Source: Chloroflexota bacterium (GTDB lineage: Bacteria > Chloroflexota > Anaerolineae > Anaerolineales > Anaerolineaceae). Taken from it: a stretch of 64,000 bases of DNA. A model generated the notes under the pieces. That model had not been told where the DNA came from and did not search any database. It saw only the letters and a program-made list of their open reading frames with translations. Position numbers and translations under genes: made by a program. Numbering within the stretch: position 1 is the stretch's first letter; every line of letters begins with the position of its first letter. Positions 1 to 64,000 of this stretch are shown one piece after another. The DNA lies in contig JAKPNN010000022.1 of assembly GCA_029548365.1 (NCBI GenBank), positions 1-64,000 on the forward strand. The letters run 5' to 3'.

Positions 1-121
1 TAGCTCAGCCCAATCGATTTATCTTGGAGTTGTTCGTTCAGTTTCAGTGCATTAGTTTGAAATTGGAAAACCATAGTTCTCAAAGGGCGTGTTTACCCAT
101 CGCAGATGAAAATAAAAAACA

Positions 122-193
122 TGGCGAAGGGCGGATTTGAACCGCCAACCAATGGCTTATGAGTCCACTGCTCTACCATTGAGCTACTTCGCC
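122..193 (-). tRNA. tRNA-Met (anticodon CAT)
   Basis: On the minus strand the sequence folds as a full cloverleaf. The acceptor arms GGCGAAG and CTTCGCC pair over 7 bp, the D arm is GCTC/GAGC, and the T arm is GGCGG-TTCAAAT-CCGCC. The anticodon loop is CTCATAA, which gives CAT. This fits elongator Met; a tRNA-Ile read through lysidine has the same unmodified anticodon and cannot be excluded. The anticodon stem has an A31-G39 mismatch next to the loop. CCA is not encoded. A T-rich run follows the 3' end. Confidence 0.93.
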
Positions 194-218
194 AGCTTTT
201 TGGTCGTTTACCGTGATT

Positions 219-247
219 ATATTACTATGGCTTTTTTAAATTGTCAA
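219..247 (-). promoter_or_regulatory. Promoter of tRNA-Met
   Basis: On the minus strand TTGACA (242-247) is followed after 17 bp by TAATAT (219-224). A full TATAAT overlaps it at 216-221 with a 20-bp spacer. The element lies about 25 bp upstream of the tRNA 5' end. Confidence 0.6.
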
Positions 248-258
248 TTGATTCTGGG

Positions 259-1005
259 TTATGCCCGGCGTTGCCCGGTGCCAGGGGATTTCAACGCATG
301 GAAAACCGCTTCATCTTGCATGGGGATATAGGTCGGTTCTGGGCGGTAGCCACGTTTAGCGTTTAAGGGCTGGGCAAAGACGGTGCTATTCACTCCGGAA
401 GGAACAGAGCGTTGATTCGCTGCTGGATGAGCTGCCCGGCTTTGCGCCTGGCGCAGTTCTCGACGTGAGATTGCCGGCCCGCCGGACTGTCCCGCTTTCG
501 CAGTCAATCGATTCGCCTTCTTTGAAAAGCTGCCCACGATCATGATACGGATCACCCACACCATCATGGCAATAAATACCGGCACAGTTCGGAGGACAAA
601 GCTCTCATTCACCACACCCGCACTCACCACCGGGTGAGATCCCACAGCCAGCGCCACTCCCCACCAGGTCAGGATGGCATTCATCGTAGCCGCTAAAAAC
701 CAGGCGCCAAACATAAACCAGGCAGAACGATTTTCACCGTTCTCAGACTGCGGCGCCAGCAGAAGTGCGATGCCGGCAAAATCAATCCCGCAAAAGGCAA
801 TTGAAAGCAAGGTAGCCCAGCGAAAGCCCAGGAAGCTGAGGTCACCCAACAGGTCAGAGAGGGCAAAATCAGTTGTGCTGTAATTAAAAGCCTCAAAGGC
901 GACCAGAGCCAGGGTGAAAAAGATAATATATAACATTTCTTTGCGCGTTTTCAACAACGAGTAGAAATTGGACAACGATATTTTTGCTGATTGGCTGACA
1001 TTCAT
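259..1005 (-). CDS. Putative four-helix membrane protein with a basic C-terminal tail
   Basis: Protein of 248 aa that I do not recognise. Hydrophobic segments lie at about residues 24-42, 62-85, 95-118 and 133-158. A polar tail of about 85 residues rich in Arg, Gln, Ala and Pro follows and is presumably cytoplasmic. The start is supported by GGAGG five bases before the ATG. It is transcribed alone from a consensus promoter that carries a LexA-like palindrome, so it may be damage-inducible. No catalytic motif is visible and function is unknown. Confidence 0.75.
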   Translation of the reverse strand: MNVSQSAKISLSNFYSLLKTRKEMLYIIFFTLALVAFEAFNYSTTDFALSDLLGDLSFLGFRWATLLSIAFCGIDFAGIALLLAPQSENGENRSAWFMFGAWFLAATMNAILTWWGVALAVGSHPVVSAGVVNESFVLRTVPVFIAMMVWVIRIMIVGSFSKKANRLTAKAGQSGGPAISRRELRQAQSRAAHPAANQRSVPSGVNSTVFAQPLNAKRGYRPEPTYIPMQDEAVFHALKSPGTGQRRA

Positions 1006-1042
1006 AAGGACCTCCGGTATGTTACAGGGTTGAATTATGATA

Positions 1043-1071
1043 ATTATAGAACACTTGTTCTATTTTGTCAA
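1043..1071 (-). promoter_or_regulatory. Consensus promoter with LexA-like operator
   Basis: On the minus strand TTGACA (1066-1071) and TATAAT (1043-1048) are separated by exactly 17 bp, matching the sigma-70 consensus at all 12 positions. An 18-bp inverted repeat with a 2-nt centre, ATAGAACA-CT-TGTTCTAT, covers 1046-1063, that is the spacer and part of the -10. It contains GAAC-N4-GTTC, the core of the Bacillus-type LexA box. Predicted transcription start is near 1036, about 30 nt before the ATG at 1005. Repression by LexA or another dimeric repressor is inferred. Confidence 0.75.
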
Positions 1072-1381
1072 GCCCTTTACCAACACATCTTGTCTGCCAA
1101 GTTTATGCATGACAGCCTGACGAAATCGGACCTCCATTTTTGTCAATTTGATATTTTAAGAGCAGCCCTCCTCCCGGATTACATTGGATGCACTGATGGA
1201 AGAAATTCATTTTTCTTTCACAAGCAAGACGCGATTCTTGAAAATTCACTGTTCGAATGCGTTAATCATCGAACGGCAATTATCCCCCACTCGTAAAACA
1301 CCACATCACAAACGATAACAATTTGACAGTTGTGAATTCAGATATCTGTCATTGAAGAAAGACCGAAAGAAAAAGATCCAT
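1072..1381. other. Intergenic region without a recognisable gene
   Basis: About 310 bases between the divergent promoter region and the 3' end of the YhhN-family gene. I see no coding pattern, RNA or convincing terminator here. Confidence 0.5.
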
Positions 1382-2104
1382 TCAGGGAATGATGCTGAGG
1401 GCAGCAAGAAACCCTGTTGCCAGGCTGAACTGCGCCAGGTGATAGGTCACCATGACCCACAACCTGATCGCGGGAGTTTTTCGGGTAAATCGGTCGTATG
1501 CCAATAAGGAATCAGAAACGAAGAAAAGCAGAGCTCCAGCTGGCAAAAACAGCATTGCCGGTGAACAATTCGCTGGTATGGTAACCAGTAAAAAAGAAAC
1601 CACCACCAATATTCCCAGGATCCAGGCATAGACTTGAACCAGTACCCAAAAATAACGCAACATCTTCAACCGGGGCGCTTCAGGGACAACAATGCGGTAA
1701 AACAACCTCAGCATAACTGCCCAAATGATGATAATTGAAACCACCCACCAGACGACATTGTGATTCAAACCAAACTCACGGGCAGCAATGATAATTTGCC
1801 TCCCGATAAGCCCGATATAAAACAGGTGACCTACCAAAAAAGAGGTCAAACCCACTAAAAACCAGCGCGGATTCAGCATAAGGAAAATGTCGCCAGCCAG
1901 GCCAGCTGTCTGACCTAAAATAAACAGGATCAGTAGAACCTCAAACGTCCACCCTGCGGCGACACACGTCCATAAAATCACCATCGCCATGGCAGCCGGT
2001 TTTAGAATATATTCAGCTTTTCGCCAGGAAAAACCGACCGCCAACCAATCGACAAAAAAGATGGCGAAAACTACTGCAGTCATCAACCGCATGCGCTCAG
2101 TCAT
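1382..2104 (-). CDS. YhhN/TMEM86-family membrane protein (lysoplasmalogenase-like)
   Basis: Protein of 240 aa, almost entirely hydrophobic, with about seven or eight membrane segments. Family traits visible are an early KPAAMA stretch, the GDIFLM motif followed by a hydrophobic FLVGHLFYIGL segment, and a late SDSLLA motif. Characterised members hydrolyse the vinyl-ether bond of lysoplasmalogens; the substrate here is inferred. The start overlaps the end of era by 8 bases, so the two are probably co-translated in the MGMT-era-yhhN minus-strand group. Confidence 0.8.
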   Translation of the reverse strand: MTERMRLMTAVVFAIFFVDWLAVGFSWRKAEYILKPAAMAMVILWTCVAAGWTFEVLLILFILGQTAGLAGDIFLMLNPRWFLVGLTSFLVGHLFYIGLIGRQIIIAAREFGLNHNVVWWVVSIIIIWAVMLRLFYRIVVPEAPRLKMLRYFWVLVQVYAWILGILVVVSFLLVTIPANCSPAMLFLPAGALLFFVSDSLLAYDRFTRKTPAIRLWVMVTYHLAQFSLATGFLAALSIIP

Positions 2105-3020
2105 GGCTCAACCCATATTGCCGTAAGAAATTTTGATCATTACGCCAATTCTTCACCACTTTGACCTTCAATTCAAGAAAGACTGGGTTTCCGCTCATCT
2201 CTTCGATCTCCTGTCTGGCAGCAGTACTGATCTGTTTGATCATCCCACCGCCCTTACCAATCACAATCCCCTTATGCGATTCACGCTCAACAATCAGCGT
2301 GGCATGAATATAAAGCACATCGTTCTCGCGCAACTTGTAATCATCCACCCGCACATAAAGACCGTAAGGTACTTCATCACGGAGAAAAGTTAATGCAGTT
2401 GACCGAATCAGGTCCTCTGCAATATTTCTTTCGTAGATATCTGTAATCTGCCCATCCGGAAAATACTGGGGACCTTCCGGCAGCAACTCAATCACCCGCT
2501 TCAGCAAAGCCTCCTGCCCATGTGTGGTGATTGCAGAAATATAAATCTGGTCAACAAAATCCAATAGTCCGGCGTAAGCGAGGGCGTTTTTTTTAGTTAC
2601 GGTGAGATCTACCCGATCGGTTTTGTTCAGCACCAACAATTTCAGCGTCTTCTGTGCCTTTTCAGCAACTTCTTGGGCCAACCATTGGTCTTCCTCATCG
2701 GGTAACTGGCTGACATCCACCATGAACAGGATTAAATCGGCATCCATCAATGCATAACGGGCTTCCTGGTTGATAAAATTGCTTAATTTATAGGCTCCCT
2801 TGTGTAATCCTGGCGTATCCACAAAAATGATTTGGGCTTCTTCGGTTGTCAAAATACCCAGCTGGCGACGCCGTGTGGTTTGTGGTTTTAGCGAAACAGC
2901 GGCTACCTTTTGCCCAAGATACCCGTTCAATAAAGTTGACTTGCCTACATTCGGTTTGCCCAGCAGGGCAACGTAACCCGACTTATAGCCGCCAAAATCC
3001 AATCCATCATGACTCGTCAT
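2097..3020 (-). CDS. era: GTPase Era
   Basis: Protein of 307 aa, the usual length for Era, which binds 16S rRNA and helps 30S maturation. The N-terminal GTPase domain shows the P-loop GKPNVGKST, the switch region PQTTRR, DTPGLHKG and the NKTD guanine motif. The C-terminal KH domain has IVIGKGGGMIKQI. The last 8 bases overlap the YhhN-family start. It lies 57 bases downstream of the MGMT gene on the same strand. Identification is secure. Confidence 0.97.
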   Translation of the reverse strand: MTSHDGLDFGGYKSGYVALLGKPNVGKSTLLNGYLGQKVAAVSLKPQTTRRRQLGILTTEEAQIIFVDTPGLHKGAYKLSNFINQEARYALMDADLILFMVDVSQLPDEEDQWLAQEVAEKAQKTLKLLVLNKTDRVDLTVTKKNALAYAGLLDFVDQIYISAITTHGQEALLKRVIELLPEGPQYFPDGQITDIYERNIAEDLIRSTALTFLRDEVPYGLYVRVDDYKLRENDVLYIHATLIVERESHKGIVIGKGGGMIKQISTAARQEIEEMSGNPVFLELKVKVVKNWRNDQNFLRQYGLSHD

Positions 3021-3077
3021 GCTTGCTCTTTCCTGTACTAGTCCGCTTCGGGCTATAAATTTTAGTGTGCGACCTTT

Positions 3078-3602
3078 TTATGGCTGAATCACCTTGTGGT
3101 TGATGACCGTATGACCTTCCAGCTTTAAAAGGTAAGCTTTTACATCCAAGCCGCCACCAAAGCCGTGCAATCCATGGTCAGAACCAATAACCCGATGGCA
3201 GGGAATTACAATTGGTATCGGATTGCGCGCCAGGGCGGTGCCAACTGCTCTTGCTGCACCCGGTTTACCAAGCTGATTTGCGATCGCACCGTAGGACGTC
3301 ACCTGTCCAAAAGGAATTTCATAGGTGATGCGTAGAACTTGGAATTGAAATCCCTGGATACACGACCAGTCAATATCAATGGTGAACTCGCGTTGGAGGC
3401 CTGACAGGTAGGCATTCATCTCAACCAGCAATTGGCTGGCGGTTTCCCAGCCCGCCAAAGTCGGAGTTTCGTCCAGCTGGTTGAGAGTTGCCTTATACTC
3501 TTCCAGGTTCGAGAAGGCTACACCCCACAAACCATGCTCACCGGTTGCAAAGCTGACCGGACCAATTGGTGAATTCATTATTTCAGCAAATGTGAGTCCC
3601 AA
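3078..3602 (-). CDS. ogt: Methylated-DNA--protein-cysteine S-methyltransferase
   Basis: Suicide repair protein that takes alkyl groups from O6-alkylguanine. The acceptor motif PCHRV is present, preceded by the arginine-containing ARAVGTALARNP helix. The reading frame is open 91 codons further upstream, but that part has no family resemblance and crosses a hairpin. I chose the TTG at 3602 because AGAGG lies 6 bases before it and translation then begins GLTFAEIMNSPIGP, typical of Ogt N-termini, giving 174 aa. An ATG at 3578 has no ribosome site. Upstream member of the era group. Confidence 0.9.
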   Translation of the reverse strand: MGLTFAEIMNSPIGPVSFATGEHGLWGVAFSNLEEYKATLNQLDETPTLAGWETASQLLVEMNAYLSGLQREFTIDIDWSCIQGFQFQVLRITYEIPFGQVTSYGAIANQLGKPGAARAVGTALARNPIPIVIPCHRVIGSDHGLHGFGGGLDVKAYLLKLEGHTVINHKVIQP

Positions 3603-3808
3603 GCAACACCTCTTTTCTTTTACTGATTTTAAATGTATGGCGTCAATCATACCGTATATATTACCAAAAGCTGCTTTTCTCATCGCTCTTCCATATGTAT
3701 TAAGGGACAATCGTAGAGTAATCGTAGGGCAATCGTCAAGCATGATCTTTCGGTTTGCTGTAATATAGGTACAAGTAAAGGCGACTTCTCTTCTTCTCCT
3801 CCTTATAT

Positions 3809-3841
3809 GAACGTGCCAAGGTCGGCGTCCTTGGCACGTTC
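3809..3841. repeat. Perfect 13-bp inverted repeat between divergent genes
   Basis: GAACGTGCCAAGG (3809-3821) and its exact reverse complement (3829-3841) flank a 7-nt loop. The rest of the interval 3603-3985 holds no gene. It sits between divergently transcribed genes and lacks a T-tract on either side, so it is not an ordinary terminator. On the minus strand a purine-rich AAGGAGGAG follows it. It may be an operator or a structured leader of the MGMT transcript. Confidence 0.7.
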
Positions 3842-3985
3842 GAAATTTAATCTCCCAATCTCTGACAATTGTCAATATCCTTGCTGTCGATTACTTTCAC
3901 GTTTCAGAAATGGGAGAATTGATAAAATAAAACGAACAACATGATTTATAATTAACGCAAATAAAAATTCTGTGGAGAAGTCACA

Positions 3986-4537
3986 ATGAAAAAACGGGAA
4001 ACTTATAGCATCGAAATCGCCGGATTGCACCGTGAATTAGAATTGTTTGAAGTTAAACCTGGTTTGAGAATCGCGATTCTAAATATCCTTGGGGATACGC
4101 AACTGGTCCAGGCCTGTGCAACAGCCCTGGCTGAAAAATTAAGTGGTCTTGATTTTGATGTTCTGGTAACTGCTGAAGCAAAAAGCATTCCGATTGCCTA
4201 TGCCCTATCTGCCGCCACTGGCAAACCCTATGTGGTGTTACGTAAATCCAATAAACCCTATATGGGCGATGCCTTGCAATCGGAAACATTCTCCATCACC
4301 ACTGGCGAACCACAAACCCTGTTTCTCGATGAGAAAGATCGTGCACTAATCAAGAGCAAAAAGGTTGTGATCATCGATGATGTCATCAGTACAGGTTCGA
4401 CTCTCCAGGGCATGCACATCATCCTGGAGAAAGCCGGTGCATCAGTCGTTGCTGAAGCCGCAATCCTCACCGAGGGCGAGCGGGCAGAGTGGTCTGACAT
4501 CATCTCCCTCGGACATATCCCCGTATTCGTCGATTAA
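3986..4537 (+). CDS. Phosphoribosyltransferase, adenine PRTase-like
   Basis: Protein of 183 aa with the type I PRTase fold. The PRPP-binding motif VVIIDDVISTGST is near residues 127-139, and a LVTAEAKSIPIAYALS segment before it resembles Apt, where it contacts the purine. It would convert a purine base and PRPP to the nucleotide. GTGGAGAAG lies just upstream of the ATG, and a TATAAT sits at 3947-3952 without a good -35. Adenine is the most likely substrate; xanthine or a regulatory PRTase role is possible. Confidence 0.82.
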   Translation: MKKRETYSIEIAGLHRELELFEVKPGLRIAILNILGDTQLVQACATALAEKLSGLDFDVLVTAEAKSIPIAYALSAATGKPYVVLRKSNKPYMGDALQSETFSITTGEPQTLFLDEKDRALIKSKKVVIIDDVISTGSTLQGMHIILEKAGASVVAEAAILTEGERAEWSDIISLGHIPVFVD

Positions 4538-4662
4538 TCATGGCCTTATTTCGCGACAAGTGCTGAATAACCCGGCGAAATTGGTCAACATTGTGCCCGA
4601 TTTTCAATTCTTCGGGTCGTTAATGCGATTAGAATATGACTGTCGAGTACAAAGGAGCACTT

Positions 4663-5376
4663 ATGCACATTCGGATTGGCATCGAAAACAATATTGAAGG
4701 CCGTACCCTGGCCTGGGCTTTGGATTACCCTGGCTGTTTCGCCTACGGCATGGACGAAGCCGAAGCGCTGATCAACCTGCCCCGAGCGCTGCTGGAATAC
4801 GATTACTGGATCAAGAATCACACCGATGATCCCTGGGTTAATTTGACGGATATGGGCATGGTGGTTGTGGAAAAGTATGACACTTTCCGCCTGGGCACCG
4901 ACTATCTGCCCGCCCCCCCCGGCGAGGGATATGAGATTAACGCCTGGTTTATCGATGATTGGCGCCCGCTTTCAGCGGTGGAAATTGAACAGGGGTTGAT
5001 GATTTTTCGATGGCAGCGTGATGAGTTGCTGGCAGGACTCACCACACTCCCACCACAATTGCTGGAAAAAGACTTCCCAAACCAGCGCTGGACCATTCTG
5101 GGTATCGCCGAACACGTTACCAATGCGGAACTCTGGTATCTTCAACAAATGAATCTGGTTAACCTCACCTGGCAAGAACTCCCTGCCGAAATTACAGCCC
5201 GCCTGGCACACACAGCGAATTTGATTGAGCAAACCTTCCCACAGTTTGCAGACAAGACAGACGTCAGGGGCATTGAGGGCGAAATCTGGTCATATCGCAA
5301 AATCCTTCGGCGAACGCTCTGGCATCAGCGCGATCACATCGAACATATCAAACAACTGGCCTTTGACGAAGCATAA
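4663..5376 (+). CDS. HicB-like domain fused to a DinB-family domain
   Basis: Protein of 237 aa. Residues 1-65 resemble HicB-like antitoxin folds (ALDYPGCFAYGMDEAEALINLPRALLEY). Residues 105-235 form a DinB/YfiT-type four-helix bundle with the metal-binding histidine pattern (IAEHVTNAELWYL early, LWHQRDHIEHI late). The start is fixed by AAAGGAG five bases before ATG 4663; an ATG at 4636 has no site. DinB-fold enzymes are often thiol-dependent transferases, but the reaction here is unknown. No HicA toxin is adjacent, so the N-terminal part is unlikely to be an antitoxin. Confidence 0.78.
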   Translation: MHIRIGIENNIEGRTLAWALDYPGCFAYGMDEAEALINLPRALLEYDYWIKNHTDDPWVNLTDMGMVVVEKYDTFRLGTDYLPAPPGEGYEINAWFIDDWRPLSAVEIEQGLMIFRWQRDELLAGLTTLPPQLLEKDFPNQRWTILGIAEHVTNAELWYLQQMNLVNLTWQELPAEITARLAHTANLIEQTFPQFADKTDVRGIEGEIWSYRKILRRTLWHQRDHIEHIKQLAFDEA

Positions 5377-5556
5377 GGAGTGATCAATAGCAATCCAAAG
5401 CAAGCATTCAGGGCAATGCCTGTTTTGTCATTAATTAACCTGATATCGAAATGTTCAGGGAAAAGCAAGGCTCACGAATCCTCTCTTCGATTGAAAATTC
5501 ACAGTTCAAACGAATACTGCATCATGCAGTCAATAATCGTGGTTCTGATCCATTTT

Positions 5557-5585
5557 TTGGCAAAAAACCTAAGGTGTGCTATCAT
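5557..5585 (+). promoter_or_regulatory. Promoter of the lamin-tail-domain gene and possibly dnaX
   Basis: TTGGCA (5557-5562), 17-bp spacer, TATCAT (5580-5585). Predicted start near 5592 leaves a leader of about 20 nt carrying GGAAGGAGG before the ATG at 5612. Confidence 0.7.
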
Positions 5586-5611
5586 TTCATTACGTCGGAA
5601 GGAGGCTTTCT

Positions 5612-6142
5612 ATGGGAAAAAAGTCGCGCGCATTCCTTTTTATTTTGGTCAATATCATCGTGTCTGTTGGCGCTACGCTGACTGTGCTGTGGTTTTGGCA
5701 GCGCGCGCATCCTTACCCTGACGTATCATCCCCTTCTATTCCGACCACAGCAGTGGATCAACCCTCCAGTCAGAGCCAAACAGACGCCCAGGATCCCGAC
5801 CCCGCTCCTGACCTTTCGCTCCTTAATCAGGATATCAACATAATCATCCGAGCGATTGTCGGTGCTGGTGATATAAATATTGAATATGTTGAAATCATCA
5901 ACCAGGGGCAAAATCCAACCAATCTTACGGGATGGCAGCTCATCGACGAGGACGGTCACACATTCACATTTCCTGCCCTGATACTGTACAGCGGCGGTGC
6001 CATCAAGATCCTTTCAAAAGCCGGGACGAATACGGTGATAGAATTGTTCTGGCGGTCAGATTCTGCCATCTGGCAATCTGGAGAGACAGCACATTTGGTG
6101 GATGCTGCTGGCGAGACTGTAACAACTTATTCAATACCTTAG
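5612..6142 (+). CDS. Membrane-anchored lamin-tail-domain (LTD) protein
   Basis: Protein of 176 aa with one N-terminal membrane segment (about residues 7-27), a Ser/Pro/Gln-rich linker (28-70), and a beta-rich domain containing IEYVEIINQG and LTGWQLIDEDGHTFTFP. The latter is the hallmark of extracellular LTD domains, so it is predicted to face outward. GGAAGGAGG precedes the ATG; an upstream in-frame ATG at 5576 lies inside the promoter and is unlikely. dnaX starts 16 bases after its stop, so they are probably co-transcribed. Ligand and role unknown. Confidence 0.82.
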   Translation: MGKKSRAFLFILVNIIVSVGATLTVLWFWQRAHPYPDVSSPSIPTTAVDQPSSQSQTDAQDPDPAPDLSLLNQDINIIIRAIVGAGDINIEYVEIINQGQNPTNLTGWQLIDEDGHTFTFPALILYSGGAIKILSKAGTNTVIELFWRSDSAIWQSGETAHLVDAAGETVTTYSIP

Positions 6143-6158
6143 AAATAAAAGACGACTT

Positions 6159-7868
6159 ATGACCCAAGCACTTTATCGAAAATGGCGCCCACAGGGTTGG
6201 GAAGAGGTAATCGCCCAGGAACATGTGACCCAGACGCTTAAAAATGCTGTCGCCAATAACAGAGTTGCCCATGCATTCTTATTTGCCGGTCCACGCGGCA
6301 CAGGCAAAACAACAACCGCCCGTATACTGGCAAAGGCTGTCAACTGTCTCGAACCGGACCTGTCCAAGCGTCCTTGTAATGCCTGTGCACACTGCCAGGC
6401 TCTCAATTCCGGTCGGTTCATGGATCTCATCGAAATCGATGCTGCATCGAATACCAGCGTCGATGATGTCAGAGACCTGCGCGAAAAGATCAACTTTTCA
6501 CCGTCACAGGGACGTTTCAAGGTCTATATCATCGATGAAGTACACATGCTTTCGAATGCAGCCTTCAATGCCCTCCTAAAAACGCTGGAAGAGCCGCCTC
6601 CCCACGCAATTTTTGTTCTGGCCACCACGGAAATTCACAAAATTCCGGCGACAGTGCTCTCACGCTGCCAGCGTCATGAATTTCGTCGGATTCCTATTTC
6701 CAGCATGGTCTTATACTTGAAAGACAAAGCTCACGCTGAGGAACTCAATGTAGACGATTCCGTCTTTACTGAGATTGCCAGGCAAGCCACCGGAAGCCTG
6801 CGCGATGCAGTTTCTTTGCTTGATCAGCTTACATCCTCAGATGAACATATCACCCTTGAGATGGCACAACAAGTTTTGGGCACAGCCACCAGTTTACGGG
6901 TCATTGAAGTCATCGATGCACTGCTGGCAAAAGACACACAAACAGGTTTGTCCTTGATCAGTAATGCATTGGACAGCGGTGCAGATGCTCGCCAATTTTC
7001 ACGACAAATCGTAACTTATCTTCGAAACGTTCTCCTTTACAAAATGAACAACAAAATCCAGGTTGAAGCAGGCGAGACTCTCAAAGCTGCGCTCGAAAAA
7101 CACGCCGCTCAATTTTCAATGCGAGAATTACTGGAAGCAATCAACGGATTCAATGCAGCAACCACCCAGGAACATTTTAACTGGCATCCAGGGCTGGCGC
7201 TCGAATTAGCCTTTAGCAGTTATTTAGCCCAACCCGAGCCAGTATCAGCCACCCCTCAAGAGGATGTCGGCCCGGTTAGAGTCGCTAAACCATTTCCGAA
7301 AGCAGCAGAGAAGAAGTTAAAAGCACCCAAAGAGAAGGCCGAAGATACGGCTCCAGCCCCACAAATCACCCCAGACCCGGAGGGTGAAAAGCTTGTCGAT
7401 AAAAGTGATCTTAAAATAATTGATCCCGTGTCACAAGAACCGGCGGATCCAGAAACCGTAGCCAGCGCTGCGGACACGGGTGCCGCATCCTTCCAGGATG
7501 CTGGAGAAATCAGCTTCAGCGATATCCAAAAAGCCTGGCCGAAAATTAAAACCCTGGTTAAAAAACACAACCCTCGAACTGAAGGTCTGCTCAACACATC
7601 AAAACTGACTGGTATAAGAGAAAATGTTGTGATCCTTGGGTTTTCATCAAACCTGCTTAAGGAAATGATGGAAAAAGAAGGCAACCTCACACTGACCATG
7701 GATATTATCGAAGAAGTTCTTGGCCGGCCTTTGTTAATCAATTGTATTGTTAGCACACACGACGGGAACCCAATTCCAGGCGATTTAAAGATCGAAGAGG
7801 ATGGAATGGTGAGTACAGCGACACGTGATCTGGGTGGTAGAATCAGCCGAGCAAAAGAAGAAAAATAA
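6159..7868 (+). CDS. dnaX: DNA polymerase III subunit gamma/tau
   Basis: Protein of 569 aa, the ATPase of the clamp loader. Walker A GPRGTGKTTT lies at about residues 45-54. Four cysteines of the zinc module follow (CLEPDLSKRPCNACAHC). The Walker B region contains DEVHML, then TTEIHKIPATVLSRCQR with the arginine finger. The C-terminal third (from about 365) is a charged Pro/Glu/Lys linker followed by a small folded domain. No slippery site for gamma production was sought in detail. It heads the dnaX-ybaB-recR group. Confidence 0.97.
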   Translation: MTQALYRKWRPQGWEEVIAQEHVTQTLKNAVANNRVAHAFLFAGPRGTGKTTTARILAKAVNCLEPDLSKRPCNACAHCQALNSGRFMDLIEIDAASNTSVDDVRDLREKINFSPSQGRFKVYIIDEVHMLSNAAFNALLKTLEEPPPHAIFVLATTEIHKIPATVLSRCQRHEFRRIPISSMVLYLKDKAHAEELNVDDSVFTEIARQATGSLRDAVSLLDQLTSSDEHITLEMAQQVLGTATSLRVIEVIDALLAKDTQTGLSLISNALDSGADARQFSRQIVTYLRNVLLYKMNNKIQVEAGETLKAALEKHAAQFSMRELLEAINGFNAATTQEHFNWHPGLALELAFSSYLAQPEPVSATPQEDVGPVRVAKPFPKAAEKKLKAPKEKAEDTAPAPQITPDPEGEKLVDKSDLKIIDPVSQEPADPETVASAADTGAASFQDAGEISFSDIQKAWPKIKTLVKKHNPRTEGLLNTSKLTGIRENVVILGFSSNLLKEMMEKEGNLTLTMDIIEEVLGRPLLINCIVSTHDGNPIPGDLKIEEDGMVSTATRDLGGRISRAKEEK

Positions 7869-7897
7869 AGACTGAATCGTTGTTGAAAGGAAAAAAC

Positions 7898-8245
7898 ATG
7901 GCAAAAGGATACAATAGACCCCGACAAAGCAAGGGTGTTGGCGGAGGTGGAATGATGGCACAATTTCAGCAAATGCAGGAACAGATGGCACAAGCCCAAG
8001 CTGAATTGGCCGATGAAACCGTCACTGCGACCGTTGGCGGTGGCGCGATCCGTGTGACCATGACCGGCGACCAGGTGTGTAAATCAGTGGAAATCCTGCC
8101 GGATCTGCTGGAAGATATCGATGCCGAGATGCTTCAGGATCTGATCACCAGCGGTGTGAATGCAGCCTTAGACCAATCCCGAGAGCTCGCCAGCCAGAAA
8201 ATGAGCCCCTTCACCAATATGCTGGGTGGAATGGGATTGGGTTAG
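7898..8245 (+). CDS. YbaB/EbfC-family nucleoid-associated protein
   Basis: Protein of 115 aa. A Gly-rich N-terminal stretch and a Met/Gln helix (MMAQFQQMQEQMAQAQAEL) lead into the ADETVTATVGGGAIRVTMTGD core typical of YbaB, ending in the Met/Gly-rich tail MLGGMGLG. Members bind DNA as dimers. I used ATG 7898, which follows AAAGGA at good spacing, rather than the in-frame codon at 7880. Its place between dnaX and recR matches the arrangement in most bacteria. Confidence 0.95.
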   Translation: MAKGYNRPRQSKGVGGGGMMAQFQQMQEQMAQAQAELADETVTATVGGGAIRVTMTGDQVCKSVEILPDLLEDIDAEMLQDLITSGVNAALDQSRELASQKMSPFTNMLGGMGLG

Positions 8246-8258
8246 CAGGCTACTGATT

Positions 8259-8867
8259 ATGCATAGGCTACCCGAACCTGTCCAGAATTTAATTGACGCC
8301 TTTGCTCGCTTGCCCGGTATCGGCCCGAAGACAGCCTCCAGGCTCACTTTTTTCCTGTTACGCGCGCCCGAAGATCTGGCCACATCCCTGTCCCAGGCTT
8401 TATTAGGAATTAAGAAAGATACGAAGCTATGCGAAGTGTGCTTTAATATCACCCTTAAAGACCGACTAACCTGTGAGATTTGCACCAGCCCGCTTCGGGA
8501 TGCCCAGACTTTGTGCATCGTTGAAGAACCCCTGGATGTTCTGGCGATCGAAAAAACCGCTGGATACAACGGTCTTTACCATGTATTACACGGTGTGCTT
8601 TCCCCTATCGAAGGGGTCGGCCCGGAGGATCTCAAAATCAAAGAATTACTGATTCGGTTGGAATCTCAAGATTTTAAGGAGGTTATCCTGGCCACAAACC
8701 CGAGCATGGAGGGTGATGCGACCGCCATGTATCTGCATGAACGCATTGCACCCCTCAGCATCCGAGTGACACGGCTGGCTCGTGGGTTGCCCGTCGGTGG
8801 GGACCTGGAATACGCTGATCAGAATACTCTCCTGCGAGCACTGGCCGGTCGCGAACACCTGGATTGA
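8259..8867 (+). CDS. recR: Recombination mediator RecR
   Basis: Protein of 202 aa. The N-terminal helix-hairpin-helix reads LPGIGPKTASRLTFF. A four-cysteine zinc finger follows (CEVCFNITLKDRLTCEIC), then the Toprim domain with CIVEEPLDVLAIE and the ATNPSMEGDATAMYL segment, and the conserved end ITRLARGLPVGGDLEY-like RVTRLARGLPVGGDLEYAD. It works with RecF/RecO to load RecA at gaps. ATG 8259 is preferred; an earlier in-frame codon at 8226 would overlap ybaB and lacks family similarity. Confidence 0.97.
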   Translation: MHRLPEPVQNLIDAFARLPGIGPKTASRLTFFLLRAPEDLATSLSQALLGIKKDTKLCEVCFNITLKDRLTCEICTSPLRDAQTLCIVEEPLDVLAIEKTAGYNGLYHVLHGVLSPIEGVGPEDLKIKELLIRLESQDFKEVILATNPSMEGDATAMYLHERIAPLSIRVTRLARGLPVGGDLEYADQNTLLRALAGREHLD

Positions 8868-9072
8868 GATCCACAAACTCGATCAGCAATTTGCCTGCTT
8901 TTCCGAATACAAATAATCAAAAAAACCATAAATATTCTGTGGCTCTTTTAAACTGGTTTCTATTTCCCCAAGTTTATTCCCCCGACTGAGGTGGAAAATG
9001 GCAGAAAAACAGGTACTGAATGATTTGGCATTCGCCAAGTAGCTCGCCTTCCCAACCCCCCGCCAAATATTG

Positions 9073-9078
9073 TATAAT
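9073..9078 (+). promoter_or_regulatory. Candidate -10 element for alaS
   Basis: TATAAT lies 40 bases before the alaS start, without a convincing -35 at the right distance. A short inverted repeat TTGGC-ATTC-GCCAA lies upstream at 9026-9039. The rest of 8868-9117 shows nothing recognisable, and no T-box sequence was found. Confidence 0.35.
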
Positions 9079-9117
9079 TTATAGGATATTATCATTACAG
9101 CATGTCAGGAGTCCTTT

Positions 9118-11862
9118 ATGTCAGCAAAACCCACAGGGGCGGAGATACGGCAAAGTTTCATTGATTTTTTTGTCGAACGAAGCCATACTTTTGTCCCATC
9201 ATCCTCATTGGTCCCCGGGGGAGACTCAACCTTGCTGTTTACCAATGCTGGCATGGTTCAATTTAAAGATGTCTTCCTCGGCACAGATCAACGACCTTAT
9301 ACTCGCGCAGTCAACTCACAGAAATGTCTGCGGGTATCCGGAAAACACAATGATCTTGAGCAGGTAGGCCGGAACAATACGCACCATACCTTTTTTGAAA
9401 TGCTGGGAAACTGGTCCTTTGGCGATTATTATAAAAAAGAGGCAATCGCTTGGGCCTGGGAATTGCTGACAGAAGTCTGGAAACTCCCTAAAGACAAATT
9501 GTGGGCTTCCTACTTCAAAGACGAACAGGGAATCATCCCGGAAGATCGGGAAGCTGCAGATATCTGGCTCAAACAACCCGGTTTCAATCCTGAGCACCTT
9601 CTGCCTTTTGGTCGAGAAGAGAATTTTTGGGAAATGGCTGATACCGGACCCTGCGGTCCGGACTCCGAAATTCACTTCGACCGTGGTCCTGAGTTCTGTG
9701 AACTTGGCGATGACCCGGGCCACGTCTGCCAGGTCAATGGCGATTGTGGGCGCTTTTTAGAATTCTGGAATCTGGTATTCATTCAATACAACCGCATCTC
9801 CCCAACTGAGCTCATTCCATTAGAAAAAACACATGTTGATACTGGCATGGGTTTTGAGCGCATCGTGTCAATCTTACAAGATGTCCCGTCGAATTATAAA
9901 ACCGACCTGTTCTCCCCGCTGATCGCCCGTATTCAAAACCTGGCATCACAGTCCGACGAAGAACGAGAAGCCAACCTGACGCCCTACCGGGTGATTGCGG
10001 ACCATGCCCGTTCTACAACCTTCCTGATTGCTGATGGTGTGGTACCTGGCAATATCGGTCGTAACTATATTTGTCGTATGTTGATCCGCCGGGCTGCTCG
10101 TTTTGGAATGGCGCTGGGCTTGCACGAACCATTTTTGGCCAAAGTTTCGCAGGTCGTAATCGATGCGTATGGAGAATTCTTCCCAGAACTCAAACGCAAT
10201 GCCTCTGCCATTTTAGATAACCTCACACGGGAAGAAAAACGCTTCGCCAAAACAGTCCATGCCGGGTTAGAACATTTAGAAGAGTTGCTTGTTGAACTTA
10301 AAGCCAGCGGCGATAAGGTGCTGCCTGGAGAAAAAGCTTTCAATCTTTATGCTACATTGGGATTGCCTTTTGAAATTACCCGTGATATCGCCCAGGAACA
10401 GGGACTGGATGTCGATGCCCCAGGTTATCAAGAAGCCATGGAAGCACATCGTTTGATTTCAGGTGCGGATAAATCCTTTGCTGGGGAGACCTCTGAAGAG
10501 GTGCAAGTTATTACCGCACTGCACGACCGACTGGTCGACGCTGGAAAACTCTCACAATCCGGTGTCGGTTATGACCCATACCATCCTGAGGAAAAACCGC
10601 AGGAAGTCCTGGCACTGATTAAGGAGGGTCAGGTCGTGGACCAGGTTACCTTGGGTGACGCTGTCGAAGTGCTCCTGCCAGAAACTGCATTTTATGTCGA
10701 ATCCGGCGGCCAGGTCTCGGATACAGGTCAGATCGTCAGCGCTGTTGAAGGCAGTTGGGTCATCGACGTAACGAGGATGCGAAAACCCGCTGCGGGGATG
10801 ATCGTTCACACTGGCGAAGTTACCGTAGGCAACCCGCAGGTCGGTGACGTGGCCATAGCCCGGGTTGATCTCTCGCGAAGGGTCGATATTATGCGTAATC
10901 ACACCGCCACACACCTCCTGCACGCTGCGCTGCACGCGGTTTTAGGGTCCCATGCCAGGCAGGCGGGATCGCTGGTCGCACCGGGTCATTTACGCTTCGA
11001 TTTCACCCATCCTGAACCTATGACCCACCAGGAGATACTTGCGGTTGAGGCGCATGTCAACCAGGCCATTTTAACCAACTATCGTTTGAACATCGCACAA
11101 AAGCCCCTCGATCAAGCCATACAGGAAGGTGCAATGGCCATCTTCGGTGAGAAATACGAGGGTATCGTTCGGACAATTCAGATCGGTGATGATGCACTCC
11201 TTTCCTACGAGCTTTGCGGAGGTACCCATGTCGATGATACCGGCGATGTGGGCTTATTCCTGATCACCTATGAAGGCAGCATTGCAGCAGGTGTTCGCCG
11301 CATTGAAGCCGTCACCGGATGGCGCGCTTATCAGCTCGCCCGTGAACGCATGAACACCCTTGATGAGATTAATGCCCACCTGGGCACATCGCCTGCTGAA
11401 ACACTGCCAAAGGTAAAAATTTTACTCGATGCCATCAGCAAACTGGAAAAAGAAAATGAAAAAATCCGCCATAAGCTGGTCGGCAGTGCCTTTGATGAAA
11501 TCATGGCTCATCTTGACCACATCGAAGGTATCCCGGTTCTTAAAGCCATTCTCCCCAACGCTGACATCGATGCCCTGCGTGATATGGCCGACAGGTTCCG
11601 GGCAAAACACACCACGGGTGTGGCCGTCCTGGCGTCCGACCAAAATGGCAAGCCGATCTTAATTGCTGCAGTTACGGATGACCTCGTGAAGCGCGGCTTT
11701 CATGCAGGTCACCTCGTCCAAAAGGTGGCCAGAGTTGTCGGCGGCGGCGGAGGAGGCAGGCCAAACCTGGCACAAGCCGGTGGAAAAGATTCATCCAAAC
11801 TGGCTGAAGCCCTGGATCAGGTGCAGGTTTATATCCGCGAAGTTTTGCAACGACCTCAGTAA
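9118..11862 (+). CDS. alaS: Alanine--tRNA ligase
   Basis: Protein of 914 aa. The class II catalytic core covers residues 1-260 (TNAGMVQFKDVFLG, then NTHHTFFEMLGNWSFGDYYK). A tRNA-recognition region follows. The editing domain has HTATHLLHAAL at about 598 and CGGTHVDDTG at about 700. The C-terminal C-Ala domain ends with the Gly-rich VVGGGGGGRPNLAQAGGKD. Length is normal. AGGAG sits 6 bases before the ATG. Confidence 0.97.
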   Translation: MSAKPTGAEIRQSFIDFFVERSHTFVPSSSLVPGGDSTLLFTNAGMVQFKDVFLGTDQRPYTRAVNSQKCLRVSGKHNDLEQVGRNNTHHTFFEMLGNWSFGDYYKKEAIAWAWELLTEVWKLPKDKLWASYFKDEQGIIPEDREAADIWLKQPGFNPEHLLPFGREENFWEMADTGPCGPDSEIHFDRGPEFCELGDDPGHVCQVNGDCGRFLEFWNLVFIQYNRISPTELIPLEKTHVDTGMGFERIVSILQDVPSNYKTDLFSPLIARIQNLASQSDEEREANLTPYRVIADHARSTTFLIADGVVPGNIGRNYICRMLIRRAARFGMALGLHEPFLAKVSQVVIDAYGEFFPELKRNASAILDNLTREEKRFAKTVHAGLEHLEELLVELKASGDKVLPGEKAFNLYATLGLPFEITRDIAQEQGLDVDAPGYQEAMEAHRLISGADKSFAGETSEEVQVITALHDRLVDAGKLSQSGVGYDPYHPEEKPQEVLALIKEGQVVDQVTLGDAVEVLLPETAFYVESGGQVSDTGQIVSAVEGSWVIDVTRMRKPAAGMIVHTGEVTVGNPQVGDVAIARVDLSRRVDIMRNHTATHLLHAALHAVLGSHARQAGSLVAPGHLRFDFTHPEPMTHQEILAVEAHVNQAILTNYRLNIAQKPLDQAIQEGAMAIFGEKYEGIVRTIQIGDDALLSYELCGGTHVDDTGDVGLFLITYEGSIAAGVRRIEAVTGWRAYQLARERMNTLDEINAHLGTSPAETLPKVKILLDAISKLEKENEKIRHKLVGSAFDEIMAHLDHIEGIPVLKAILPNADIDALRDMADRFRAKHTTGVAVLASDQNGKPILIAAVTDDLVKRGFHAGHLVQKVARVVGGGGGGRPNLAQAGGKDSSKLAEALDQVQVYIREVLQRPQ

Positions 11863-11925
11863 GTGGTTCTCGAATGAGCCGGATTGCATTGACTGAAACA
11901 TGAATACTTAATGCGAATATAATTA

Positions 11926-14496
11926 ATGGACAAGCTAACCCCTCTCCGACGACAATATTTGGATATCAAACGTCAGCATCCTGATGCGATCGTCTTTTTT
12001 CGGTTGGGTGATTTCTACGAAACCTTTGACGAGGATGCCAAAATCACATCGCGGGAATTGGATATTGTCCTCACCTCTCGACCGGTTTCAAAAGGAGTGC
12101 GTGTGCCGATGGCGGGCATCCCCCATCACGCAGCTGAGAATTATCTTTCACGCCTGATCAACAAGGGTTACCATGTCGCTATTTGCGAACAGATCTCAAA
12201 TGAACCGGAGAATGGACTGGTGCCGCGTGAAGTCATCCGTGTGGTCACGCCGGGGACCGTTGTTGAACCTGGCTTGCTCCAGCAACCCAGCAATAATTAC
12301 CTGGCAACCGTTTTCTTCCAGGACCAGCGAGCCGGTCTGGCTTATGTCGATATCTCAACCGGTGAATTTGCAGTCACCGAGCTGGTCGGCAAGGATGTCG
12401 AAGACCAGATCCGCTCAGAGCTTTTCAGGCTGCAACCATCAGAGATTCTCTGGCCAGATTCACTGCCAATGCCTGAACATCTGCCCGGCTTCAGTACGCC
12501 TTATGAAAGCTGGCATTATGAGTTAGGTCGCTGCACCGACACCCTTAAAGAGCACTTTAGCGTGGTTTCTCTGGACGGTTTTGGTCTGAGAGGTAAGCCC
12601 ATGGCAGTGCGCGTTGCCGGAGCAATCCTGGCTTACCTTGAAGACACCCAACGCCAATCGCTCAAACTACTCAATCATCTCAGCACGTATACCCTGGACG
12701 AATTCATGGTGCTGGATGCAGAAACCCGCCGAAACCTTGAGCTCACCGAAACAATCCGCTCAGGAAAAACCCATGGCTCCTTGCTGGGCATCCTCGATTG
12801 TACTCTCACCCCGATGGGCCGCCGATTGTTGCACCAGTGGGTCAGCAAACCTCTGCGCAACACCGCAGAAATTCAACGCCGCCTGGACGCGGTTGAGTAT
12901 TTCTTTAGAAACGGTCTCATCCGAGCCGAGGCCATGGAAGCTTTGGAGTCCTTTGACGACCTTGAGCGCTTGACCAACCGGGTGGTCTCCGGGCACGCCA
13001 TCCCACGCGATCTGGTGGCAATCCGCGAGAACCTGGCGCATTTACCGCGTTTGAAAGCCATTTTTAAGGATGAAGATACCGCTATCGCTCCCACATTGAG
13101 CAACATCCGCCTGTGCCATCACCAGCTTTCGCTGCTCCAAGCCGCCATCCAGGATGAACCGCCAGCGACCTTGGCAAGCATCGGTGTAATCCGCAATGGA
13201 TTCTCACCTGAATTAGACAATGTAATGGATTCTTCTCAGCATGCCCGCCAGTGGATCGCAGACCTCGAAAAAACCGAAAAGCAACGCACGGGAATCAAAG
13301 CTCTTAAGGTTGGATATAACAAGGTCTTCGGCTATTACATTGAAGTGACCAAAGCAAACACCGATTTGGTGCCTGAGGAATATATCCGCAAACAGACCCT
13401 GGTGAACGCCGAACGCTATATTACTCCTGAGCTTAAGGAATACGAAACCCTGGTTTTAAACGCCGAAGACCACATTCATGAAATTGAAAACCGGGTGTTT
13501 GCCCAGGTTTGTGCTGAACTGGCTGAAGGCGCCCAGGAATTACTGGCTACCGCTCGGGCGATTGCACAGTTAGACACTTACCTTTCTTTGGCAGATACTG
13601 CTGCGCTCAACGGCTACCACCGACCTGAAGTCGTTGATGAAAAATGCCTGCAGATTATCAACGGGAGGCATCCAGTGGTTGAGAAATTACGCACATCGGA
13701 TCGCTTTGTCCCAAATGATGCCGTATTTGACCAGGACGAGATCATCCGCATCATCACCGGTCCCAATATGAGCGGTAAATCAACCTTTTTGCGCCAGGTC
13801 GCGTTGATCGTCTTAATGGCGCAGATGGGTTCTTTTGTCCCCGCTGAATCCGCCAAAATCGGCCTGGTAGACCGGATATTCACCCGCATCGGCGCTCAGG
13901 ATGAGATCCACGCCGGGCAATCGACCTTTATGGTTGAAATGGTCGAGGCAGCCAATATCCTGCACAACGCCACCCACCGCAGCTTGTTGATCCTGGATGA
14001 AATCGGTCGGGGTACCAGCACCTATGACGGGGTCTCTATCGCCTGGGCGATGGTTGAGTATATTCACAGCCACCCTGATTTAAAAGCTTCCACCTTATTT
14101 GCCACCCACTACCACGAGCTGACCCAGCTTGCTGATTTGCTGCCAGGGGTTCGTAATTTCAATATTGCGGTTTCTGAAGCGGACAATAACGTAGTGTTCC
14201 TGCACAAAATCGTGCCTGGAGGCGCCGATCGCTCGTATGGAATCCACGTGGCGCAATTAGCTGGTCTGCCCAAACCGGTGACCCAGCGCGCCCACGAAAT
14301 ATTGCGCCAACTGGAGGTCTCTTCCGGGTCCACGCTCGAACAAAAAGAGCAGGAAAAGGGTCAGCTTACCCTGTTCCCGGAGAACAACCCGCTTCTTCAA
14401 GCCTTTACAGACCTGGATATCAACAGCCTGACTCCAATCGAAGCCCTGAACCTGCTGTATGACTGGAAACGGCGATTCTTTCGCGACGATCAATAA
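11926..14496 (+). CDS. mutS: DNA mismatch repair protein MutS
   Basis: Protein of 856 aa. The mismatch-binding domain includes FFRLGDFYETFDEDA with the Phe-x-Glu wedge. The connector, lever and clamp regions follow. The ATPase carries GPNMSGKSTFLRQ (about residue 615), ILDEIGRGTSTYDG (about 695) and FATHYHEL. No MutL gene is in the window. The ATG has no clear ribosome site. It follows alaS by 63 bases on the same strand. Confidence 0.97.
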   Translation: MDKLTPLRRQYLDIKRQHPDAIVFFRLGDFYETFDEDAKITSRELDIVLTSRPVSKGVRVPMAGIPHHAAENYLSRLINKGYHVAICEQISNEPENGLVPREVIRVVTPGTVVEPGLLQQPSNNYLATVFFQDQRAGLAYVDISTGEFAVTELVGKDVEDQIRSELFRLQPSEILWPDSLPMPEHLPGFSTPYESWHYELGRCTDTLKEHFSVVSLDGFGLRGKPMAVRVAGAILAYLEDTQRQSLKLLNHLSTYTLDEFMVLDAETRRNLELTETIRSGKTHGSLLGILDCTLTPMGRRLLHQWVSKPLRNTAEIQRRLDAVEYFFRNGLIRAEAMEALESFDDLERLTNRVVSGHAIPRDLVAIRENLAHLPRLKAIFKDEDTAIAPTLSNIRLCHHQLSLLQAAIQDEPPATLASIGVIRNGFSPELDNVMDSSQHARQWIADLEKTEKQRTGIKALKVGYNKVFGYYIEVTKANTDLVPEEYIRKQTLVNAERYITPELKEYETLVLNAEDHIHEIENRVFAQVCAELAEGAQELLATARAIAQLDTYLSLADTAALNGYHRPEVVDEKCLQIINGRHPVVEKLRTSDRFVPNDAVFDQDEIIRIITGPNMSGKSTFLRQVALIVLMAQMGSFVPAESAKIGLVDRIFTRIGAQDEIHAGQSTFMVEMVEAANILHNATHRSLLILDEIGRGTSTYDGVSIAWAMVEYIHSHPDLKASTLFATHYHELTQLADLLPGVRNFNIAVSEADNNVVFLHKIVPGGADRSYGIHVAQLAGLPKPVTQRAHEILRQLEVSSGSTLEQKEQEKGQLTLFPENNPLLQAFTDLDINSLTPIEALNLLYDWKRRFFRDDQ

Positions 14497-14666
14497 TATG
14501 GAATAAGGCCTCTGATCAGTCCTGGAACAGTCCACAGATCAAAATCAGAGATGCGCCAACCATTTTTCAGGTAAATCAACGCTGATACTTAGACAAAGCT
14601 AATTAATATTAACTCCAATTGGCGATTATTTGACTGGAGGACAGCAAATAACTCAAAGGATCAATG

Positions 14667-15005
14667 ATGACACGATTGGCTGATCAAAATTGTGTACAAC
14701 TCACCAAAGAAAGCGTTGCCCTATCAGATTCTGAGCTTGCCGAATTAAGACCACAGATTCCTGAGTGGGAATTTATTTATGTGGATGGTGTGCCCCGTTT
14801 ACGCAGAACCTTCAAGTTTAAAAATTTTCTCCAGGCACTTGAATTCACCAATGCCATCGGAAAGGTCGCGGAACAACAAGGCCATCACCCCCTAATCGCC
14901 CTCACCTGGGGTCAAACCACCGTGGATTGGTGGACACATGATATCAGCGGCTTGCATAAAAATGATTTCATTATGGCCGCCAAATCAGATGTTTTGTATG
15001 GCTGA
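14667..15005 (+). CDS. Pterin-4a-carbinolamine dehydratase family protein
   Basis: Protein of 112 aa. The family signature is clear: FKFKNFLQALEFTNAIGKVAEQQGHHP followed by TVDWWTHDISGLHKNDFIMAAK. The paired histidines and the later His are the catalytic set that dehydrates 4a-hydroxytetrahydropterin. No aromatic amino acid hydroxylase is nearby, so the physiological substrate or a DCoH-like partner role is open. AAAGGA is six bases before the second of two adjacent ATGs, which I took as the start. Confidence 0.9.
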   Translation: MTRLADQNCVQLTKESVALSDSELAELRPQIPEWEFIYVDGVPRLRRTFKFKNFLQALEFTNAIGKVAEQQGHHPLIALTWGQTTVDWWTHDISGLHKNDFIMAAKSDVLYG

Positions 15006-15042
15006 GCAGTCTTAGAACAAAGTATGGAACCACTTTGTTAAT

Positions 15043-15078
15043 CGAAATTGGCAGCATTCTGAGAATACTGCCAATTCG
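15043..15078. terminator. Bidirectional terminator between pterin dehydratase and glpK
   Basis: A long near-perfect hairpin: the arms CGAAATTGGCAG and CTGCCAATTCG pair, and the inner ATTCT/AGAAT extends the stem. It is followed on the plus strand by a TTAGTTTTC run. It lies exactly between two convergent genes. Confidence 0.7.
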
Positions 15079-15103
15079 AGTTAGTTTTCAATGGATATTA
15101 AGT

Positions 15104-16603
15104 TTACGACTCGACCCAATCAAAGGTGCGGGTGACCGCTTTTTTCCAACCCTGAACCTTCACCGTGCGCTGTTCTTCTGACATCGTCGGCAGCCAGCGC
15201 TGGTCTTCACGCCAATAGTCCCGCAGTGAGTCAATGTTGGGCCAGAACCCTGCCGCCAATCCGGCAGCATATGCCGCTCCGAGGGCGGTAGTTTCTGATA
15301 CCACCGGGCGGATCACCGGTACATTCAGGATGTCCGCCTGGAACTGCATCAATAAGTTGTTAACGACCATCCCCCCATCCACCTTCAAAGCCTGTAAGTT
15401 GACCTGTGAATCCTTCTCCATGGCATCCAGGACTTCGCGGGTTTGGAAAGCGGTTGCCTCCAGAGCCGCCCGGGCGATATGACCACGGTTAATGTAGCGG
15501 GTCATTCCAACAATCACGCCCCGTGCGTCGCTGCGCCAGTAAGGCGCAAACAAGCCTGAAAATGCAGGCACAAAATAAATTCCACCGGTGTCCTCAACTG
15601 TTTTTGCCAGCCCTTCAACCTCGTCAGAAGAACCGAACATGCGCAGATTATCCCGCAACCACTGAACCAGCGCGCCGGCAATCGCAATCGAGCCTTCCAG
15701 GGCATAGACCACCGGCTGGTCGCCGATTTGATAACCGACCGTTGTCAACAGGCCAGACGCACTGGGAACCACCTCCTGCCCGGTATTCATCAGCATGAAA
15801 CAACCCGTACCATAAGTATTCTTGGCTTCTCCCGGATCGTAACATGCCTGGCCAAATAACGCAGCTTGTTGATCGCCCAGGATGCCGGCAACAGGTACTC
15901 CTGAGAGCACGCCTTTTGCCGTACCATAAATTGTTGATGAGGGCCTGATCTCAGGCAGCATAACCCGGGGAATATTCAAAGCTGAGAGGATGCTTTCATC
16001 CCAATCCAATGTGTGCAAATCCATCAACAAAGTTCTGGAGGCATTTGTCACATCCGTAATATGCACTCCCCCTTGTGGCCCTCCCGTCAGGTTCCATGTC
16101 AACCAGGTATCCACTGTACCGAATATCGCCCTGCCAGCCCGTGCATCATCATGCAAGCCAGGCACATTTTCCAGCATCCAGGAGATTTTTGGGCCAGAAA
16201 AATAGGTGGCAAGAGGCAGCCCGGTGATCTTGCGAAAACGATCCTGACCACCGTCTTTCGCCAGTTCATTGCACAGTTTATCCGTCCGCGTATCCTGCCA
16301 CACAATCGCTGGATAATAGGGCTTGCCCGTCTCCCGATCCCAAACCAGGGTTGTCTCCCGCTGATTGGTGATCCCAATCGCGACCAGAGCACCGGGCGTA
16401 AGGTTCAGGTCATTCAATACTCCCTGCACTACTAATTGTGTTGATGACCAGATTTCCAGAGGGTCATGTTCAACCCACCCCGGCTTAGGGTAATGTTGTT
16501 CGTGCTCTTTTTGTTTTATGCCAATGATCTCTCCCTGGTGATTAAACACAATCACCCGTGTGCTGGTTGTCCCCTGATCAATTGCCATTACATAGTTTGC
16601 CAT
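15104..16603 (-). CDS. glpK: Glycerol kinase
   Basis: Protein of 499 aa, normal FGGY-kinase length, making glycerol-3-phosphate from glycerol and ATP. Visible motifs are [15 protein letters not shown] at the N-terminus, [23 protein letters not shown] and the signature [20 protein letters not shown]. The start is ATG 16603, ten bases after AGGAGG. That ribosome site is made by the last codons and stop of fmt, so glpK translation is probably coupled to fmt. No GlpF or GlpD gene is present in the window. Confidence 0.97.
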
Positions 16604-16608
16604 TTGTA

Positions 16609-17532
16609 TTAAACCTCCTGATTTTCTATCCAATGATGCGTGCCCCGCAAGAAATCCTTGCCAGATATGCGTTTTTTCCCTGCCACCTGCACTTCACTCA
16701 GTACCAGCATCCCCCCCCCGGTGCCCAACGCTGGTTGAGAATCGATGATATAGCGTCTGCCAGGGGCAGCTTGTTTCAGCATCAAAGCCTGCGCCCGGAA
16801 CACCCGGATTTGCGTACCCTGTAAATAAAAGAAGGAACCCGGCCAGGGGTAGTAAGCCCGGATCTGACGGGTCAAATACTCCGCCGGGCGATTGAAGTCC
16901 AGCTCGCCGTCTGCTTTTACGAGCCGGGGTGCCTGCGTTGCCTCAGTATCGACTTGGGCACGGGGTGTAATAACACCATCAAAATATAATGGCAGGGTGT
17001 CAATTAATAATTTTGCGCCCATTTGTGCCAGCACAGCGGATAAGTCGCCTGCAGTCATCTCATGTTGAATTGGCACTGAACGCTGGCTGAGTATTGGACC
17101 AGTATCCAAACCCTCGTCCATTTGCATAATGGTAACTCCGGTAATCTCATCATGTAAAACCGCAGCCTGGATGGGTGCTGCTCCACGCCAGCGGGGTAGC
17201 AAAGACGCATGCACATTGATGCAACCATAAGGCGGGATTGCCAGAACATCTTGCTTAAGAATTTGTCCAAAGGCTGCCACCACAATCACATCAGGAGCAA
17301 GGTTACGAATTAAACCAATCGCATCAGTGTCTCGAAGAGATTTTGGTTGAAAGATGGGTAATTGTAGTTCATGCGCCAAATCCTTAACAATCGGGGGTTT
17401 CAGTTTTCGACCGCGTCCGGCGGGTCGATCGGGCTGAGTCACAACTCCGACGATGCCCCAGTTTTCAGCAAGCGCCTGCAATGCAGGAACTGCAAAATCT
17501 GGTGACCCCATAAAGACAATCCGCTTATCCAT
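16609..17532 (-). CDS. fmt: Methionyl-tRNA formyltransferase
   Basis: Protein of 307 aa. The formyl-transferase domain has [13 protein letters not shown], the loop [13 protein letters not shown], and the catalytic core [20 protein letters not shown] with His and the later MDEGLDTGP Asp. The C-terminal OB-like domain ends [19 protein letters not shown] 17532 (MDKRIVFMG) is the family start; a 35-codon in-frame extension upstream is not conserved in type. No def (deformylase) gene is adjacent, which is its usual partner. Confidence 0.97.
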
Positions 17533-17574
17533 ACCTCTGATTTTAACACAATTGAATCCCGCTGTGAAAGTTGT

Positions 17575-17603
17575 TTGGCATTTAAAAAAATTAATGCTAT
17601 ACT
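17575..17603 (+). promoter_or_regulatory. Promoter of the DUF4870 gene
   Basis: TTGGCA (17575-17580), 17-bp spacer, TATACT (17598-17603). The start codon at 17661 is preceded by AGGAGG. Confidence 0.75.
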
Positions 17604-17660
17604 TTTTTAAAGAACGAACAAACCAATCATCAAACAACCACTACTTTCAGGAGGCATAGG

Positions 17661-18003
17661 ATGACTGAGGAAAGAATAATTGATCCAAACATCACCAGCG
17701 ATGATAAACTTTGGGCTTTACTGGCCTATCTATTTACGCCATTAATCCCGATAATTCTTTTATTGCTCGCAGACAAGAAAGATCGGCCCTTTCTAAAGGC
17801 ACATTATCCCCAAGCCCTGGCTTTTGGCATTGTTGCCTGGGTGATTTCTGGTTTATTGACTCCGGTTGTATTTATCGGCTGCTTTACCTGGGTCGCAGGC
17901 GCGGTCTTCCAGATCATCTGGGGCGTCAAAGCCTACAATGGCGAGTTATGTGACCATCCCGGTCCTGACAGATTTTGTCAAAAAGCAGGGTTGGGCAGAC
18001 TAA
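17661..18003 (+). CDS. DUF4870-family membrane protein, reading frame broken near its end
   Basis: Small membrane protein with two or three helices (SDDKLWALLAYLFTPLIPIILLLL, then a hydrophobic pair) and the family sequence VKAYNGE. After that Glu the frame slips: read literally it runs to 18059 through a terminator hairpin. Dropping one T within GAGTTATG (17943-17950) restores YVTIPVLTDFVKKQGWAD and a stop at 18001-18003, the expected family C-terminus and about 114 aa. This is a one-base insertion, real or a sequencing error. Function of the family is not known to me. Confidence 0.75.
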
Positions 18004-18019
18004 ATATTTTTCTAAATCA

Positions 18020-18060
18020 AACAACCTGTCCAAACTTTATTGGACAGGTTGTTGTTTAAC
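18020..18060 (+). terminator. Rho-independent terminator of the DUF4870 gene
   Basis: A perfect 14-bp stem, AACAACCTGTCCAA with its complement at 18040-18053, encloses a 6-nt loop. A GTTTAAC tail follows. It lies 17 bases after the corrected stop at 18001-18003. Confidence 0.8.
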
Positions 18061-18281
18061 GATCTTTTTCTGGCAGGTGTATTCCAGCAAGCCAGCAACA
18101 ACCTGAAGAGCTGGCAATTTACTGTTTATTGCAATGAATTGTTTTTATCACCTGTATGCAGACACAAATTTCGTACCGATCATCCCCAAATTAACGATGA
18201 TCGATTTGACATCCTGGAATTCAGAATTGCTGTAAAGTCCATCCAATAACAATTAATTGGATCATCGACTAAGGAGTTGAT

Positions 18282-18533
18282 TTGACGAACAAGATAACAG
18301 TCTATGGTACCCGCTGGTGCGGCGATTGCAAGCGAGCGAAGCGGATTTTGGATGAGCGCCAGGTAGATTATGTCTGGGTTGATATTGATCAAAATGAGGA
18401 CGGAGAAGCCTTTGTTAAATCGACCAATCAAGGTAATCGCAGCGTTCCAACAATTATTTTTCCTGATGGTAGCATTCTGGTTGAACCAACAAACCAGGCA
18501 TTGATCAATAAATTAGAGGTTTTTGGTTTTTAA
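18282..18533 (+). CDS. Glutaredoxin-like (mycoredoxin-type) thiol oxidoreductase
   Basis: Protein of 83 aa with the thioredoxin fold. The redox motif is TRWCGDCKRAK (CxxC near residues 13-16), and the cis-proline segment is NRSVPTIIFPDGS. It would reduce disulfides or mixed thiol adducts in the cytoplasm. Translation starts at a TTG preceded by AAGGAG at 5 bases. A TTGACA at 18206-18211 may belong to its promoter but the -10 is poor. Single-gene unit. Confidence 0.85.
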   Translation: MTNKITVYGTRWCGDCKRAKRILDERQVDYVWVDIDQNEDGEAFVKSTNQGNRSVPTIIFPDGSILVEPTNQALINKLEVFGF

Positions 18534-18597
18534 AAATCCACCCTTAACAAAACAATCTTGATCGAAATGACCAAGAGGCATCAATCAGAAAGCTAAT

Positions 18598-18846
18598 TTA
18601 AGCCTCTCTTGATCCTTGTATCAATTCTTTACCAATTAAAAAGATGATCAAACCAAAGAGAAGGCCTCCAGCTGTTGTAACAAAAATATAGGCAGTCTTG
18701 CGTTGTTTTGAATATCTCGGAGAGTTTTCAAGGCGTGAGCGTAGATTTCCCACAAATCGCTGATCAGGCTTAATCGGATGAAACCTGCTTTTTAGTATTC
18801 GCTCAAGTGCTAACAGCTCATCGCTGGCGGATGGATGATCCTTCAT
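18598..18846 (-). CDS. Small single-pass membrane protein of the sigma factor operon
   Basis: Protein of 82 aa. An acidic then basic N-terminal helix (DELLALERILKSRF, QRFVGNLRSRLE) is followed by one membrane segment at about residues 51-74. It starts 13 bases after degV in the sigma-DegV operon. Position and topology suggest it could be an anti-sigma or anchor for the sigma factor, but it has no zinc-binding anti-sigma motif. That role is inference only. Confidence 0.7.
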   Translation of the reverse strand: MKDHPSASDELLALERILKSRFHPIKPDQRFVGNLRSRLENSPRYSKQRKTAYIFVTTAGGLLFGLIIFLIGKELIQGSREA

Positions 18847-18859
18847 TCCATATTTCTCC

Positions 18860-19705
18860 CTAAATCATTTCCGGATATGCCACGATCCCAACTGTTTTGG
18901 GGCCAAGATTCGCAGCTACCGAAATTGAAAGCTCTGTGAAAATGGTCTCAGTGACATTAAGCGTATCAGTAATCATTTTATGCAATAATTCTGCAGTAGG
19001 CTTGTCCTGTGAATGAACAATCGCCACCTTAATCGCTTCATTGCCAAACCGCTGATGAACTTTACCAACAATTTTTTCCAAAGATTTTCTACGTGTCCTC
19101 ACCAAGTCCGACATGCTCAATAAACCTTCTTTCAGCGTGACAATTGGCTTAATATTTAAAATTGATGTTAAAGCGGCTTGCAGCCTGCCAACCCTTCCCG
19201 ACCGATACGCAAACTCCAGGTTGTCAATGGTTAGAACAATGATCAATTTATCTCTCAGCAGGCGAAGTTTTTCCAGAATATGTTCAATGGTTTCACCGGC
19301 GATATCCCGCATGCGTGCTTCTCGTGCCATCAATGCAAGCACTGCAGATCCCGCATTCGAGTCAAACGTGATCACTTCAATCTTATTTTTAAGCCCTTCG
19401 GCAGCTTTTTGCACCATTTGAACAGTTGCTGACATTTTCCCAGACACATTGATCGATAAGACAGTATCACCTGCATCATATAAATTTTCAATCAATGCTT
19501 TGATCATGGTCGGTGATGGAGCTGCAGTTATGGGTCGATTCTTTTCATCCTGAACCAGTTCATAAAACAGGTCAGGGTTGATATCCACGCCCTGGTAGTA
19601 GGTTTTATCACCAATTTGGATTGGAATGGGTACGATTTGGAACTGGTATTTTTCTTCCCAACCTTCTGGCATATCGCCTGAACCATCGATGAGTATTTTA
19701 AGCAT
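18860..19705 (-). CDS. DegV-family fatty-acid-binding protein
   Basis: Protein of 281 aa, normal for the family. It shows ILIDGSGDMP at the N-terminus, TAAPSPTMIKAL and SINVSGKMSATVQ at the lipid-carboxylate site, and TIDNLEFAYRSGRVGRLQAAL with the conserved GR pair. DegV proteins bind a fatty acid; those working with the kinase FakA are called FakB. A FakA-like gene is at 42488. The start overlaps the sigma factor's end by 8 bases. Confidence 0.9.
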   Translation of the reverse strand: MLKILIDGSGDMPEGWEEKYQFQIVPIPIQIGDKTYYQGVDINPDLFYELVQDEKNRPITAAPSPTMIKALIENLYDAGDTVLSINVSGKMSATVQMVQKAAEGLKNKIEVITFDSNAGSAVLALMAREARMRDIAGETIEHILEKLRLLRDKLIIVLTIDNLEFAYRSGRVGRLQAALTSILNIKPIVTLKEGLLSMSDLVRTRRKSLEKIVGKVHQRFGNEAIKVAIVHSQDKPTAELLHKMITDTLNVTETIFTELSISVAANLGPKTVGIVAYPEMI

Positions 19706-20264
19706 TTTCTTCTTCTCCTGTGCTCATAATATCGCGCAATTCCAGCAGTGTCCGGTGATAAAGACTTTTGATCGCGCCTTCGCTCTTTCTCAGAATTTTC
19801 CCAATCTCTGCATTTGAGAGTTGATCCAAAAATTTTAGCACCAACAATTCCTGGCGAATGGGTGAAAGCTTACGAATTGCTGTCATTAATTTTTCAATTT
19901 CCTGTGTCTTGGCCGTTTGCTTTTCCGGGTGATAGTCGTTCTGGGGTATAAACTGAGCCTGTTCATCATCCAGTGCTATTTCCCGCTTTCTCACTCGATC
20001 TTGATAGTAATTTGCAACCAGGTTGTGCGCAATTCGGTACAACCACGCTGAAAAAGGCAAACCCATGTGACGATAACCTTTTATATTGCTCATCGCCTTA
20101 AAAAACACCTGCCCCGTCAGGTCCTCTGCATCCTTTACGCTGTCAGTGCGAAAATAAATGTAGTTATAGATGCGGTCAACATACCGCTCGTACAGTAAGC
20201 CAAAAGCGTTTGGATCAGATTTCGCTGCATCGATCAGGGCGATTTCTTCCTGCGGATCTATCAC
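19698..20264 (-). CDS. ECF-type sigma-70 family RNA polymerase sigma factor
   Basis: Protein of 188 aa. Region 2 is YVDRIYNYIYFRTDSVKDAEDLTGQVFFKAM followed by FSAWLYRIAHNLVANYYQDR. Region 4 is LSPIRQELLVLKFLDQLSNAEIGKILRKSEGAIKSLYHRTL. A 45-residue acidic linker separates them. It starts at GTG, with AGGCGG upstream. No zinc-binding anti-sigma is adjacent; the downstream genes are DegV and a small membrane protein. Confidence 0.93.
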   Translation of the reverse strand: MIDPQEEIALIDAAKSDPNAFGLLYERYVDRIYNYIYFRTDSVKDAEDLTGQVFFKAMSNIKGYRHMGLPFSAWLYRIAHNLVANYYQDRVRKREIALDDEQAQFIPQNDYHPEKQTAKTQEIEKLMTAIRKLSPIRQELLVLKFLDQLSNAEIGKILRKSEGAIKSLYHRTLLELRDIMSTGEEENA

Positions 20265-20350
20265 AGATGACCGCCTAGTTGCTTAATAGTCATTAACAAA
20301 GAATTCCTCAAAAAGTCACATGAAATTGGAAATGGATTGACTTATATCTG

Positions 20351-20359
20351 ATTATAACA
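20351..20359 (-). promoter_or_regulatory. Extended -10 promoter of the sigma factor operon
   Basis: On the minus strand TGTTATAAT forms an extended -10 (TGnTATAAT) about 87 bases before the GTG start. No good -35 is visible, as is common for extended -10 promoters. Confidence 0.5.
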
Positions 20360-20828
20360 AAATCAGCCAATATAGGAATGAATCAAACCTTAAGTTCATC
20401 AACCATTAATTTTTTCCTTTTTCGACCTTGAAACAGCAATTCAGTCCACCCAAGGCGTGAAGTAGACTCTTTCCATAATCGCTGAGATCACCAGGCGCCA
20501 AGACTTTTCTCTCGTCTTTTCCCGATGATGCAAAAAATAACACAATTGGCGTGCAACCTGTCCAAACTGCAGGTGATTAAAATCATATCTCTTATTAATA
20601 TCCGAAAAACATAACCACAAGCAATGTATAATATAATGTAACTACAGAAATATAATGGCAATATCCTTTAGAATAATTCTCGTATGCGTTACGGGCAATG
20701 ATGCAGGTATATCACGCTTGCATGTGGAGGTTCCAATTTCTTAATCGGTACGCATGGCTAGATTTAAAACATGTCAGCGGCATTATTAATAATATTTTAA
20801 AAAAATTTCCCAATGAAGGAGTACAAAA
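20360..20828. other. AT-rich intergenic region before the glyA-gcvT fusion
   Basis: About 470 bases with no gene seen. Overlapping TATAAT hexamers lie at 20627-20637 but without a matching -35. I looked for a glycine or tetrahydrofolate riboswitch and found no recognisable core. Confidence 0.45.
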
Positions 20829-23800
20829 ATGCGTCAATTTCATCATCAAAAAGACCTGGAGAATATCGATCCGGGCCTTTATGAAATAATTAAACTTGAA
20901 GAAGAAAGACAGGTAAGACGCTTGATCATGATCCCCAGTGAATCTGCAACGCCTGTAGCAGTGCGCGAGTCACTGGGTTCGATCTTCACCAATATTTATG
21001 CCGAGGGTTATCCACCTCCAGAAACACAGAAGTACACCGAGGAGGAAATCCTTGATTACACCCACATGCTGGGTATGTACCGGCGATATAGCGACCCGCG
21101 CTTTTACAAAGGCGTGGAATACGTTGATGTCGTTGAAGCCTTAGCCAGGCATCGCTGCGCTACGGTCTTTGCCACCAACAACCTGACTCCGGATGACCTG
21201 TATGTGAATGTCCAGCCATTATCTGGTGCACCCGCAAATAATGCTGTTTATTCTGCCTTTCTACAGCCAGGCGATACCATCCTTGGAATGAATTTGTTGC
21301 ATGGTGGTCACCTCACCCATGGCTCTTCCGTCAACCGTTCGGGCATGATTTACAATGCCCAGCACTATTCTGTTGACCCGGTAACAGAGCAACTGGATTA
21401 CGATGCAATCCTTGAAAAAGCACTCGATGTTAAGCCAAAGATCATCATCGCTGGCTATTCCAGTTATCCCTGGATGCCAGATTGGCAAAAGTTCCGGGAA
21501 ATTGCCGACAGCGCAGGCGCACTCCTGCTGACAGACGTGAGCCATATCGCCGGTCTAATTGCGGCGGGTGTGGTTCCCTCTCCAGTTGGGTTTGCTCACA
21601 TCATCACGTTTACTACACATAAAAGCATGTTGGGACCTCGCGGCGCCTGTATCATCACCGATAATCCAGATTTTTCTAAGAAAATCGATAAAAGCATTTT
21701 CCCGGGCGAACAAGGCGGTCCTCATATTAACACAATTGCCTCAATGGCGCTGGCTTTTAAACTGGCACAAACCGACGCGTTTAGAAGGCTTCAAGCCCAG
21801 GTCTTGAAGAACGCAGTCGCATTTGCCGATCAACTCCAAAAGCGTGGAATGCGCGTTCCCTATCAGGGCACCAATACCCATCTTGTTCTTCTGGATTGTA
21901 AAACGGTCAAAGCCAAAGATGGGACACATCTTTCCGGCGAAATGGGCGCACGAATTCTTGATATCGCTGGCATTGTTGCCAACTACAATACCATTCCAGG
22001 CGATCGCTCGACCTTCTCTGCTTCTGGGATTCGGTTTGGAACACACTGGCTGACCCAGCGTGGCCTGGAAACTGCAGAATTCTCACAAATTGCAGATATC
22101 ATCTGTGACCTGTTCTGCGCGGTCACACCCTATAAAATGCCCGGGCGTACACGAACATTACAGCATGCAAAAGTCGATTTCAACATCCTTGAAGATGCAA
22201 AGCGGCGCGTTATTGCCCTTGCAGAAAAAGCGGACCCTCTCATCGACCTGCCTAAAAACCATGGCTATCCGCATTTCTTCAGCTTAGACGACAATATTGA
22301 TGCCGAATGGGCCCGGTTTTCACTCTCTGGCGATCAGATCCGAATGTTCCTTGACTACACTTTGGTCAGTGAAATTGAGAACCTGGATGAGGGAGAAAGC
22401 CAGGCAACCGTGATCCACACCTCTGAAGGCTCGATTAATGGCGTGATCAAATGCCTGAACCCGTGCACATTTACCCTTTATGTGCCTGGTAATCAAGCAG
22501 GATTGACCAGCACCTGGTTACGTAATCTCTCTGACGGTTACATCAAATTTGACGATGATCTGATGCTTATCGTTCCAGGACCTGTACGCGTTGAAGATAT
22601 GCCCCCTGGTGCACCAGATAAAGTCAGTAAAAACCTCTCAAGCAATCGTAAACCTTACTATATCGGGATGGATAATGACGAACATACAGGTGAAATCCTG
22701 CCTGAATTTGTGTGGGAGGAACCGCAATCTGAAGAACTCCGCAGGACACCGCTCTTCCAAACCCATGTAAACATGGGAGCCAGAATGGTCCCCTTTGCGG
22801 GTTGGGAGATGCCGGTTTGGTACACCTCGGTTGTGGAAGAACACAAGGCTGTGCGCCAGACAGCGGGTTTGTTTGACGTCACCCATATGGGTGTTTATCA
22901 GGCAGAAGGACCGGATGCTGCTATCTTCCTTGATAGCGTCTGCGGAAACGATATCAGCTGGCTGGCTGTCGGCGAATCCTGTTATACACATTTCATGGAC
23001 CTGGATGCCAATGTCATCGATGATCTGCTGGTCTACCGACGGGATACACAAAAATTCCTGGTTGTGGTCAACGCCTCCAATGATGATAAAGATTGGGCCT
23101 GGTTAAACGCAGTGCGCAAAGGCGAAGTATTGGTTGACAGAAACAAGTCATGGGCAGTTGCCTTTGGCAGAAACGTCACCTTGCGAAATCTGCGCGATCC
23201 TCAGGCAGGTGAAGACATGCTGGTAGATATCGCCATACAAGGGCCAAAATCTCGTGATATTTTACTTTCACTTAATTGCTCTCTCGTGGATCGAGAAGCC
23301 ATCTTAGAATTGGGCAGGTCTCATCTCTGTGAAGCAACCCTGGATGGGATTCCCATCGTGGTGTCACGAACCGGTTATACCGGCGAACAAATCGGTTATG
23401 AACTCTTTGTTCACCCTGATCGCTCCGTTGACCTCTGGAACAAACTGATCCAGATTGGTCAACCTTACGGGATCAAACCCTGTGGGTTAGGCGCTCGAGA
23501 TTCTCTGCGCACGGAGGCTGGCCTTCCGCTTTATGGTCATGAAATGGGCGGCGAGCTCAACTTAGGCACCAGCGAGGCTGGCTTTAGCTGGTTCGTCAAA
23601 CGCCACAAGCCCTGGTTCATCGGACGAACGGCATTCCTGGAAAGAGAAGATAAACGGGAAGGAAATATTGTTCGCTTCAGGTTTGATGAAAAACGAACTC
23701 GCCTGGCACATTTAGGTGACCCGGTCGTTGATGAGCGTGGCAAGGTTATTGGCACTGTCACCAGTTGTGCCATTGATACTGAGGGCTCACTCACCGGTCA

Positions 23801-23963
23801 GGCCTATGTTTTAGACAAATACACAAAGGAAGATACCCCTATTTTGATCTACCAAAGCACTCCTTCATCTGGTGGAAAGGCTTTGGGGCAACTGCAAACA
23901 GGTGACCGGGTCACCTTACCATCCCGGGCAACAGTCATTAGTCGCTATCCAAAAAGGAGTTAA
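20829..23963 (+). CDS. Fused serine hydroxymethyltransferase and glycine-cleavage T protein
   Basis: Protein of 1044 aa. Residues 1-470 are [36 protein letters not shown], and the PLP-lysine motif [12 protein letters not shown] with Lys265. Residues 480-630 are a linker domain of unknown type. Residues 638-1044 are Gcv[24 protein letters not shown], then [18 protein letters not shown] and GcvT both make methylene-tetrahydrofolate, from serine or from the lipoyl-bound aminomethyl group. No gcvH or gcvP is in the window. GAAGGAG precedes the ATG. No stop or frame change separates the halves. Confidence 0.93.
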
Positions 23964-23969
23964 TTGCTT

Positions 23970-25187
23970 ATGAACACATTATGGAACGATAGATTTGCCA
24001 GTCGGACGGACCTAATTGGAAGCTCTGCAATACGGGAACTCTTAAAAATCACGTCCCTCCCCGATGTAATTTCCTTCGCAGGCGGTTTGCCAGCACCGGA
24101 GGTGTTTCCAATTGAGCGCTTTAAGGAAGCAGCAGAAGTCGTACTCACAGAAATGGGAGATCGCGCACTGCAATACGGCACTACAGAAGGCTATCAGCCC
24201 TTGCGTGAAATGATCGCAAAAAATGCCAGTAAATATGGCATTAATATTACTGCTGATAATGTGCTGATCACCACGGGATCGCAACAAGCCCTTGACCTGC
24301 TTGGCAAAATCCTTATCAACCGGGGCGATCGAATTCTGGTCGAATCCCCTACTTATCTCGGTGCTTTACAGGCATGGAACGCTTATGGCGTGAAATATGT
24401 CACCATTCCTTATGATGATGATGGTATGCAAATTGATCTTCTGGAATCGCGTTTACGCAGAGGAATCAAATTTATTTACGTCCTGCCGAATTTTCAGAAC
24501 CCGACAGGTGTCACCCTTTCTCGTGAACGCAGAATTAGGCTGGTTGAATTAGCAAACGCTTATGGCGTTCCCATCATCGAAGATGATCCCTATGGCCAGT
24601 TGAGGTATGAGGGCGATCATATCGAACCTGTTGTCGTTCTGGATGATCAATACAGCTCCCTGGGTGAACAGGCTTACAATGGAAATGTAATTTATACCAG
24701 TACCTTCTCAAAAACCCTGGCTCCTGGCTTACGCCTGGCCTGGGTTATTGCACCACCTGAAGTCATAACAAAACTGGTTCAAGCAAAACAAGGCGCAGAC
24801 CTTAACACCTCAACATTGAATCAGTTCCTGGCATATGAAGTCGCTAACGGTCCCTGGATGGATACCCATATTAAGACCATTCGCGATACTTATAAAGAGC
24901 GACGCGATGTTATGCTTAATGCACTGGAGGAATATATGCCAGAAGGCGTTCATTGGACGCGTCCCAAAGGCGGGTTATTCCTGTGGGTGACCTTACCAGA
25001 AGGTTTGAACTCCAGCCACCTCTTCCCGACAGCGATTGAGAAAAAGGTTGCCTTTGTACCTGGCACCTCCTTCCACCCACTGGGAGGTGGAGAAAACACA
25101 ATGCGGCTTAATTTCTCCTGCATGAGGCCAGAACTAATCGTTGAGGGTATCAAACGCCTATCCGAAGTATTCAAACAGAACCTCTAG
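23970..25187 (+). CDS. PLP-dependent aminotransferase, class I/II (2-aminoadipate/LysN-like)
   Basis: Protein of 405 aa, fold type I. Visible are DVISFAGGLPAPEVFP, LQYGTTEGYQPLREMIA, LITTGSQQALDLL, PNFQNPTGV, IIEDDPYGQLRYEG and the lysine motif TSTFSKTLAPGLRLAW. The pattern is closest to MocR-domain-like aminotransferases such as LysN; the amino donor and acceptor are not determined. AAGGAG formed at the end of the glyA-gcvT gene serves as its ribosome site, so the two are in one operon. TTG 23964 is an alternative start. Confidence 0.9.
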   Translation: MNTLWNDRFASRTDLIGSSAIRELLKITSLPDVISFAGGLPAPEVFPIERFKEAAEVVLTEMGDRALQYGTTEGYQPLREMIAKNASKYGINITADNVLITTGSQQALDLLGKILINRGDRILVESPTYLGALQAWNAYGVKYVTIPYDDDGMQIDLLESRLRRGIKFIYVLPNFQNPTGVTLSRERRIRLVELANAYGVPIIEDDPYGQLRYEGDHIEPVVVLDDQYSSLGEQAYNGNVIYTSTFSKTLAPGLRLAWVIAPPEVITKLVQAKQGADLNTSTLNQFLAYEVANGPWMDTHIKTIRDTYKERRDVMLNALEEYMPEGVHWTRPKGGLFLWVTLPEGLNSSHLFPTAIEKKVAFVPGTSFHPLGGGENTMRLNFSCMRPELIVEGIKRLSEVFKQNL

Positions 25188-25206
25188 GCAAAGTTTGATT
25201 TTAAAG

Positions 25207-25247
25207 AAAAAAGAGGCTGTTTTTTTGGTCAGTCTCTTTTTTATTTT
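25207..25247. terminator. Bidirectional terminator
   Basis: Stem AAAAAAGAGGCTG with CAGTCTCTTTTTT (one G-T pair), 10-nt loop, T-rich on both outer sides. It lies between the convergent aminotransferase and nucleoside kinase genes. Confidence 0.8.
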
Positions 25248-25252
25248 TCAGG

Positions 25253-26980
25253 CTAATAATGGGTCATACTATTGTGTTGCCAGATTGAAAAATTCGAAAG
25301 TATTGAATCCCCAATAAATTCGCGTAAAATCGAATTATCAGGGATCAAGTTCTGATCGATTGGTAAAAACCATTGCAGGAATTTGAGCAGCCGTTTGGCT
25401 TCAATATATTCAGGTGACCCGAAGGGAACCTGCCTTAACAGCGGCTCGACCAATGGTTTTAAGGCTGAAAGCTCGTATGAAAGCGCGGAATTGAACATGA
25501 TATCTGCATTTTCCTGGTAAGGAAAGATGTGGTTCTTTTCGCCCTGCCTGACCAATTCCCACATGTTGATGGTTTGCTGGGCAGTATAACCCCGATCGCG
25601 GGAGTCACGCACAATTCGCCGTAGCTCTCGGGTATCCGTCGTTGAAATGCGGTTATGGCGGTCGAGATTCAATTGCGTCAAACAAGATACATAAATCTTG
25701 TAAGTTTGCTCATCAGGAAAATTTTTTAACAGCTTCGGATTCAATCCATGGATTCCTTCCAGGATAATCATCTGATCCGGGGATAATCGGATTTCATCTC
25801 CTGGCTCGTTTTTGCCTTTTCGAAAATTATAGTGTCGTAATTGCACCCTTTCACCAGCAATCAACTGCGAAACATGCTCGTTTAACAACGATCGGTTGAC
25901 GGCATCGATGTGTTCGAAATCATATTCGCCCTTTTCGTTGAGGGGGGTGTCTTCACGGTCTACAAAGTAATTATCGATCGCTAACGCCAGTGGTGATATT
26001 CCCTCTGTGAGCAATTGAATCATCAGGCGCTTCGAGAAAGTTGTCTTGCCCGAAGAACTGGGGCCAGCAATTAAGATCACTCGAATTTCTTCTTTTCCTT
26101 TTCGGATGTCATTGGCAATCCGAGAAATTTGCTGCGTATGGAGTGCTTCAGAAACCAGGATTACTTCATTGATGCGGTCTTCTTTTATGGCATCATTCAA
26201 TGCACCCACGCTTTGAATGCCCAGAGTTTCCAACCAACCGCCATATTGACGAAATGCTGTTAACAATTGTGGAGAACTGGTCAGTGGTGATAAATAATTG
26301 GGGGCGTGTTTCCCAGGAAAACGGATCACAAAACCCAGATCAATCAGTTGAAGATCAAAACGTTTTAAATACCCGGTCGAAGGCACCATGTAGCCGTGAT
26401 GATAATCTCGCATATCGTGTAATGAATACAGCACAAGGTCATCGCCAACGCGATAATTTAATAAACGCAGTTTATCGTCCTGACCAAGTTTACTGAAAAA
26501 AGCCTTTGCTTCAGAAAGGGAAACCTTTTCTTTCAGAAGAGGTGCATCTTCATCAACCAGGGCACGCATGCGCGCCTCCAGGGCATCCAAAGATTCCTTC
26601 TGGAAAGGCTCCTGTTCACGAACATGGCAATAATAAGCCCCGGATGAGACAGAATGATCAATGGTCAACGTCCAATCCGGGAAGAGTTCCAGGAAAGCCA
26701 CTTCCAGTAAAAAGGTCAAAGAACGCCTGTAAATCCTGGCGCCATCGGTGTCCGTCATAACCACCGGTGTGACTTTTGCGTCCGCTGAAATCGGGAAGGT
26801 CAACTCACGTAACTCGTGGTTCACAATCGCACCAACGATCAACGGCTGCTCAGGCTTCTGATATTTGCGCATGAATTCTCCGACAGGGGTGTGCCGGGGA
26901 CCGCTCATCACAGTTCCGTCGCTAAGAACGACTTCAACTTCATCGCGCATTTTCGACTCGATTTTTATTTGATCATGCAT
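25253..26980 (-). CDS. Nucleoside kinase with N-terminal TGS and ThrRS-like domains
   Basis: Protein of 575 aa. Residues 1-80 look like a TGS domain (VEVVLSDGTVMSG, then VGAIVNHELREL). Residues 85-260 resemble the second additional domain of threonyl-tRNA synthetase. The C-terminal half is a uridine kinase/phosphoribulokinase-type P-loop domain: LIAGPSSSGKTTFSKRL, LAIDNYFVDREDTP, ILEGIHGLNP. It would phosphorylate a nucleoside such as uridine, inferred from family. It is monocistronic and converges on the aminotransferase. Confidence 0.88.
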   Translation of the reverse strand: MHDQIKIESKMRDEVEVVLSDGTVMSGPRHTPVGEFMRKYQKPEQPLIVGAIVNHELRELTFPISADAKVTPVVMTDTDGARIYRRSLTFLLEVAFLELFPDWTLTIDHSVSSGAYYCHVREQEPFQKESLDALEARMRALVDEDAPLLKEKVSLSEAKAFFSKLGQDDKLRLLNYRVGDDLVLYSLHDMRDYHHGYMVPSTGYLKRFDLQLIDLGFVIRFPGKHAPNYLSPLTSSPQLLTAFRQYGGWLETLGIQSVGALNDAIKEDRINEVILVSEALHTQQISRIANDIRKGKEEIRVILIAGPSSSGKTTFSKRLMIQLLTEGISPLALAIDNYFVDREDTPLNEKGEYDFEHIDAVNRSLLNEHVSQLIAGERVQLRHYNFRKGKNEPGDEIRLSPDQMIILEGIHGLNPKLLKNFPDEQTYKIYVSCLTQLNLDRHNRISTTDTRELRRIVRDSRDRGYTAQQTINMWELVRQGEKNHIFPYQENADIMFNSALSYELSALKPLVEPLLRQVPFGSPEYIEAKRLLKFLQWFLPIDQNLIPDNSILREFIGDSILSNFSIWQHNSMTHY

Positions 26981-27038
26981 CGTATCACCCTTAAATAATT
27001 GTGATTGTTAATATTAGAAGAAATCAGTTCATTGCTGA

Positions 27039-30000
27039 TCAATCCACAGGCTTCAGCATTGGTATCTGAGCAAAATCATCTGGCGAGAGGGTGTTCGGGT
27101 TAGAAGTACTGAGAACAAAATTCGAGAGCAGAGTCGCCTGGTCAAATTTGTTATCGGCAGGCAAAACCAGATCGATAATGCGTGTGTGGTTTTTGCTAGC
27201 CTGGGGAGCACCGCCGAACCGCCATTGTGCTGCAACAGGTTCAATATCCCGTATTCGCCAAACGCCCTCAGCAGGGTAGCCTTCCTGGCTCATGACTACA
27301 GCTGAGTAAGCCCAATCCTCCGGATTGCCCTCACCCAGCAAATTCAACGGTATTCGAATAATCACCGCATTTTGAGCCGGGTCTACAATAATCTTCATGG
27401 CATTGGTCGCGTCGGAAAAAGCTAATGGGACTAAACTATCCGGATCGGATTGCAGTACCTGAGCGTTCCAGCCCTCTGCCCACACGGCATATTCCCAACC
27501 AAACCCTGACATTAAAGCTGCGTTGCGCCCTGGCAGGAGCATCCGGGCGCCGGTGCCTTCACCGGGATCGGTGTCGATATACACATCCATGGTTTGAAGA
27601 GAAAGACCAATCGGTGAACCCCAGGGATTTTCAATTTCGCCAAGAAATTTAAAGGTCAACACCAGGTTCTCCTGGTCGGTTCCGACTTCAAAATAGGTCA
27701 CATCAAAGACAGAGTCCTTGAAGACGCCATCCTGAGGATAGGTGTAAGTGCCGGGGCCATTATCATCACCGACGGGGTCATCCACCTGTAAGATTGCTGT
27801 AACCCCGCCTGTTCCCGGGAGGACAACCCTGGCAGGTCCGCCCTGTGGTAGCAGGTCGCCAAAAGGCTCAACAACCACGGTCAATTGGAGTGCGTCCCCA
27901 GCAGCAATTTCACCCAAGAACTCCAGCGGGAATGATATTTCTAGAATATCATCGCTGGTTTGAGCTAGGCCAGCGCCGGTTTTTTCAATCTGCCACGCGC
28001 TTTCTTTGGCCTCATAGGTGTTCACAACCTCCCCACCGTTCCATTCCACGAGTTTATTGGCGAAAATTCCTAACATCACCTCAGAGTCACGGCTGAAGGC
28101 TGAGGTGCCTCCCATCCCTCCAGGGACATTAAAGTAGAAGCCCACGCCGGTGTCCGTTATAGCGCCATCAACATCCAGGCGCAGGTAGAAATAATCCTCG
28201 TCCAGAGTGAAGTAAAAACCCGCAACAGGAGAACTGCCCTCGACCGCATAAAATGCAGCTGTGTCCCAACCGGGATCATCTCGACCGTCAATGATCGGTG
28301 TCGAACTCCCACTAAAGGGTCGTGTCGCAGATACAGGCCCAGCCTGGATGACGGGAACATTTACAAATTGCGGTACATCCGCGTTCAACGCGGTATACAC
28401 GCTCGCAAGCAACGCCCGAAAGGCTTCATCAAAATAATCATCCTGACCAGAATCCTGGTCATCACCAAACCACCAGAACCAGTCCGATCCTTCAGCCAGG
28501 TACATGAAGTCAAAGGCGCGTTCAAGCGCGTCCGGGTTAGCCGCAACCTGGCCGGTCTCATAAGGCACCAGGAACTCACGCGTGCGTGCCAGGTAGTCCC
28601 AGGCAGTCGCTTCCTCGGATTCGCCAATCCAGGTGTCATAATTCGGGCTGAACCAGGCGCCTGGAAATAAATTTTCAAGCGTTCTTTGTTCGGGGAACAG
28701 CGCCATGTATTGGGATGGCGTGACGGTTCTGAGTACCTCACTCTCGGTCAGGCGCTGATACAGGGCATTTAAAAAGTCATTGCCGTCATTCGGGAAATGC
28801 TCCCAGGCATTTTCTCCATCCAGGATAATGCTGACAATATGAGGTCCTTCAGCCTGGTTTTCCTGCAAATAAGCGTGGATTGCTTCCAGTCGATTGACCA
28901 GGTCAAGCGCACCAACAGCGCCGGACATCCCGCTGTAAACAAAACCGATGTTGTCAGAAAGAGTCCAATCTCTAAAGAAGATAGCCACCTGGTTTCCTGC
29001 CTGGTCGCGCACATAATAAGGTCGATACAACTGATCGGCTTCGCTGACCAAGCCCTGAGAATCACGAGTGAAGCTATCAAAACCGAGGGATTTCGCCAGC
29101 ACCGGTTCACCGGTTTGCATATACGAAAATCCGGCTTCAGCAATTATCGGGATAATTTCCTCTGCCACAGCACCCTCACCAGGCCACAACCCGCGCACCT
29201 TGCGCCCAAAGGTCTCCACATACATATCAACACACAAATCCAGGTGGACCCGTGCATCCTGGGGATAGGCAAAGGACAATTCTGGCATTTCAGCGCCTGG
29301 ATTGCCAACCAATGCAAGCTGATTATCGTAGATCAGCGGCAAAATTGGGTGCGCATAAGGCGTGGTGGTCACTTCAATCTGACCGGCATCCTGCAATTCC
29401 TTGTGATAAGGCAGTACCAGGCGGATGATCTTCAACACTTCATCAAAAACGATCGTTTTATCGTCCTCGGTAAAACCCTCACCCTTCGTCACCAGATCCA
29501 CCAGCGGTTCTCGTGCCAGGTAAACCGGGTCAAACCAGGCCAGGTTGAACCAGATCTGCAGGTCGCGGAAGTCTTGTTCAGTAAACGCAGACAAAGCAAC
29601 CTGGATGCTTTCCTCATCGGTGCCACCGCGTTGATCTAACAGCGCCTGGTAACGGGGATAGCGGGCGATGATATTCGTCCAATTCACATCATAAAACCGC
29701 TCCAGGATGAAACGCTTATCTGCCACGGTCAGGGTTGAGGCAGGTTTTTCACTTAATACCCAATAGAGGTCTTTGGCGCCATCGGCAAATGCATTCAACT
29801 GGCGGATTAAAGATGGTGTGTAATTGAAACTCACATGCAGACCCTCATAGTCCGCAACTTTCTCGGCCATGTCCAGGTAATCCTTCGTTGCATGCACCCG
29901 CACCCAGGGGCGTGAAAATACCCCATTTTCATCTTGATAATATAAAGGTTGATGCTGATGCCAGGTCAGGTTAACATATAGCACATCCAGATCAGGCTTC

Positions 30001-30104
30001 AGTGTGGTTATTGCTCCTGACTGAGGTTGACAGGCGGATAATAAGCTGAACAATAAACAAATTAAAGCAAAAATAGAATAGAAAACTTTAATATTTTTAT
30101 TCAT
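27039..30104 (-). CDS. Secreted GH57-family glycoside hydrolase lipoprotein
   Basis: Protein of 1021 aa. The signal peptide ends in lipobox LLSAC (Cys25), so it is anchored outside the membrane. The GH57 domain begins near residue 38 with YVNLTWHQHQPLYY. WPGEG places the likely nucleophile at Glu310, and ILDGENAWEHF supplies the acid Asp. The C-terminal part from about residue 780 matches glucodextranase-type C-terminal domains (FDVTYFEVGTDQENLVLTF, DVYIDTDPGEGTGA). It probably cleaves alpha-glucans such as starch. GGAGATG precedes ATG 30104. The upstream interval to 30450 shows no gene. Confidence 0.88.
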   Translation of the reverse strand: MNKNIKVFYSIFALICLLFSLLSACQPQSGAITTLKPDLDVLYVNLTWHQHQPLYYQDENGVFSRPWVRVHATKDYLDMAEKVADYEGLHVSFNYTPSLIRQLNAFADGAKDLYWVLSEKPASTLTVADKRFILERFYDVNWTNIIARYPRYQALLDQRGGTDEESIQVALSAFTEQDFRDLQIWFNLAWFDPVYLAREPLVDLVTKGEGFTEDDKTIVFDEVLKIIRLVLPYHKELQDAGQIEVTTTPYAHPILPLIYDNQLALVGNPGAEMPELSFAYPQDARVHLDLCVDMYVETFGRKVRGLWPGEGAVAEEIIPIIAEAGFSYMQTGEPVLAKSLGFDSFTRDSQGLVSEADQLYRPYYVRDQAGNQVAIFFRDWTLSDNIGFVYSGMSGAVGALDLVNRLEAIHAYLQENQAEGPHIVSIILDGENAWEHFPNDGNDFLNALYQRLTESEVLRTVTPSQYMALFPEQRTLENLFPGAWFSPNYDTWIGESEEATAWDYLARTREFLVPYETGQVAANPDALERAFDFMYLAEGSDWFWWFGDDQDSGQDDYFDEAFRALLASVYTALNADVPQFVNVPVIQAGPVSATRPFSGSSTPIIDGRDDPGWDTAAFYAVEGSSPVAGFYFTLDEDYFYLRLDVDGAITDTGVGFYFNVPGGMGGTSAFSRDSEVMLGIFANKLVEWNGGEVVNTYEAKESAWQIEKTGAGLAQTSDDILEISFPLEFLGEIAAGDALQLTVVVEPFGDLLPQGGPARVVLPGTGGVTAILQVDDPVGDDNGPGTYTYPQDGVFKDSVFDVTYFEVGTDQENLVLTFKFLGEIENPWGSPIGLSLQTMDVYIDTDPGEGTGARMLLPGRNAALMSGFGWEYAVWAEGWNAQVLQSDPDSLVPLAFSDATNAMKIIVDPAQNAVIIRIPLNLLGEGNPEDWAYSAVVMSQEGYPAEGVWRIRDIEPVAAQWRFGGAPQASKNHTRIIDLVLPADNKFDQATLLSNFVLSTSNPNTLSPDDFAQIPMLKPVD

Positions 30105-30450
30105 CGCATCATCTCCCGATCGCTTTAAAAACATTATCTGTCAATCTTTAAGATTCTACTCGATATATTCAGCCTCGTACCTGGTTGCTCAACCAGCCTG
30201 GCGTGAAGTTAAATTAGAGTGAACTTTACCCCAAATTGCTCCAGAAAAAGAATCTCAACAAAACCGGAACGGGTCTCATTCTTTAATATAGAAGCCGATT
30301 GTTAGAAAATTATGAACTGAACTCCCGATCATGGATGATTTGACCCATCGCACCCCTTCCTGCGGGAATGAAAAATAGTCTTTTAAGTGAGGATAAATAT
30401 GCAGGACTGAAATCACCCAACCTGTGTAATATTAACCCGGAGGAATTTCC

Positions 30451-30479
30451 TTGACCTTTGTCCTCACCCCGGATAGAAT
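30451..30479 (+). promoter_or_regulatory. Promoter of the L25 gene
   Basis: TTGACC (30451-30456), 17-bp spacer, TAGAAT (30474-30479). Predicted start near 30486 gives a leader of about 90 nt holding a small hairpin CTGGT-TGCT-ACCAG and GAAGGA before the ATG. Confidence 0.75.
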
Positions 30480-30576
30480 TCAAGGTCGCTGGTTGCTACC
30501 AGAACATAAACCAAATTTTTCATAGAGCGAAGGTAATCCGTATTCAACGGGTGAGAGGCGCTCGAAGGATGGAACA

Positions 30577-31263
30577 ATGCCAGAAACAATCATTATTGAA
30601 GCACAAAAACGAACCGTGAGAGGCAAGCAGGTGCGCGCCTTACGCCGGCAGGGGATTCTCCCTGGTGTAATTTACGGCAGGATCGGCAAAAAACAACTTG
30701 AGCCTATCCTCATTCAATTCAACCTCCATGACGCCTCCCTGATTATCAAGAAGCTGACTGGATCGAGCCTGGTAACCATTGACGTTGAGGGTGAGAAATA
30801 TCCCGCCATTTTCCGGGAAATTCAAAAAGATATCATCTACGGCACCCTGCGCCATGTAGATTTCATGGCAGTCTCATTAACTGAGAAACTTCAGACAGCG
30901 GTTTCAATCGAATTGATCGGTCAATCACCTGCTGAGATCAACCTGGCAGCGGTTGTCGTCACCGGCATTTCCGAGCTTGAAATCGAATGTCTCCCACAGG
31001 ATTTGCCTGAACGCATTGAGGTTGATGCCACCCAATTGGTCGATATCGATAGCGCAATTCACGTAAAAGATATTAAATTATCGGATAAGATCACAATCTT
31101 GACCGATCCGGAAGAACTCATTGCCAGTGTTACCTATGTCGCCATCGAAGAAGAACCAGCAGAGGAAGAAGGCGAACTCGCTGATCTGCTTGATAAAGAT
31201 GTTGAGCCCGATGTCATTGAAAAGGGCAGAAGTGACGATGATCTCGAAAGCGAAGAAGAATAA
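30577..31263 (+). CDS. rplY: Ribosomal protein L25, TL5/Ctc type
   Basis: Protein of 228 aa that binds 5S rRNA. The N-terminal L25 domain has RTVRGKQVRALRRQGILPGVIYG and ends near residue 95 (RHVDFMAVS). The C-terminal beta domain found in TL5/Ctc follows, then an acidic tail from about residue 190 rich in Glu and Asp. Single-gene unit with its own promoter and terminator. The Ctc form is a general stress protein in Bacillus; stress control here is not shown. Confidence 0.96.
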   Translation: MPETIIIEAQKRTVRGKQVRALRRQGILPGVIYGRIGKKQLEPILIQFNLHDASLIIKKLTGSSLVTIDVEGEKYPAIFREIQKDIIYGTLRHVDFMAVSLTEKLQTAVSIELIGQSPAEINLAAVVVTGISELEIECLPQDLPERIEVDATQLVDIDSAIHVKDIKLSDKITILTDPEELIASVTYVAIEEEPAEEEGELADLLDKDVEPDVIEKGRSDDDLESEEE

Positions 31264-31290
31264 TCTGTCCGGATTGTAAACGAAAAATCA

Positions 31291-31326
31291 AAACAGAGAT
31301 GCTCGCGAGCATCTCTGTTTCTTTTT
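31291..31326. terminator. Terminator after L25, probably bidirectional
   Basis: A perfect 30-base palindrome (31291-31320) folds to a 13-bp stem with a CGCG loop, followed by CTTTTTATTTT. The other side is A-rich, so it can also serve the converging NUDIX gene. Confidence 0.88.
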
Positions 31327-31335
31327 ATTTTAGTG

Positions 31336-31941
31336 TTAACCGAACAAATTCAAAGCTTTCAGCAGTCCCAAAGTCATCTCTGCGCTTGCCCCCCACAACT
31401 GGTAGCCATCATAATGATCGAAGAAAATCACCGGATACTCACGTCCCTCGTAGTTGCGAAATTGAATGTGACGGTTTTCAGAATCAGCCAACCAGGAAAT
31501 TGGAATTGAGAAAATACTCTTCACTTCTTCCCTGGCGATTTTGATCTCATAGGGCCATGGGATTCGACCCACATAAATTCGCACCAGGAAACCAGTCAAA
31601 ATGGGCATATCGCCCAAATGACCAAAAACATCGACATCCTCAGGTTTTACCCCAATCTCTTCTTGCATCTCCCGCAACGCGGTCTCACTAAGATCCTTAT
31701 CTTCTTTTTCACGTGCTCCACCGGGAAAAGCGACCTGGCCGCGGTGATCTTCCACCGTATCAGAGCGTTGCGTCAGCAGGATATGCCAATCATTGTTGTA
31801 TTCAAACAGGGGGATCATCACAGCAGCGCGCCGGAATTGATCAAGCTGTTCACGGGTATACACGCCGCGATACCGGAGTGTGACATCCGCCTGGCAACTT
31901 TGAATCGCCTTTTGAATGCCACTTTGTGTCAGATGCAACAT
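31336..31941 (-). CDS. NUDIX hydrolase, CoA pyrophosphatase type
   Basis: Protein of 201 aa. The CoA-specific motif ILLTQRSDTVEDHRGQVAFPGG is directly followed by the NUDIX box, where ALREMQEEIG carries the metal-binding glutamates. Members split coenzyme A to phosphopantetheine and 3',5'-ADP. The start is uncertain: GGGAGG lies one base before ATG 31941 and four before the next codon, TTG. The first 13 bases overlap the upstream pRiA4b ORF-3-like gene. Confidence 0.88.
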   Translation of the reverse strand: MLHLTQSGIQKAIQSCQADVTLRYRGVYTREQLDQFRRAAVMIPLFEYNNDWHILLTQRSDTVEDHRGQVAFPGGAREKEDKDLSETALREMQEEIGVKPEDVDVFGHLGDMPILTGFLVRIYVGRIPWPYEIKIAREEVKSIFSIPISWLADSENRHIQFRNYEGREYPVIFFDHYDGYQLWGASAEMTLGLLKALNLFG

Positions 31942-32456
31942 GCCTCCCATTTTAATACACTTGATAGAAGTTTCATGCCAGATACTACTGGATTGCACCG
32001 ACACTGCGCCCTTGTCGAGGGAGCAAAAACCAGGTAACCCGGTTCACCGCCGATATCTTCAGGTGGAAAAGTCCGAGCTCCGTCCATACATACTGCACCT
32101 GAAAAGTCCCCGACTGAATCATCAATATTGACGATCTCGTTCTCGTGCTCCCACTCATCGCCTAAATCATTTGGAAAGAAAATTTCTTCCCTGACTGAAA
32201 TTCTTTTTGATACAAGATCTTCAAGAATGGCAACCGCTGCAGATTGGACCTGAAATGCATCTTCTTCGAAACACGGGGCATTGACGAACACCATCGATTT
32301 GATCTGCAGGATGAAAAGGTGACTTTTTTTCAACCCACAAGCATGCTGGATGACATAATGCAAATCGAGCAAGGATGCCTTCTCGGATAGCCTGATCAGT
32401 CTCCAGATAACAGGTTCAATAAGCATTAACGGTATCTTGAGATCGACAGTTTTCAT
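31929..32456 (-). CDS. pRiA4b ORF-3-like protein, short C-terminus
   Basis: Protein of 175 aa. Family traits are LIEPVIWRLIRL, LLDLHYVIQHACGLKKSHLF, NDLGDEWEHENEIV and MDGARTFPPEDIGGEPGY. After GGEPGY the family normally continues with an acidic helix; here the sequence becomes unrelated and stops after about 35 residues, so the end looks replaced or eroded. This family is known from plasmids and IS-linked genes; function is unknown. Its end overlaps the NUDIX start, suggesting coupling. No ribosome site is evident. Confidence 0.75.
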   Translation of the reverse strand: MKTVDLKIPLMLIEPVIWRLIRLSEKASLLDLHYVIQHACGLKKSHLFILQIKSMVFVNAPCFEEDAFQVQSAAVAILEDLVSKRISVREEIFFPNDLGDEWEHENEIVNIDDSVGDFSGAVCMDGARTFPPEDIGGEPGYLVFAPSTRAQCRCNPVVSGMKLLSSVLKWEACCI

Positions 32457-32497
32457 TCGACTTGTTTATTTTTAATGATTCGTTCCTGCACACGAAT

Positions 32498-34408
32498 TTA
32501 AGGTTTTAAGGTCTTCTTGAAAAAATCCGTGATGGCGTTATAACAAATCACTTTATTGGCATATTTTTCAACGCCATGGCCCTCATCCTCAAACAGGAGC
32601 ATTTCAATGTCTTTACCAATTTCTTGTAAATGTGCCACCAGGTCTTCCGATTCCTCCGCCACAACCCTGGGATCATTGCGTCCCTGGATCACCAGCATCG
32701 GCGCGTTGAGGTTCTCAATCGAGGTATTGGGTGAGCGGTCCTGCAAGAAAGCCAGATCCTCCGGATTGCCCGGGTCGCCCAGGACCATGCGATAATAAGG
32801 TTTCCACGTCGGTGGAATACGCTCGAGAAAGGTGATCAAATCATAAGGTCCAAACATATCCACAGCCGCCGACCATAATTCAGGATGCTTTCCCGCCAGG
32901 GTCAATGTCATGTACCCCCCATAGGAGCGTCCAACAACACCCGCACGGCTAACATCCAGCCTATCATCCATGGACAATACTTGCGTCATAGCATGCACAT
33001 GATCCAGGCGGTCCTTGCCGCCCCAATCGCGATCCACATGCTTCGTATAAGAAAGTCCGTAACCCACACTCCCTCGAACGTTTGGAACGAAGACCGCAAA
33101 CCCCTGCAGGGTTAAAAATTGGATCAGCGGCATAGAAAACCAGGCGAAATCTGGCCTTTCCTGGCTCTGGGGTCCGCCGTGGATATAATACACAACCGGC
33201 CTCTTGCCCACATAGCTCAATTCAGGTGAGGGCATGTACAGCCTGGCAGACGTGTGTAATCCGTCAAAGGATGTAAATGTGTAATCCTCGCCCCGAGAAA
33301 GCAGGTTCTGGGGAACACCCAGGATGACTTCATCCGTGTGGCGAACCACCCGGTCCCGGTCGACTCCCTCGATGGTGTAAATCTGGGTGGGCGATGTTGC
33401 AGTTGAAAACGAAATAGCAAAGGCATCTCGCTCAGGGGTATACGCAATCGATTCCAAAACGCCATCAGAGAACACGCCTTTGCCAACCAGAACATTGACG
33501 ACACACACCGTTTTTTCTGTCGGGTTATATTCTGCCTCGTAAGCCCAACTGGCGCCATCGATGTTAAAGTGCAGCAACAAACAACCCGTTTTTAATTTTT
33601 CCAGACCGGTGAATTCTCCAATGCCTTTATGCGACAAATCCCTGAATGAGACCGGCGTAACACGCTCAGGTGTTTGTAAGTCAAGATAGCCCAGGCTGTA
33701 AGTGTCTTCAAACAGGGCGTTGCTGAACACCACTCCCTGACCGTCATCAGTGAAGAATCCATCGCCAAAAGCCGTTAATGGAACTTCTTCACCCGCTTCT
33801 CGATCGGCTAAGGGCTTGCCATATAATAAGCGTAGCTCTTTGCCCCGCTCCCACAAATAGGCAACCGTATCTCCAGCCATATAACCCTCAACCAGCAGCA
33901 TACGTGAATAATCCTGATTGATGGCAGCCGGCCAGACGCTAAAGGGGCTGGCATAGATTTCCTCAACTTTGCCAAGCGCAAAATCGCAAAGATAGGTATG
34001 CATCATCCCCTCTTTGCGTGATTCCGCCTGGATCACGAACAAGTTTTGCTCAGCATCCACTGCCCCCAGGTGGCAACGGGTGTTTGCAAAGAAATTATCA
34101 AATGCCGGCTCGGGGAACCCTCCCTCAAGGGGAATCTGCATCGGGAGATAATTCTCATCACCATCCTGGTCGATCATCACCAAAATTTTATCCAGGTTTG
34201 GAAAGACTGCGAAGGATTCACCGCCAATGAGTAGTGGATTCTGGAGTGCAATATTGGGTGGTATCAGCGGAACCGGTACACTGCCGCCCTGTTTCATGAC
34301 GTACAAACTATGGTGACCACTCAAATTCGAGAGGAAATAAATCTGATCGCCAACCCATTTGGGACGCAAAAACAGGCGTGCTGAGAGCAAGGCTTCAATT
34401 CGATACAT
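32498..34408 (-). CDS. S9-family serine peptidase (acylaminoacyl/prolyl oligopeptidase type)
   Basis: Protein of 636 aa without a signal peptide. A beta-propeller-like N-terminal region (residues 1-370) precedes an alpha/beta hydrolase domain. The nucleophile is Ser495 in GRSYGGYM, the acid Asp lies in QGRNDPRV, and the His in FEDEGHGV. HGGPQSQ forms the oxyanion region. It should cleave short peptides in the cytoplasm. AAAGGAG precedes the ATG. Confidence 0.92.
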   Translation of the reverse strand: MYRIEALLSARLFLRPKWVGDQIYFLSNLSGHHSLYVMKQGGSVPVPLIPPNIALQNPLLIGGESFAVFPNLDKILVMIDQDGDENYLPMQIPLEGGFPEPAFDNFFANTRCHLGAVDAEQNLFVIQAESRKEGMMHTYLCDFALGKVEEIYASPFSVWPAAINQDYSRMLLVEGYMAGDTVAYLWERGKELRLLYGKPLADREAGEEVPLTAFGDGFFTDDGQGVVFSNALFEDTYSLGYLDLQTPERVTPVSFRDLSHKGIGEFTGLEKLKTGCLLLHFNIDGASWAYEAEYNPTEKTVCVVNVLVGKGVFSDGVLESIAYTPERDAFAISFSTATSPTQIYTIEGVDRDRVVRHTDEVILGVPQNLLSRGEDYTFTSFDGLHTSARLYMPSPELSYVGKRPVVYYIHGGPQSQERPDFAWFSMPLIQFLTLQGFAVFVPNVRGSVGYGLSYTKHVDRDWGGKDRLDHVHAMTQVLSMDDRLDVSRAGVVGRSYGGYMTLTLAGKHPELWSAAVDMFGPYDLITFLERIPPTWKPYYRMVLGDPGNPEDLAFLQDRSPNTSIENLNAPMLVIQGRNDPRVVAEESEDLVAHLQEIGKDIEMLLFEDEGHGVEKYANKVICYNAITDFFKKTLKP

Positions 34409-34428
34409 CTTTTTTAAACTCCTTTGAT

Positions 34429-34692
34429 CTAATGATTCATCTTTGGACTTAACCAGTATCCCAAACCCAGCAGCAATACTGAACCCAAAATTCCAAAACC
34501 CAGGTTAATCGTACCAACCTGCAAAAAGCGGATTGAAAGCAAATTGGCAGCAAAATGACCGCCAAAAAAACCGACTACACTGAGAACCAGGTAAAGCAGC
34601 AGGCGATACAAGCTGCCGCCCCGCCATAAATGCAGAAGGCTGCCCAATAACAACGCCATAAAAAACGAGAATACAACTCCAGGAAGGGTCAC
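34429..34692 (-). CDS. Small membrane protein, three helices
   Basis: Protein of 87 aa with membrane segments at about 2-21, 29-48 and 60-80; Gly-rich in the second and third. It starts at GTG with GGAG seven bases upstream. It lies between mnmA and the S9 peptidase with short gaps and likely shares their transcript. I do not recognise it. Confidence 0.7.
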   Translation of the reverse strand: MTLPGVVFSFFMALLLGSLLHLWRGGSLYRLLLYLVLSVVGFFGGHFAANLLSIRFLQVGTINLGFGILGSVLLLGLGYWLSPKMNH

Positions 34693-34728
34693 CTTAATAC
34701 TCCTTGAAAACCATCCGTGTGATCGCAG

Positions 34729-35805
34729 TCACCAGGTTCGTTTGATAATACCGCCTCCCAGGCAAACTTCACCCTGGTAAAGGACAGCAAACTGTCCGGG
34801 GGTGATCCCACGCAGCGGCTGATTAAATTCTAACCGAAATTCATCCATTGATGCCTCCTGCAGCTCTGCAGATACAGGGTTAGCCCGGTAGCGGATCATA
34901 ACCTGGTATTGATCACCTTCTACAGGTGGCACACCAGAAATCCAGTTCGCCCTCGCGGTTTGAAGATGCCTGTTACCAGCATCTTTTGCATAACCAACGA
35001 TCAAACGATTTGTCCGCGGGTCTTTGTCAATAACAAAATACGGCTCAGATGCCGCTATCCGGATCCCCCGACGCTGACCGATGGTATAAAAAGCCAGACC
35101 CTGGTGCTCGCCCAGGACCTCACCTGCCAGGTTGACAATCTCACCCGGTGCGGCGGCTTCAGGTGCATGCCTTTGCAGGAACGCGCGGTAATCTTCATCG
35201 TGTAAAAAGCACAGATCCTGGCTCTCTTGCTGATCCGCCGCAGATAAATTCAACGCGCTGGCAAGCTTGCGTACATCGGCTTTTGTAAGGTCTCCCAGGG
35301 GCAGCAAACTGCGACTGAGCTGATGCTGACTGAGCATGGCCAGCACATAAGATTGGTCCTTTGCGCGATCAAGGCCGCGGAGCAACTCGACCTTGCCACT
35401 GGTTGCGCGTTTCAGACGGGCATAATGGCCTGTGGCAAAATAATCAGCTCCCTGGTCGAGTGCATACTCCTGCAACAAGCCCCATTTAATCTGCGGATTG
35501 CAAAACAGGCATGGATTGGGTGTGAGCCCGCTCAAATACTGCTCAATAAAGGAGCGAATGACAACCCGGTGAAAATGCTCTCGCACATCCAGGCAGATAA
35601 AGGGGATGCCAATCTTCTTTGCTGTGGCGGCTGCCATTTCCGATTGTTCAAGCTCGGGATCAGCAACAGTCCTGGTATGGGGGTCATGCCAGGTTTGCAT
35701 AAAGATTGCGGTAACGCGGTAGCCTGCCTCCAGCAAGCGCACAGCAGCAACTGCACTATCAACTCCGCCGCTCAAGGCGACAACCACATGTTTCACTGAT
35801 TTCAT
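34729..35805 (-). CDS. mnmA: tRNA-specific 2-thiouridylase MnmA
   Basis: Protein of 358 aa that puts sulfur on U34 of Lys, Glu and Gln tRNAs. The PP-loop is ALSGGVDSAVAAVRL. The two catalytic cysteines lie in TPNPCLFCNPQIKW and SQDLCFL. GLAFYTIGQRRGI and the C-terminal beta-barrel with GGGIIKR complete the family pattern. It is divergent from tatD. No cysteine desulfurase is adjacent. Confidence 0.96.
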   Translation of the reverse strand: MKSVKHVVVALSGGVDSAVAAVRLLEAGYRVTAIFMQTWHDPHTRTVADPELEQSEMAAATAKKIGIPFICLDVREHFHRVVIRSFIEQYLSGLTPNPCLFCNPQIKWGLLQEYALDQGADYFATGHYARLKRATSGKVELLRGLDRAKDQSYVLAMLSQHQLSRSLLPLGDLTKADVRKLASALNLSAADQQESQDLCFLHDEDYRAFLQRHAPEAAAPGEIVNLAGEVLGEHQGLAFYTIGQRRGIRIAASEPYFVIDKDPRTNRLIVGYAKDAGNRHLQTARANWISGVPPVEGDQYQVMIRYRANPVSAELQEASMDEFRLEFNQPLRGITPGQFAVLYQGEVCLGGGIIKRTW

Positions 35806-35886
35806 TCAATCCAATTTTACCTTATCCTCACCAGGCACTGCTATAATGATTAATAAACAACCCTGAGAGATGATTTAGGACAACCT

Positions 35887-36693
35887 GTGATCCCATATAC
35901 CGATACCCATTGCCATTTAGATTTTGATAGATTTGAAAACGATCGTGAGCAGGTTCTCAAGCGAGCCTGGAAAGCCGGGTTGGTCTGGATACTTAACCCG
36001 GGTACAGACCTGAGCACCAACCAGGCCGCTATCGAACTGGCTAAAAAATACCCTGTCAGAATTAGTGCAGCAGTGGGCATCCATCCCAATTTTGGAAAGC
36101 CCTGGCGAACTGAAATCCTTGTTAAATTACGTGAACAGGCTCAAGAAAAAGGCGTGGTCGCCATCGGGGAGATCGGTTTGGATTATTACCGTCAGCACAC
36201 ACCCTTTGATCAACAGCGAAAAATGTTTGCTGACCAGCTCTCCCTGGCTGAAGAGTTGGCTTTACCGGTGATCCTGCATAACCGCGATGCAGAACACGAC
36301 CTTCTTTCGATTCTCAGAGAATGGTACCGGGGTTTACGCGCGGCATCCCATCCCCTTTCAGAAACGCCAGGTGTGTTTCACAGCTTCAGCTCAGATCTCG
36401 AGACAGCTAAAGCAGCCCTGGAGATGAACTTCTTGATTGGTGTCAGCGGCCCGGTGACTTTTACAAACGCTATCGATCGAAAAGTTGTCGTCCGCAATTT
36501 GCCTTTAGAAAGCCTCTTAATCGAAACTGATGCCCCCTATCTGACACCGCATCCTCACCGCGGAAAACGCAACGAACCTGCTTATATTCCCCTGATTGCA
36601 GAGGAAATTGCCCGCCTGCACAACACGAGCCCCAAACGGGTCGCAGAAATAACCTATGCGAATGCCCGAATATTGTTCAATATCCCTCTGTAA
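35887..36693 (+). CDS. tatD: TatD-family metal-dependent hydrolase
   Basis: Protein of 268 aa. The amidohydrolase-like metal ligands are visible: DTHCHLDFDRF at the N-terminus, GEIGLDYYR, VILHNRDAEHD, VFHSFS and LIETDAPYLTPHPHRG. Members act as 3'-5' DNases. Starts at GTG with AGGA upstream. The family has several paralogues per genome, so the symbol is approximate. Confidence 0.93.
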   Translation: MIPYTDTHCHLDFDRFENDREQVLKRAWKAGLVWILNPGTDLSTNQAAIELAKKYPVRISAAVGIHPNFGKPWRTEILVKLREQAQEKGVVAIGEIGLDYYRQHTPFDQQRKMFADQLSLAEELALPVILHNRDAEHDLLSILREWYRGLRAASHPLSETPGVFHSFSSDLETAKAALEMNFLIGVSGPVTFTNAIDRKVVVRNLPLESLLIETDAPYLTPHPHRGKRNEPAYIPLIAEEIARLHNTSPKRVAEITYANARILFNIPL

Positions 36694-36717
36694 GCAAAAA
36701 ATAAAATAATCCCGCCC

Positions 36718-36733
36718 GGTCAGGCGCCTGATC
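36718..36733. terminator. Short hairpin between convergent tatD and response regulator
   Basis: GGTCAG and CTGATC pair around GCGC; A/T-rich sequence lies on both sides. Weak, but placed between two converging genes. Confidence 0.4.
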
Positions 36734-36756
36734 AAAATTTATTCTATGTTCAACAA

Positions 36757-37416
36757 TTAAAGATCAATGTAATCCTTTAAACTGTGGGTGATTGCATAGG
36801 CAGCCGCTTCAGCACGGTTTTTTACCCCCAATTTTGAAAGGATACTGCTGACATAATTCCGTACAGTACCTTCACCAAGAAATAACGCCTCCGCAATTTC
36901 ACGGTTGGTTTTCCCTTCAGAAACAAGGGACAGGACATATTTTTCTTGCTGACTGAGACTTGCAAAGGCAGCAGCCTCTTCTTCTTTGACTGCGCGACGA
37001 ACCTCCTGGAACACCCTTTGAGTGACTGCCGGATCCAGCGGAGCTTCACCGCGATAGGCAGCCTCAATCGCTGAGATCAACCCTTCTGCGCCAATTTGTT
37101 TGAGAACATATCCGCTGGCACCTGCGCGAATCGCCGAAAACAACATGTCATCCTCTGCATACGATGTCAGCATGACCACCCGAACGTTCGGCCAACGTTC
37201 TGTTATCTCATGACAAGCCTCAATACCTGATGCCCCGGGTAAACGGATATCCATCAGAACCACATCAGGCTGGTATCGTTCCACCATCATGACGGCTTCT
37301 CTGGCTGTACCAGCTTCAGCAACAACATCAAATTTATCGCTATGTTCCAACAGTGATTTCAACCCCAGGCGGACAACTTCATGGTCGTCAACCAGCAGGA
37401 TCGTTTTCTTTTTCAT
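36757..37416 (-). CDS. NarL/LuxR-family response regulator
   Basis: Protein of 219 aa. The receiver domain has TILLVDDHEVVRLG, the phospho-acceptor Asp in VVLMDIRLPGASG and the K in YVLKQIGAEG. The C-terminal HTH is SQQEKYVLSLVSEGKTNREIAEALFLGEGTVRNYVSSILSKLGV. AAAAGGAGG precedes ATG 37416. It lies 14 bases after the OmpR-type regulator; no histidine kinase is near, so its input is unknown. Confidence 0.93.
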   Translation of the reverse strand: MKKKTILLVDDHEVVRLGLKSLLEHSDKFDVVAEAGTAREAVMMVERYQPDVVLMDIRLPGASGIEACHEITERWPNVRVVMLTSYAEDDMLFSAIRAGASGYVLKQIGAEGLISAIEAAYRGEAPLDPAVTQRVFQEVRRAVKEEEAAAFASLSQQEKYVLSLVSEGKTNREIAEALFLGEGTVRNYVSSILSKLGVKNRAEAAAYAITHSLKDYIDL

Positions 37417-37430
37417 CACAAGCCTCCTTT

Positions 37431-38156
37431 TCAATGGGAGTCTGATCGTTTGTAATTAACAAATCGATAACCCACACCTCGCTCAGTAAGTAAATAAACT
37501 GGATTGGCTGGATCTTTCTCGATTTTCTTGCGCAGATAGTTAATATATAGCCGTACATAGTGGGGTTCATCGCGATATTCATAACCCCAAACCTTGGTCA
37601 GGATCTGATCGTGAGTCAGAACCCAACCTGCATTCTGGACCAAATGATACAACAAGCGATATTCCGTCGGGCGCAGTTTGACCAGCTTGCCCTCCACCCA
37701 GACTTCACGCCTTCCAAAATCGATCTTCAACCGATCATCAACCTCGATCAAGCCCTGATCGTCCTCCTCAAAAGCAGCTCCACGGCGCAGAACTGCCCGC
37801 ACTCGGCTGACCAGTTCTCTCGGGCTGAAGGGTTTGGTTATATAATCATCCGCACCCAACTCCAGCCCCTTAACCTTGTCATCCTCCTCCCCCTTAGCTG
37901 TCAACATGATGACAGGCACCTGGCTAACTTCACGAATAGTGCGTAAGACCTCAAACCCATCAATGTCGGGCATCATAACATCCAGAAGGATGAGGTCTGG
38001 CAGTGAATCGCGCAATCTTTCCAGCGCTTCGGTACCGTTGTAAGCTTCTACAACCTCAAATCCATCCTGTTCAAGATTCAACCGAATAAAACCTACCATT
38101 CGGCGTTCATCATCGACCACTAAAATTCGAAATTTCCGGGAAGATTTTTCCAGCAT
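37431..38156 (-). CDS. OmpR/PhoB-family response regulator
   Basis: Protein of 241 aa. The receiver has [14 protein letters not shown], Asp in [13 protein letters not shown], and [19 protein letters not shown]. The winged-helix domain contains [26 protein letters not shown] and the [15 protein letters not shown] recognition segment. AGGAG lies five bases before the second ATG at 38156. It is 25 bases downstream of the PP2C gene and has no adjacent histidine kinase. Confidence 0.93.
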
Positions 38157-38181
38157 CATTGCTCCTGTTTATAAATACGGG

Positions 38182-39066
38182 TCATGCCAATCGCTCTATC
38201 AAGATCACACTGATGTTATCCGGACCTCCACCATCATTGGCAGCCTTAACCAATTGGGTCGCGGCAGCATCAAGGTCTTCACCGTTTTGTATGATGTGCT
38301 GTAACTCCTGATGGGTAACAACACCCCACAGCCCGTCGGAACAGATTATCAATCGTTCTCCAATTTCCAGTGAAAATTCACCAATGTCGGGTTCAAAGGG
38401 GTCTGACTGGCCCAAAGCTTTATACAGGACGCTGCGGTGTGAGTGAAATTCAGCGTCGTCCTCAGTTATTTCACCAAGATCTACCAGTCGTTTTACCAGT
38501 GTATGGTCACGCGTGTGTAAGATAAGTGAACCATCCTTTTTAAGATGGTATAACCGGCTGTCACCAACGTGGGCAAAGAACAATTCATCGCCAAAAACCA
38601 GCACACAAGTTAGCGTGGTTCCTCCACCAGGAACTCGTTGAAGAACCAGTGTTTGCGCTTCTTCAACGGCATTTTTAAGATGTTCGCGTAAATCAGATGA
38701 AGTGAAAGTTCTCCGCTCAAAAAGTGTTCTATGGTACACATGGCTCATCATATATTGACTGATCCCCTGCGCCGCATAATTGCTGGCGATTTCTCCGCTT
38801 TGATGCCCCCCCATTCCATCTGCGACCAGGTAAAACCCAAAGGCGATGGGCATATCCAGCCCACTGATATGAGCGTTCAAAGTCAAGAGTGTGTCCTCGT
38901 TGTTGGGACGTTCTTTTCCTGTCGATTGACAACTGGCCACCCGATACTTCGTCTTCGCGATATCGATTTCTTGAGCAGCGCCAGCAACAAAGTCAACCCG
39001 ACCCTTCGTCCGGTTGGGTGCCTCTTTCTTCTTATTCTTTGATATTTGTTTAATTATTTTTCGCAT
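38182..39066 (-). CDS. PP2C-family Ser/Thr protein phosphatase
   Basis: Protein of 294 aa. A basic N-terminal tail (residues 1-40) precedes the catalytic domain. Metal-binding motifs are RPNNEDTL, VADGMGGHQSG, FAHVGDSRLY, IICSDGLWG and DGGGPDNISVIL. It would reverse Hanks-kinase phosphorylation. GGAG precedes the ATG. It leads a minus-strand operon with two response regulators and is separated from the Ser/Thr kinase at 39916 only by the SH3-like gene, as PrpC/PrkC are paired in Bacillus. Confidence 0.94.
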   Translation of the reverse strand: MRKIIKQISKNKKKEAPNRTKGRVDFVAGAAQEIDIAKTKYRVASCQSTGKERPNNEDTLLTLNAHISGLDMPIAFGFYLVADGMGGHQSGEIASNYAAQGISQYMMSHVYHRTLFERRTFTSSDLREHLKNAVEEAQTLVLQRVPGGGTTLTCVLVFGDELFFAHVGDSRLYHLKKDGSLILHTRDHTLVKRLVDLGEITEDDAEFHSHRSVLYKALGQSDPFEPDIGEFSLEIGERLIICSDGLWGVVTHQELQHIIQNGEDLDAAATQLVKAANDGGGPDNISVILIERLA

Positions 39067-39194
39067 GGATCATGCTCCATACCCATCCAAAGGACTTGAC
39101 AGGAGTTTTAATTCTACCGGATTTATCTCCCCATAACCAATCATGTTGTTGTACGAGCAAGGGCTGCATCATGGGTGTCGATTAATGTAAAGAT

Positions 39195-39701
39195 CTAATC
39201 AACATCTTCCTTAATTGGCGACAAAAAGTTGGCAGAAGACCAGCCATTTCGATTCCGGTCATAGGGCGCTTCTAAATGCCACCATGTATGCCCATCAACG
39301 GTTACAGGGCCATCAATCACCAAAAATACTTCCGAATCCATAGCTGAGAAATTAATCGCAGCTCCTAAGCCAGGCTCCCCCCGCATTCTCAAACCTGCGC
39401 CGCCCGTCCCGGTCACCTGGACATAAATACCAATCCCAATCACACCCTCAGGTAAGAAGAAAATTGATGTCGGGGTCGGGGTGGGCGTCCTGGTCGGATC
39501 AATTACCCTGGGTGTTAAGGTTGGTGCTGGAATCAGGGTTGTTTCAGGAATGGTACTGGCTCCGGTCGCCGGGTTACGACCAAAAAAAAGGATGACCAGC
39601 GATATCAAAACCAATCCCACGGTAAGGATAGCCGCAGTCACAAGCGTGACGGGATTTAATATCGATTTTATTTTGTGGCGTTCGGGTCGGTCTGACATCA
39701 T
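39195..39701 (-). CDS. Membrane-anchored SH3-like domain protein
   Basis: Protein of 168 aa: a short basic N-terminus, one membrane helix (about residues 20-42), a Thr/Pro-rich spacer (50-80) and a bacterial SH3-like domain (YVQVTGTGGAGLRMRGEPGLGA, then HTWWHLEAPYDRNRNGWSSANFL). The domain is expected outside the cell and may bind the wall or another surface polymer. It sits between the phosphatase and the divergently transcribed Ser/Thr kinase. Confidence 0.82.
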   Translation of the reverse strand: MMSDRPERHKIKSILNPVTLVTAAILTVGLVLISLVILFFGRNPATGASTIPETTLIPAPTLTPRVIDPTRTPTPTPTSIFFLPEGVIGIGIYVQVTGTGGAGLRMRGEPGLGAAINFSAMDSEVFLVIDGPVTVDGHTWWHLEAPYDRNRNGWSSANFLSPIKEDVD

Positions 39702-39862
39702 TTTTCGTCGCTCTGGTACTCGTCGTCAGGTGTTCATGGTAATTATAACTTATCCTTCAGGATGACGACAAATTATCACCAGTAATCCCCTGGCGTACTT
39801 GTCATTGGATACACCGATCTCCATCACGAGGATCCCAACCCGAAGCCATCAACCTGAACCAC

Positions 39863-39891
39863 TTTTGATCACCTGTTAGATATGATATACT
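39863..39891 (+). promoter_or_regulatory. Promoter of the Ser/Thr kinase
   Basis: TTTTGA (39863-39868), 17-bp spacer, TATACT (39886-39891). The predicted transcription start near 39898 falls after the first in-frame ATG at 39895, which argues for a start at 39916 or 39919. Confidence 0.5.
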
Positions 39892-39915
39892 TTTATGAGT
39901 AAAATAAAAATTGCT

Positions 39916-41010
39916 ATGATGGATTTACCTTTATTAAGCGGTCGCTATAAACTACTGCAACCCATTGGATCTGGGGGTACGGCTGTGGTTTATAAAGCCC
40001 TGGACGAAATGCTCGAACGGATCGTTTCGGTCAAGATCTTGCGAGAAGATTATTCCGATGACAGTGAATTTCTCGAGCGCTTCAGACAGGAAGCGAAGGC
40101 TGCTGCAAACCTCTCCCATCCCAATATCGTCACCGTTTATGATTTCGGTTTTGATAAAGACCAGGTTTTTATCGTCTTCGAATATGTAGATGGAACGGAT
40201 TTGAAATCTCTTATCCGCCAACAGAGCCGTTTCAGCATCGAAGACACGCTTGGATTGATCACCCAGGCTTGCGCTGGCGTCGGCTATGCTCACCGCGCCG
40301 GGCTGGTGCACTGTGACATTAAATCACATAACATGCTGGTTTCAAAAGACTTCCGCCTAAAAGTCACAGATTTTGGCATTGCGCGTGCCCTGGCGACAAT
40401 TCACCCGGAAGAGCGCAGCGAAGTAGTATGGGGTTCACCACATTATTTCTCGCCAGAGCAAGCTTCGGGCTATGCACCTTCTCCAGCGTCAGATGTTTAT
40501 TCGCTGGGGGTTATTCTATACGAAATGCTCACCGGTCGCCTTCCCTTCGAAGCCAAAGATGCCACCGAACTGGCTCGCATGCATCGTATGGTAACCCCTG
40601 TTCCACCCAGAAGGCTAAATCCAGCCATCCCCGAACCCTTGGAGGAGATCACCCTGAAAATCCTCTCAAAAGAGCCAGCGGCGCGTTATCGAACCGCTGA
40701 CCAGCTGGGGCGGGTGTTGATGTCCTTTGGCAATCTGAATCCCGAAAAAACCGGGCCGATTATCCTGCCAGGAGCAAAAAGATCCAATATATCATCACCA
40801 CAATCCCGCCCACCGGTCATTTCCAGGAGGATGCAAACAGAGACCCAACCGGTTGAAAGGATTTGGACGGATTACCCACAAGAACACGAAGAGTCCATTG
40901 AAAGCCAGACAATCGATTGGGGAACCTGGTTGCTGGGGGTGCTTGCCTTCACCGCCGTATTTGGTTTGATTCCCTTCTGGCTGTACATTTATTTTTTTCT
41001 CAACCCATGA
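39916..41010 (+). CDS. Hanks-type Ser/Thr protein kinase, single C-terminal membrane helix
   Basis: Protein of about 364 aa. The kinase domain starts at RYKLLQPIGSGGTAVVYKA, with the ATP lysine in VSVKIL, the catalytic loop VHCDIKSHN, TDFGIA and SDVYSLGVILYEMLTGRLPF. The usual HRD is HCD, so it lacks the arginine of RD kinases. A Pro-rich linker leads to one membrane helix near the C-terminus with nothing outside: no PASTA repeats, so no obvious external sensor. Start chosen from the promoter position; 39895 is the longer alternative. Confidence 0.92.
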   Translation: MMDLPLLSGRYKLLQPIGSGGTAVVYKALDEMLERIVSVKILREDYSDDSEFLERFRQEAKAAANLSHPNIVTVYDFGFDKDQVFIVFEYVDGTDLKSLIRQQSRFSIEDTLGLITQACAGVGYAHRAGLVHCDIKSHNMLVSKDFRLKVTDFGIARALATIHPEERSEVVWGSPHYFSPEQASGYAPSPASDVYSLGVILYEMLTGRLPFEAKDATELARMHRMVTPVPPRRLNPAIPEPLEEITLKILSKEPAARYRTADQLGRVLMSFGNLNPEKTGPIILPGAKRSNISSPQSRPPVISRRMQTETQPVERIWTDYPQEHEESIESQTIDWGTWLLGVLAFTAVFGLIPFWLYIYFFLNP

Positions 41011-41036
41011 TTAAAGATTAAAGGTATAGTAAACAC

Positions 41037-41696
41037 ATGTCTTTTATGATCGCGCCGTCAATTTTGTCGGCTGATTTAAGGAATTTTGAGGACCAGATCA
41101 ACCAGGCTATCGGCTCTGGTGCTGACTGGCTCCACGTAGATGTGATGGATGGCAGCTTTGTTCCCAACATCACTTTCGGCCCCAATATCGTGACAACAAT
41201 TCGGAAAATCACATCCTTACCTGTTGATGTGCATTTGATGATTGAGAAGCCAGAGCGCCATATCCAGGCTTTCGTTGAAGCTGGCGCCAGCTATATCACC
41301 GTCCACTACGAAACCTGCCCGCACATCCAACGCACCCTGACGAGCATTCGGGAATTGGGCGCGACGCCATCAATTGTGATCAACCCCGGCACACCTGTGA
41401 ACATATTGCGAGAATTAGTGCACGACTTTGACATGGTCCTGTTGATGACGGTCAACCCTGGATTTGGCGGCCAGGCATTTTTGCCTGGTATGGTCGATAA
41501 AATCCGGCGGATGAAATCACTGCTTGATAAAACAGGTTCAAAAGCCATGATCCAGGTGGATGGCGGCATTGATTCAACAAACATTAAAACCTGTTACCAG
41601 GCAGGCGCAAGGAATTTTGTCGCTGGATCAGCGGTTTTTGGCCATAAAGATGGTATTGCAGCCGGGATTAAAGCGTTGCACGATGCCCTGGAGTAA
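41037..41696 (+). CDS. rpe: Ribulose-phosphate 3-epimerase
   Basis: Protein of 219 aa, TIM-barrel enzyme of the pentose phosphate pathway. Motifs: APSILSADLRNFEDQI, LHVDVMDGSFVPNITFG, VHLMIEKPERHI, MTVNPGFGGQAF and MIQVDGGIDSTNI, including the catalytic Asp pair. It is 26 bases downstream of the Ser/Thr kinase, an arrangement shared with Bacillus. ATG 41046 is an alternative start. Confidence 0.96.
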   Translation: MSFMIAPSILSADLRNFEDQINQAIGSGADWLHVDVMDGSFVPNITFGPNIVTTIRKITSLPVDVHLMIEKPERHIQAFVEAGASYITVHYETCPHIQRTLTSIRELGATPSIVINPGTPVNILRELVHDFDMVLLMTVNPGFGGQAFLPGMVDKIRRMKSLLDKTGSKAMIQVDGGIDSTNIKTCYQAGARNFVAGSAVFGHKDGIAAGIKALHDALE

Positions 41697-41762
41697 AGGC
41701 TCATATTAAATGCAAAAATCGCAGCAGAGTGCCGCGACTAATGCGCTACGAGTATGTTTAAC

Positions 41763-41948
41763 CTACTTAGAGGATTTGACCAACGTGCGAATGCAACGGG
41801 TGCACAATGTCTTGCGAACCATTCGTCCATTCTCGTACACCGAGATTTTCTGAAGGTTTGGCTTGAATTGTCGCTTGGTCGCTCTCATCGAGTGGCTTCG
41901 ATTGTGCCCGAAGGCGGTCTTTTTTCCACATTGTTCACAGATCGCCAT
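41763..41948 (-). CDS. rpmB: Ribosomal protein L28, zinc-binding form
   Basis: Protein of 61 aa. It carries CEQCG at the N-terminus and CTRC near the end, making a four-cysteine zinc site (C+ form), plus the family sequence GHNRSHSMRATKRQFKPNLQ. It stands alone on the minus strand between rpe and the Asp23 gene. AAAGGA precedes the ATG. Confidence 0.96.
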   Translation of the reverse strand: MAICEQCGKKTAFGHNRSHSMRATKRQFKPNLQKISVYENGRMVRKTLCTRCIRTLVKSSK

Positions 41949-42064
41949 GATGTCATCCTTTCACAACTATACGATATAATAACAGGGTTTGGTTATTCTA
42001 CATCCAAACAGCTAATGATTTTACCATACTCGAGGAAAAGCTACAAGCAAGTAAGGTGAGATAT

Positions 42065-42430
42065 ATGAATAAAACAGGCAACATTCACAACGAATTAGGC
42101 AGCATCCTGATCCAAAAAGATGCTATCGCCTCAATTGCGCGTCAATCAACGTTGCAGTCCTATGGGGTTGTCGGCCTGGCGCCTAAAAATCTGGCTGAGA
42201 ATATACGTCAGATCATAAGAAAGGATGCTAAATATGGCATTGACGTGTCTTATGATCACGAGGGACTGGTAATTCAGCTCTACATTGTGGTTGAATATGG
42301 TTTGCGGATCAAAACAATTTCAAATAGTATTGCTAAAAGCGTTAAATACAATGTTGAAAAAACCGTCGGACTTCCCGTTCGCAGAATCAACGTGCATATC
42401 CGCGGTTTACGGATTAGTAACATGGATTAA
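42065..42430 (+). CDS. Asp23/Gls24-family (YloU-like) protein
   Basis: Protein of 121 aa. Family segments include GSILIQKDAIASIARQSTLQSYGVVGLA and LVIQLYIVVEYGLRIKTI. AAGG lies eight bases before ATG 42065. It precedes the FakA-like gene by 57 bases, as YloU precedes YloV in Bacillus. The precise role of the family is not established; some members sit at the membrane under stress. Confidence 0.92.
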   Translation: MNKTGNIHNELGSILIQKDAIASIARQSTLQSYGVVGLAPKNLAENIRQIIRKDAKYGIDVSYDHEGLVIQLYIVVEYGLRIKTISNSIAKSVKYNVEKTVGLPVRRINVHIRGLRISNMD

Positions 42431-42487
42431 CCTGCTTCGATCATGAAGCATCTTTGATATTATTGCGTTTATTATCGTTGGAGAATT

Positions 42488-44173
42488 ATGAGTGCTGTGG
42501 AGTTATCAAAATTAAGTGCTGCTGAACGCCATAAATTGGTGTCTATCCCAATCAATGGCCACGGCCTGAAAACACTGCTTGAAGCAGGTATGGTGTGGTT
42601 AAAGACTAATCAGCAGACTGTCAACAGCTTGAATGTTTTCCCGGTTCCGGATGGTGATACCGGGACGAATATGGTTCTCACCATGCAGGCAGCCTTTGAA
42701 GAAGTTGAAAACTCCACGGTGGATAACGTTGGACAGCTTGCACATGCCATTGCACGCGGCGCCCTGATGGGGGCACGCGGCAATTCTGGCGTGATTTTAT
42801 CCCAAATCTGGCGCGGTTTTGCTCGTGCCCTGAACGACATGCCAACGATGGACGTAAAAACTCTCGCCAATGCCTTAACCGAGGCTAAAGAAACAGCCTA
42901 TAAAGGCGTTGTTCGACCCGTTGAGGGGACTATTTTGACTGTTATGAAAGACATTGCCACACAAGCAGAGGTTTCGGTTCAGAGAACTACCAGTTTCACG
43001 GAGGTGTTATCAGATATCGTTCAGGCAGCAGAGGCATCCCTTGAACGAACACCTGAGCTTCTTCCAATCTTGAAACAAGCAGGTGTCGTTGACTCGGGCG
43101 GAAAAGGGCTTGTTTGCATCTTCGAAGGCATGTGGCGTTTTATTAATGGTGATGCGCTCGATAAACCGGTGACCGAAGTCATGTCCTTATCTGAAATGAG
43201 TCTTGAAAATGCGCTGGAAACCATTGAACCGGGACAGGATTACGAAGTCGTCATCGACTTCGCCCCCAAATCCAGCTTTAAATTAGAAGAATATTACGAA
43301 GCGTTATCAGAAATCGGTACCTCGATCCAGGTTGGTGAGGGCGAAGGTATTTATCGGATGCATATTCACGTGCCGCAAGAATATCGCTACCAACCCATAG
43401 ACCATACCATGACCTTCGGTACGGTTAAAAAAGTGATGATCGAAAACCTGATGGCGCAAATGGATGATATGAGTAACACAAAAAATCCGAAATTGAAATT
43501 ATCCAAAGTGCAACCGGGTGAAACAGCCGTTGTGGCGGTTTCTCCTGGCCCGGGCATCAGCAGGATTTTTGCCAGTTTGGGTGTAGCAGCGATCGTTCCT
43601 GGAGGACAGACCATGAACCCCAGCATTAAAGAACTGCTGGCTTCCTTTGAAAATCTGCCCACAGACAAAATCGTGATTTTGCCCAACAATAAGAATATCA
43701 TCCTGGCTGCCAGGGAAGCCGCTTCTATGACCGTTAAGGATGTGGCGGTAATACCTTCCATCAGTGTGCCTCAAGGCCTATCAGCGATGTTCAGATTGAT
43801 CCCGGATGCCGATTTCAACGAGAACGTTGAGGGGATGCAAGAAGCAATTCATGATGTTCAAACGGGAGAGATCACTATCGCCACGCGCAGTGTAGAGGTT
43901 GATGGGGTTCAGGTTGAAAAAGGTCAGGTTATTGCATTGCACAATGGGAAGCTTGTTTCCTCTTCCAGCACCATCGATAAGGCTTGCGAAGCCTTTTTAT
44001 ATGCCGCTGAAACACACCTTTATGAACGCATCACCCTGTATTACGGCACAGATATCAGTGGGCAACAGGTCAACAAGCTGGCGGACAAAATCCGCTCTAT
44101 TTATCCTGATCATGAGATTGAGGTTCATGAAGGTGGGCAACCTCACTATCAATTAATCGTCGCTGTCGAATAG
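42488..44173 (+). CDS. fakA: Fatty acid kinase subunit FakA (DAK2-domain, YloV family)
   Basis: Protein of 561 aa, usual length. The N-terminal DAK2 (DhaL-like) nucleotide domain has NVFPVPDGDTGTNMVLTM and GARGNSGVILSQIWRGFA, with the Asp ligands for Mg-ATP. The middle and C-terminal domains include VDSGGKGLVCIFEGMWRF and LPNNKNIILAAREAA. FakA phosphorylates fatty acids presented by a DegV-type FakB, and such a protein is encoded at 18860. Identification of the family is firm; activity is inferred. Confidence 0.93.
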   Translation: MSAVELSKLSAAERHKLVSIPINGHGLKTLLEAGMVWLKTNQQTVNSLNVFPVPDGDTGTNMVLTMQAAFEEVENSTVDNVGQLAHAIARGALMGARGNSGVILSQIWRGFARALNDMPTMDVKTLANALTEAKETAYKGVVRPVEGTILTVMKDIATQAEVSVQRTTSFTEVLSDIVQAAEASLERTPELLPILKQAGVVDSGGKGLVCIFEGMWRFINGDALDKPVTEVMSLSEMSLENALETIEPGQDYEVVIDFAPKSSFKLEEYYEALSEIGTSIQVGEGEGIYRMHIHVPQEYRYQPIDHTMTFGTVKKVMIENLMAQMDDMSNTKNPKLKLSKVQPGETAVVAVSPGPGISRIFASLGVAAIVPGGQTMNPSIKELLASFENLPTDKIVILPNNKNIILAAREAASMTVKDVAVIPSISVPQGLSAMFRLIPDADFNENVEGMQEAIHDVQTGEITIATRSVEVDGVQVEKGQVIALHNGKLVSSSSTIDKACEAFLYAAETHLYERITLYYGTDISGQQVNKLADKIRSIYPDHEIEVHEGGQPHYQLIVAVE

Positions 44174-44200
44174 AATAGGCTGTTGATAAGGTTTCAATCA

Positions 44201-44222
44201 AACCCCGCAGGGCGGGGTTTTC
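44201..44222 (+). terminator. Terminator after fakA
   Basis: AACCCCGC and GCGGGGTT form an 8-bp stem around a 3-nt loop, followed by TTTTCTG. Confidence 0.8.
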
Positions 44223-44291
44223 TGATTATGCCACTATGACCCTAACCTACCCGCAAATCCTTGGATTTTTCAGCGCGCGTTGACGATTACC

Positions 44292-44320
44292 TTCAATAAA
44301 CCAGGCGAATGCGTTATGCT
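44292..44320 (+). promoter_or_regulatory. Candidate promoter of recG
   Basis: TTCAAT (44292-44297), 17-bp spacer, TATGCT (44315-44320), located after the fakA terminator. Confidence 0.45.
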
Positions 44321-44379
44321 TAATGTGCGATTCACGATAAAATAAAAATGACTAACAATTGAAAAGGCCATCATTGATC

Positions 44380-46878
44380 ATGTTTCGATCTATCGAGAAG
44401 TTGTATAAAATATTCAAACTGGAAGCAGATTTAAATTATTCTGATAAGGCAGTGGTCGGCGGTTTAGCAAAATTGACTGAAACCTGGCAGGGTGACGCAC
44501 GCGGTGACGGAGTGCCGGAAGGAGATATTCAGCAGGTCGCTGACTTTCTCAAAGGCTACTCCGATTTATCGATCCAGAAACGCTCCCAGGCCATAAAACA
44601 AATCGGTCAAATCCTGGATAACCCCGGCATTAAACACCTTCCGGGAGCAAAAGTGCTGGAACAACCACAAATTTCCAAAGAATCTCAAAACGATCTATCC
44701 AAACCAACCCAGATGCCCCCAAAGGTCACACAAACAACAAGTCGCACATCTATAAAAAAACCCTCGGGAAGTTCAGCACCCATCCCTGCCAACGCCCTCC
44801 CCGACCCCTTTCTCTCGCCCACCAACTCGGTTCATGGGATCGGGCAAAAGCAATCCCAGTTATTGAGCAAACTTGGCATCTTCACTGTGGAGGACTTGAT
44901 CTATTTCTTCCCACGCCGCTATGATGATTACACAAAAATGAAGCTCATCAAAGATCTCACCTACGGAGATGAAGTCACGATCATCGCCTGTGTTGATCGG
45001 GTCGGCACCTTCTCGGCTCGAGATAAGAACCGCAAAATCATACAGGCGGTAGTCTCTGATGATACAGGCAGCATCCAGTTGATGTGGTTTAATCAAATCT
45101 ACCATCTTCGACAGCTCCGTAAGAATATGTTTATATCAATTTCAGGGAAGATCGAACAGTATATGGGCAGGCTGGTCATGTACCACCCTGATTATGAAAA
45201 AATTTCTCAGGAACAAATCAACACCAAACGCATAGTTCCTGTATATCCCCTAACCGCGCGTTTGAACCAGCGCTGGTTGCGGCGAGTAATTTTTTCCGTC
45301 CTGGAGAATTGGGCTCCAAAGATCCCGGAATATTTAACCGAATATATCCTTAAAGATGCCAGCTTGATGGATTTACCAACGTCACTGAAAGAAATCCATT
45401 TCCCGGAAAATCATGACACTCTTCAAAAAGCTCGTCACCGTCTGGCTTTTGACGAAATCTTCCTGCTTCAATTAGGCGTCTTGCAGCAAAAACATGAGTG
45501 GATAAATGCCGTAGGGCGAAGGTTTCCAGTCGGTGACGATTGGTTGAACGACCAGCTCAACCGATTACCATTCTCTCTGACAGATGCGCAACAAAAAGTT
45601 CTATCTGACCTTCGGGCGGATCTTGATTCTGGCAGACCCATGAACCGTCTGCTGCAGGGCGACGTTGGATCGGGGAAAACAATCATCGCTGGGTTGGGTA
45701 TCGCTATGGTTGTCAGGTCAGGCTCTCAAGCAGCCTATATGGCGCCCACCAGTATCCTGGCAGAGCAACATTACAACAATCTTAAACAATTGCTGACAAC
45801 ACCGTCGGATCATCATCCGTTACTCGAAGGATCTCAAATCCGCCTGTTGATTGGCGATACCCCGGCAAGGGAAAGACAAGAAATACTGGAAGGGTTGGCG
45901 CAGGGGTGGGTCAAATTGGTGATCGGCACCCACGCCTTAATCGAAGACCCGGTCGTTTTTAGCGATTTACAATTTGTAGTGGTTGATGAACAGCACCGGT
46001 TTGGCGTTTCACAACGTGCAGTGCTCAGAGAAAAAGGAAATAATCCTCACCTGCTGGTGATGACAGCCACACCCATCCCCCGTTCATTAGCCCTCACAGT
46101 CTATGGAGATTTAGATCTCAGTGTGCTCGATGAAATGCCGCCCGGCAGGCAGCCCGTAAAAACCTACATTAACTACCCGGTTGAAAGGGAACGCATCTAT
46201 AACCTGGTGCGAATACAGGTCAATCGGGGGCATCAGGCATTTATCATCTATCCCCTTGTTGAGCAGGGCGAAAATGAAGAGGTATTGGCTGCTGTCCAGG
46301 AGTATGAACGTTTACAATCGGAAATCTTTCCCGATTTACGCGTTGGCTTGATACATGGACGTCTTCGCGCTGATGAAAAAGATGCCATCATGCGGCAATT
46401 TCGCGACCACCAGTTTGACATCCTCGTCTCTACGACGGTCATCGAAGTGGGTGTTGATATCCCCAATGCGACCATCATGATCATCGAAGGCGCCGACCGG
46501 TTTGGTTTAGCTCAATTACATCAACTGCGGGGTCGGGTTGGGCGCAGTGCTGAACAATCCTATTGTTTCTTGATCCCCCAGGCGAGCGATAAGGCAGAAA
46601 ACGAACGCCTCCTGGCAATGGTAAGCACACATGATGGATTCGTCCTGGCGGAGCATGATTTAAAACAACGCGGCCCAGGAGAATTCCTTGGAACCCGCCA
46701 ATCGGGGTACGCTGGTTTGCGATTGGCAAGCCTGACCGACGTGCATCTCATCGAAACAGCAAGAAATTATGCCCAGCAAGTCTATGAAAACGATCCGACC
46801 CTCCAGGCTGAAGAGCATCATCTGATGCGCCAAGCCATGGAGCATTTTTGGCCAAATAAAGAAGGAGATATGAGCTGA
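44380..46878 (+). CDS. recG: ATP-dependent DNA helicase RecG with N-terminal extension
   Basis: Protein of 832 aa, about 130 longer than typical RecG. The first 150 residues hold a helical segment and a Lys/Ser/Thr/Pro linker. The wedge domain follows (PTNSVHGIGQKQSQLLSKLGIFTVEDLIYFFPRRYDDY). Helicase motifs are LLQGDVGSGKTIIA, VVDEQHRFGV, MTATPIPRSLAL and TTVIEVGVDIPNA, then LHQLRGRVGRS. It rescues stalled forks. ATG 44380 is chosen; TTG 44374 has better-spaced AAAAGG. coaD begins one base after its stop. Confidence 0.95.
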   Translation: MFRSIEKLYKIFKLEADLNYSDKAVVGGLAKLTETWQGDARGDGVPEGDIQQVADFLKGYSDLSIQKRSQAIKQIGQILDNPGIKHLPGAKVLEQPQISKESQNDLSKPTQMPPKVTQTTSRTSIKKPSGSSAPIPANALPDPFLSPTNSVHGIGQKQSQLLSKLGIFTVEDLIYFFPRRYDDYTKMKLIKDLTYGDEVTIIACVDRVGTFSARDKNRKIIQAVVSDDTGSIQLMWFNQIYHLRQLRKNMFISISGKIEQYMGRLVMYHPDYEKISQEQINTKRIVPVYPLTARLNQRWLRRVIFSVLENWAPKIPEYLTEYILKDASLMDLPTSLKEIHFPENHDTLQKARHRLAFDEIFLLQLGVLQQKHEWINAVGRRFPVGDDWLNDQLNRLPFSLTDAQQKVLSDLRADLDSGRPMNRLLQGDVGSGKTIIAGLGIAMVVRSGSQAAYMAPTSILAEQHYNNLKQLLTTPSDHHPLLEGSQIRLLIGDTPARERQEILEGLAQGWVKLVIGTHALIEDPVVFSDLQFVVVDEQHRFGVSQRAVLREKGNNPHLLVMTATPIPRSLALTVYGDLDLSVLDEMPPGRQPVKTYINYPVERERIYNLVRIQVNRGHQAFIIYPLVEQGENEEVLAAVQEYERLQSEIFPDLRVGLIHGRLRADEKDAIMRQFRDHQFDILVSTTVIEVGVDIPNATIMIIEGADRFGLAQLHQLRGRVGRSAEQSYCFLIPQASDKAENERLLAMVSTHDGFVLAEHDLKQRGPGEFLGTRQSGYAGLRLASLTDVHLIETARNYAQQVYENDPTLQAEEHHLMRQAMEHFWPNKEGDMS

Positions 46879-46879
46879 A

Positions 46880-47404
46880 ATGACTATTGTTTTGTTCCCC
46901 GGGACCTTTGACCCCATTCATTACGGGCATATCAATATTGCCAAACGGGCAGTGAATCTCTTTGATGAAGTGTATGTTGCCGTGTACGCCAAAGAACAAC
47001 GCAACATCCTCTTTTCTCCGCAAGAACGCCTGGCGCTGGTGCAGGAAGCTTTCATGGATTACAAGTCCATACATGTGGTTGGCTATACGGGATTGACGGT
47101 TAAGGTTGCAAAAAAAGTGGGCGCCCAGGCAATTGTTCGGGGTTTACGTGTTTTTTCAGATTTCGAGTATGAATTTCGCATGGCGCTGGCTAATAATCGG
47201 CTTGAGCCCAGCATTGATGTGATTGCCCTGATCACCAACGAAGAACACACCTTCCTCTCATCAACAACAGTCCGAGAGGTCGCAGCCCTGGGCGGGGATG
47301 TCTCGAGCTTTGTTCCACCGCACGTGGAGGCAGCCCTGAAAAGTCGTTTTAATGTTTTAGGTGAAGAACAGGATATCGTCCCACTCACCTCATTACGAGA
47401 TTGA
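46880..47404 (+). CDS. coaD: Phosphopantetheine adenylyltransferase
   Basis: Protein of 174 aa catalysing the penultimate step of CoA synthesis. Motifs are LFPGTFDPIHYGHINIAKRA (HxGH nucleotidyl-transferase), IVRGLRVFSDFEYEF and FLSSTTVREVAALGGDVSSFVP. The start lies one base after the recG stop, so the two are translationally coupled. Confidence 0.97.
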   Translation: MTIVLFPGTFDPIHYGHINIAKRAVNLFDEVYVAVYAKEQRNILFSPQERLALVQEAFMDYKSIHVVGYTGLTVKVAKKVGAQAIVRGLRVFSDFEYEFRMALANNRLEPSIDVIALITNEEHTFLSSTTVREVAALGGDVSSFVPPHVEAALKSRFNVLGEEQDIVPLTSLRD

Positions 47405-47435
47405 TATCGGAATATATGAAAAAATATGTTAATAT

Positions 47436-47444
47436 TGGTATAAT
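47436..47444 (+). promoter_or_regulatory. Extended -10 promoter of the coiled-coil gene
   Basis: TGGTATAAT matches TGnTATAAT; the -35 region is weak. It lies about 40 bases before the ATG at 47484. Confidence 0.5.
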
Positions 47445-47483
47445 GCTTGCAACGTTAGATGTAATATCGACACGGAGGTTGGA

Positions 47484-47948
47484 ATGGATATTTTGCATCT
47501 TGTAGATCGCTTAGAAGAATTGTTTAATGAAAGCCGGCCAATCTGGTTAACGCACAGTGTTATCGTTGATGAGGACCGCATGTTGGATTTGATCGATCAG
47601 ATGCGTGTGGCCATTCCTGAAGAGATTAAAAAAGCACAACAGGTCGTCGCCCAACGCGACCGTATTCTTGCCCAGGCCAAAGAAGAAGCCAACCGGACGA
47701 TTGCGCTGGCCCGCGAAAAAGCGGACAAAACCCTGGAAGATAATGAGATCATTCAAGCCGCGAAAATGCGCGCTGAGGAGATTATTCACCAATCGCACCA
47801 GGAGTCCGAAATATCTCAGCGGGAAGCCGACAATTACATCCTCGAAACCCTCACCGGACTTGAACTGCATCTTGACCGAATGATCACTCAGGTTCGAAAC
47901 GGTATTAAATCCCTGCAGGATGAAATATATGCAATCCACAAAGAATAG
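47484..47948 (+). CDS. Coiled-coil protein resembling ATP synthase b subunit or DivIVA-type proteins
   Basis: Protein of 154 aa. An N-terminal 35 residues (ILHLVDRLEELFNESRPIWLTHSVIVDEDRMLDLIDQMR) look like a start domain of cell-division-type coiled coils. Residues 45-125 form a long charged helix (AKEEANRTIALAREKADKTL). There is no membrane segment. GGAGG lies five bases before the ATG. It follows coaD. A role in division or wall synthesis is only a guess from resemblance. Confidence 0.75.
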   Translation: MDILHLVDRLEELFNESRPIWLTHSVIVDEDRMLDLIDQMRVAIPEEIKKAQQVVAQRDRILAQAKEEANRTIALAREKADKTLEDNEIIQAAKMRAEEIIHQSHQESEISQREADNYILETLTGLELHLDRMITQVRNGIKSLQDEIYAIHKE

Positions 47949-48003
47949 GTTGCATGGTTTTTTTTACCATTTCAAATAAACAGCTTCTGACAAGCCATTA
48001 GAA

Positions 48004-48031
48004 CAATATTCCGTCGAGGGATATTGTCGTT
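48004..48031 (+). terminator. Possible terminator after the coiled-coil gene
   Basis: ACAATATTCC and GGATATTGT pair with one bulged T around a short loop, followed by CGTTTT. It separates convergent genes. Confidence 0.45.
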
Positions 48032-50491
48032 TTAACCTGAATTTTTCCGCCGAGTCGTTTTTAGATTGGGCGTTGCTTCATGCAATGCAATCGGCAAGAC
48101 TTCATCCATGTGCTTGACCGGGATTATTTCGACGTCTTTCAAGACCGGGTTGGGAATGTCATCCAGGTCTTTGGCATTCTTTTCAGGGATAATCACCTTT
48201 TTCAATCCAACTCGATGTGCAGCCAACACTTTTTCCCTGATCCCACCAACAGGGAGAACCCGACCGCGCAAGGTGATCTCACCTGTCATCGCCACCATAT
48301 GATCACTGGGCCTGCCGGTGAAGGCTGAGATCAGTGCTGTAGCAATCGTAATCCCGGCGCTGGGTCCATCTTTAGGAATGGCGCCCTCAGGGACATGCAG
48401 GTGAACGTCAATATTTTCAAATATTTCACCGTCAATGTTCAGGGTTTCAGCCCTCGATTTGAGGTATGAAAGCGCTGCCTGGGCTGATTCTTGCATCACT
48501 TCCCCAATTTGACCGGTAATTTGCAAATTGCCCTTGCCATCAAGGATTAAAACCTCAACTGGCATTATTTCTCCACCATTTTCCGTCCATGCCAGGGCGG
48601 TCGCTACACCTGCCTCATCGCCGTCCTCAGCTTCGGTCTCAAAGAATTGCTGCGGTCCTAAAAAACGCCGGATCGCTGATGGTGTAATCTTCTTTGGAAA
48701 TCGCTTTGTTTCAGTTTTCAAGCGGGCGATTTTCCGTAAAACACGTCCAACTTCACGTTCGAGATTGCGAACGCCCGCTTCAAAAGTGTATTCACGGATG
48801 ATCTTCATCAATGCCTGTTCAGAAAACTGAACACCCTCTTCATCAATCCCGGTCTCTTCAAGTTGTCTTGGAATAAGAAAGCGTTTGGCAATCTTAATTT
48901 TTTCATCTTCGATATACCCTGAAAATTCAATCACTTCCAACCGATCTAATAAAGCAGGTGGGATCGTACCCAGCGTGTTGGCAGTGGTAATAAAGATGAC
49001 TTCTGAAAGGTCATAGTCTACCTCCAGGTAGTGATCGGAAAAGGCATCATTTTGTTCTGGATCTAACACCTCCAAAAGTGCGGAAGATGGGTCTCCTCTA
49101 AAATCCGTTCCTAATTTATCAATCTCATCCAGCATAAACAACGGGTTCAGTGTCCCGGAGCGGCGCATCGTTTGAATGATTCTGCCTGGCATCGCACCGA
49201 TATAGGTTCGGCGATGCCCTCTGATCTCGGCTTCATCCCGCACTCCACCCAGGGACAATCTGACAAAATTGCGCCCCAGTGCACTGGCAATGGACTTACC
49301 CAGAGAAGTTTTTCCCGTACCGGGCGGGCCGACAAAACAGAGAATCGGCTGGTGTAAGCGCTTGGGTTTCAAGCTGCGAACGGCTATGTATTCTAGGATG
49401 CGGTCTTTGGCCATTTTTAAACCATAATGGTCTTTTTCCAACACCCGTGTTACATGCAAAACGTCCAGGTTGTCCTCAGTGGTTTCAGTCCATGGAAGCT
49501 CCACAATCCAATCCAGGTAAGTGCGAATAATGCCCACTTCAGGAGCCAAAGGCGGCAATTGCTGCAATCGCTGTAATTCCCGGGTTGCCTGGGAAAAAAC
49601 TGCTTCGGGAAGGTTCATTGCCTGGATCTTTTCTGCCAGCCCACGGATTTCTTGACCCCAGAGATCGTCTTCCCCCAGTTCCATCTGGATCGCTTTCATT
49701 TGTTCACGCAGATAATATTCCCGATGCGATCGATCAACTTCCGTTTTAACCTGGGTTTGAATCTCATCCTCGAGTTCCAATACTTCCAATTCTTCAGCCA
49801 AAATCTGGTTTACGGCCTTCAGTCGGTCAGCAGGATGGATGAGCCTCAACAGGTGCTTGCGTGTCTCGATTGTTAGCGGCATTGAGGTAGCAATCATATC
49901 CGCCAGCCAACCCGGATCACTGATATTGATTGAAAAAAGGTGCGCTTCTTCAGGGAGGTTTTCATTTAGCGAAACACACCGCTCAAATAAATTTCGTGAA
50001 GTCCTCATCATGGCAGTCAAATGACGAGTAATGCGGTAACTATCGTTAACCGGACGCACTTTCACAATGTAATAAGGTTCTCTTTGCACAATTTCTGCAA
50101 TCTCAACTCGCCGGCGCCCTTGCACCAAAGCAGAATGCTCGCCGCCCAGTAAAGTGAGGATGCGTCCCACCGCAATATCCATTCCAATCGGCAAAAATCG
50201 TTCACGCCCATCTTCAGGAGCATCATCATCGTAATATAACGCAATAACCGTCCTGTTATCCTCCTGGGCAGCTTCAATTGCCAGTGTCGATGCGTCGTCA
50301 CTGAGAAATACCGGTGAGATCATATGGGGGAACACCACTACATCTTCCAACACAATGGCCGGGCAGGTGAAAAAGCCATCTTCGTCCAATTCCCAGCTTA
50401 AAATACGGTATAACTCCTCTGTCCTCTGGTGGATATTACCTATCAGATCATCGTGTTCGTCATCGTTGCGGTACCAATCGTCATTGTTCAT
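48032..50491 (-). CDS. lon: ATP-dependent protease Lon
   Basis: Protein of 819 aa. The N-terminal substrate domain (residues 25-230) is followed by a coiled region, the AAA+ module ([53 protein letters not shown]) and the Ser-Lys protease domain ([15 protein letters not shown] with the catalytic Ser, then [14 protein letters not shown] with the Lys). GGAG precedes ATG 50491 by five bases. It lies 40 bases downstream of folC in the same operon. Confidence 0.97.
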
Positions 50492-50531
50492 AAAAACTCC
50501 AAAGAATTGAAGTGCCCAATCGAAGTTGGTT

Positions 50532-51926
50532 TTACAAGTGATTGTTTTCAATATCGCGTTTCAAAGCTAAATATGTATCTCTGGCAGCTGCGGCGATAAA
50601 TATACTGCCTGTCACCAATACCACCGATTCCTGCCCGGCTTCATCCAATGCTGCGGTCATTGCCTCTTCGAAGGGGAGGATAGCCTGTGCGGATCGACCA
50701 AAACGGTGGGCAAGCTGAACAATTTCCTGTGCATCAATAGAGCGTGGGTGTGTGGACTGAGTAGCGATCACCTTCCACACTCTTGGAAGCAGTTCCTGGA
50801 ACATCCCCTCGATATCTTTATCTTCTGAAGCGCCAAAAACCAGCACTATTGGCAAACCCGGAAAATAGTCATCCATGGCTTTCCTTAAAATCAACGCTGA
50901 ATAACGGTTATGCGCTGAGTCAATCACCACGGTTGGATGATGGTCAAGGATTTCCATTCGCCCCGCCCATTGAACAGAAGCAAAGCCAGCACGATATGCC
51001 TTTTGGGTGATTTGAACACCATATTTTTCCAGGGTCTTAAGGGTTGCAAAAGCGGTAGCAGCATTTTCAATCTGGTGAAATCCCAATAATGGGATTCTTA
51101 AGCGCATCGGACTCCAAATGTCACGCCCTGCTGACTCGATAAACGTGTCTACCAATGGCTGTTCCTCAGGCGTCCATACCAAAAAAGCCTGTCCTTCCAG
51201 GCTGTGCGAGTCTGCTGCGTAAAGATAGTCTCTGCCCACTTGAATGACGGGGGCATTATTTTCCTGTGCAATCTCCTTCAACCTGAGAAGCGCTTCCATT
51301 TTCTGGGGCGCAATCACCACGGGAGTATTTAGTTTGATGATGCCGCCCTTCTCCCTGGCAATTTCAGAGAGCGTGTTCCCTAATATCTTTTCATGGTCGT
51401 AAGAGATTGAGGTGATTACAGAAATCATTGGAGAAACAACGTTTGTCGCATCCAACCGACCACCCAGCCCAACCTCAACGATGGCATAGTCGACGTTTAC
51501 TTTCGAAAAGTAAACGAAGGCTAATGCCGTTGTTAACTCAAAGGTGGTTATTTCTGGAACCTGCGCCACGACCGATTTCAAGGTCTCGACAATCGTAACC
51601 AGTTCGGCTTTTGAGATGGTATCTCCATTGACCTGGATACGCTCAGCAAAATTCACCATGTGGGGTGAGGTGTATAACCCGGTTTTATATCCCTGTGTGT
51701 TGAGAACGCTGGCACACATTGCAGAAACCGAACCCTTCCCCTTGGTCCCAGCAATGTGGATGATCAGAAAGTCGTTTTGCGGGTTGTCCAGCAACTGCAT
51801 TAATTTGTTCATGCGGTCAAGATTGAATTTTTCAGCAGAATAACGAAAATTTCGTTTTAAGCTATAGTCGATATAACTATACAAAAAATCCAGTGCGGCC
51901 TCGTATTTTAAATCCACATCCGTCAT
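50532..51926 (-). CDS. folC: Folylpolyglutamate synthase / dihydrofolate synthase
   Basis: Protein of 464 aa, Mur-ligase superfamily. The P-loop is HIAGTKGKGSVSAMCASVL, followed by TGLYTSPHMVNFAERI, VEVGLGGRLDATN and the C-terminal VVIDSAHNRYSA. It adds glutamates to folates and may also make dihydrofolate. AGGAG lies seven bases before ATG 51926. Folate retention links it functionally to the one-carbon fusion gene at 20829. Confidence 0.94.
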   Translation of the reverse strand: MTDVDLKYEAALDFLYSYIDYSLKRNFRYSAEKFNLDRMNKLMQLLDNPQNDFLIIHIAGTKGKGSVSAMCASVLNTQGYKTGLYTSPHMVNFAERIQVNGDTISKAELVTIVETLKSVVAQVPEITTFELTTALAFVYFSKVNVDYAIVEVGLGGRLDATNVVSPMISVITSISYDHEKILGNTLSEIAREKGGIIKLNTPVVIAPQKMEALLRLKEIAQENNAPVIQVGRDYLYAADSHSLEGQAFLVWTPEEQPLVDTFIESAGRDIWSPMRLRIPLLGFHQIENAATAFATLKTLEKYGVQITQKAYRAGFASVQWAGRMEILDHHPTVVIDSAHNRYSALILRKAMDDYFPGLPIVLVFGASEDKDIEGMFQELLPRVWKVIATQSTHPRSIDAQEIVQLAHRFGRSAQAILPFEEAMTAALDEAGQESVVLVTGSIFIAAAARDTYLALKRDIENNHL

Positions 51927-52304
51927 TCTTATGCTCCTAATCAGGGGTTTGAGCCCCCACAATTACCAATAAATAAAAACCAAATTTGGACAAATTTCTG
52001 GCTAACCGACTTCTAATATGCGAGTGGGTAATAAGAACCCTTCAGATGCTCATTCCTAAGAAAACTAATTAATAATTATCGAGCTTAAGTATACCTTGCC
52101 GCGATTTGTCGTACAATTATTGCAAACCTGGTCATGGTAAGGATTTAAAAAATCAGGTTTGTGCCAGGAAGGATAAGAATAAACCCGCCAACATCTTTGT
52201 CCATTCTCTTATCAAAGCCTGGTAGATTTGGTAAGATAGAGTTAGTCTATTTTTGATTTATAAATGAATTTCATCGATTTCATTCCAAACCAAGGAAGGC
52301 ACAT
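51927..52304. other. Intergenic region between divergent folC and mreB-like genes
   Basis: No gene seen. A moderate promoter candidate for the mreB-like gene is TTATCA (52209-52214), 17-bp spacer, TAAGAT (52232-52237). No clear folC promoter was found. Confidence 0.4.
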
Positions 52305-53315
52305 GTGGCAAGACTTTCTCATGAATTAGGTATTGATTTAGGCACTTTGAACACCCGTATTGTCGAGGGTAAAGACATCCTCCTCCAGGAGCCCACCATT
52401 GTCGCCATTCTTCTTGATGAACTCAAACTGGTTGAGATTGGAAAATCAGCGCTTAATATGATGGGCAGGGTTCCTGAAAACATTGAGGTCATCCGGCCGA
52501 TGCGCTTTGGTGTCATCGCTGAATACGAGATTACAGAAAATTTTTTACGCGAAATGGTGCGCATGGTGACCGGGCGCATGCTATTATTTCGCCCCAAACT
52601 GATGATCACAGTTCCTTTTGGCATCACCAGTGTGGAGCGGCGCGCCGTCTACGAAGCAGGTCTTGGCGCGGGCAGCCGCGATGTGCACCTGATCCAGCAA
52701 CCTTTGGCTGGCGCCATTGGCATTGATCTACCAATTGGTGCACCCACCGGCAACATGATCATTTGCCTTGGCGGGGGAACTTCACAGGCAGCAGTGCTTG
52801 CCATGCACAGCCTGGTCTCTGCTGAAACTTCCCGTGTAGCCGGCCTTGAATTGGATGAAGCCATCATCAGCTTTGTGCGCCGTAAATTTGGCCTGATCAT
52901 CGGACAGCCCACCGCGGAACAACTCAAAATTCGAATCGGCGCCGCACTTCCGCAAGATAATCCGCAATCAATGCAAATCCAGGGGCAGGACCAGGTTTCA
53001 GGTTTACCCAGACCCGCCACAATCACAACAGATGATATTGTAGAAGCCTTACAAACACCGCTTGAAAACATTGCCGGAACAATTCGCCGGGTGTTAGAGA
53101 AAACTCCCCCTGAACTGATTTCCGATATCATCGATCGTGGTGTGGCTTTGTGCGGTGGTACCGCCCTTTTAGTCGGCATCGATCGATACCTCACTGCATC
53201 CCTGGGCATTCCTGCTTACCTTGTTGATAATCCCACCACCTGTATTGCCGAAGGCGCATCAAAAGCTTTTTCAATGATCGATGTCCTCTCCCGCAGCCTT
53301 CCATCCAAGACTTAA
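52305..53315 (+). CDS. mreB: MreB/Mbl-family actin-like protein
   Basis: Protein of 336 aa. Motifs include GIDLGTLNTRIV (phosphate 1), EPTIVAI, MITVPFGITSVERRAVYEA, MIICLGGGTSQAAVLA (phosphate 2, with GGGTS in place of the usual GGGT-T/S-x-I) and VALCGGTALLVGIDRYL. It starts at GTG with AAGGAAGG upstream. No mreC, mreD or rodA follows. It may be a divergent MreB or a related cytoskeletal protein. Confidence 0.88.
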   Translation: MARLSHELGIDLGTLNTRIVEGKDILLQEPTIVAILLDELKLVEIGKSALNMMGRVPENIEVIRPMRFGVIAEYEITENFLREMVRMVTGRMLLFRPKLMITVPFGITSVERRAVYEAGLGAGSRDVHLIQQPLAGAIGIDLPIGAPTGNMIICLGGGTSQAAVLAMHSLVSAETSRVAGLELDEAIISFVRRKFGLIIGQPTAEQLKIRIGAALPQDNPQSMQIQGQDQVSGLPRPATITTDDIVEALQTPLENIAGTIRRVLEKTPPELISDIIDRGVALCGGTALLVGIDRYLTASLGIPAYLVDNPTTCIAEGASKAFSMIDVLSRSLPSKT

Positions 53316-53333
53316 ACCTTGCCGATCATCAGT

Positions 53334-54164
53334 ATGACCCCAACAAACCTCACGCATCATTCAAATGTTGATCCTCGTCTAGATCAGTTAGGAAATAAAT
53401 TGGAGAGCTACCCGGTTCAAAACCAGGGATTGAAACGCTGGCTGACCATATTCCTGGGTGGGCTGACCGTCCTGGCTTCAATCGGTTTCACTGTTTTACT
53501 AGGCATAAACACCTGGACCAGGATCAATATCCATGGTCGGGCAATTCTTTTGAGCGTCATCCTTTACCCGGCAATTCTGTATGCAGGTATGTTAATTGCC
53601 GGTGCTCTGGCGATAAGCCTGGCGATCTTCTTTTGGCAGGATGGTGTTGATCTTTATGAAAAAGGACTGGTGCTTTACGCTGCGAAGCGCACGCACACCT
53701 GGATTTATGCGGATACCGTCCGGTTTGACAGTCATATCTCGCGAATCTCCTTTGGCGGCTCAACCGTCAGCCTGCGCGTGAAGATCATCCTGGAGGGTGC
53801 CGATCGTCAGCGGTTGGTAATTCGCAACCGGTATAGAAAAATTTCCGAACTGATTGAAAATCTACGCGGTAAAATTTTGCCAGAATTAATTAGAAAATAC
53901 CAAGATCGCTTGTTTATGGGCGAAAGGCTGTATTTTCACAAACACCTGCAGGCGGATCAAAACGGAATATGCATCAAAAAATCTGTATTGCCCTACAATA
54001 AGATTACATTCTCCCTGCAAAACCAGTTTCTCACACTGCGCGAGAAAGCAAATCCAAAAAAAGTGTTATTAAAATTACATTGTCACCGGGTGGCAAATTT
54101 CGATGTACTGATCGACCTTTTAGAAAACCCCCTTGGAGAAGACAGTCATTCTTCTTTTAGCTAA
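53334..54164 (+). CDS. Membrane protein with two helices and a PH-like cytoplasmic domain
   Basis: Protein of 276 aa. Two membrane segments (about residues 38-62 and 73-102) are followed by DGVDLYEKGLVLYAAKRTHTWIYADTVRF, resembling DUF6585-type domains that sit beside membranes. A second similar repeat may follow (QNGICIKKSVLPYNKITFSLQNQ). It begins 18 bases after the mreB-like stop, so they share a transcript. ATG 53334 lacks a ribosome site; TTG 53319 is an alternative. Function unknown. Confidence 0.75.
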   Translation: MTPTNLTHHSNVDPRLDQLGNKLESYPVQNQGLKRWLTIFLGGLTVLASIGFTVLLGINTWTRINIHGRAILLSVILYPAILYAGMLIAGALAISLAIFFWQDGVDLYEKGLVLYAAKRTHTWIYADTVRFDSHISRISFGGSTVSLRVKIILEGADRQRLVIRNRYRKISELIENLRGKILPELIRKYQDRLFMGERLYFHKHLQADQNGICIKKSVLPYNKITFSLQNQFLTLREKANPKKVLLKLHCHRVANFDVLIDLLENPLGEDSHSSFS

Positions 54165-54182
54165 AGAGCATCTGTTGAAGGA

Positions 54183-54451
54183 TTAAAACAGGGTCGATCT
54201 GTTCAAAAAAACCATTTGGGGCAAATTTAATCTCGCAGGTGTATAGTTGAAAATGCCTTTGATCCCCGCCTGCACTAATTCATCAACAACGGGTTGTGCA
54301 GCTACTCCCAGCAGCGCCAATTCGTTCCAACCTGTTCTGCCAGGAATTCTGACGAAACGGTATGCAAGCCTGCTTTGGCCATCAGATTCAACGCCTGCAA
54401 ACAGCGTGGCAATCTGTTAATAACAGATCTGGGGACAAATCCATCATTCAT
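54183..54451 (-). pseudogene. rex: Remnant of redox-sensing repressor gene rex
   Basis: On the minus strand residues from ATG 54451 read FVPRSVINRLPRCLQALNLMAKAGLHTVSSEFLAEQVG, the Rex winged-helix start. The sequence then jumps, in another frame, to GVAAQPVVDELVQAGIKGIFNYTPARLNLP, the C-terminal end of the Rex NAD domain, and stops at 54183-54185. About 110 codons including the Gly-rich NAD-binding loop are missing and the two pieces are out of frame. It cannot make a working Rex. Confidence 0.82.
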
Positions 54452-54529
54452 ATTGGGCAATCTTGTTGCCAAGGGTAATATCACCGCAATAGGCAACAAA
54501 TCCTCGCTAATTATATGCTAAGATAAGGG

Positions 54530-54557
54530 TTGTCAAAGCTGGTTGTTCTCTTACAGT
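54530..54557 (+). promoter_or_regulatory. Possible promoter of the radical SAM cluster
   Basis: TTGTCA (54530-54535), 16-bp spacer, TACAGT (54552-54557), about 87 bases before the first gene of the cluster. The -10 is only a partial match. Confidence 0.35.
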
Positions 54558-54643
54558 GAAATACCTGTGATAATCTCAGGATTAATCAATCAAGATGCGT
54601 TAAAATAAGTCATATCAATGAATCGACTACCAAAGGAGATGCT

Positions 54644-55012
54644 ATGCGCGCTGGAAAGATTATCGCCTTTATTACTGCTGGAATATTTATCATCTTTTCC
54701 TTCCTGTTCATCCTGGGCGGGTTCAGCCCCGCGGGACAAACTGCCTGGATTTTGATCGGCCTGGTCGGCATGGTCATCGGTTTTGGCTTGATTTTTATCG
54801 GCACCAAACTCAGTCCCCCGCAAAAAGCCGGTGACCAGGTTGTCAACCTGAATATTGACCTGCCCGGTCAGGTCGGGATGGATACGATCAAATGTCAGTC
54901 CTGCGGCGGCCCAATTACGTCTAAGGATGTAAAAATGATTGCCGGCGCTCCGGTGGTGGAGTGTCCGCATTGTTCGACAACTTACCAGTTAACCGAAGAA
55001 CCCAAATGGTGA
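54644..55012 (+). CDS. Small membrane protein with C-terminal zinc ribbon
   Basis: Protein of 122 aa with two membrane helices (about residues 5-27 and 32-54), a short linker, and a CQSCGG...ECPHCS zinc ribbon at about 87-110. The ribbon is probably cytoplasmic. AAAGGAG lies before the ATG. The next gene begins 3 bases after its stop, making it the first member of the five-gene cluster. I do not recognise a specific function; a role in recruiting or stabilising the larger neighbour is a guess. Confidence 0.8.
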   Translation: MRAGKIIAFITAGIFIIFSFLFILGGFSPAGQTAWILIGLVGMVIGFGLIFIGTKLSPPQKAGDQVVNLNIDLPGQVGMDTIKCQSCGGPITSKDVKMIAGAPVVECPHCSTTYQLTEEPKW

Positions 55013-55015
55013 CCT

Positions 55016-56764
55016 ATGAAAAGAATTATTAAGCTGGCCCTTTTTTTTACCCTGATCTCGCAGTTTGTTTTCCCTGCATCAGTTTCCGCCCAAGACTATC
55101 GATTTGAAGTCACGGTGATGGAAGTGGAAGCTTATGTTGAAGACGATGGTTCTCTTTCGCTGTGGTATTACATCCAATTTCAAAACAGTGCTAATGCTGA
55201 CCCGATCGATTTTGTTGATATCGGTATGCCGTCTTCCTCATATAACCTGGCTTCAATCCAGGCAGAAATTGATGGTAAGACAATCAATAAAATTGAAAGC
55301 TCGCCTTATGTGCCCAATGGGTTTGCCCTTGCGCTTGAAAGCGATTCGATTCCGCCAGGCCAATCCGGCCTGGTTACCGTCTGGGTCCCGGGTGTCAGCA
55401 ACGTGCTCTCTAAATATGATGGCGGTGACCGGGAAGATTACACCAATTTCCAGTTCACTCCCAACTGGTTTGATGCAAATTATGAGCGTAGCACCCAAAC
55501 CCATTACCGGATGACCATCATCCTGCCGCCCGGTGTGGGTGATGACGAAGGCGTCTACTACACCCCGCAGGGCTGGCCTGGAGATTCTTCACCCGATGAT
55601 ACCGGCAGAACTGAGGCCGAGGAACGGGTGTACTATTCATGGTTTACAACCAACGCCAATGTGCACACCCGATATCTCTTTGGCGCCGCTTTCCCCAGCC
55701 GGTTGGTTCCTGAGGATAAATTAATCACCGAACCACCTCAAGATACGACGCCGGGTATTATCAGGGAGCCGCTGGGGTTTCTACCGTCATTTTTCGCACT
55801 CATCAGTAACAACTTATGCTGCTGTGGAATGGGCACATTCTTCATCGGCATGTTCGGCTTTGTGTTTTACCAGGCAACCTTTGGCGCCAACAAACGCAAG
55901 ATGGCTTACCTCCCACCGAAGATGAAAATCGAGGGCAATGGTATCAAACGTGGTCTCACCGCGGTTGAAGCAGCGATCCTAATGGAACAGCCCATGGATA
56001 AAATTTTCACCATGATCCTGTTCGGTGTGCTTAAAAAAGAGGCCGCGACAGTCGTCAAAGAAGATCCCCTCGAGGTTATCACCAGCCAACCCCTTCCGGA
56101 GGGTTTGCATGCCTACGAAACTGACTTTTTAGAGGCGATCGCGCAAAGCGGAGTACAACGCAGAACAGCCATGCAAAATTTGATGGTGACCTTGGTCAAG
56201 AGTGTTTCGGCAAAAATGAAGGGCTTCAGCCATAAAGAGACCGTTGCCTATTACAAAGACATTATGCAAAGGGCATGGAAAATGGTTGAGGAATCCGATA
56301 CACCCGAAGTTAAAAGTGAACGCTACAACCAGACCATGGAATGGACCATGCTCGATGACCAATATCAGGAGCGCACCAGGCGTACTTTTACAACCGGCCC
56401 GGTCTTCGTCCCTGTATGGTGGCCTCGTTACTCGCCTTCCTATCGCCGCAGCATCGGCGGCACAACTTCCAACCCGGTTCCGGCGCAAACAACAGCATCT
56501 GGCGGAGGAAAAGTCTCGTTGCCCAATATCCCGGGTTCAAATTTTGCTGCTAATGTCATTAACGGCGCTACCGCGATGTCCGCCGGGGTGATCGGTAACC
56601 TGTCCTCCTTCACCAATGGCATTACCACTCGCACCAACCCGATACCGGTCAGCAGATCATCCGGATCCGGCGGCTTTCGTGGCGGGGGCGGCGGCGGTAG
56701 TTCCTGTGCTTGTGCCTGTGCCTGTGCTGGCTGTGCCTGTGCTTGTGCGGGCGGTGGACGCTAA
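55016..56764 (+). CDS. Membrane protein with a seven-cysteine Cys-Ala C-terminal tail
   Basis: Protein of 582 aa, overall layout like DUF2207-type proteins. A signal peptide (1-25) leads to a beta-rich external domain (26-245). A membrane segment at about 255-287 contains CCC. A cytoplasmic domain follows (RGLTAVEAAILMEQPMDKIF, about 305-460), then a Ser/Gly/Asn linker and GGFRGGGGGGSS. The tail has cysteines at 564, 566, 568, 570, 573, 575 and 577 alternating with Ala, ending AGGGR. With the radical SAM genes just downstream, the tail is a likely modification substrate. Metal binding is the alternative. Confidence 0.85.
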   Translation: MKRIIKLALFFTLISQFVFPASVSAQDYRFEVTVMEVEAYVEDDGSLSLWYYIQFQNSANADPIDFVDIGMPSSSYNLASIQAEIDGKTINKIESSPYVPNGFALALESDSIPPGQSGLVTVWVPGVSNVLSKYDGGDREDYTNFQFTPNWFDANYERSTQTHYRMTIILPPGVGDDEGVYYTPQGWPGDSSPDDTGRTEAEERVYYSWFTTNANVHTRYLFGAAFPSRLVPEDKLITEPPQDTTPGIIREPLGFLPSFFALISNNLCCCGMGTFFIGMFGFVFYQATFGANKRKMAYLPPKMKIEGNGIKRGLTAVEAAILMEQPMDKIFTMILFGVLKKEAATVVKEDPLEVITSQPLPEGLHAYETDFLEAIAQSGVQRRTAMQNLMVTLVKSVSAKMKGFSHKETVAYYKDIMQRAWKMVEESDTPEVKSERYNQTMEWTMLDDQYQERTRRTFTTGPVFVPVWWPRYSPSYRRSIGGTTSNPVPAQTTASGGGKVSLPNIPGSNFAANVINGATAMSAGVIGNLSSFTNGITTRTNPIPVSRSSGSGGFRGGGGGGSSCACACACAGCACACAGGGR

Positions 56765-56788
56765 GAGTATCAAGCAAAATGAAATTAG

Positions 56789-58162
56789 ATGATGAACGCT
56801 TTAAACAACGCGATTGACAAGTTCAGCCAGTTATTAAAAAAAGGGTTTACCCCCACTCCCGGCCTGCATCATTATCTTCGTGAGGAAGAATATGGCAAAG
56901 TTCGTCTTCACCTCAGAATAGACGCCGATGGAAGCGGTTTGTTAATTGCGAATGCGAACCGGGTTGTCCATCTCAACCCTTCAGCTGCGTTGATAGCATA
57001 CCTTCACCTTGAAGGTCATACGCCTGAACATGCTGCACGCATTTTGCGTCGCCAGTTTAAGGTATCAAGATTAAATGCACTTCAGGACATTTTTGAATTC
57101 ACGTCACAATTGGAAGACCTGGTCAATCCCAATGGCGACTGCCCGATCTGCGAGCTGAACCTGGAAACAACGCCACCGTTCAAAGCGACTCCCAGCGCTC
57201 CCTACCGGATGGATCTGGCGCTCACCTATCGATGTAATAACGACTGCCACCACTGTTACAACGCCCGAGCCCGCAACTACCCCGAATTGACCGTAGAGAC
57301 ATGGCGGAAAATCATAGATCAAATTTGGGATCTGGGAATCCCTCATATTGTGTTCACCGGCGGAGAACCAACTTTATACCAGGGCTTGCCCGAATTGGTA
57401 GCCTATGCCGAAGAGAAGGGCTTGATTACCGGCCTGAATACTAATGGGCGAAAACTGGCGGATCAATCTTACCTGGCAGAACTGGTTGCAGCCGGCCTCG
57501 ACCATGTGCAAATTACCTTCGAATCCCACGATCCCAATATCCACAACCAGATGGTTGTTGCAAAGGATGCCTGGTCTCAAACTGTGGCAGGCATTAAGAA
57601 TGTGCTGTCCACACCCTTATACGTGATGACCAACACCACCCTGTTGACACACAACGCTCCAACCATCGATGCCACCCTGATCTTTCTGGCTCATCTTGGC
57701 GTACCAACCGTGGGTCTGAACGCCCTGATTTATTCAGGAAAAGGTGAAACCGTAGATAGTGGCTTAAAAGAAATTGAGCTGCCGCCGTTACTGGAAAGCG
57801 CTCGCCAAATCACCCAATCCCACGGTCAACGGCTGATCTGGTATACGCCTACACAGTATTGTCATTTCAATCCCCTTCAGCTCGATCTGGGAATCAAAGG
57901 TTGCACGGCCGCCCTGTATAACATGTGTATTGAATCCAACGGTGATGTGATCCCCTGCCAATCCTATTACCAGTCTCTGGGAAATTTCCTGGAAAACACC
58001 TGGCAAGAAATTTGGGAGCACCCCCTGGCTGTGCAACTGCGAAACCGGCAGGATATCCCCGAGGGATGCCAAAACTGCGATTTTTTACCGGAATGTGGCG
58101 GAGGATGCCCGCTTGCTCGCCAGCATCAATCCATTCATCCCATCAAATACCCGCTCTTTTAG
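56789..58162 (+). CDS. Radical SAM/SPASM enzyme with N-terminal PqqD-like domain
   Basis: Protein of 457 aa. Residues 40-115 resemble PqqD/RRE peptide-binding domains (GLLIANANRVVHLNPSAALIAYL, then HAARILRRQFKVSRLNALQDI). The radical SAM cluster motif is Cys149-x3-Cys153-x2-Cys156 (YRCNNDCHHCYN), and FTGGEPT binds SAM. The SPASM region has C372-x12-G-x4-C390 and CX2CX5CX3C at 427, 430, 436 and 440, fitting auxiliary clusters, though a final downstream Cys is absent. Such enzymes modify peptides. It starts 24 bases after the Cys-tail gene. Confidence 0.92.
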   Translation: MMNALNNAIDKFSQLLKKGFTPTPGLHHYLREEEYGKVRLHLRIDADGSGLLIANANRVVHLNPSAALIAYLHLEGHTPEHAARILRRQFKVSRLNALQDIFEFTSQLEDLVNPNGDCPICELNLETTPPFKATPSAPYRMDLALTYRCNNDCHHCYNARARNYPELTVETWRKIIDQIWDLGIPHIVFTGGEPTLYQGLPELVAYAEEKGLITGLNTNGRKLADQSYLAELVAAGLDHVQITFESHDPNIHNQMVVAKDAWSQTVAGIKNVLSTPLYVMTNTTLLTHNAPTIDATLIFLAHLGVPTVGLNALIYSGKGETVDSGLKEIELPPLLESARQITQSHGQRLIWYTPTQYCHFNPLQLDLGIKGCTAALYNMCIESNGDVIPCQSYYQSLGNFLENTWQEIWEHPLAVQLRNRQDIPEGCQNCDFLPECGGGCPLARQHQSIHPIKYPLF

Positions 58163-58180
58163 AATGTAATTGGAGTTCCT

Positions 58181-59338
58181 ATGCCCAATCTGATCGACAC
58201 CTTCAAGGATTTATTTACTAAAAAAAAGCCTCTGCCTGCTGGCATGTACTCATACCAGACGCCGCCCGAGGAGGAACGACAATATCGTCTTCACCTGCGG
58301 GTTGAGCATGACGGCACCGGCCTGCTGATCATCAATGCGGCAACCGTGCTTCATCTGAATCAGACTGCGTTGGAGTACGCCTACCACTTTATCGAGGGTA
58401 TAGATCCCGAAACTGTGGTCAATGTGGTTTCAAAAAGGTATAAGATCGACCGGGAACAAGTGCACCAGGACTATCAATACTTCATCGATCGAATCAATAC
58501 CCTGATTGAAACCCCGGGCCTTGACCCTGTGACCTACCTCGACATTGAACGCCAGGAACCCTATTCGGCAGATATCTCTGCACCTTACCGCCTGGATTGT
58601 GCCCTGACCTACCAGGTTTCAGATGAAAGCTACAAGGAGGCAGCACCTCTCGACCGGATTGATCGCGAATTGACTGCGGATGAATGGGAAATTATCTTCC
58701 AGAAAGCCCTTGAGCAGGGCATACCTCATCTCCTGTTCACCGGGGGAGAACCAACAATGCGTGAAGACTTGCCCGACCTGATCTTGAAGGCTGAGCAGTT
58801 GGGCCTGGTAACCGGGTTGTTGACCGATGGGCTGAAATTAGAGGAGGACGCTTATCGTAGCATGCTGCTGATGAATGGGTTGGATCACTTGATGATTGTT
58901 TTCAACCCGGATAGGCCTGCCGCATGGGAGGTGTTGGAAAAGGTGCTGGCTGATGATATCCACACCACGGTGCACCTCACCCTCAAGGCAGGGGAAGATC
59001 TCCACTCCCACCTGCAACGCATGGCAGCGATGGGCGTTCATGCCCTGTCACTGACCAGTGCATCGCTTGACCTGGCATCAGAGCTTGAAGACCTGCGCAA
59101 CCTCGCCGCCGTGCTTCAACTCGATCTTGTATGGGATATGCCTGTGCCCTATTCTGAAAATAACCCGGTTTCGTTGGAATTGGAACAGTCAGGCGAGTTT
59201 GAAGCGCCTGAAGGCGCTGGTCAAGCATGGCTTTATGTTGAACCCGATGGCGATGTCTTGCCGAGCCAGGGTTTGTATCAACAAGTTCTCGGTAATATTC
59301 TTACGGATCCCTGGGAAAAAATCTGGGAAAACAGGTAA
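58181..59338 (+). CDS. Radical SAM paralogue lacking all cluster cysteines
   Basis: Protein of 385 aa, co-linear with the preceding enzyme. The PqqD-like part is kept (GLLIINAATVLHLNQTALEYAYHF). Where the partner has three cysteines it reads LTYQVSDESYKE, so no iron-sulfur cluster can form. LLFTGGEPTMREDLPDL is retained. The SPASM equivalent (LYVEPDGDVLPSQGLYQ) has lost its cysteines and the protein ends before CX2CX5CX3C. The frame is intact with GGAG before the ATG, so it is a maintained pseudoenzyme, probably a partner or substrate-holding subunit. Confidence 0.88.
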   Translation: MPNLIDTFKDLFTKKKPLPAGMYSYQTPPEEERQYRLHLRVEHDGTGLLIINAATVLHLNQTALEYAYHFIEGIDPETVVNVVSKRYKIDREQVHQDYQYFIDRINTLIETPGLDPVTYLDIERQEPYSADISAPYRLDCALTYQVSDESYKEAAPLDRIDRELTADEWEIIFQKALEQGIPHLLFTGGEPTMREDLPDLILKAEQLGLVTGLLTDGLKLEEDAYRSMLLMNGLDHLMIVFNPDRPAAWEVLEKVLADDIHTTVHLTLKAGEDLHSHLQRMAAMGVHALSLTSASLDLASELEDLRNLAAVLQLDLVWDMPVPYSENNPVSLELEQSGEFEAPEGAGQAWLYVEPDGDVLPSQGLYQQVLGNILTDPWEKIWENR

Positions 59339-59339
59339 A

Positions 59340-60107
59340 GTGCAGGATTTTCGCAATCTCGACCGCCAGGAATGGCATCGTCGATACCTGGAGCAGGCTG
59401 GATGGACAGCACATCTCAGGCAATATATCCTCGAGAAAATCTCACTCCATCCGGATGCCAGTATCCTGGAAGTCGGTTCGGGTACCGGCGCGATGCTGCA
59501 GTCTTTGCATAATGCTGGTTATCACAATGCCATCGGAATTGACCTTGATTATTCCAGTGTAATTTTTTCTAAAAACCAACAGCAGAACTATTCTCAGGTC
59601 ATCGGTGATGGTCACCACTTGCCCTTTGTTTCAGATAAGTTCGCGATGTCCCTGTGCCATTTCCTGTTAATGTGGACTGCTCATCCTGAACAGGTACTAA
59701 ACGAAATGAAGCGGGTAACACGCCCTGGCGGCTGGGTATTGGCTCTGGCTGAACCGGATTACCAGGCGCGTATCGACTTCCCGCCGCCGCTGGATTTGCT
59801 CGGGGCTTTTCAAACCGAATCCCTGCAAGCCCATGGCATTGACACATGCATCGGCAGGAAGCTACGCTCTCTTTTTATCCAAACGGGGCTGATTGAAATT
59901 GAGACCGGCATCCTGGGGGCTGAGTGGCATCATACAGCGCAAGTAGCAATCGATCCAACCGAATGGACCATGCTACGCGCCGACCTTGAAGGTCACCTCA
60001 GCCCAAATGAGCTATCTGATTTTCTACAACAAGATGAACAAGCATGGAAAATGGGGACACGGGTGCTGTTCATTCCGACCTTCTATGCATTTGGGCAGGT
60101 GCCCTGA
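59340..60107 (+). CDS. Class I SAM-dependent methyltransferase
   Basis: Protein of 255 aa. Motif I is ILEVGSGTGAMLQSL; VIGDGHHLPFVSDKFAMSLCHFLLMW and MKRVTRPGGWVLALAEPDY complete the UbiE/Methyltransf_11 pattern. It starts at GTG one base after the stop of the cysteine-less radical SAM gene, so translation is probably coupled. A longer in-frame reading upstream is only overlap with that gene. The substrate is unknown; the gene position suggests a second modification in the same pathway. Confidence 0.9.
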   Translation: MQDFRNLDRQEWHRRYLEQAGWTAHLRQYILEKISLHPDASILEVGSGTGAMLQSLHNAGYHNAIGIDLDYSSVIFSKNQQQNYSQVIGDGHHLPFVSDKFAMSLCHFLLMWTAHPEQVLNEMKRVTRPGGWVLALAEPDYQARIDFPPPLDLLGAFQTESLQAHGIDTCIGRKLRSLFIQTGLIEIETGILGAEWHHTAQVAIDPTEWTMLRADLEGHLSPNELSDFLQQDEQAWKMGTRVLFIPTFYAFGQVP

Positions 60108-60176
60108 AAAAGAATTGTTGAGGGCGTTAATATTGTAATTCTTGCAACAAATGAATCTTGATTAACCAATTTAAGC

Positions 60177-60205
60177 TTGCCAAACGGGAAAAAGGCGGTT
60201 ATAAT
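60177..60205 (+). promoter_or_regulatory. Promoter of tRNA-Pro
   Basis: TTGCCA (60177-60182), 17-bp spacer, TATAAT (60200-60205), 12 bases before the tRNA 5' end. Confidence 0.82.
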
Positions 60206-60217
60206 TTGATCTTAGTT

Positions 60218-60293
<76 letters not shown>

Positions 60294-60295
60294 AG

Positions 60296-60324
60296 AAAAA
60301 TCGCCATCCAGGTGGCGATTTTTT
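60296..60324 (+). terminator. Terminator of tRNA-Pro
   Basis: AAAAATCGCCA and TGGCGATTTTT form an 11-bp stem with a 6-nt loop directly after the tRNA, followed by TCTTT. Confidence 0.85.
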
Positions 60325-60343
60325 CTTTAGCAAAGCATTCATC

Positions 60344-60559
60344 TCAGAACCGATTAAGCTCTACCGACGAATGGTTCAACCTGACCAGTGCGTTCCCAAC
60401 ATACAGAGTGATCGACTTTCCTGCCGACCAATCCTTCGCATTTTGCGTGAAGCTGTCGGCGGTCATCAGATAAGCCCCCTGTGCTTCTTCGTGGAGTTTT
60501 GTCGCCTCACGCAAAATTCGCTGATTAAATGGACGGTCTTTTTTTAGCAATCTTCTCAA
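60344..60559 (-). pseudogene. C-terminal remnant of an Mrr-type restriction endonuclease-like gene
   Basis: About 70 codons on the minus strand read LHEEAQGAYLMTADSFTQNAKDWSAGKSITLYVGNALVRL. This matches the end of Mrr catalytic domains, where a TTxxFTxxA segment is followed by the xLIDGxxLVxL strand. The catalytic Asp and ExK part is absent. Upstream bases hold a hydrophobic piece in another frame. I read it as a truncated, probably dead gene next to tRNA-Pro; a short real ORF cannot be excluded. Confidence 0.55.
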
Positions 60560-60867
60560 TCCGAGCAGTAAATTTAATGGCCAGAATGGGTATAAAAAAT
60601 GGCGGCAAGTGCATCCAAAAAAGGTTCCTCCTGATGACTACACAAATCCATTAAAAAAGACCTGTGTGAGGAGGCTTTCCCACTCCACCATCCCAAATAA
60701 TTGATGCGGTGCAGCAAGCGATGGGCCCTTCAATTGCTATGCTAATGGTGACAAGACCATCCTTCCATGCTAAAATAAATACAGCTTAATTGAAAAGAAG
60801 CAGTTGCCCGTTAATTTTCGTCTCAATGTAGAATAATCTTCTCGTAATAAAGGAATGGACGGTAGCC
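60560..60867. other. Intergenic region before the first lipoprotein gene
   Basis: Only a hydrophobic fragment possibly belonging to the Mrr-like remnant is seen (minus strand, about 60560-60625). No confident promoter for the lipoprotein was found; TAGAAT at 60829-60834 has a 19-bp spacing to TTGCCC. Confidence 0.4.
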
Positions 60868-61758
60868 ATGAAAAAATTGATCATCAGCATAATCCTCATC
60901 CTGGCTTTTGCACTTTCGGGATGCCATTTTCCAGGTTTTCAAAGTGATACCGCAGTGGATCCGGAAGATGCCATGGCCACGGAAATCTCAAAGATTTTAA
61001 CGGGGACTCCGATCCAAATTGAACCTTCAGCTACGACTATCATAGACGTTACTTCGCCTACAGAAGAAATCGTGAAAACCGAGGTGTTTGAGCCTGCTGA
61101 GCCGGTTGAACCCGAAGAGCCTCAACTAACACCCGCACCGACCCATACGCCGCTACCTTCGCCAACAGCCACCCTGGCTAGTACTGACCCCGCCCTGAAC
61201 CTGGGAGACCCGGACTGGGTTGACACCATGAACAATGGCGACGGCTGGCCAACAGGTCTGGACAAATATACCGCCATCAAATTTGAGAACGGTTTCCTGA
61301 AATTGACCTCCAGCACAGGAGTCGATGGCTGGCGGGTGACCTGGCCAACTATCGCCAACTTTTACCTGGAAATGACCCTGCAAACGCCTGAATGCGAGGG
61401 CAGCGACCAGTTTGGTCTCATGTTCAGGGTCCCAGCAGATTCACAGGCAGGAAAAGGCTATTTATTCGGAATCAGCTGTGACGGTCGTTATAGCCTGCGC
61501 CGCTGGGATGGCTCTGTGATGCATTCATTGATCGGATTAACCGCAAACGATGCAGTCAAAAAAGGCCCTGATGCGGTCAATAAATTGGGTGTGATGGCAC
61601 GTGGTGCAAATTTGGCATTGTACATCAATGGTCAAAAAGTCAATGAAATCTCTGATTCAACACACCTTCAAGGACGCTTTGGCGTTTTCGTTGGCGGCAT
61701 GAATGTGAATGATCTCACGGTTTGGGTTGATCAAATCCGCTATTGGGATGATCCGTAA
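60868..61758 (+). CDS. Lipoprotein with Thr/Pro linker and concanavalin-like domain
   Basis: Protein of 296 aa. The signal peptide ends in lipobox ALSGC (Cys19). Residues 40-105 are an acidic then Thr/Pro/Ser-rich linker. The C-terminal 180 residues form a beta-sandwich like those of laminin-G or DUF1080 proteins (FENGFLKLTSSTG, GLMFRVPADSQAGKGYLFGI, VNKLGVMARGANLALYINGQKVNEI). It likely binds a carbohydrate outside the cell. It is a paralogue of the truncated gene at 63592. Confidence 0.85.
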   Translation: MKKLIISIILILAFALSGCHFPGFQSDTAVDPEDAMATEISKILTGTPIQIEPSATTIIDVTSPTEEIVKTEVFEPAEPVEPEEPQLTPAPTHTPLPSPTATLASTDPALNLGDPDWVDTMNNGDGWPTGLDKYTAIKFENGFLKLTSSTGVDGWRVTWPTIANFYLEMTLQTPECEGSDQFGLMFRVPADSQAGKGYLFGISCDGRYSLRRWDGSVMHSLIGLTANDAVKKGPDAVNKLGVMARGANLALYINGQKVNEISDSTHLQGRFGVFVGGMNVNDLTVWVDQIRYWDDP

Positions 61759-61855
61759 ATTGTCATTTTCACCCTTCTCAGCTCTTTGATTGAATGAACA
61801 GGCCAGAATTTGACGATGTTCTAAAAATGTTGCTGAAAAACCAGGGGTATTTTAG

Positions 61856-62171
61856 ATGCCCTTTAAGATGCCCTTCCAGGAAATGACAAACAAGCTCTCA
61901 AAGAAAATTTTGAGGGCTGCCCCCTCAACCCCAACCTGAAAAATATATTGATAGATCTGACAGTTGCCCAGGTTAAAGTAGCTTTTGGATGCAAAGCCAG
62001 GTGGTGATTGTCGGTCCTGCCAAAGTCGGAAAATCTACGGCCTACAATTATATTGTCCACATCAGGAAGGATCAGGAAAAACCCAGAAAAGAGAGCCTCA
62101 AGTAGATCATACAGGACACCCATGAGGATTCCGGCAAGGCGGAGCTGGAAGTCATTGACCAGACAACCTGA
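61856..62171 (+). pseudogene. Remnant of a P-loop GTPase gene
   Basis: Three frames must be joined. First ALKENFEGCPLNPNLKNILIDLTVAQVKVAFG (about 61895-61990). Then QVVIVGPAKVGKSTAYNYIV with a Walker A motif at 62013-62039. An in-frame TAG follows at 62103-62105, after which SGKAELEVIDQTT continues to a TGA. The pattern resembles the N-terminal part of small GTPases (P-loop, then a DTPG-like strand), but the rest is gone. One frameshift, one internal stop and a 3' truncation make it non-functional. Confidence 0.6.
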
Positions 62172-62180
62172 AAATTACAA

Positions 62181-62207
62181 AAAAAGCCTCCTTTAATAGC
62201 AGCTTTT
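62181..62207 (-). terminator. Terminator of the oxoamine synthase gene
   Basis: On the minus strand AAAAGCTGCT pairs with GGAGGCTTTT (two G-T pairs, one mismatch), followed by TTT, about 25 bases after the stop. Confidence 0.5.
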
Positions 62208-62231
62208 GCTTGATAATAAAAATCTCCAGTT

Positions 62232-63410
62232 TTAGATTAAACCCAAGTCTTTTCCAACCCTGGAAAAGATTTCAATCACGCGCTCAAGTTGTTCATCCGT
62301 GTGGGTTGCCATGTAACTTGTCCGCAATAACTGCCGACCGGGTGCCACCGCTGGTGAAATGACCGGGTTCACAAATACACCGTTTTCAAATAATAGTTTC
62401 CAGGCAATAAAGGTCAGATCATCATCTCCGATAACAATCGGGATCACGGGAGTAACGGAATCGCCTGTATCAAAACCCAGGCGTTGGAATTCTGCTCGCA
62501 TCATATCCGCAATCTGGTTTACCCGTACGACCCGCTCGGGCTCCTCGCGCATCACCTCAAGTGCTGCCAGTGCCGCGGCTGCATTAGAGGGTGGAATGCT
62601 GGCGCTAAAGATTAAACTGCGTGCTTTGTGCTTAATATAATCCACCACATCAGCATCACCGGCGATAAATCCACCCAAAGAGGCAAAGGATTTGCTGAAA
62701 GTTGACATAATTAAATCCACATCGTCGGTCAAGCCAAAATGCGCTGCCGTCCCTCGTCCGCCGCCTAAAACACCGATTGCATGAGCATCATCGACCATCA
62801 GACGCACACCATATGCTTTGCACAAGGGCACGATTTCCGGCAATGGCGCGATATCGCCTTCCATGCTGAACAATCCATCGACTACCAATAATTTCCCCTG
62901 ATCCTCCGGTAAGTTCTCCAGCACTCGCTGAAGCTGAGCCATATCGTTATGCCAGTAGCGTTCAATTTTTGCTCTGCTTAAAAAAGCCCCATCCACAATA
63001 CTGGCATGGTCTTCTTTGTCCAGAATCACAATCTCACCCCGTCCTGCCAGGGCACTGATCGTACCTAAATTAACCTGCATCCCCGTTGAGAACACAAGTG
63101 AATCGTCCTTGCCGACCCATTCTGCAATTTCAGCTTCCAGGCGTTCGTGTAAAGCCATATTGCCATTCAAAAACCGGGAACCAGTGCAGCTGGTACCGTA
63201 ACGGGCAATAGCATCAATCGCAGCTTGTTTGACTTTTGGATGCGTCGTAAGGCCCAGGTAGTTGTTCGAGCCGCACATAATCACATTGCGACCCTGAAAT
63301 GTGACTTCTGTGCCCTCATTTTCATCCAAAGGAATAAAATATGGGTAAATACCTGCTTCCTTTGCATCCTTAACTTCAGTATACCGGTAACATTTTTCAA
63401 AAATATCCAT
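62232..63410 (-). CDS. Alpha-oxoamine synthase, serine palmitoyltransferase-like
   Basis: Protein of 392 aa, PLP fold type I. Motifs: NNYLGLTTHPKVKQAAIDAI, GSRFLNGNMALHERLEAEIA, KEDHASIVDGAFLS, VVDGLFSMEGDIAPL, MVDDAHAIGVLG and Lys240 in MSTFSKSFASLGGF. The GSRFLNG segment and the C-terminal VFVNPVISPAVAPGRQLLRTSYMATHT are the style of bacterial serine palmitoyltransferases more than of Kbl or BioF. It would join an acyl-CoA and an amino acid, perhaps the first step of sphingolipid synthesis. AAGGA precedes ATG 63410. Confidence 0.85.
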   Translation of the reverse strand: MDIFEKCYRYTEVKDAKEAGIYPYFIPLDENEGTEVTFQGRNVIMCGSNNYLGLTTHPKVKQAAIDAIARYGTSCTGSRFLNGNMALHERLEAEIAEWVGKDDSLVFSTGMQVNLGTISALAGRGEIVILDKEDHASIVDGAFLSRAKIERYWHNDMAQLQRVLENLPEDQGKLLVVDGLFSMEGDIAPLPEIVPLCKAYGVRLMVDDAHAIGVLGGGRGTAAHFGLTDDVDLIMSTFSKSFASLGGFIAGDADVVDYIKHKARSLIFSASIPPSNAAAALAALEVMREEPERVVRVNQIADMMRAEFQRLGFDTGDSVTPVIPIVIGDDDLTFIAWKLLFENGVFVNPVISPAVAPGRQLLRTSYMATHTDEQLERVIEIFSRVGKDLGLI

Positions 63411-63524
63411 AAAGATTTCCTTGATCAAGAATACGCCTGCACAGTGTTTTTTTTCTGTTTCGGCGCGAAGGCGTGGCTGTAAATATTGCTCCACACCTTG
63501 ATTAACCAGCTCTCTCAATTCAAG

Positions 63525-63576
63525 TTGCGTTTGGAGATTGAACACCATATAATATCTCTATTGTTCATCTTGCCAA
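63525..63576. promoter_or_regulatory. Overlapping divergent promoters
   Basis: Plus strand: TTGCGT (63525-63530), 17 bp, TATAAT (63548-63553) for the lipoprotein at 63592. Minus strand: TTGGCA (63571-63576), 16 bp, TATTAT (63549-63554) for the oxoamine synthase. The two -10 boxes share five bases, so only one polymerase can bind at a time. Confidence 0.65.
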
Positions 63577-63591
63577 TATTCGGAGAAAGCC

Positions 63592-64000
63592 ATGAGAAAA
63601 ATTGTCTTCATCTCTCTATTTATTATTACTGCTTTTGTCATCACGAGTTGCAGCCCTGAACCAAAGCAGGAGCAGCTTACTGATGACTTGGTTGCCACTC
63701 AGGTCAGTCTTATCCTTACAGAAACCGCCATCCAAGCCGCACTCCAACAAATGCCTACCCACACAGAAACCCTCGAGCCTTCTTCGACGCCTGAAGAAGA
63801 GCCAACAGTTGCCCCCACAGAAACCCCGACGGACATCCCAACGGAAACACCCACCAGTACACCTGCAGCCAATGACCCGGCACAGGTGTTGGGTCAGCCA
63901 GCCTGGACTTACGATTTCACCGGCGATACAAGTCCCTGGGATTATGTAGATACAGACCAGGCAAGCTTTAAAACTGGCGGTGGTTTCCTCAACCTGACAG
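63592..64000 (+). CDS. Lipoprotein, paralogue of the 60868 gene, cut by the window end
   Basis: The open frame runs from ATG 63592 to the last base; 136 residues are visible. The signal peptide ends with lipobox VITSC (Cys19). A Thr/Pro/Glu-rich linker with repeated PTETPT-like units follows (about 50-95). The start of the same C-terminal domain as in the 60868 gene is visible: DPAQVLGQPAWTYDF...GGGFLNLT against DPALNLGDPDWVDTM...ENGFLKLTS. GGAG precedes the ATG. Confidence 0.88.
   Translation, partial: MRKIVFISLFIITAFVITSCSPEPKQEQLTDDLVATQVSLILTETAIQAALQQMPTHTETLEPSSTPEEEPTVAPTETPTDIPTETPTSTPAANDPAQVLGQPAWTYDFTGDTSPWDYVDTDQASFKTGGGFLNLT

Follow-up and report, generated by a model that had tools for sequence, protein, structure and literature searches.

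Why should a gene of no named family be preceded by a flawless consensus promoter, and what might act on the palindrome lodged within it? We addressed this question in the window, the whole stretch of 64,000 nucleotides analyzed here (G000:C34:1-64000), which belongs to a 1.65-Mb Anaerolineales MAG (Chloroflexota) that is 70.7% complete. Comparison with the lexA promoters of the order and with orthologous upstream regions leads us to regard the site as very probably the operator-promoter of a LexA-repressed gene of the SOS response, with binding, repression and induction all being inferred from sequence comparison. The gene, which codes for a membrane protein, would then appear to be a new part of the DNA-damage response of the Anaerolineales.

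Read on the minus strand from 1071 to 1043, the site is TTGACA-AAATAGAACAAGTGTTC-TATAAT, in which a 17-bp spacer separates two hexamers matching the consensus at all 12 bases; direct reading and a pattern scan thus agree with the perfect promoter claimed by an earlier, sequence-only reading of this DNA. The scan for TTGACA-N17-TATAAT recovered this site as the single occurrence in the window, none in 100 dinucleotide shuffles of the window, and 10 sites genome-wide, as against 0 for a reversed control pattern. The spacer and the -10 hexamer are overlapped by TAGAAC-N4-GTTCTA (Table 1), which lies within a near-palindrome at 1046-1063. The same reading had described this as an 18-bp palindrome: the GAAC-N4-GTTC core and the overlap with the spacer and -10 stand, but the pairing is imperfect, with 8 of 9 pairs matching and the central pair being the mismatch. 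The predicted 248-residue membrane reading frame of no named family was likewise recovered, with an ATG start and a GGAGG site. A further promoter-like site matching 10 of 12 bases is seen just past its stop codon (219-247, minus strand), before the gene for tRNA-Met(cat) (121-194).

Table 1. Features of the membrane gene and its upstream region, in window positions.
Feature	Position	Strand	Basis
-35 hexamer TTGACA	1066..1071	-	sequence, pattern scan, shuffles
-10 hexamer TATAAT, 17 bp from -35	1043..1048	-	sequence, pattern scan, shuffles
Putative operator TAGAACN4GTTCTA, 3 bases after -35, overlapping -10	1047..1062		lexA motif, orthologue conservation
Ribosome-binding site GGAGG, 5 nt before ATG	1011..1015	-	sequence
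248-aa membrane protein, ATG start, four predicted helices plus a disordered tail (basic, Pro-rich)	259..1005	-	ORF, structure prediction

The core GAACN4GTTC occurs once in the window, where 1.05 occurrences are expected, and the box by itself could therefore be a product of chance and needs other support. Genome-wide it has 25 sites (11 for the reversed control), and among the 10 perfect promoters of the genome it lies inside one only, that of the membrane gene. It is this position inside the promoter, taken together with conservation at the genome's lexA and before orthologues, that excludes chance. A second perfect promoter lies over a palindrome, GGAACGACGTGTTCC (L002 1501-1529; G000:C15:103942), which has a 5-base centre and hence is not a box of the TAGAACN4GTTCTA type.

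The genome encodes one LexA (TIGR00498, 5.6e-49, above the cut-off), which aligns to solved LexA chains in the PDB (4e-25) and retains Ala-Gly, the cleavage region of these proteins, along with the Ser and Lys regions, which have known roles. The promoter of this lexA (L018) reads TTGACA-N17-TATGAT and carries CGAACATCTGTTCA in its spacer on the other strand, a layout like that at the membrane gene; the shared GAACN4GTTC core is what the proposal of LexA control had anticipated for lexA. Across the order the core is present at 29 of 30 lexA loci, L019 being the one without it, and directly follows the -35 hexamer in 28 of the 29 box-bearing loci. A matrix built solely from 31 lexA boxes gave the membrane-gene site the top score in the window (18.0, with the next at 8.9). 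Of the 300 genomes in a phylum sample, 289 have LexA, including all 29 with the membrane protein; being nearly universal, LexA makes co-occurrence with that protein uninformative as evidence. The core, the operator inside the promoter and the box at lexA are as in the LexA regulons of Bacillus subtilis and Mycobacterium, and GAAC-N4-GTTC is the motif published for LexA in both B. subtilis and M. tuberculosis (PMC3323433); the Anaerolineales differ from them in a recA without a box and in the TA...TA flank preference at the membrane gene. RegPrecise 3.0, in the part of its description available to us, includes a Chloroflexi collection and lists LexA among the widespread regulators (PMC3840689). 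The order Anaerolineales is absent from the LexA descriptions in the open-access papers that we found, and our search of that literature turned up neither a LexA paper nor a gene-transfer-agent paper for Anaerolineae; the regulon described here is a concrete and testable one for the order.

The membrane protein is present in 47 of 61 relatives and in 29 of the 300 genomes of the phylum sample, all 29 being of the same class. Cultured relatives with an orthologue include Bellilinea caldifistulae, Levilinea saccharolytica, Longilinea arvoryzae and Thermanaerothrix daxensis. In a genome collection 412 stretches encode it, from which we took the best 80; three loci with less than 220 nt upstream were dropped, and the remaining 77 were compared with 2,907 windows taken from these loci as controls. 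Of the 77 orthologues, 73 have TAGAACN4GTTCTA upstream with no more than one mismatch, as do 2 of the controls, in keeping with the conservation that the sequence-only reading implied for its palindrome; with at most two mismatches the numbers are 77 and 13 (0, 1 and 2 mismatches in 33, 40 and 4 upstreams and in 0, 2 and 11 controls, respectively). The lexA-only matrix places 72 of these upstreams above the 99th percentile of the control windows and 54 above the 99.9th. The promoters beside the box score 11 or 12 of 12 in 62 of the 77, as against 1 of 1,360 control stretches, and the box starts three bases after the -35 hexamer in 57. In the phylum sample the box, allowing two mismatches, was seen at all 21 parsed loci, with six further loci unparsed. 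Among 30 relative loci, a set overlapping the 77 in many places such that the counts are not additive, the exact GAACN4GTTC is found at 21, while the other nine have none within 500 nt (one of them near a contig end). Some orthologues, mostly from other Anaerolineaceae, have TAGAAT or TAGTAC in place of the left half TAGAAC; in these the half overlapping the -10 hexamer is the intact one, and part of the conservation is therefore that of the promoter.

These observations suggest a switch. In the absence of damage a LexA dimer on TAGAACN4GTTCTA would cover the spacer and the -10 hexamer, with the result that polymerase could not start; upon DNA damage LexA would cleave itself and free the consensus promoter, and the membrane protein would be made in a strong burst.

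The genome contains six perfect AGAACN4GTTCT sites, which lie before the membrane gene, two phage-like small-protein genes, a LuxR-type gene and a 277-residue gene, with one lacking a clear gene. The LuxR-type (GerE) gene codes for 134-144 residues and adjoins an MFS-like gene (L262 12289-12752; L257 5598-6041). The 277-residue gene, in which Walker-like motifs are visible by eye, stands with an 88-residue gene behind two boxes (L261 12263-13440; G000:C19), and its product has no Pfam or PDB match; among relatives, 16 of the 19 loci that were parsed have the box ahead of this putative P-loop ATPase gene, 11 of 30 being unparsed. In four genomes (L252 2797-6468, L254, L217 and L236) the same box precedes an operon in which the gene for a B-family DNA polymerase (PF00136, 2.1e-32, in L252, the one tested) is accompanied by an 87-residue gene and a small RecA/ImuA-like gene (with a Rad51 match of only 0.045). 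E. coli keeps this class of polymerase gene under LexA, and the box-preceded operon is likely to be an SOS polymerase operon.

In most known SOS systems recA is under LexA, and the sequence-only reading had looked for the box there as well. The genome's own recA (G000:C28:3628-4587) has no LexA box, and none is found at 24 of 25 parsed relative loci, the one match being weak and far upstream (5 of 30 loci were unparsed). A recA without an operator shows that the regulon is an unusual one, at odds with the textbook SOS response; control of recA is usual but not required of LexA targets. As for the claim of a new SOS gene, LexA control is strongly supported by comparison, through the lexA box and the orthologues, whereas the recA box is missing.

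The TAGAACN4GTTCTA box also stands ahead of a phage-like gene cluster (L247, L266, L267 and L269; L260 232-2540 in the own genome). Its members are a small-terminase-like gene (recognized by eye, with no PHROG match), a large terminase (phrog_5909, 1.9e-5), a GH25 endolysin (5.2e-18), a portal (phrog_10963, 5e-28), a fused protease and capsid (PF25209, 1.5e-26) and a holin-like protein of 73 residues (0.0014); inspection by eye recognized no integrase in it. Within the genus all 8 parsed loci have the box upstream of the cluster; outside it, 3 of the 21 that were parsed do. The cluster occupies the same chromosomal place, with common host flanks, in four genomes of the genus, and large-terminase identity tracks membrane-protein identity (Spearman 0.59 for 91 pairs from 14 genomes; 0 of 2,000 permutations). 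In the genus the cluster has been passed down vertically along with the membrane gene, and it looks like a domesticated phage of the gene-transfer-agent type under LexA. One could envisage a scattered Anaerolineales LexA program in which TAGAACN4GTTCTA ties the membrane protein and the B-family polymerase operon together with the domesticated phage cluster, the last in a single genus, such that damage would yield gene-transfer particles from cells whose envelopes are meanwhile altered by the membrane protein; we hold this to be a long shot.

Two other accounts of the site were weighed against LexA repression. The palindrome might be incidental, with the strong promoter alone conserved before a constitutive gene, and indeed the better kept half is the right one, TTCTATAAT, which lies over the -10 hexamer. 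Yet the 33 upstreams that keep all 12 box bases preserve the left half too, which no promoter element needs, and the orthologous boxes hold the fixed offset from -35 described above; we regard this account as most improbable. Alternatively, TAGAACN4GTTCTA might be owned by another repressor, with LexA using the CGAAC-type box at lexA and no other, and the nearest candidate is the LuxR-type protein, whose gene is itself preceded by TAGAACN4GTTCTA in the genus. The flanks do differ, lexA boxes favoring C before GAAC where the membrane gene has A, as does the offset of the box from -35 (0 at lexA and 3 at the membrane gene), and no LexA was found in two genomes with a boxed membrane gene (G020 and G033, both less than 90% complete). 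Nevertheless, AGAAC-type boxes occur at some lexA loci (L012, L022), and in G021 TAGAACN4GTTCTA itself lies directly before a LexA paralogue (G021:C106:530-1136, L380). Moreover, close relatives of the LuxR-type protein (at least 69% identity) are confined to the genus whereas the box is order-wide, and we accordingly rejected it as the general repressor. An owner other than LexA is, in our estimate, improbable.

The membrane protein family, which spans the order and has no annotation, would under LexA control be a strongly promoted target. The protein of the window has no Pfam, NCBIfam, PHROG or PADLOC match at E up to 10, and 30 members scanned singly gave only scattered weak matches, each in few members. 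AlphaFold2, run with 86 sequences, predicts four helices at a mean pLDDT of 71.7, with core values mostly of 80-90. Over these sequences the N-terminus has a net charge of +3.6 and the 87-residue tail, with 11 prolines on average, one of +7.7, on account of which both ends are probably cytoplasmic. A conserved Pro-Glu-Pro-Thr-Tyr-like motif stands at the end of the basic, Pro-rich tail (70 of 86 sequences), and the invariant residues include Asp75, Asn109, Trp114-Trp115, Pro142 and Arg153. A fold search of the PDB with either model returned nothing at E 0.001 or better, and the best VIA-align score (Z 7.4, 5.2 A over 129 residues) is one that helical bundles may reach by chance; the absence of a reliable solved fold does not show that the fold is new. 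A mobile-element gene was rejected, the neighbors being variable and chromosomal. A phage holin is not indicated either: there is no PHROG match and the gene stands solo in chromosomal contexts.

Granting LexA control, our tentative guess is that the protein may be a membrane-anchored damage checkpoint, with the tail docking on a division or envelope protein. The division inhibitor or pore that the sequence-only reading offered as examples is neither favored nor contradicted by the four helices and long basic tail, by the failure to find a known relative or by the lack of a reliable solved fold. We favor this because other SOS regulons include lineage-specific membrane-bound division inhibitors and because the tail resembles a docking segment. 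Inhibitors of the YneA, SosA and DivS class are small, single-helix proteins, unlike the present one with its four helices and long tail, and our Pfam and NCBIfam scans gave no sequence relation to them; to our knowledge, the known SOS division inhibitors are also unrelated to each other in sequence. The LexA-type control, membrane location and lineage restriction that we infer here are features of that class too, going by the parts of the reports on it available to us (PMC13396833, PMC6851548). The main rival to the checkpoint is a pore or channel, likewise regulated by LexA, that lowers the membrane potential or helps lysis. It would account for the four helices with invariant Asp75, Asn109 and Arg153 in the membrane part and for Foldseek matches to predicted viral four-helix membrane proteins (the best, a transmembrane protein, at 1.5e-4). 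However, no holin or channel family is matched, the best solved-fold scores are those expected by chance, and the phage-like cluster has a small, separate holin-like gene; we consider a pore unlikely. The protein might also be a LexA-regulated membrane partner of the P-loop ATPase operon or of the phage-like cluster, both of which carry the box, but over 61 genomes TerL is found in 22 of 47 with the membrane gene and 6 of 14 without it (p 1.0) and the ATPase in 26 of 47 and 7 of 14 (p 0.77). Such a partnership is very unlikely, and as there was no co-occurrence we rejected the protein as the holin of the cluster or a partner of the ATPase.

The second Foldseek match among predicted viral proteins was a phage DUF2637 protein, from RGL3 (2e-3). 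DUF2637 (PF10935) comprises four-helix proteins of actinobacterial phages and plasmids with a like predicted helix order and, by eye, a similar ALxDL...D...N...P spacing. The profile comparison does not back this match: hmmscan with the DUF2637 profile matched 0 of 30 members, and hhalign against 14 DUF2637 proteins gave E-values of 0.13 and 0.21, which are not significant, and we therefore did not file the membrane protein under DUF2637. Two viral contigs (L215 and L216, 5001-5651) encode a distant relative of the membrane protein with 34% identity. The 'excisionase' of Rhodococcus phage RGL3 (L360 21544-22014) is a DUF2637 membrane protein (Pfam, 1.4e-12), and its annotation looks wrong.

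Follow-up and report, generated by a model that had tools for sequence, protein, structure and literature searches.

Bacteria of many phyla and Asgard archaea carry membrane proteins that end in a near-invariant cysteine-alanine tail, and a radical SAM/SPASM enzyme is almost always encoded in the same genome. The best explanation of the whole is covalent modification of the tail by the active enzyme, with the mark retained on the protein, and we consider this explanation likely. The narrower proposition that the tail is the substrate of the enzyme can be held with good confidence, because the type of tail and the type of enzyme vary together, because the tail is in one case found fused to a kinase, and because tail and enzyme co-occur even where their genes are not adjacent. 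A tail that is close to letter-identical, combined with an enzyme that is hardly ever missing, indicates that the tag probably undergoes chemical modification and is not removed afterwards.

The gene cluster and its surroundings

The window, that is, the whole 64,000-nucleotide stretch of an Anaerolineaceae (Chloroflexota) contig that was analyzed, belongs to a host genome of 1.65 Mb that is 71% complete. It contains five plus-strand genes at positions 54644-55012, 55016-56764, 56789-58162, 58181-59338 and 59340-60107, separated by gaps of 3, 24, 18 and 1 bases. A preliminary description of the window had given these positions and gaps and had assigned the genes, in this order, to a zinc-ribbon membrane protein, a 582-residue membrane protein with seven alternating cysteines at its C terminus, a PqqD-radical SAM-SPASM enzyme, a paralog without cluster cysteines and a methyltransferase. 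The positions and all five assignments are borne out by the data given below for each protein. The absence of a protease and an exporter from the vicinity had also been pointed out, and none was recognized among the genes scanned at 52.3-61.8 kb. No gene for an MNIO (DUF692) enzyme was present among the window genes scanned in the same interval.

Upstream of the cluster are genes for MreB and then a DUF6585 membrane protein (52305-54164). Among the loci read, only those of the nearest relatives (L026 and L113) retain this pair next to the system. A tRNA-Pro gene and a gene for a lectin-like lipoprotein are located downstream. No NCBIfam 2026 model scores above its cut-off for any of the five proteins. 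A defense function was considered for the cluster and rejected; the PADLOC matches (viperin and mads) reflect only generic similarity to radical SAM enzymes and methyltransferases.

The first gene (54644-55012, plus strand) encodes a small membrane protein with two transmembrane (TM) segments and a CxxC...CxxC zinc ribbon. As a conserved partner, it is encoded ahead of the tail gene, directly next to it in 27 of the 31 loci with enough upstream DNA. The C terminus of this protein, YQxxEEPKW, is near-invariant in 61 relatives and may itself be a docking signal.

The tail-bearing membrane protein

The second gene (55016-56764, plus strand) encodes a DUF2207-like membrane protein of 582 residues. 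The predicted layout consists of a signal peptide, an extracytoplasmic β-sandwich (residues 30-227), one TM segment (about residues 267-296), a cytoplasmic helical domain and a disordered end. There is a single TM segment followed by positive charges, and the TM count and the positive-inside rule predict that the tail should lie in the cytoplasm, where the preliminary description had also placed it. The C-terminal module, residues 441-582 (56336-56764, plus strand), was delimited by local alignment to a soluble kinase encoded at locus L044, and probably consists of a recognition segment and a core. The proposed substrate is the tail CACACACAGCACACAGGGR-COOH, which is encoded by the last codons of the gene (56705-56761, plus strand). 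The last residues of the protein, SCACACACAGCACACAGGGR, contain seven cysteines that alternate with alanine except for one glycine.

The window protein has no Pfam match above the gathering score for DUF2207 (PF09972/PF20990), and NCBIfam gives none either. A protein of the second tail class described below, encoded at L057, matches PF09972 with 31.0 bits (cut-off 24.4). A function derived from the fold was rejected for the tail protein, the only match being to a generic β-sandwich (M1 aminopeptidases and ribophorin) with low TM-scores.

Conservation and distribution of the tail

When 249 genomes of the class were searched with the entire 582-residue protein, and without using the tail, 20 full-length homologs including the window protein were found, and all 20 terminate in (CA)CACAGCACACAGGGR-COOH. 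In these homologs, agreement at the third codon positions is 41% over 18 tail codons, all four alanine codons are used, and all six arginine codons are found for the final residue. Selection thus acts on the tail protein and not on a DNA repeat, which is ruled out as the source of the conservation. No other part of the protein is conserved as strongly as the tail. Among 55 aligned tail proteins, a set selected in part by the tail itself, identity to the window protein averages 0.96 for the tail, 0.59 for the cytoplasmic domain, 0.39 and lower for the outer domain, and 0.19 for the TM segment.

A scan of 84,980 species genomes with a DNA pattern for CACAGCACACA yielded at least 119 stretches, of which 80 were read. 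All but one of the 80 end exactly in GGGR at the stop codon. The sole exception is the Bacillota version in Hungatella hathewayi, in which the motif is followed by AGCSQKDFYNSIHVPKEIPKI. The Hungatella tail protein (L220:4039-6563) has 326 residues and is dissimilar in sequence, with the same plan of TM segment, outer domain, TM segment and tail; its gene starts where a distant radical SAM gene ends. Viral contigs served as a noise control. The short pattern matched there in seven stretches, all of them short unrelated frames, and no tails were found.

According to the record titles, the tail is present in Chloroflexota, Planctomycetota, Armatimonadota, Acidobacteriota, Aminicenantes, Zixibacteria, Fermentibacterota (Sabulitectum, Hyd24-12), Coatesbacteria, Edwardsbacteria and Deltaproteobacteria, and in the Heimdall-, Hod-, Loki- and Sigynarchaeota of the Asgard archaea. 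One further record is a metagenome-assembled genome (MAG) placed in Actinomycetota. Most of the records are MAGs, a designation missing from the titles of the Ornatilinea apprima, Bellilinea caldifistulae, Leptolinea sp. HRD-7 and Hungatella hathewayi records. The preliminary description had proposed a search of other Anaerolineae genomes; the system extends beyond that class.

The active enzyme and its co-occurrence with the tail

The third gene (56789-58162, plus strand) encodes the active PqqD(RRE)-radical SAM-SPASM enzyme of 457 residues, as identified by Pfam, by its motifs and by an AlphaFold model. The Pfam matches are Radical_SAM (6e-24) and SPASM (4e-10). The PqqD match (7e-4, 20.3 bits) is under the cut-off of 23.4, yet the N terminus has the expected PqqD/RRE fold in the AlphaFold model, with strands at residues 25-62, helices at residues 64-112 and pLDDT mostly about 90. 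The CX3CX2C motif of the radical SAM 4Fe-4S cluster reads CNNDCHHC and is encoded at 57233-57256 (plus strand). Residues C149, C153, C156, GGE 191-193, C358, C372, C390, C427, C430, C436 and C440 are invariant in 32 aligned enzymes, so that the superfamily motifs CX3CX2C, GGE and SPASM CX2CX5CX3C are all present. The AlphaFold model (pLDDT 88) resembles SkfB, SuiB, anSME, CteB (5why) and PqqE, and EpeE is also matched. The nearest solved structures are the peptide maturases SkfB, SuiB and PqqE, and the Foldseek alignment with SuiB is about full length and covers the RRE.

Among the 249 genomes, the active enzyme (at least 363 bits) is present in 30 of the 30 that have the tail pattern and in 4 of the 219 that lack it (Fisher 1e-34; the genomes are related, so p-values are not independent). 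The four enzyme-only genomes are drafts from families f7, f8 and f22, other members of which carry the tail. In family f7 the enzyme locus and the tail locus are far apart. In genomes G100 and G173 the tail gene is located in one locus and the radical SAM and methyltransferase genes in another, which argues against operon hitchhiking. A gene of the radical SAM family is found in 66 of 80 tail loci, the stretches being cut randomly, and in most of the other 14 the stretch breaks off at the tail gene or close to it. When tail genomes from other lineages were searched whole, the enzyme was found in 8 of 8, seven of which came from the 14 loci without a radical SAM gene. The independent occurrence of tail and enzyme in most relatives, which the preliminary description had named as the finding that would speak against their link, is therefore not observed. 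The expectation that the tail would co-occur with both radical SAM paralogs stands for the active enzyme and fails for the cysteine-less twin, which is branch-specific and absent from many tail systems.

A second tail class and a kinase fusion

Remote homologs of the tail protein end in a different tail, made of CHSAC repeats, which is near-invariant over about 50 residues and has its own radical SAM subclass encoded adjacently. Of the 249 genomes, 29 have the CHSAC pattern, and 28 of these contain the corresponding enzyme subclass at the cut-off used. In the 29th (G118) the enzyme adjoins the tail and was found with a closer query, bringing the count to 29 of 29. The CHSAC-class enzyme occurs without the CHSAC pattern in two of the 249 genomes, and none of them contains both tail classes. 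A small zinc-ribbon membrane protein is encoded nearby in 27 CHSAC loci. The CHSAC tail is carried by DUF2207-domain membrane proteins at L057:4310-6061 and in about 28 further genomes (L055-L064, L196-L215). CHSAC loci also encode a conserved 394-residue protein beside the radical SAM enzyme and the zinc-ribbon protein.

In genome G048 (L044:990-4409), the same C-terminal module and tail terminate a 1139-residue Ser/Thr kinase-AAA protein that has no TM segment. The fusion was seen in this one genome only, a draft with 8% contamination. The module of the kinase comprises the motifs W..LD...ERT...F, LPGxxFA and FxxGVTxxTNPPP, a Gly-rich part and the tail. The kinase gene is followed by radical SAM and methyltransferase genes, and a membrane tail protein is encoded elsewhere in G048. 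The presence of the module on a kinase that lacks TM segments implies, as far as sequence can tell, that the module functions in the cytoplasm and that about 140 C-terminal residues are sufficient as a unit. The fusion also hints at a sensing role.

Degenerate paralogs and the methyltransferase

The fourth gene (58181-59338, plus strand) encodes the cysteine-less twin of the active enzyme, a paralog of 385 residues in which the PqqD-like part and GGEP are kept and the cluster motifs are gone. The twin group of the window also retains a SPASM-like EPDGD...QG...GN stretch. CX3CX2C is found in none of the twins, and the window twin has one cysteine in total. The twins form a single Chloroflexota clade (support 100/100) and arose once in this group. 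A second degenerate paralog, which lacks CX3CX2C and keeps CPGLxICAADC, forms a separate clade (100/100) beside the class B enzymes, a placement for which support is weaker; its hosts are planctomycetes, armatimonads and some Chloroflexota. The twofold recruitment of a dead copy suggests that the degenerate paralogs have a real partner role, though many tail systems are without any. Judged by its clade and gene content, the twin itself is accessory, a branch-specific duplicate.

Several loci depart from the usual arrangement. In one 97%-complete genome (G192, L190:2598-3743) the twin is kept, and the tail protein and the active enzyme were not detected. In L081, L088, L092 and L130 the twin directly follows the tail gene with no class A active enzyme between them; two of these loci, L081 and L092, encode a class B enzyme on the opposite strand. 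Several class B loci within L045-L054 have two different tail proteins in tandem, together with one active and one degenerate radical SAM protein.

The fifth gene (59340-60107, plus strand) encodes a class I SAM methyltransferase of about 255 residues (Methyltransf_11, 3e-17). The GTG codon at 59340 is an uncertain choice of start, because the frame is open further upstream. Against the model for the DVU_1556 methyltransferase (NF045667) it scores 64.7 bits, below the cut-off of 155. A methyltransferase gene is present in most class A and class B loci. The preliminary description had included the twin and the methyltransferase in the candidate system; they are not core parts of it, since the twin is branch-specific and the CHSAC loci showed neither of the two.

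Proposed mechanism and alternatives

In the proposed mechanism, the β-sandwich would be outside, and the helical domain, the recognition segment and the Cys-Ala tail would be in the cytoplasm. The active enzyme would use its PqqD-like (RRE) domain to bind the residues that precede the tail, and would oxidize the CACACACAGCACACA stretch by means of the SAM cluster and two auxiliary clusters. The likeliest products would be sactionine-type thioether cross-links from cysteine to backbone. This bond type is read from the enzyme family and the residue content only, and is put forward tentatively, its chances being slightly short of even. Because no cleavage or export would follow, the sulfur-rich tag would remain on the protein. 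The zinc-ribbon membrane protein might tether the enzyme to the membrane or have a part in metal handling, the cysteine-less twin may well be a docking or dimer partner, and the methyltransferase may add a methyl group.

The strict alternation of residues in the tail would suit a different reaction. An epimerase acting on every second residue would create alternating D and L residues in the tail, and the structural matches include EpeE and the sulfatase maturase anSME, so that epimerization, oxidation of cysteine to an aldehyde or some other non-thioether change of the same substrate has a small but appreciable probability. The best matches, however, include the cross-linking enzymes SkfB and SuiB, CteB (5why) ranks high, and the SPASM cysteines are all invariant in the 32 enzymes, although these points discriminate only weakly. 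The tail might instead be an unmodified strand that binds a metal or cluster (a copper-, zinc- or Fe-S-thiolate site, or a redox sensor), with the radical SAM enzyme acting on another molecule or building a metallocofactor there without changing a residue. CxCxC and the Cys/His-rich CHSAC sequences are natural metal ligands, the zinc-ribbon protein is usually near the tail gene, and the DUF2207 protein SMU.243 matters in the acid and peroxide tolerance of S. mutans, its mutant being sensitive to both (PMC10457818). Nevertheless, metal binding alone would hardly fix every alanine, the GGG and the terminal arginine across phyla, and it leaves unexplained why each tail genome has a dedicated peptide-binding radical SAM enzyme and why the classes of tail and enzyme match; we regard it as distinctly unlikely.

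Adjacency, which is usual for the two genes, would by itself produce co-occurrence, and tail gene and enzyme could then be co-inherited neighbors with no biochemical link. This is highly improbable, because co-occurrence holds in the split loci of G100 and G173 and in all eight genomes of other lineages, because a kinase-borne tail is encoded beside the enzyme, and because the dissimilar body of the Hungatella protein comes with the same tail and a radical SAM gene. Retained covalent modification of the tail thus remains the preferred reading. A broader version of it, to which an even chance is given, is a protein tag common to two domains of life: the fixed Cys-Ala tail, like that of the CHSAC type, could be placed on membrane proteins or a kinase and be turned by the enzyme into a stable sulfur-cross-linked working part, degenerate enzyme copies having been recruited twice as partners.

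Comparison with known systems

Radical SAM/SPASM enzymes are best known for small secreted peptides. A fixed tag on integral membrane proteins that is common to bacteria and Asgard archaea and letter-perfect while the remainder of the protein drifts suggests a protein modification that can be reused and that serves a basic function in the cell, rather than a toxin or a signal peptide. DUF2207-type proteins and degenerate radical SAM paralogs would thereby be assigned a function. No description of this tail system was found in open-access PMC papers or in NCBIfam, and a retained, enzyme-matched cysteine tail on membrane proteins appears not to have been described in either.

The sactipeptide and ranthipeptide maturases (SkfB and CteB, and SuiB, which makes Lys-Trp links) have the same combination of RRE, radical SAM and SPASM domains with auxiliary clusters, and a Cys-rich peptide target encoded beside the enzyme. 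Here, in contrast, the target is the C terminus of a membrane protein of 500-700 residues (or of a kinase), the tail is near-invariant across phyla, and a degenerate twin is recurrent. Sactipeptides and ranthipeptides have a short precursor, a cleavable leader, a protease and an exporter, whereas the window encodes a 582-residue protein and none of these was recognized among the genes scanned at 52.3-61.8 kb. In QhpD/QhpC and anSME/sulfatase, SPASM radical SAM enzymes modify residues that remain in the functional protein. Those marks are at internal sites of known enzymes, unlike a C-terminal tag on a membrane protein. The degenerate paralogs recall TIGR04347, radical SAM-like proteins called pseudo-SAM by NCBIfam, but the score is 39 against a cut-off of 525, the gene company is different, and there are two separate degenerate origins here.

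The TIGR04222 membrane proteins, which have been proposed as substrates of MNIO (DUF692) enzymes (PMC12452194), likewise have a large outer domain, a low-complexity Cys-bearing C terminus and a modifying enzyme encoded adjacently. The enzyme here is a radical SAM protein instead, and the tail is predicted to be cytoplasmic rather than periplasmic. The window protein does not match TIGR04222, and the CHSAC-class protein comes near to it with 38.3 bits (cut-off 43), so that similar membrane proteins may be paired with two unrelated types of enzyme.
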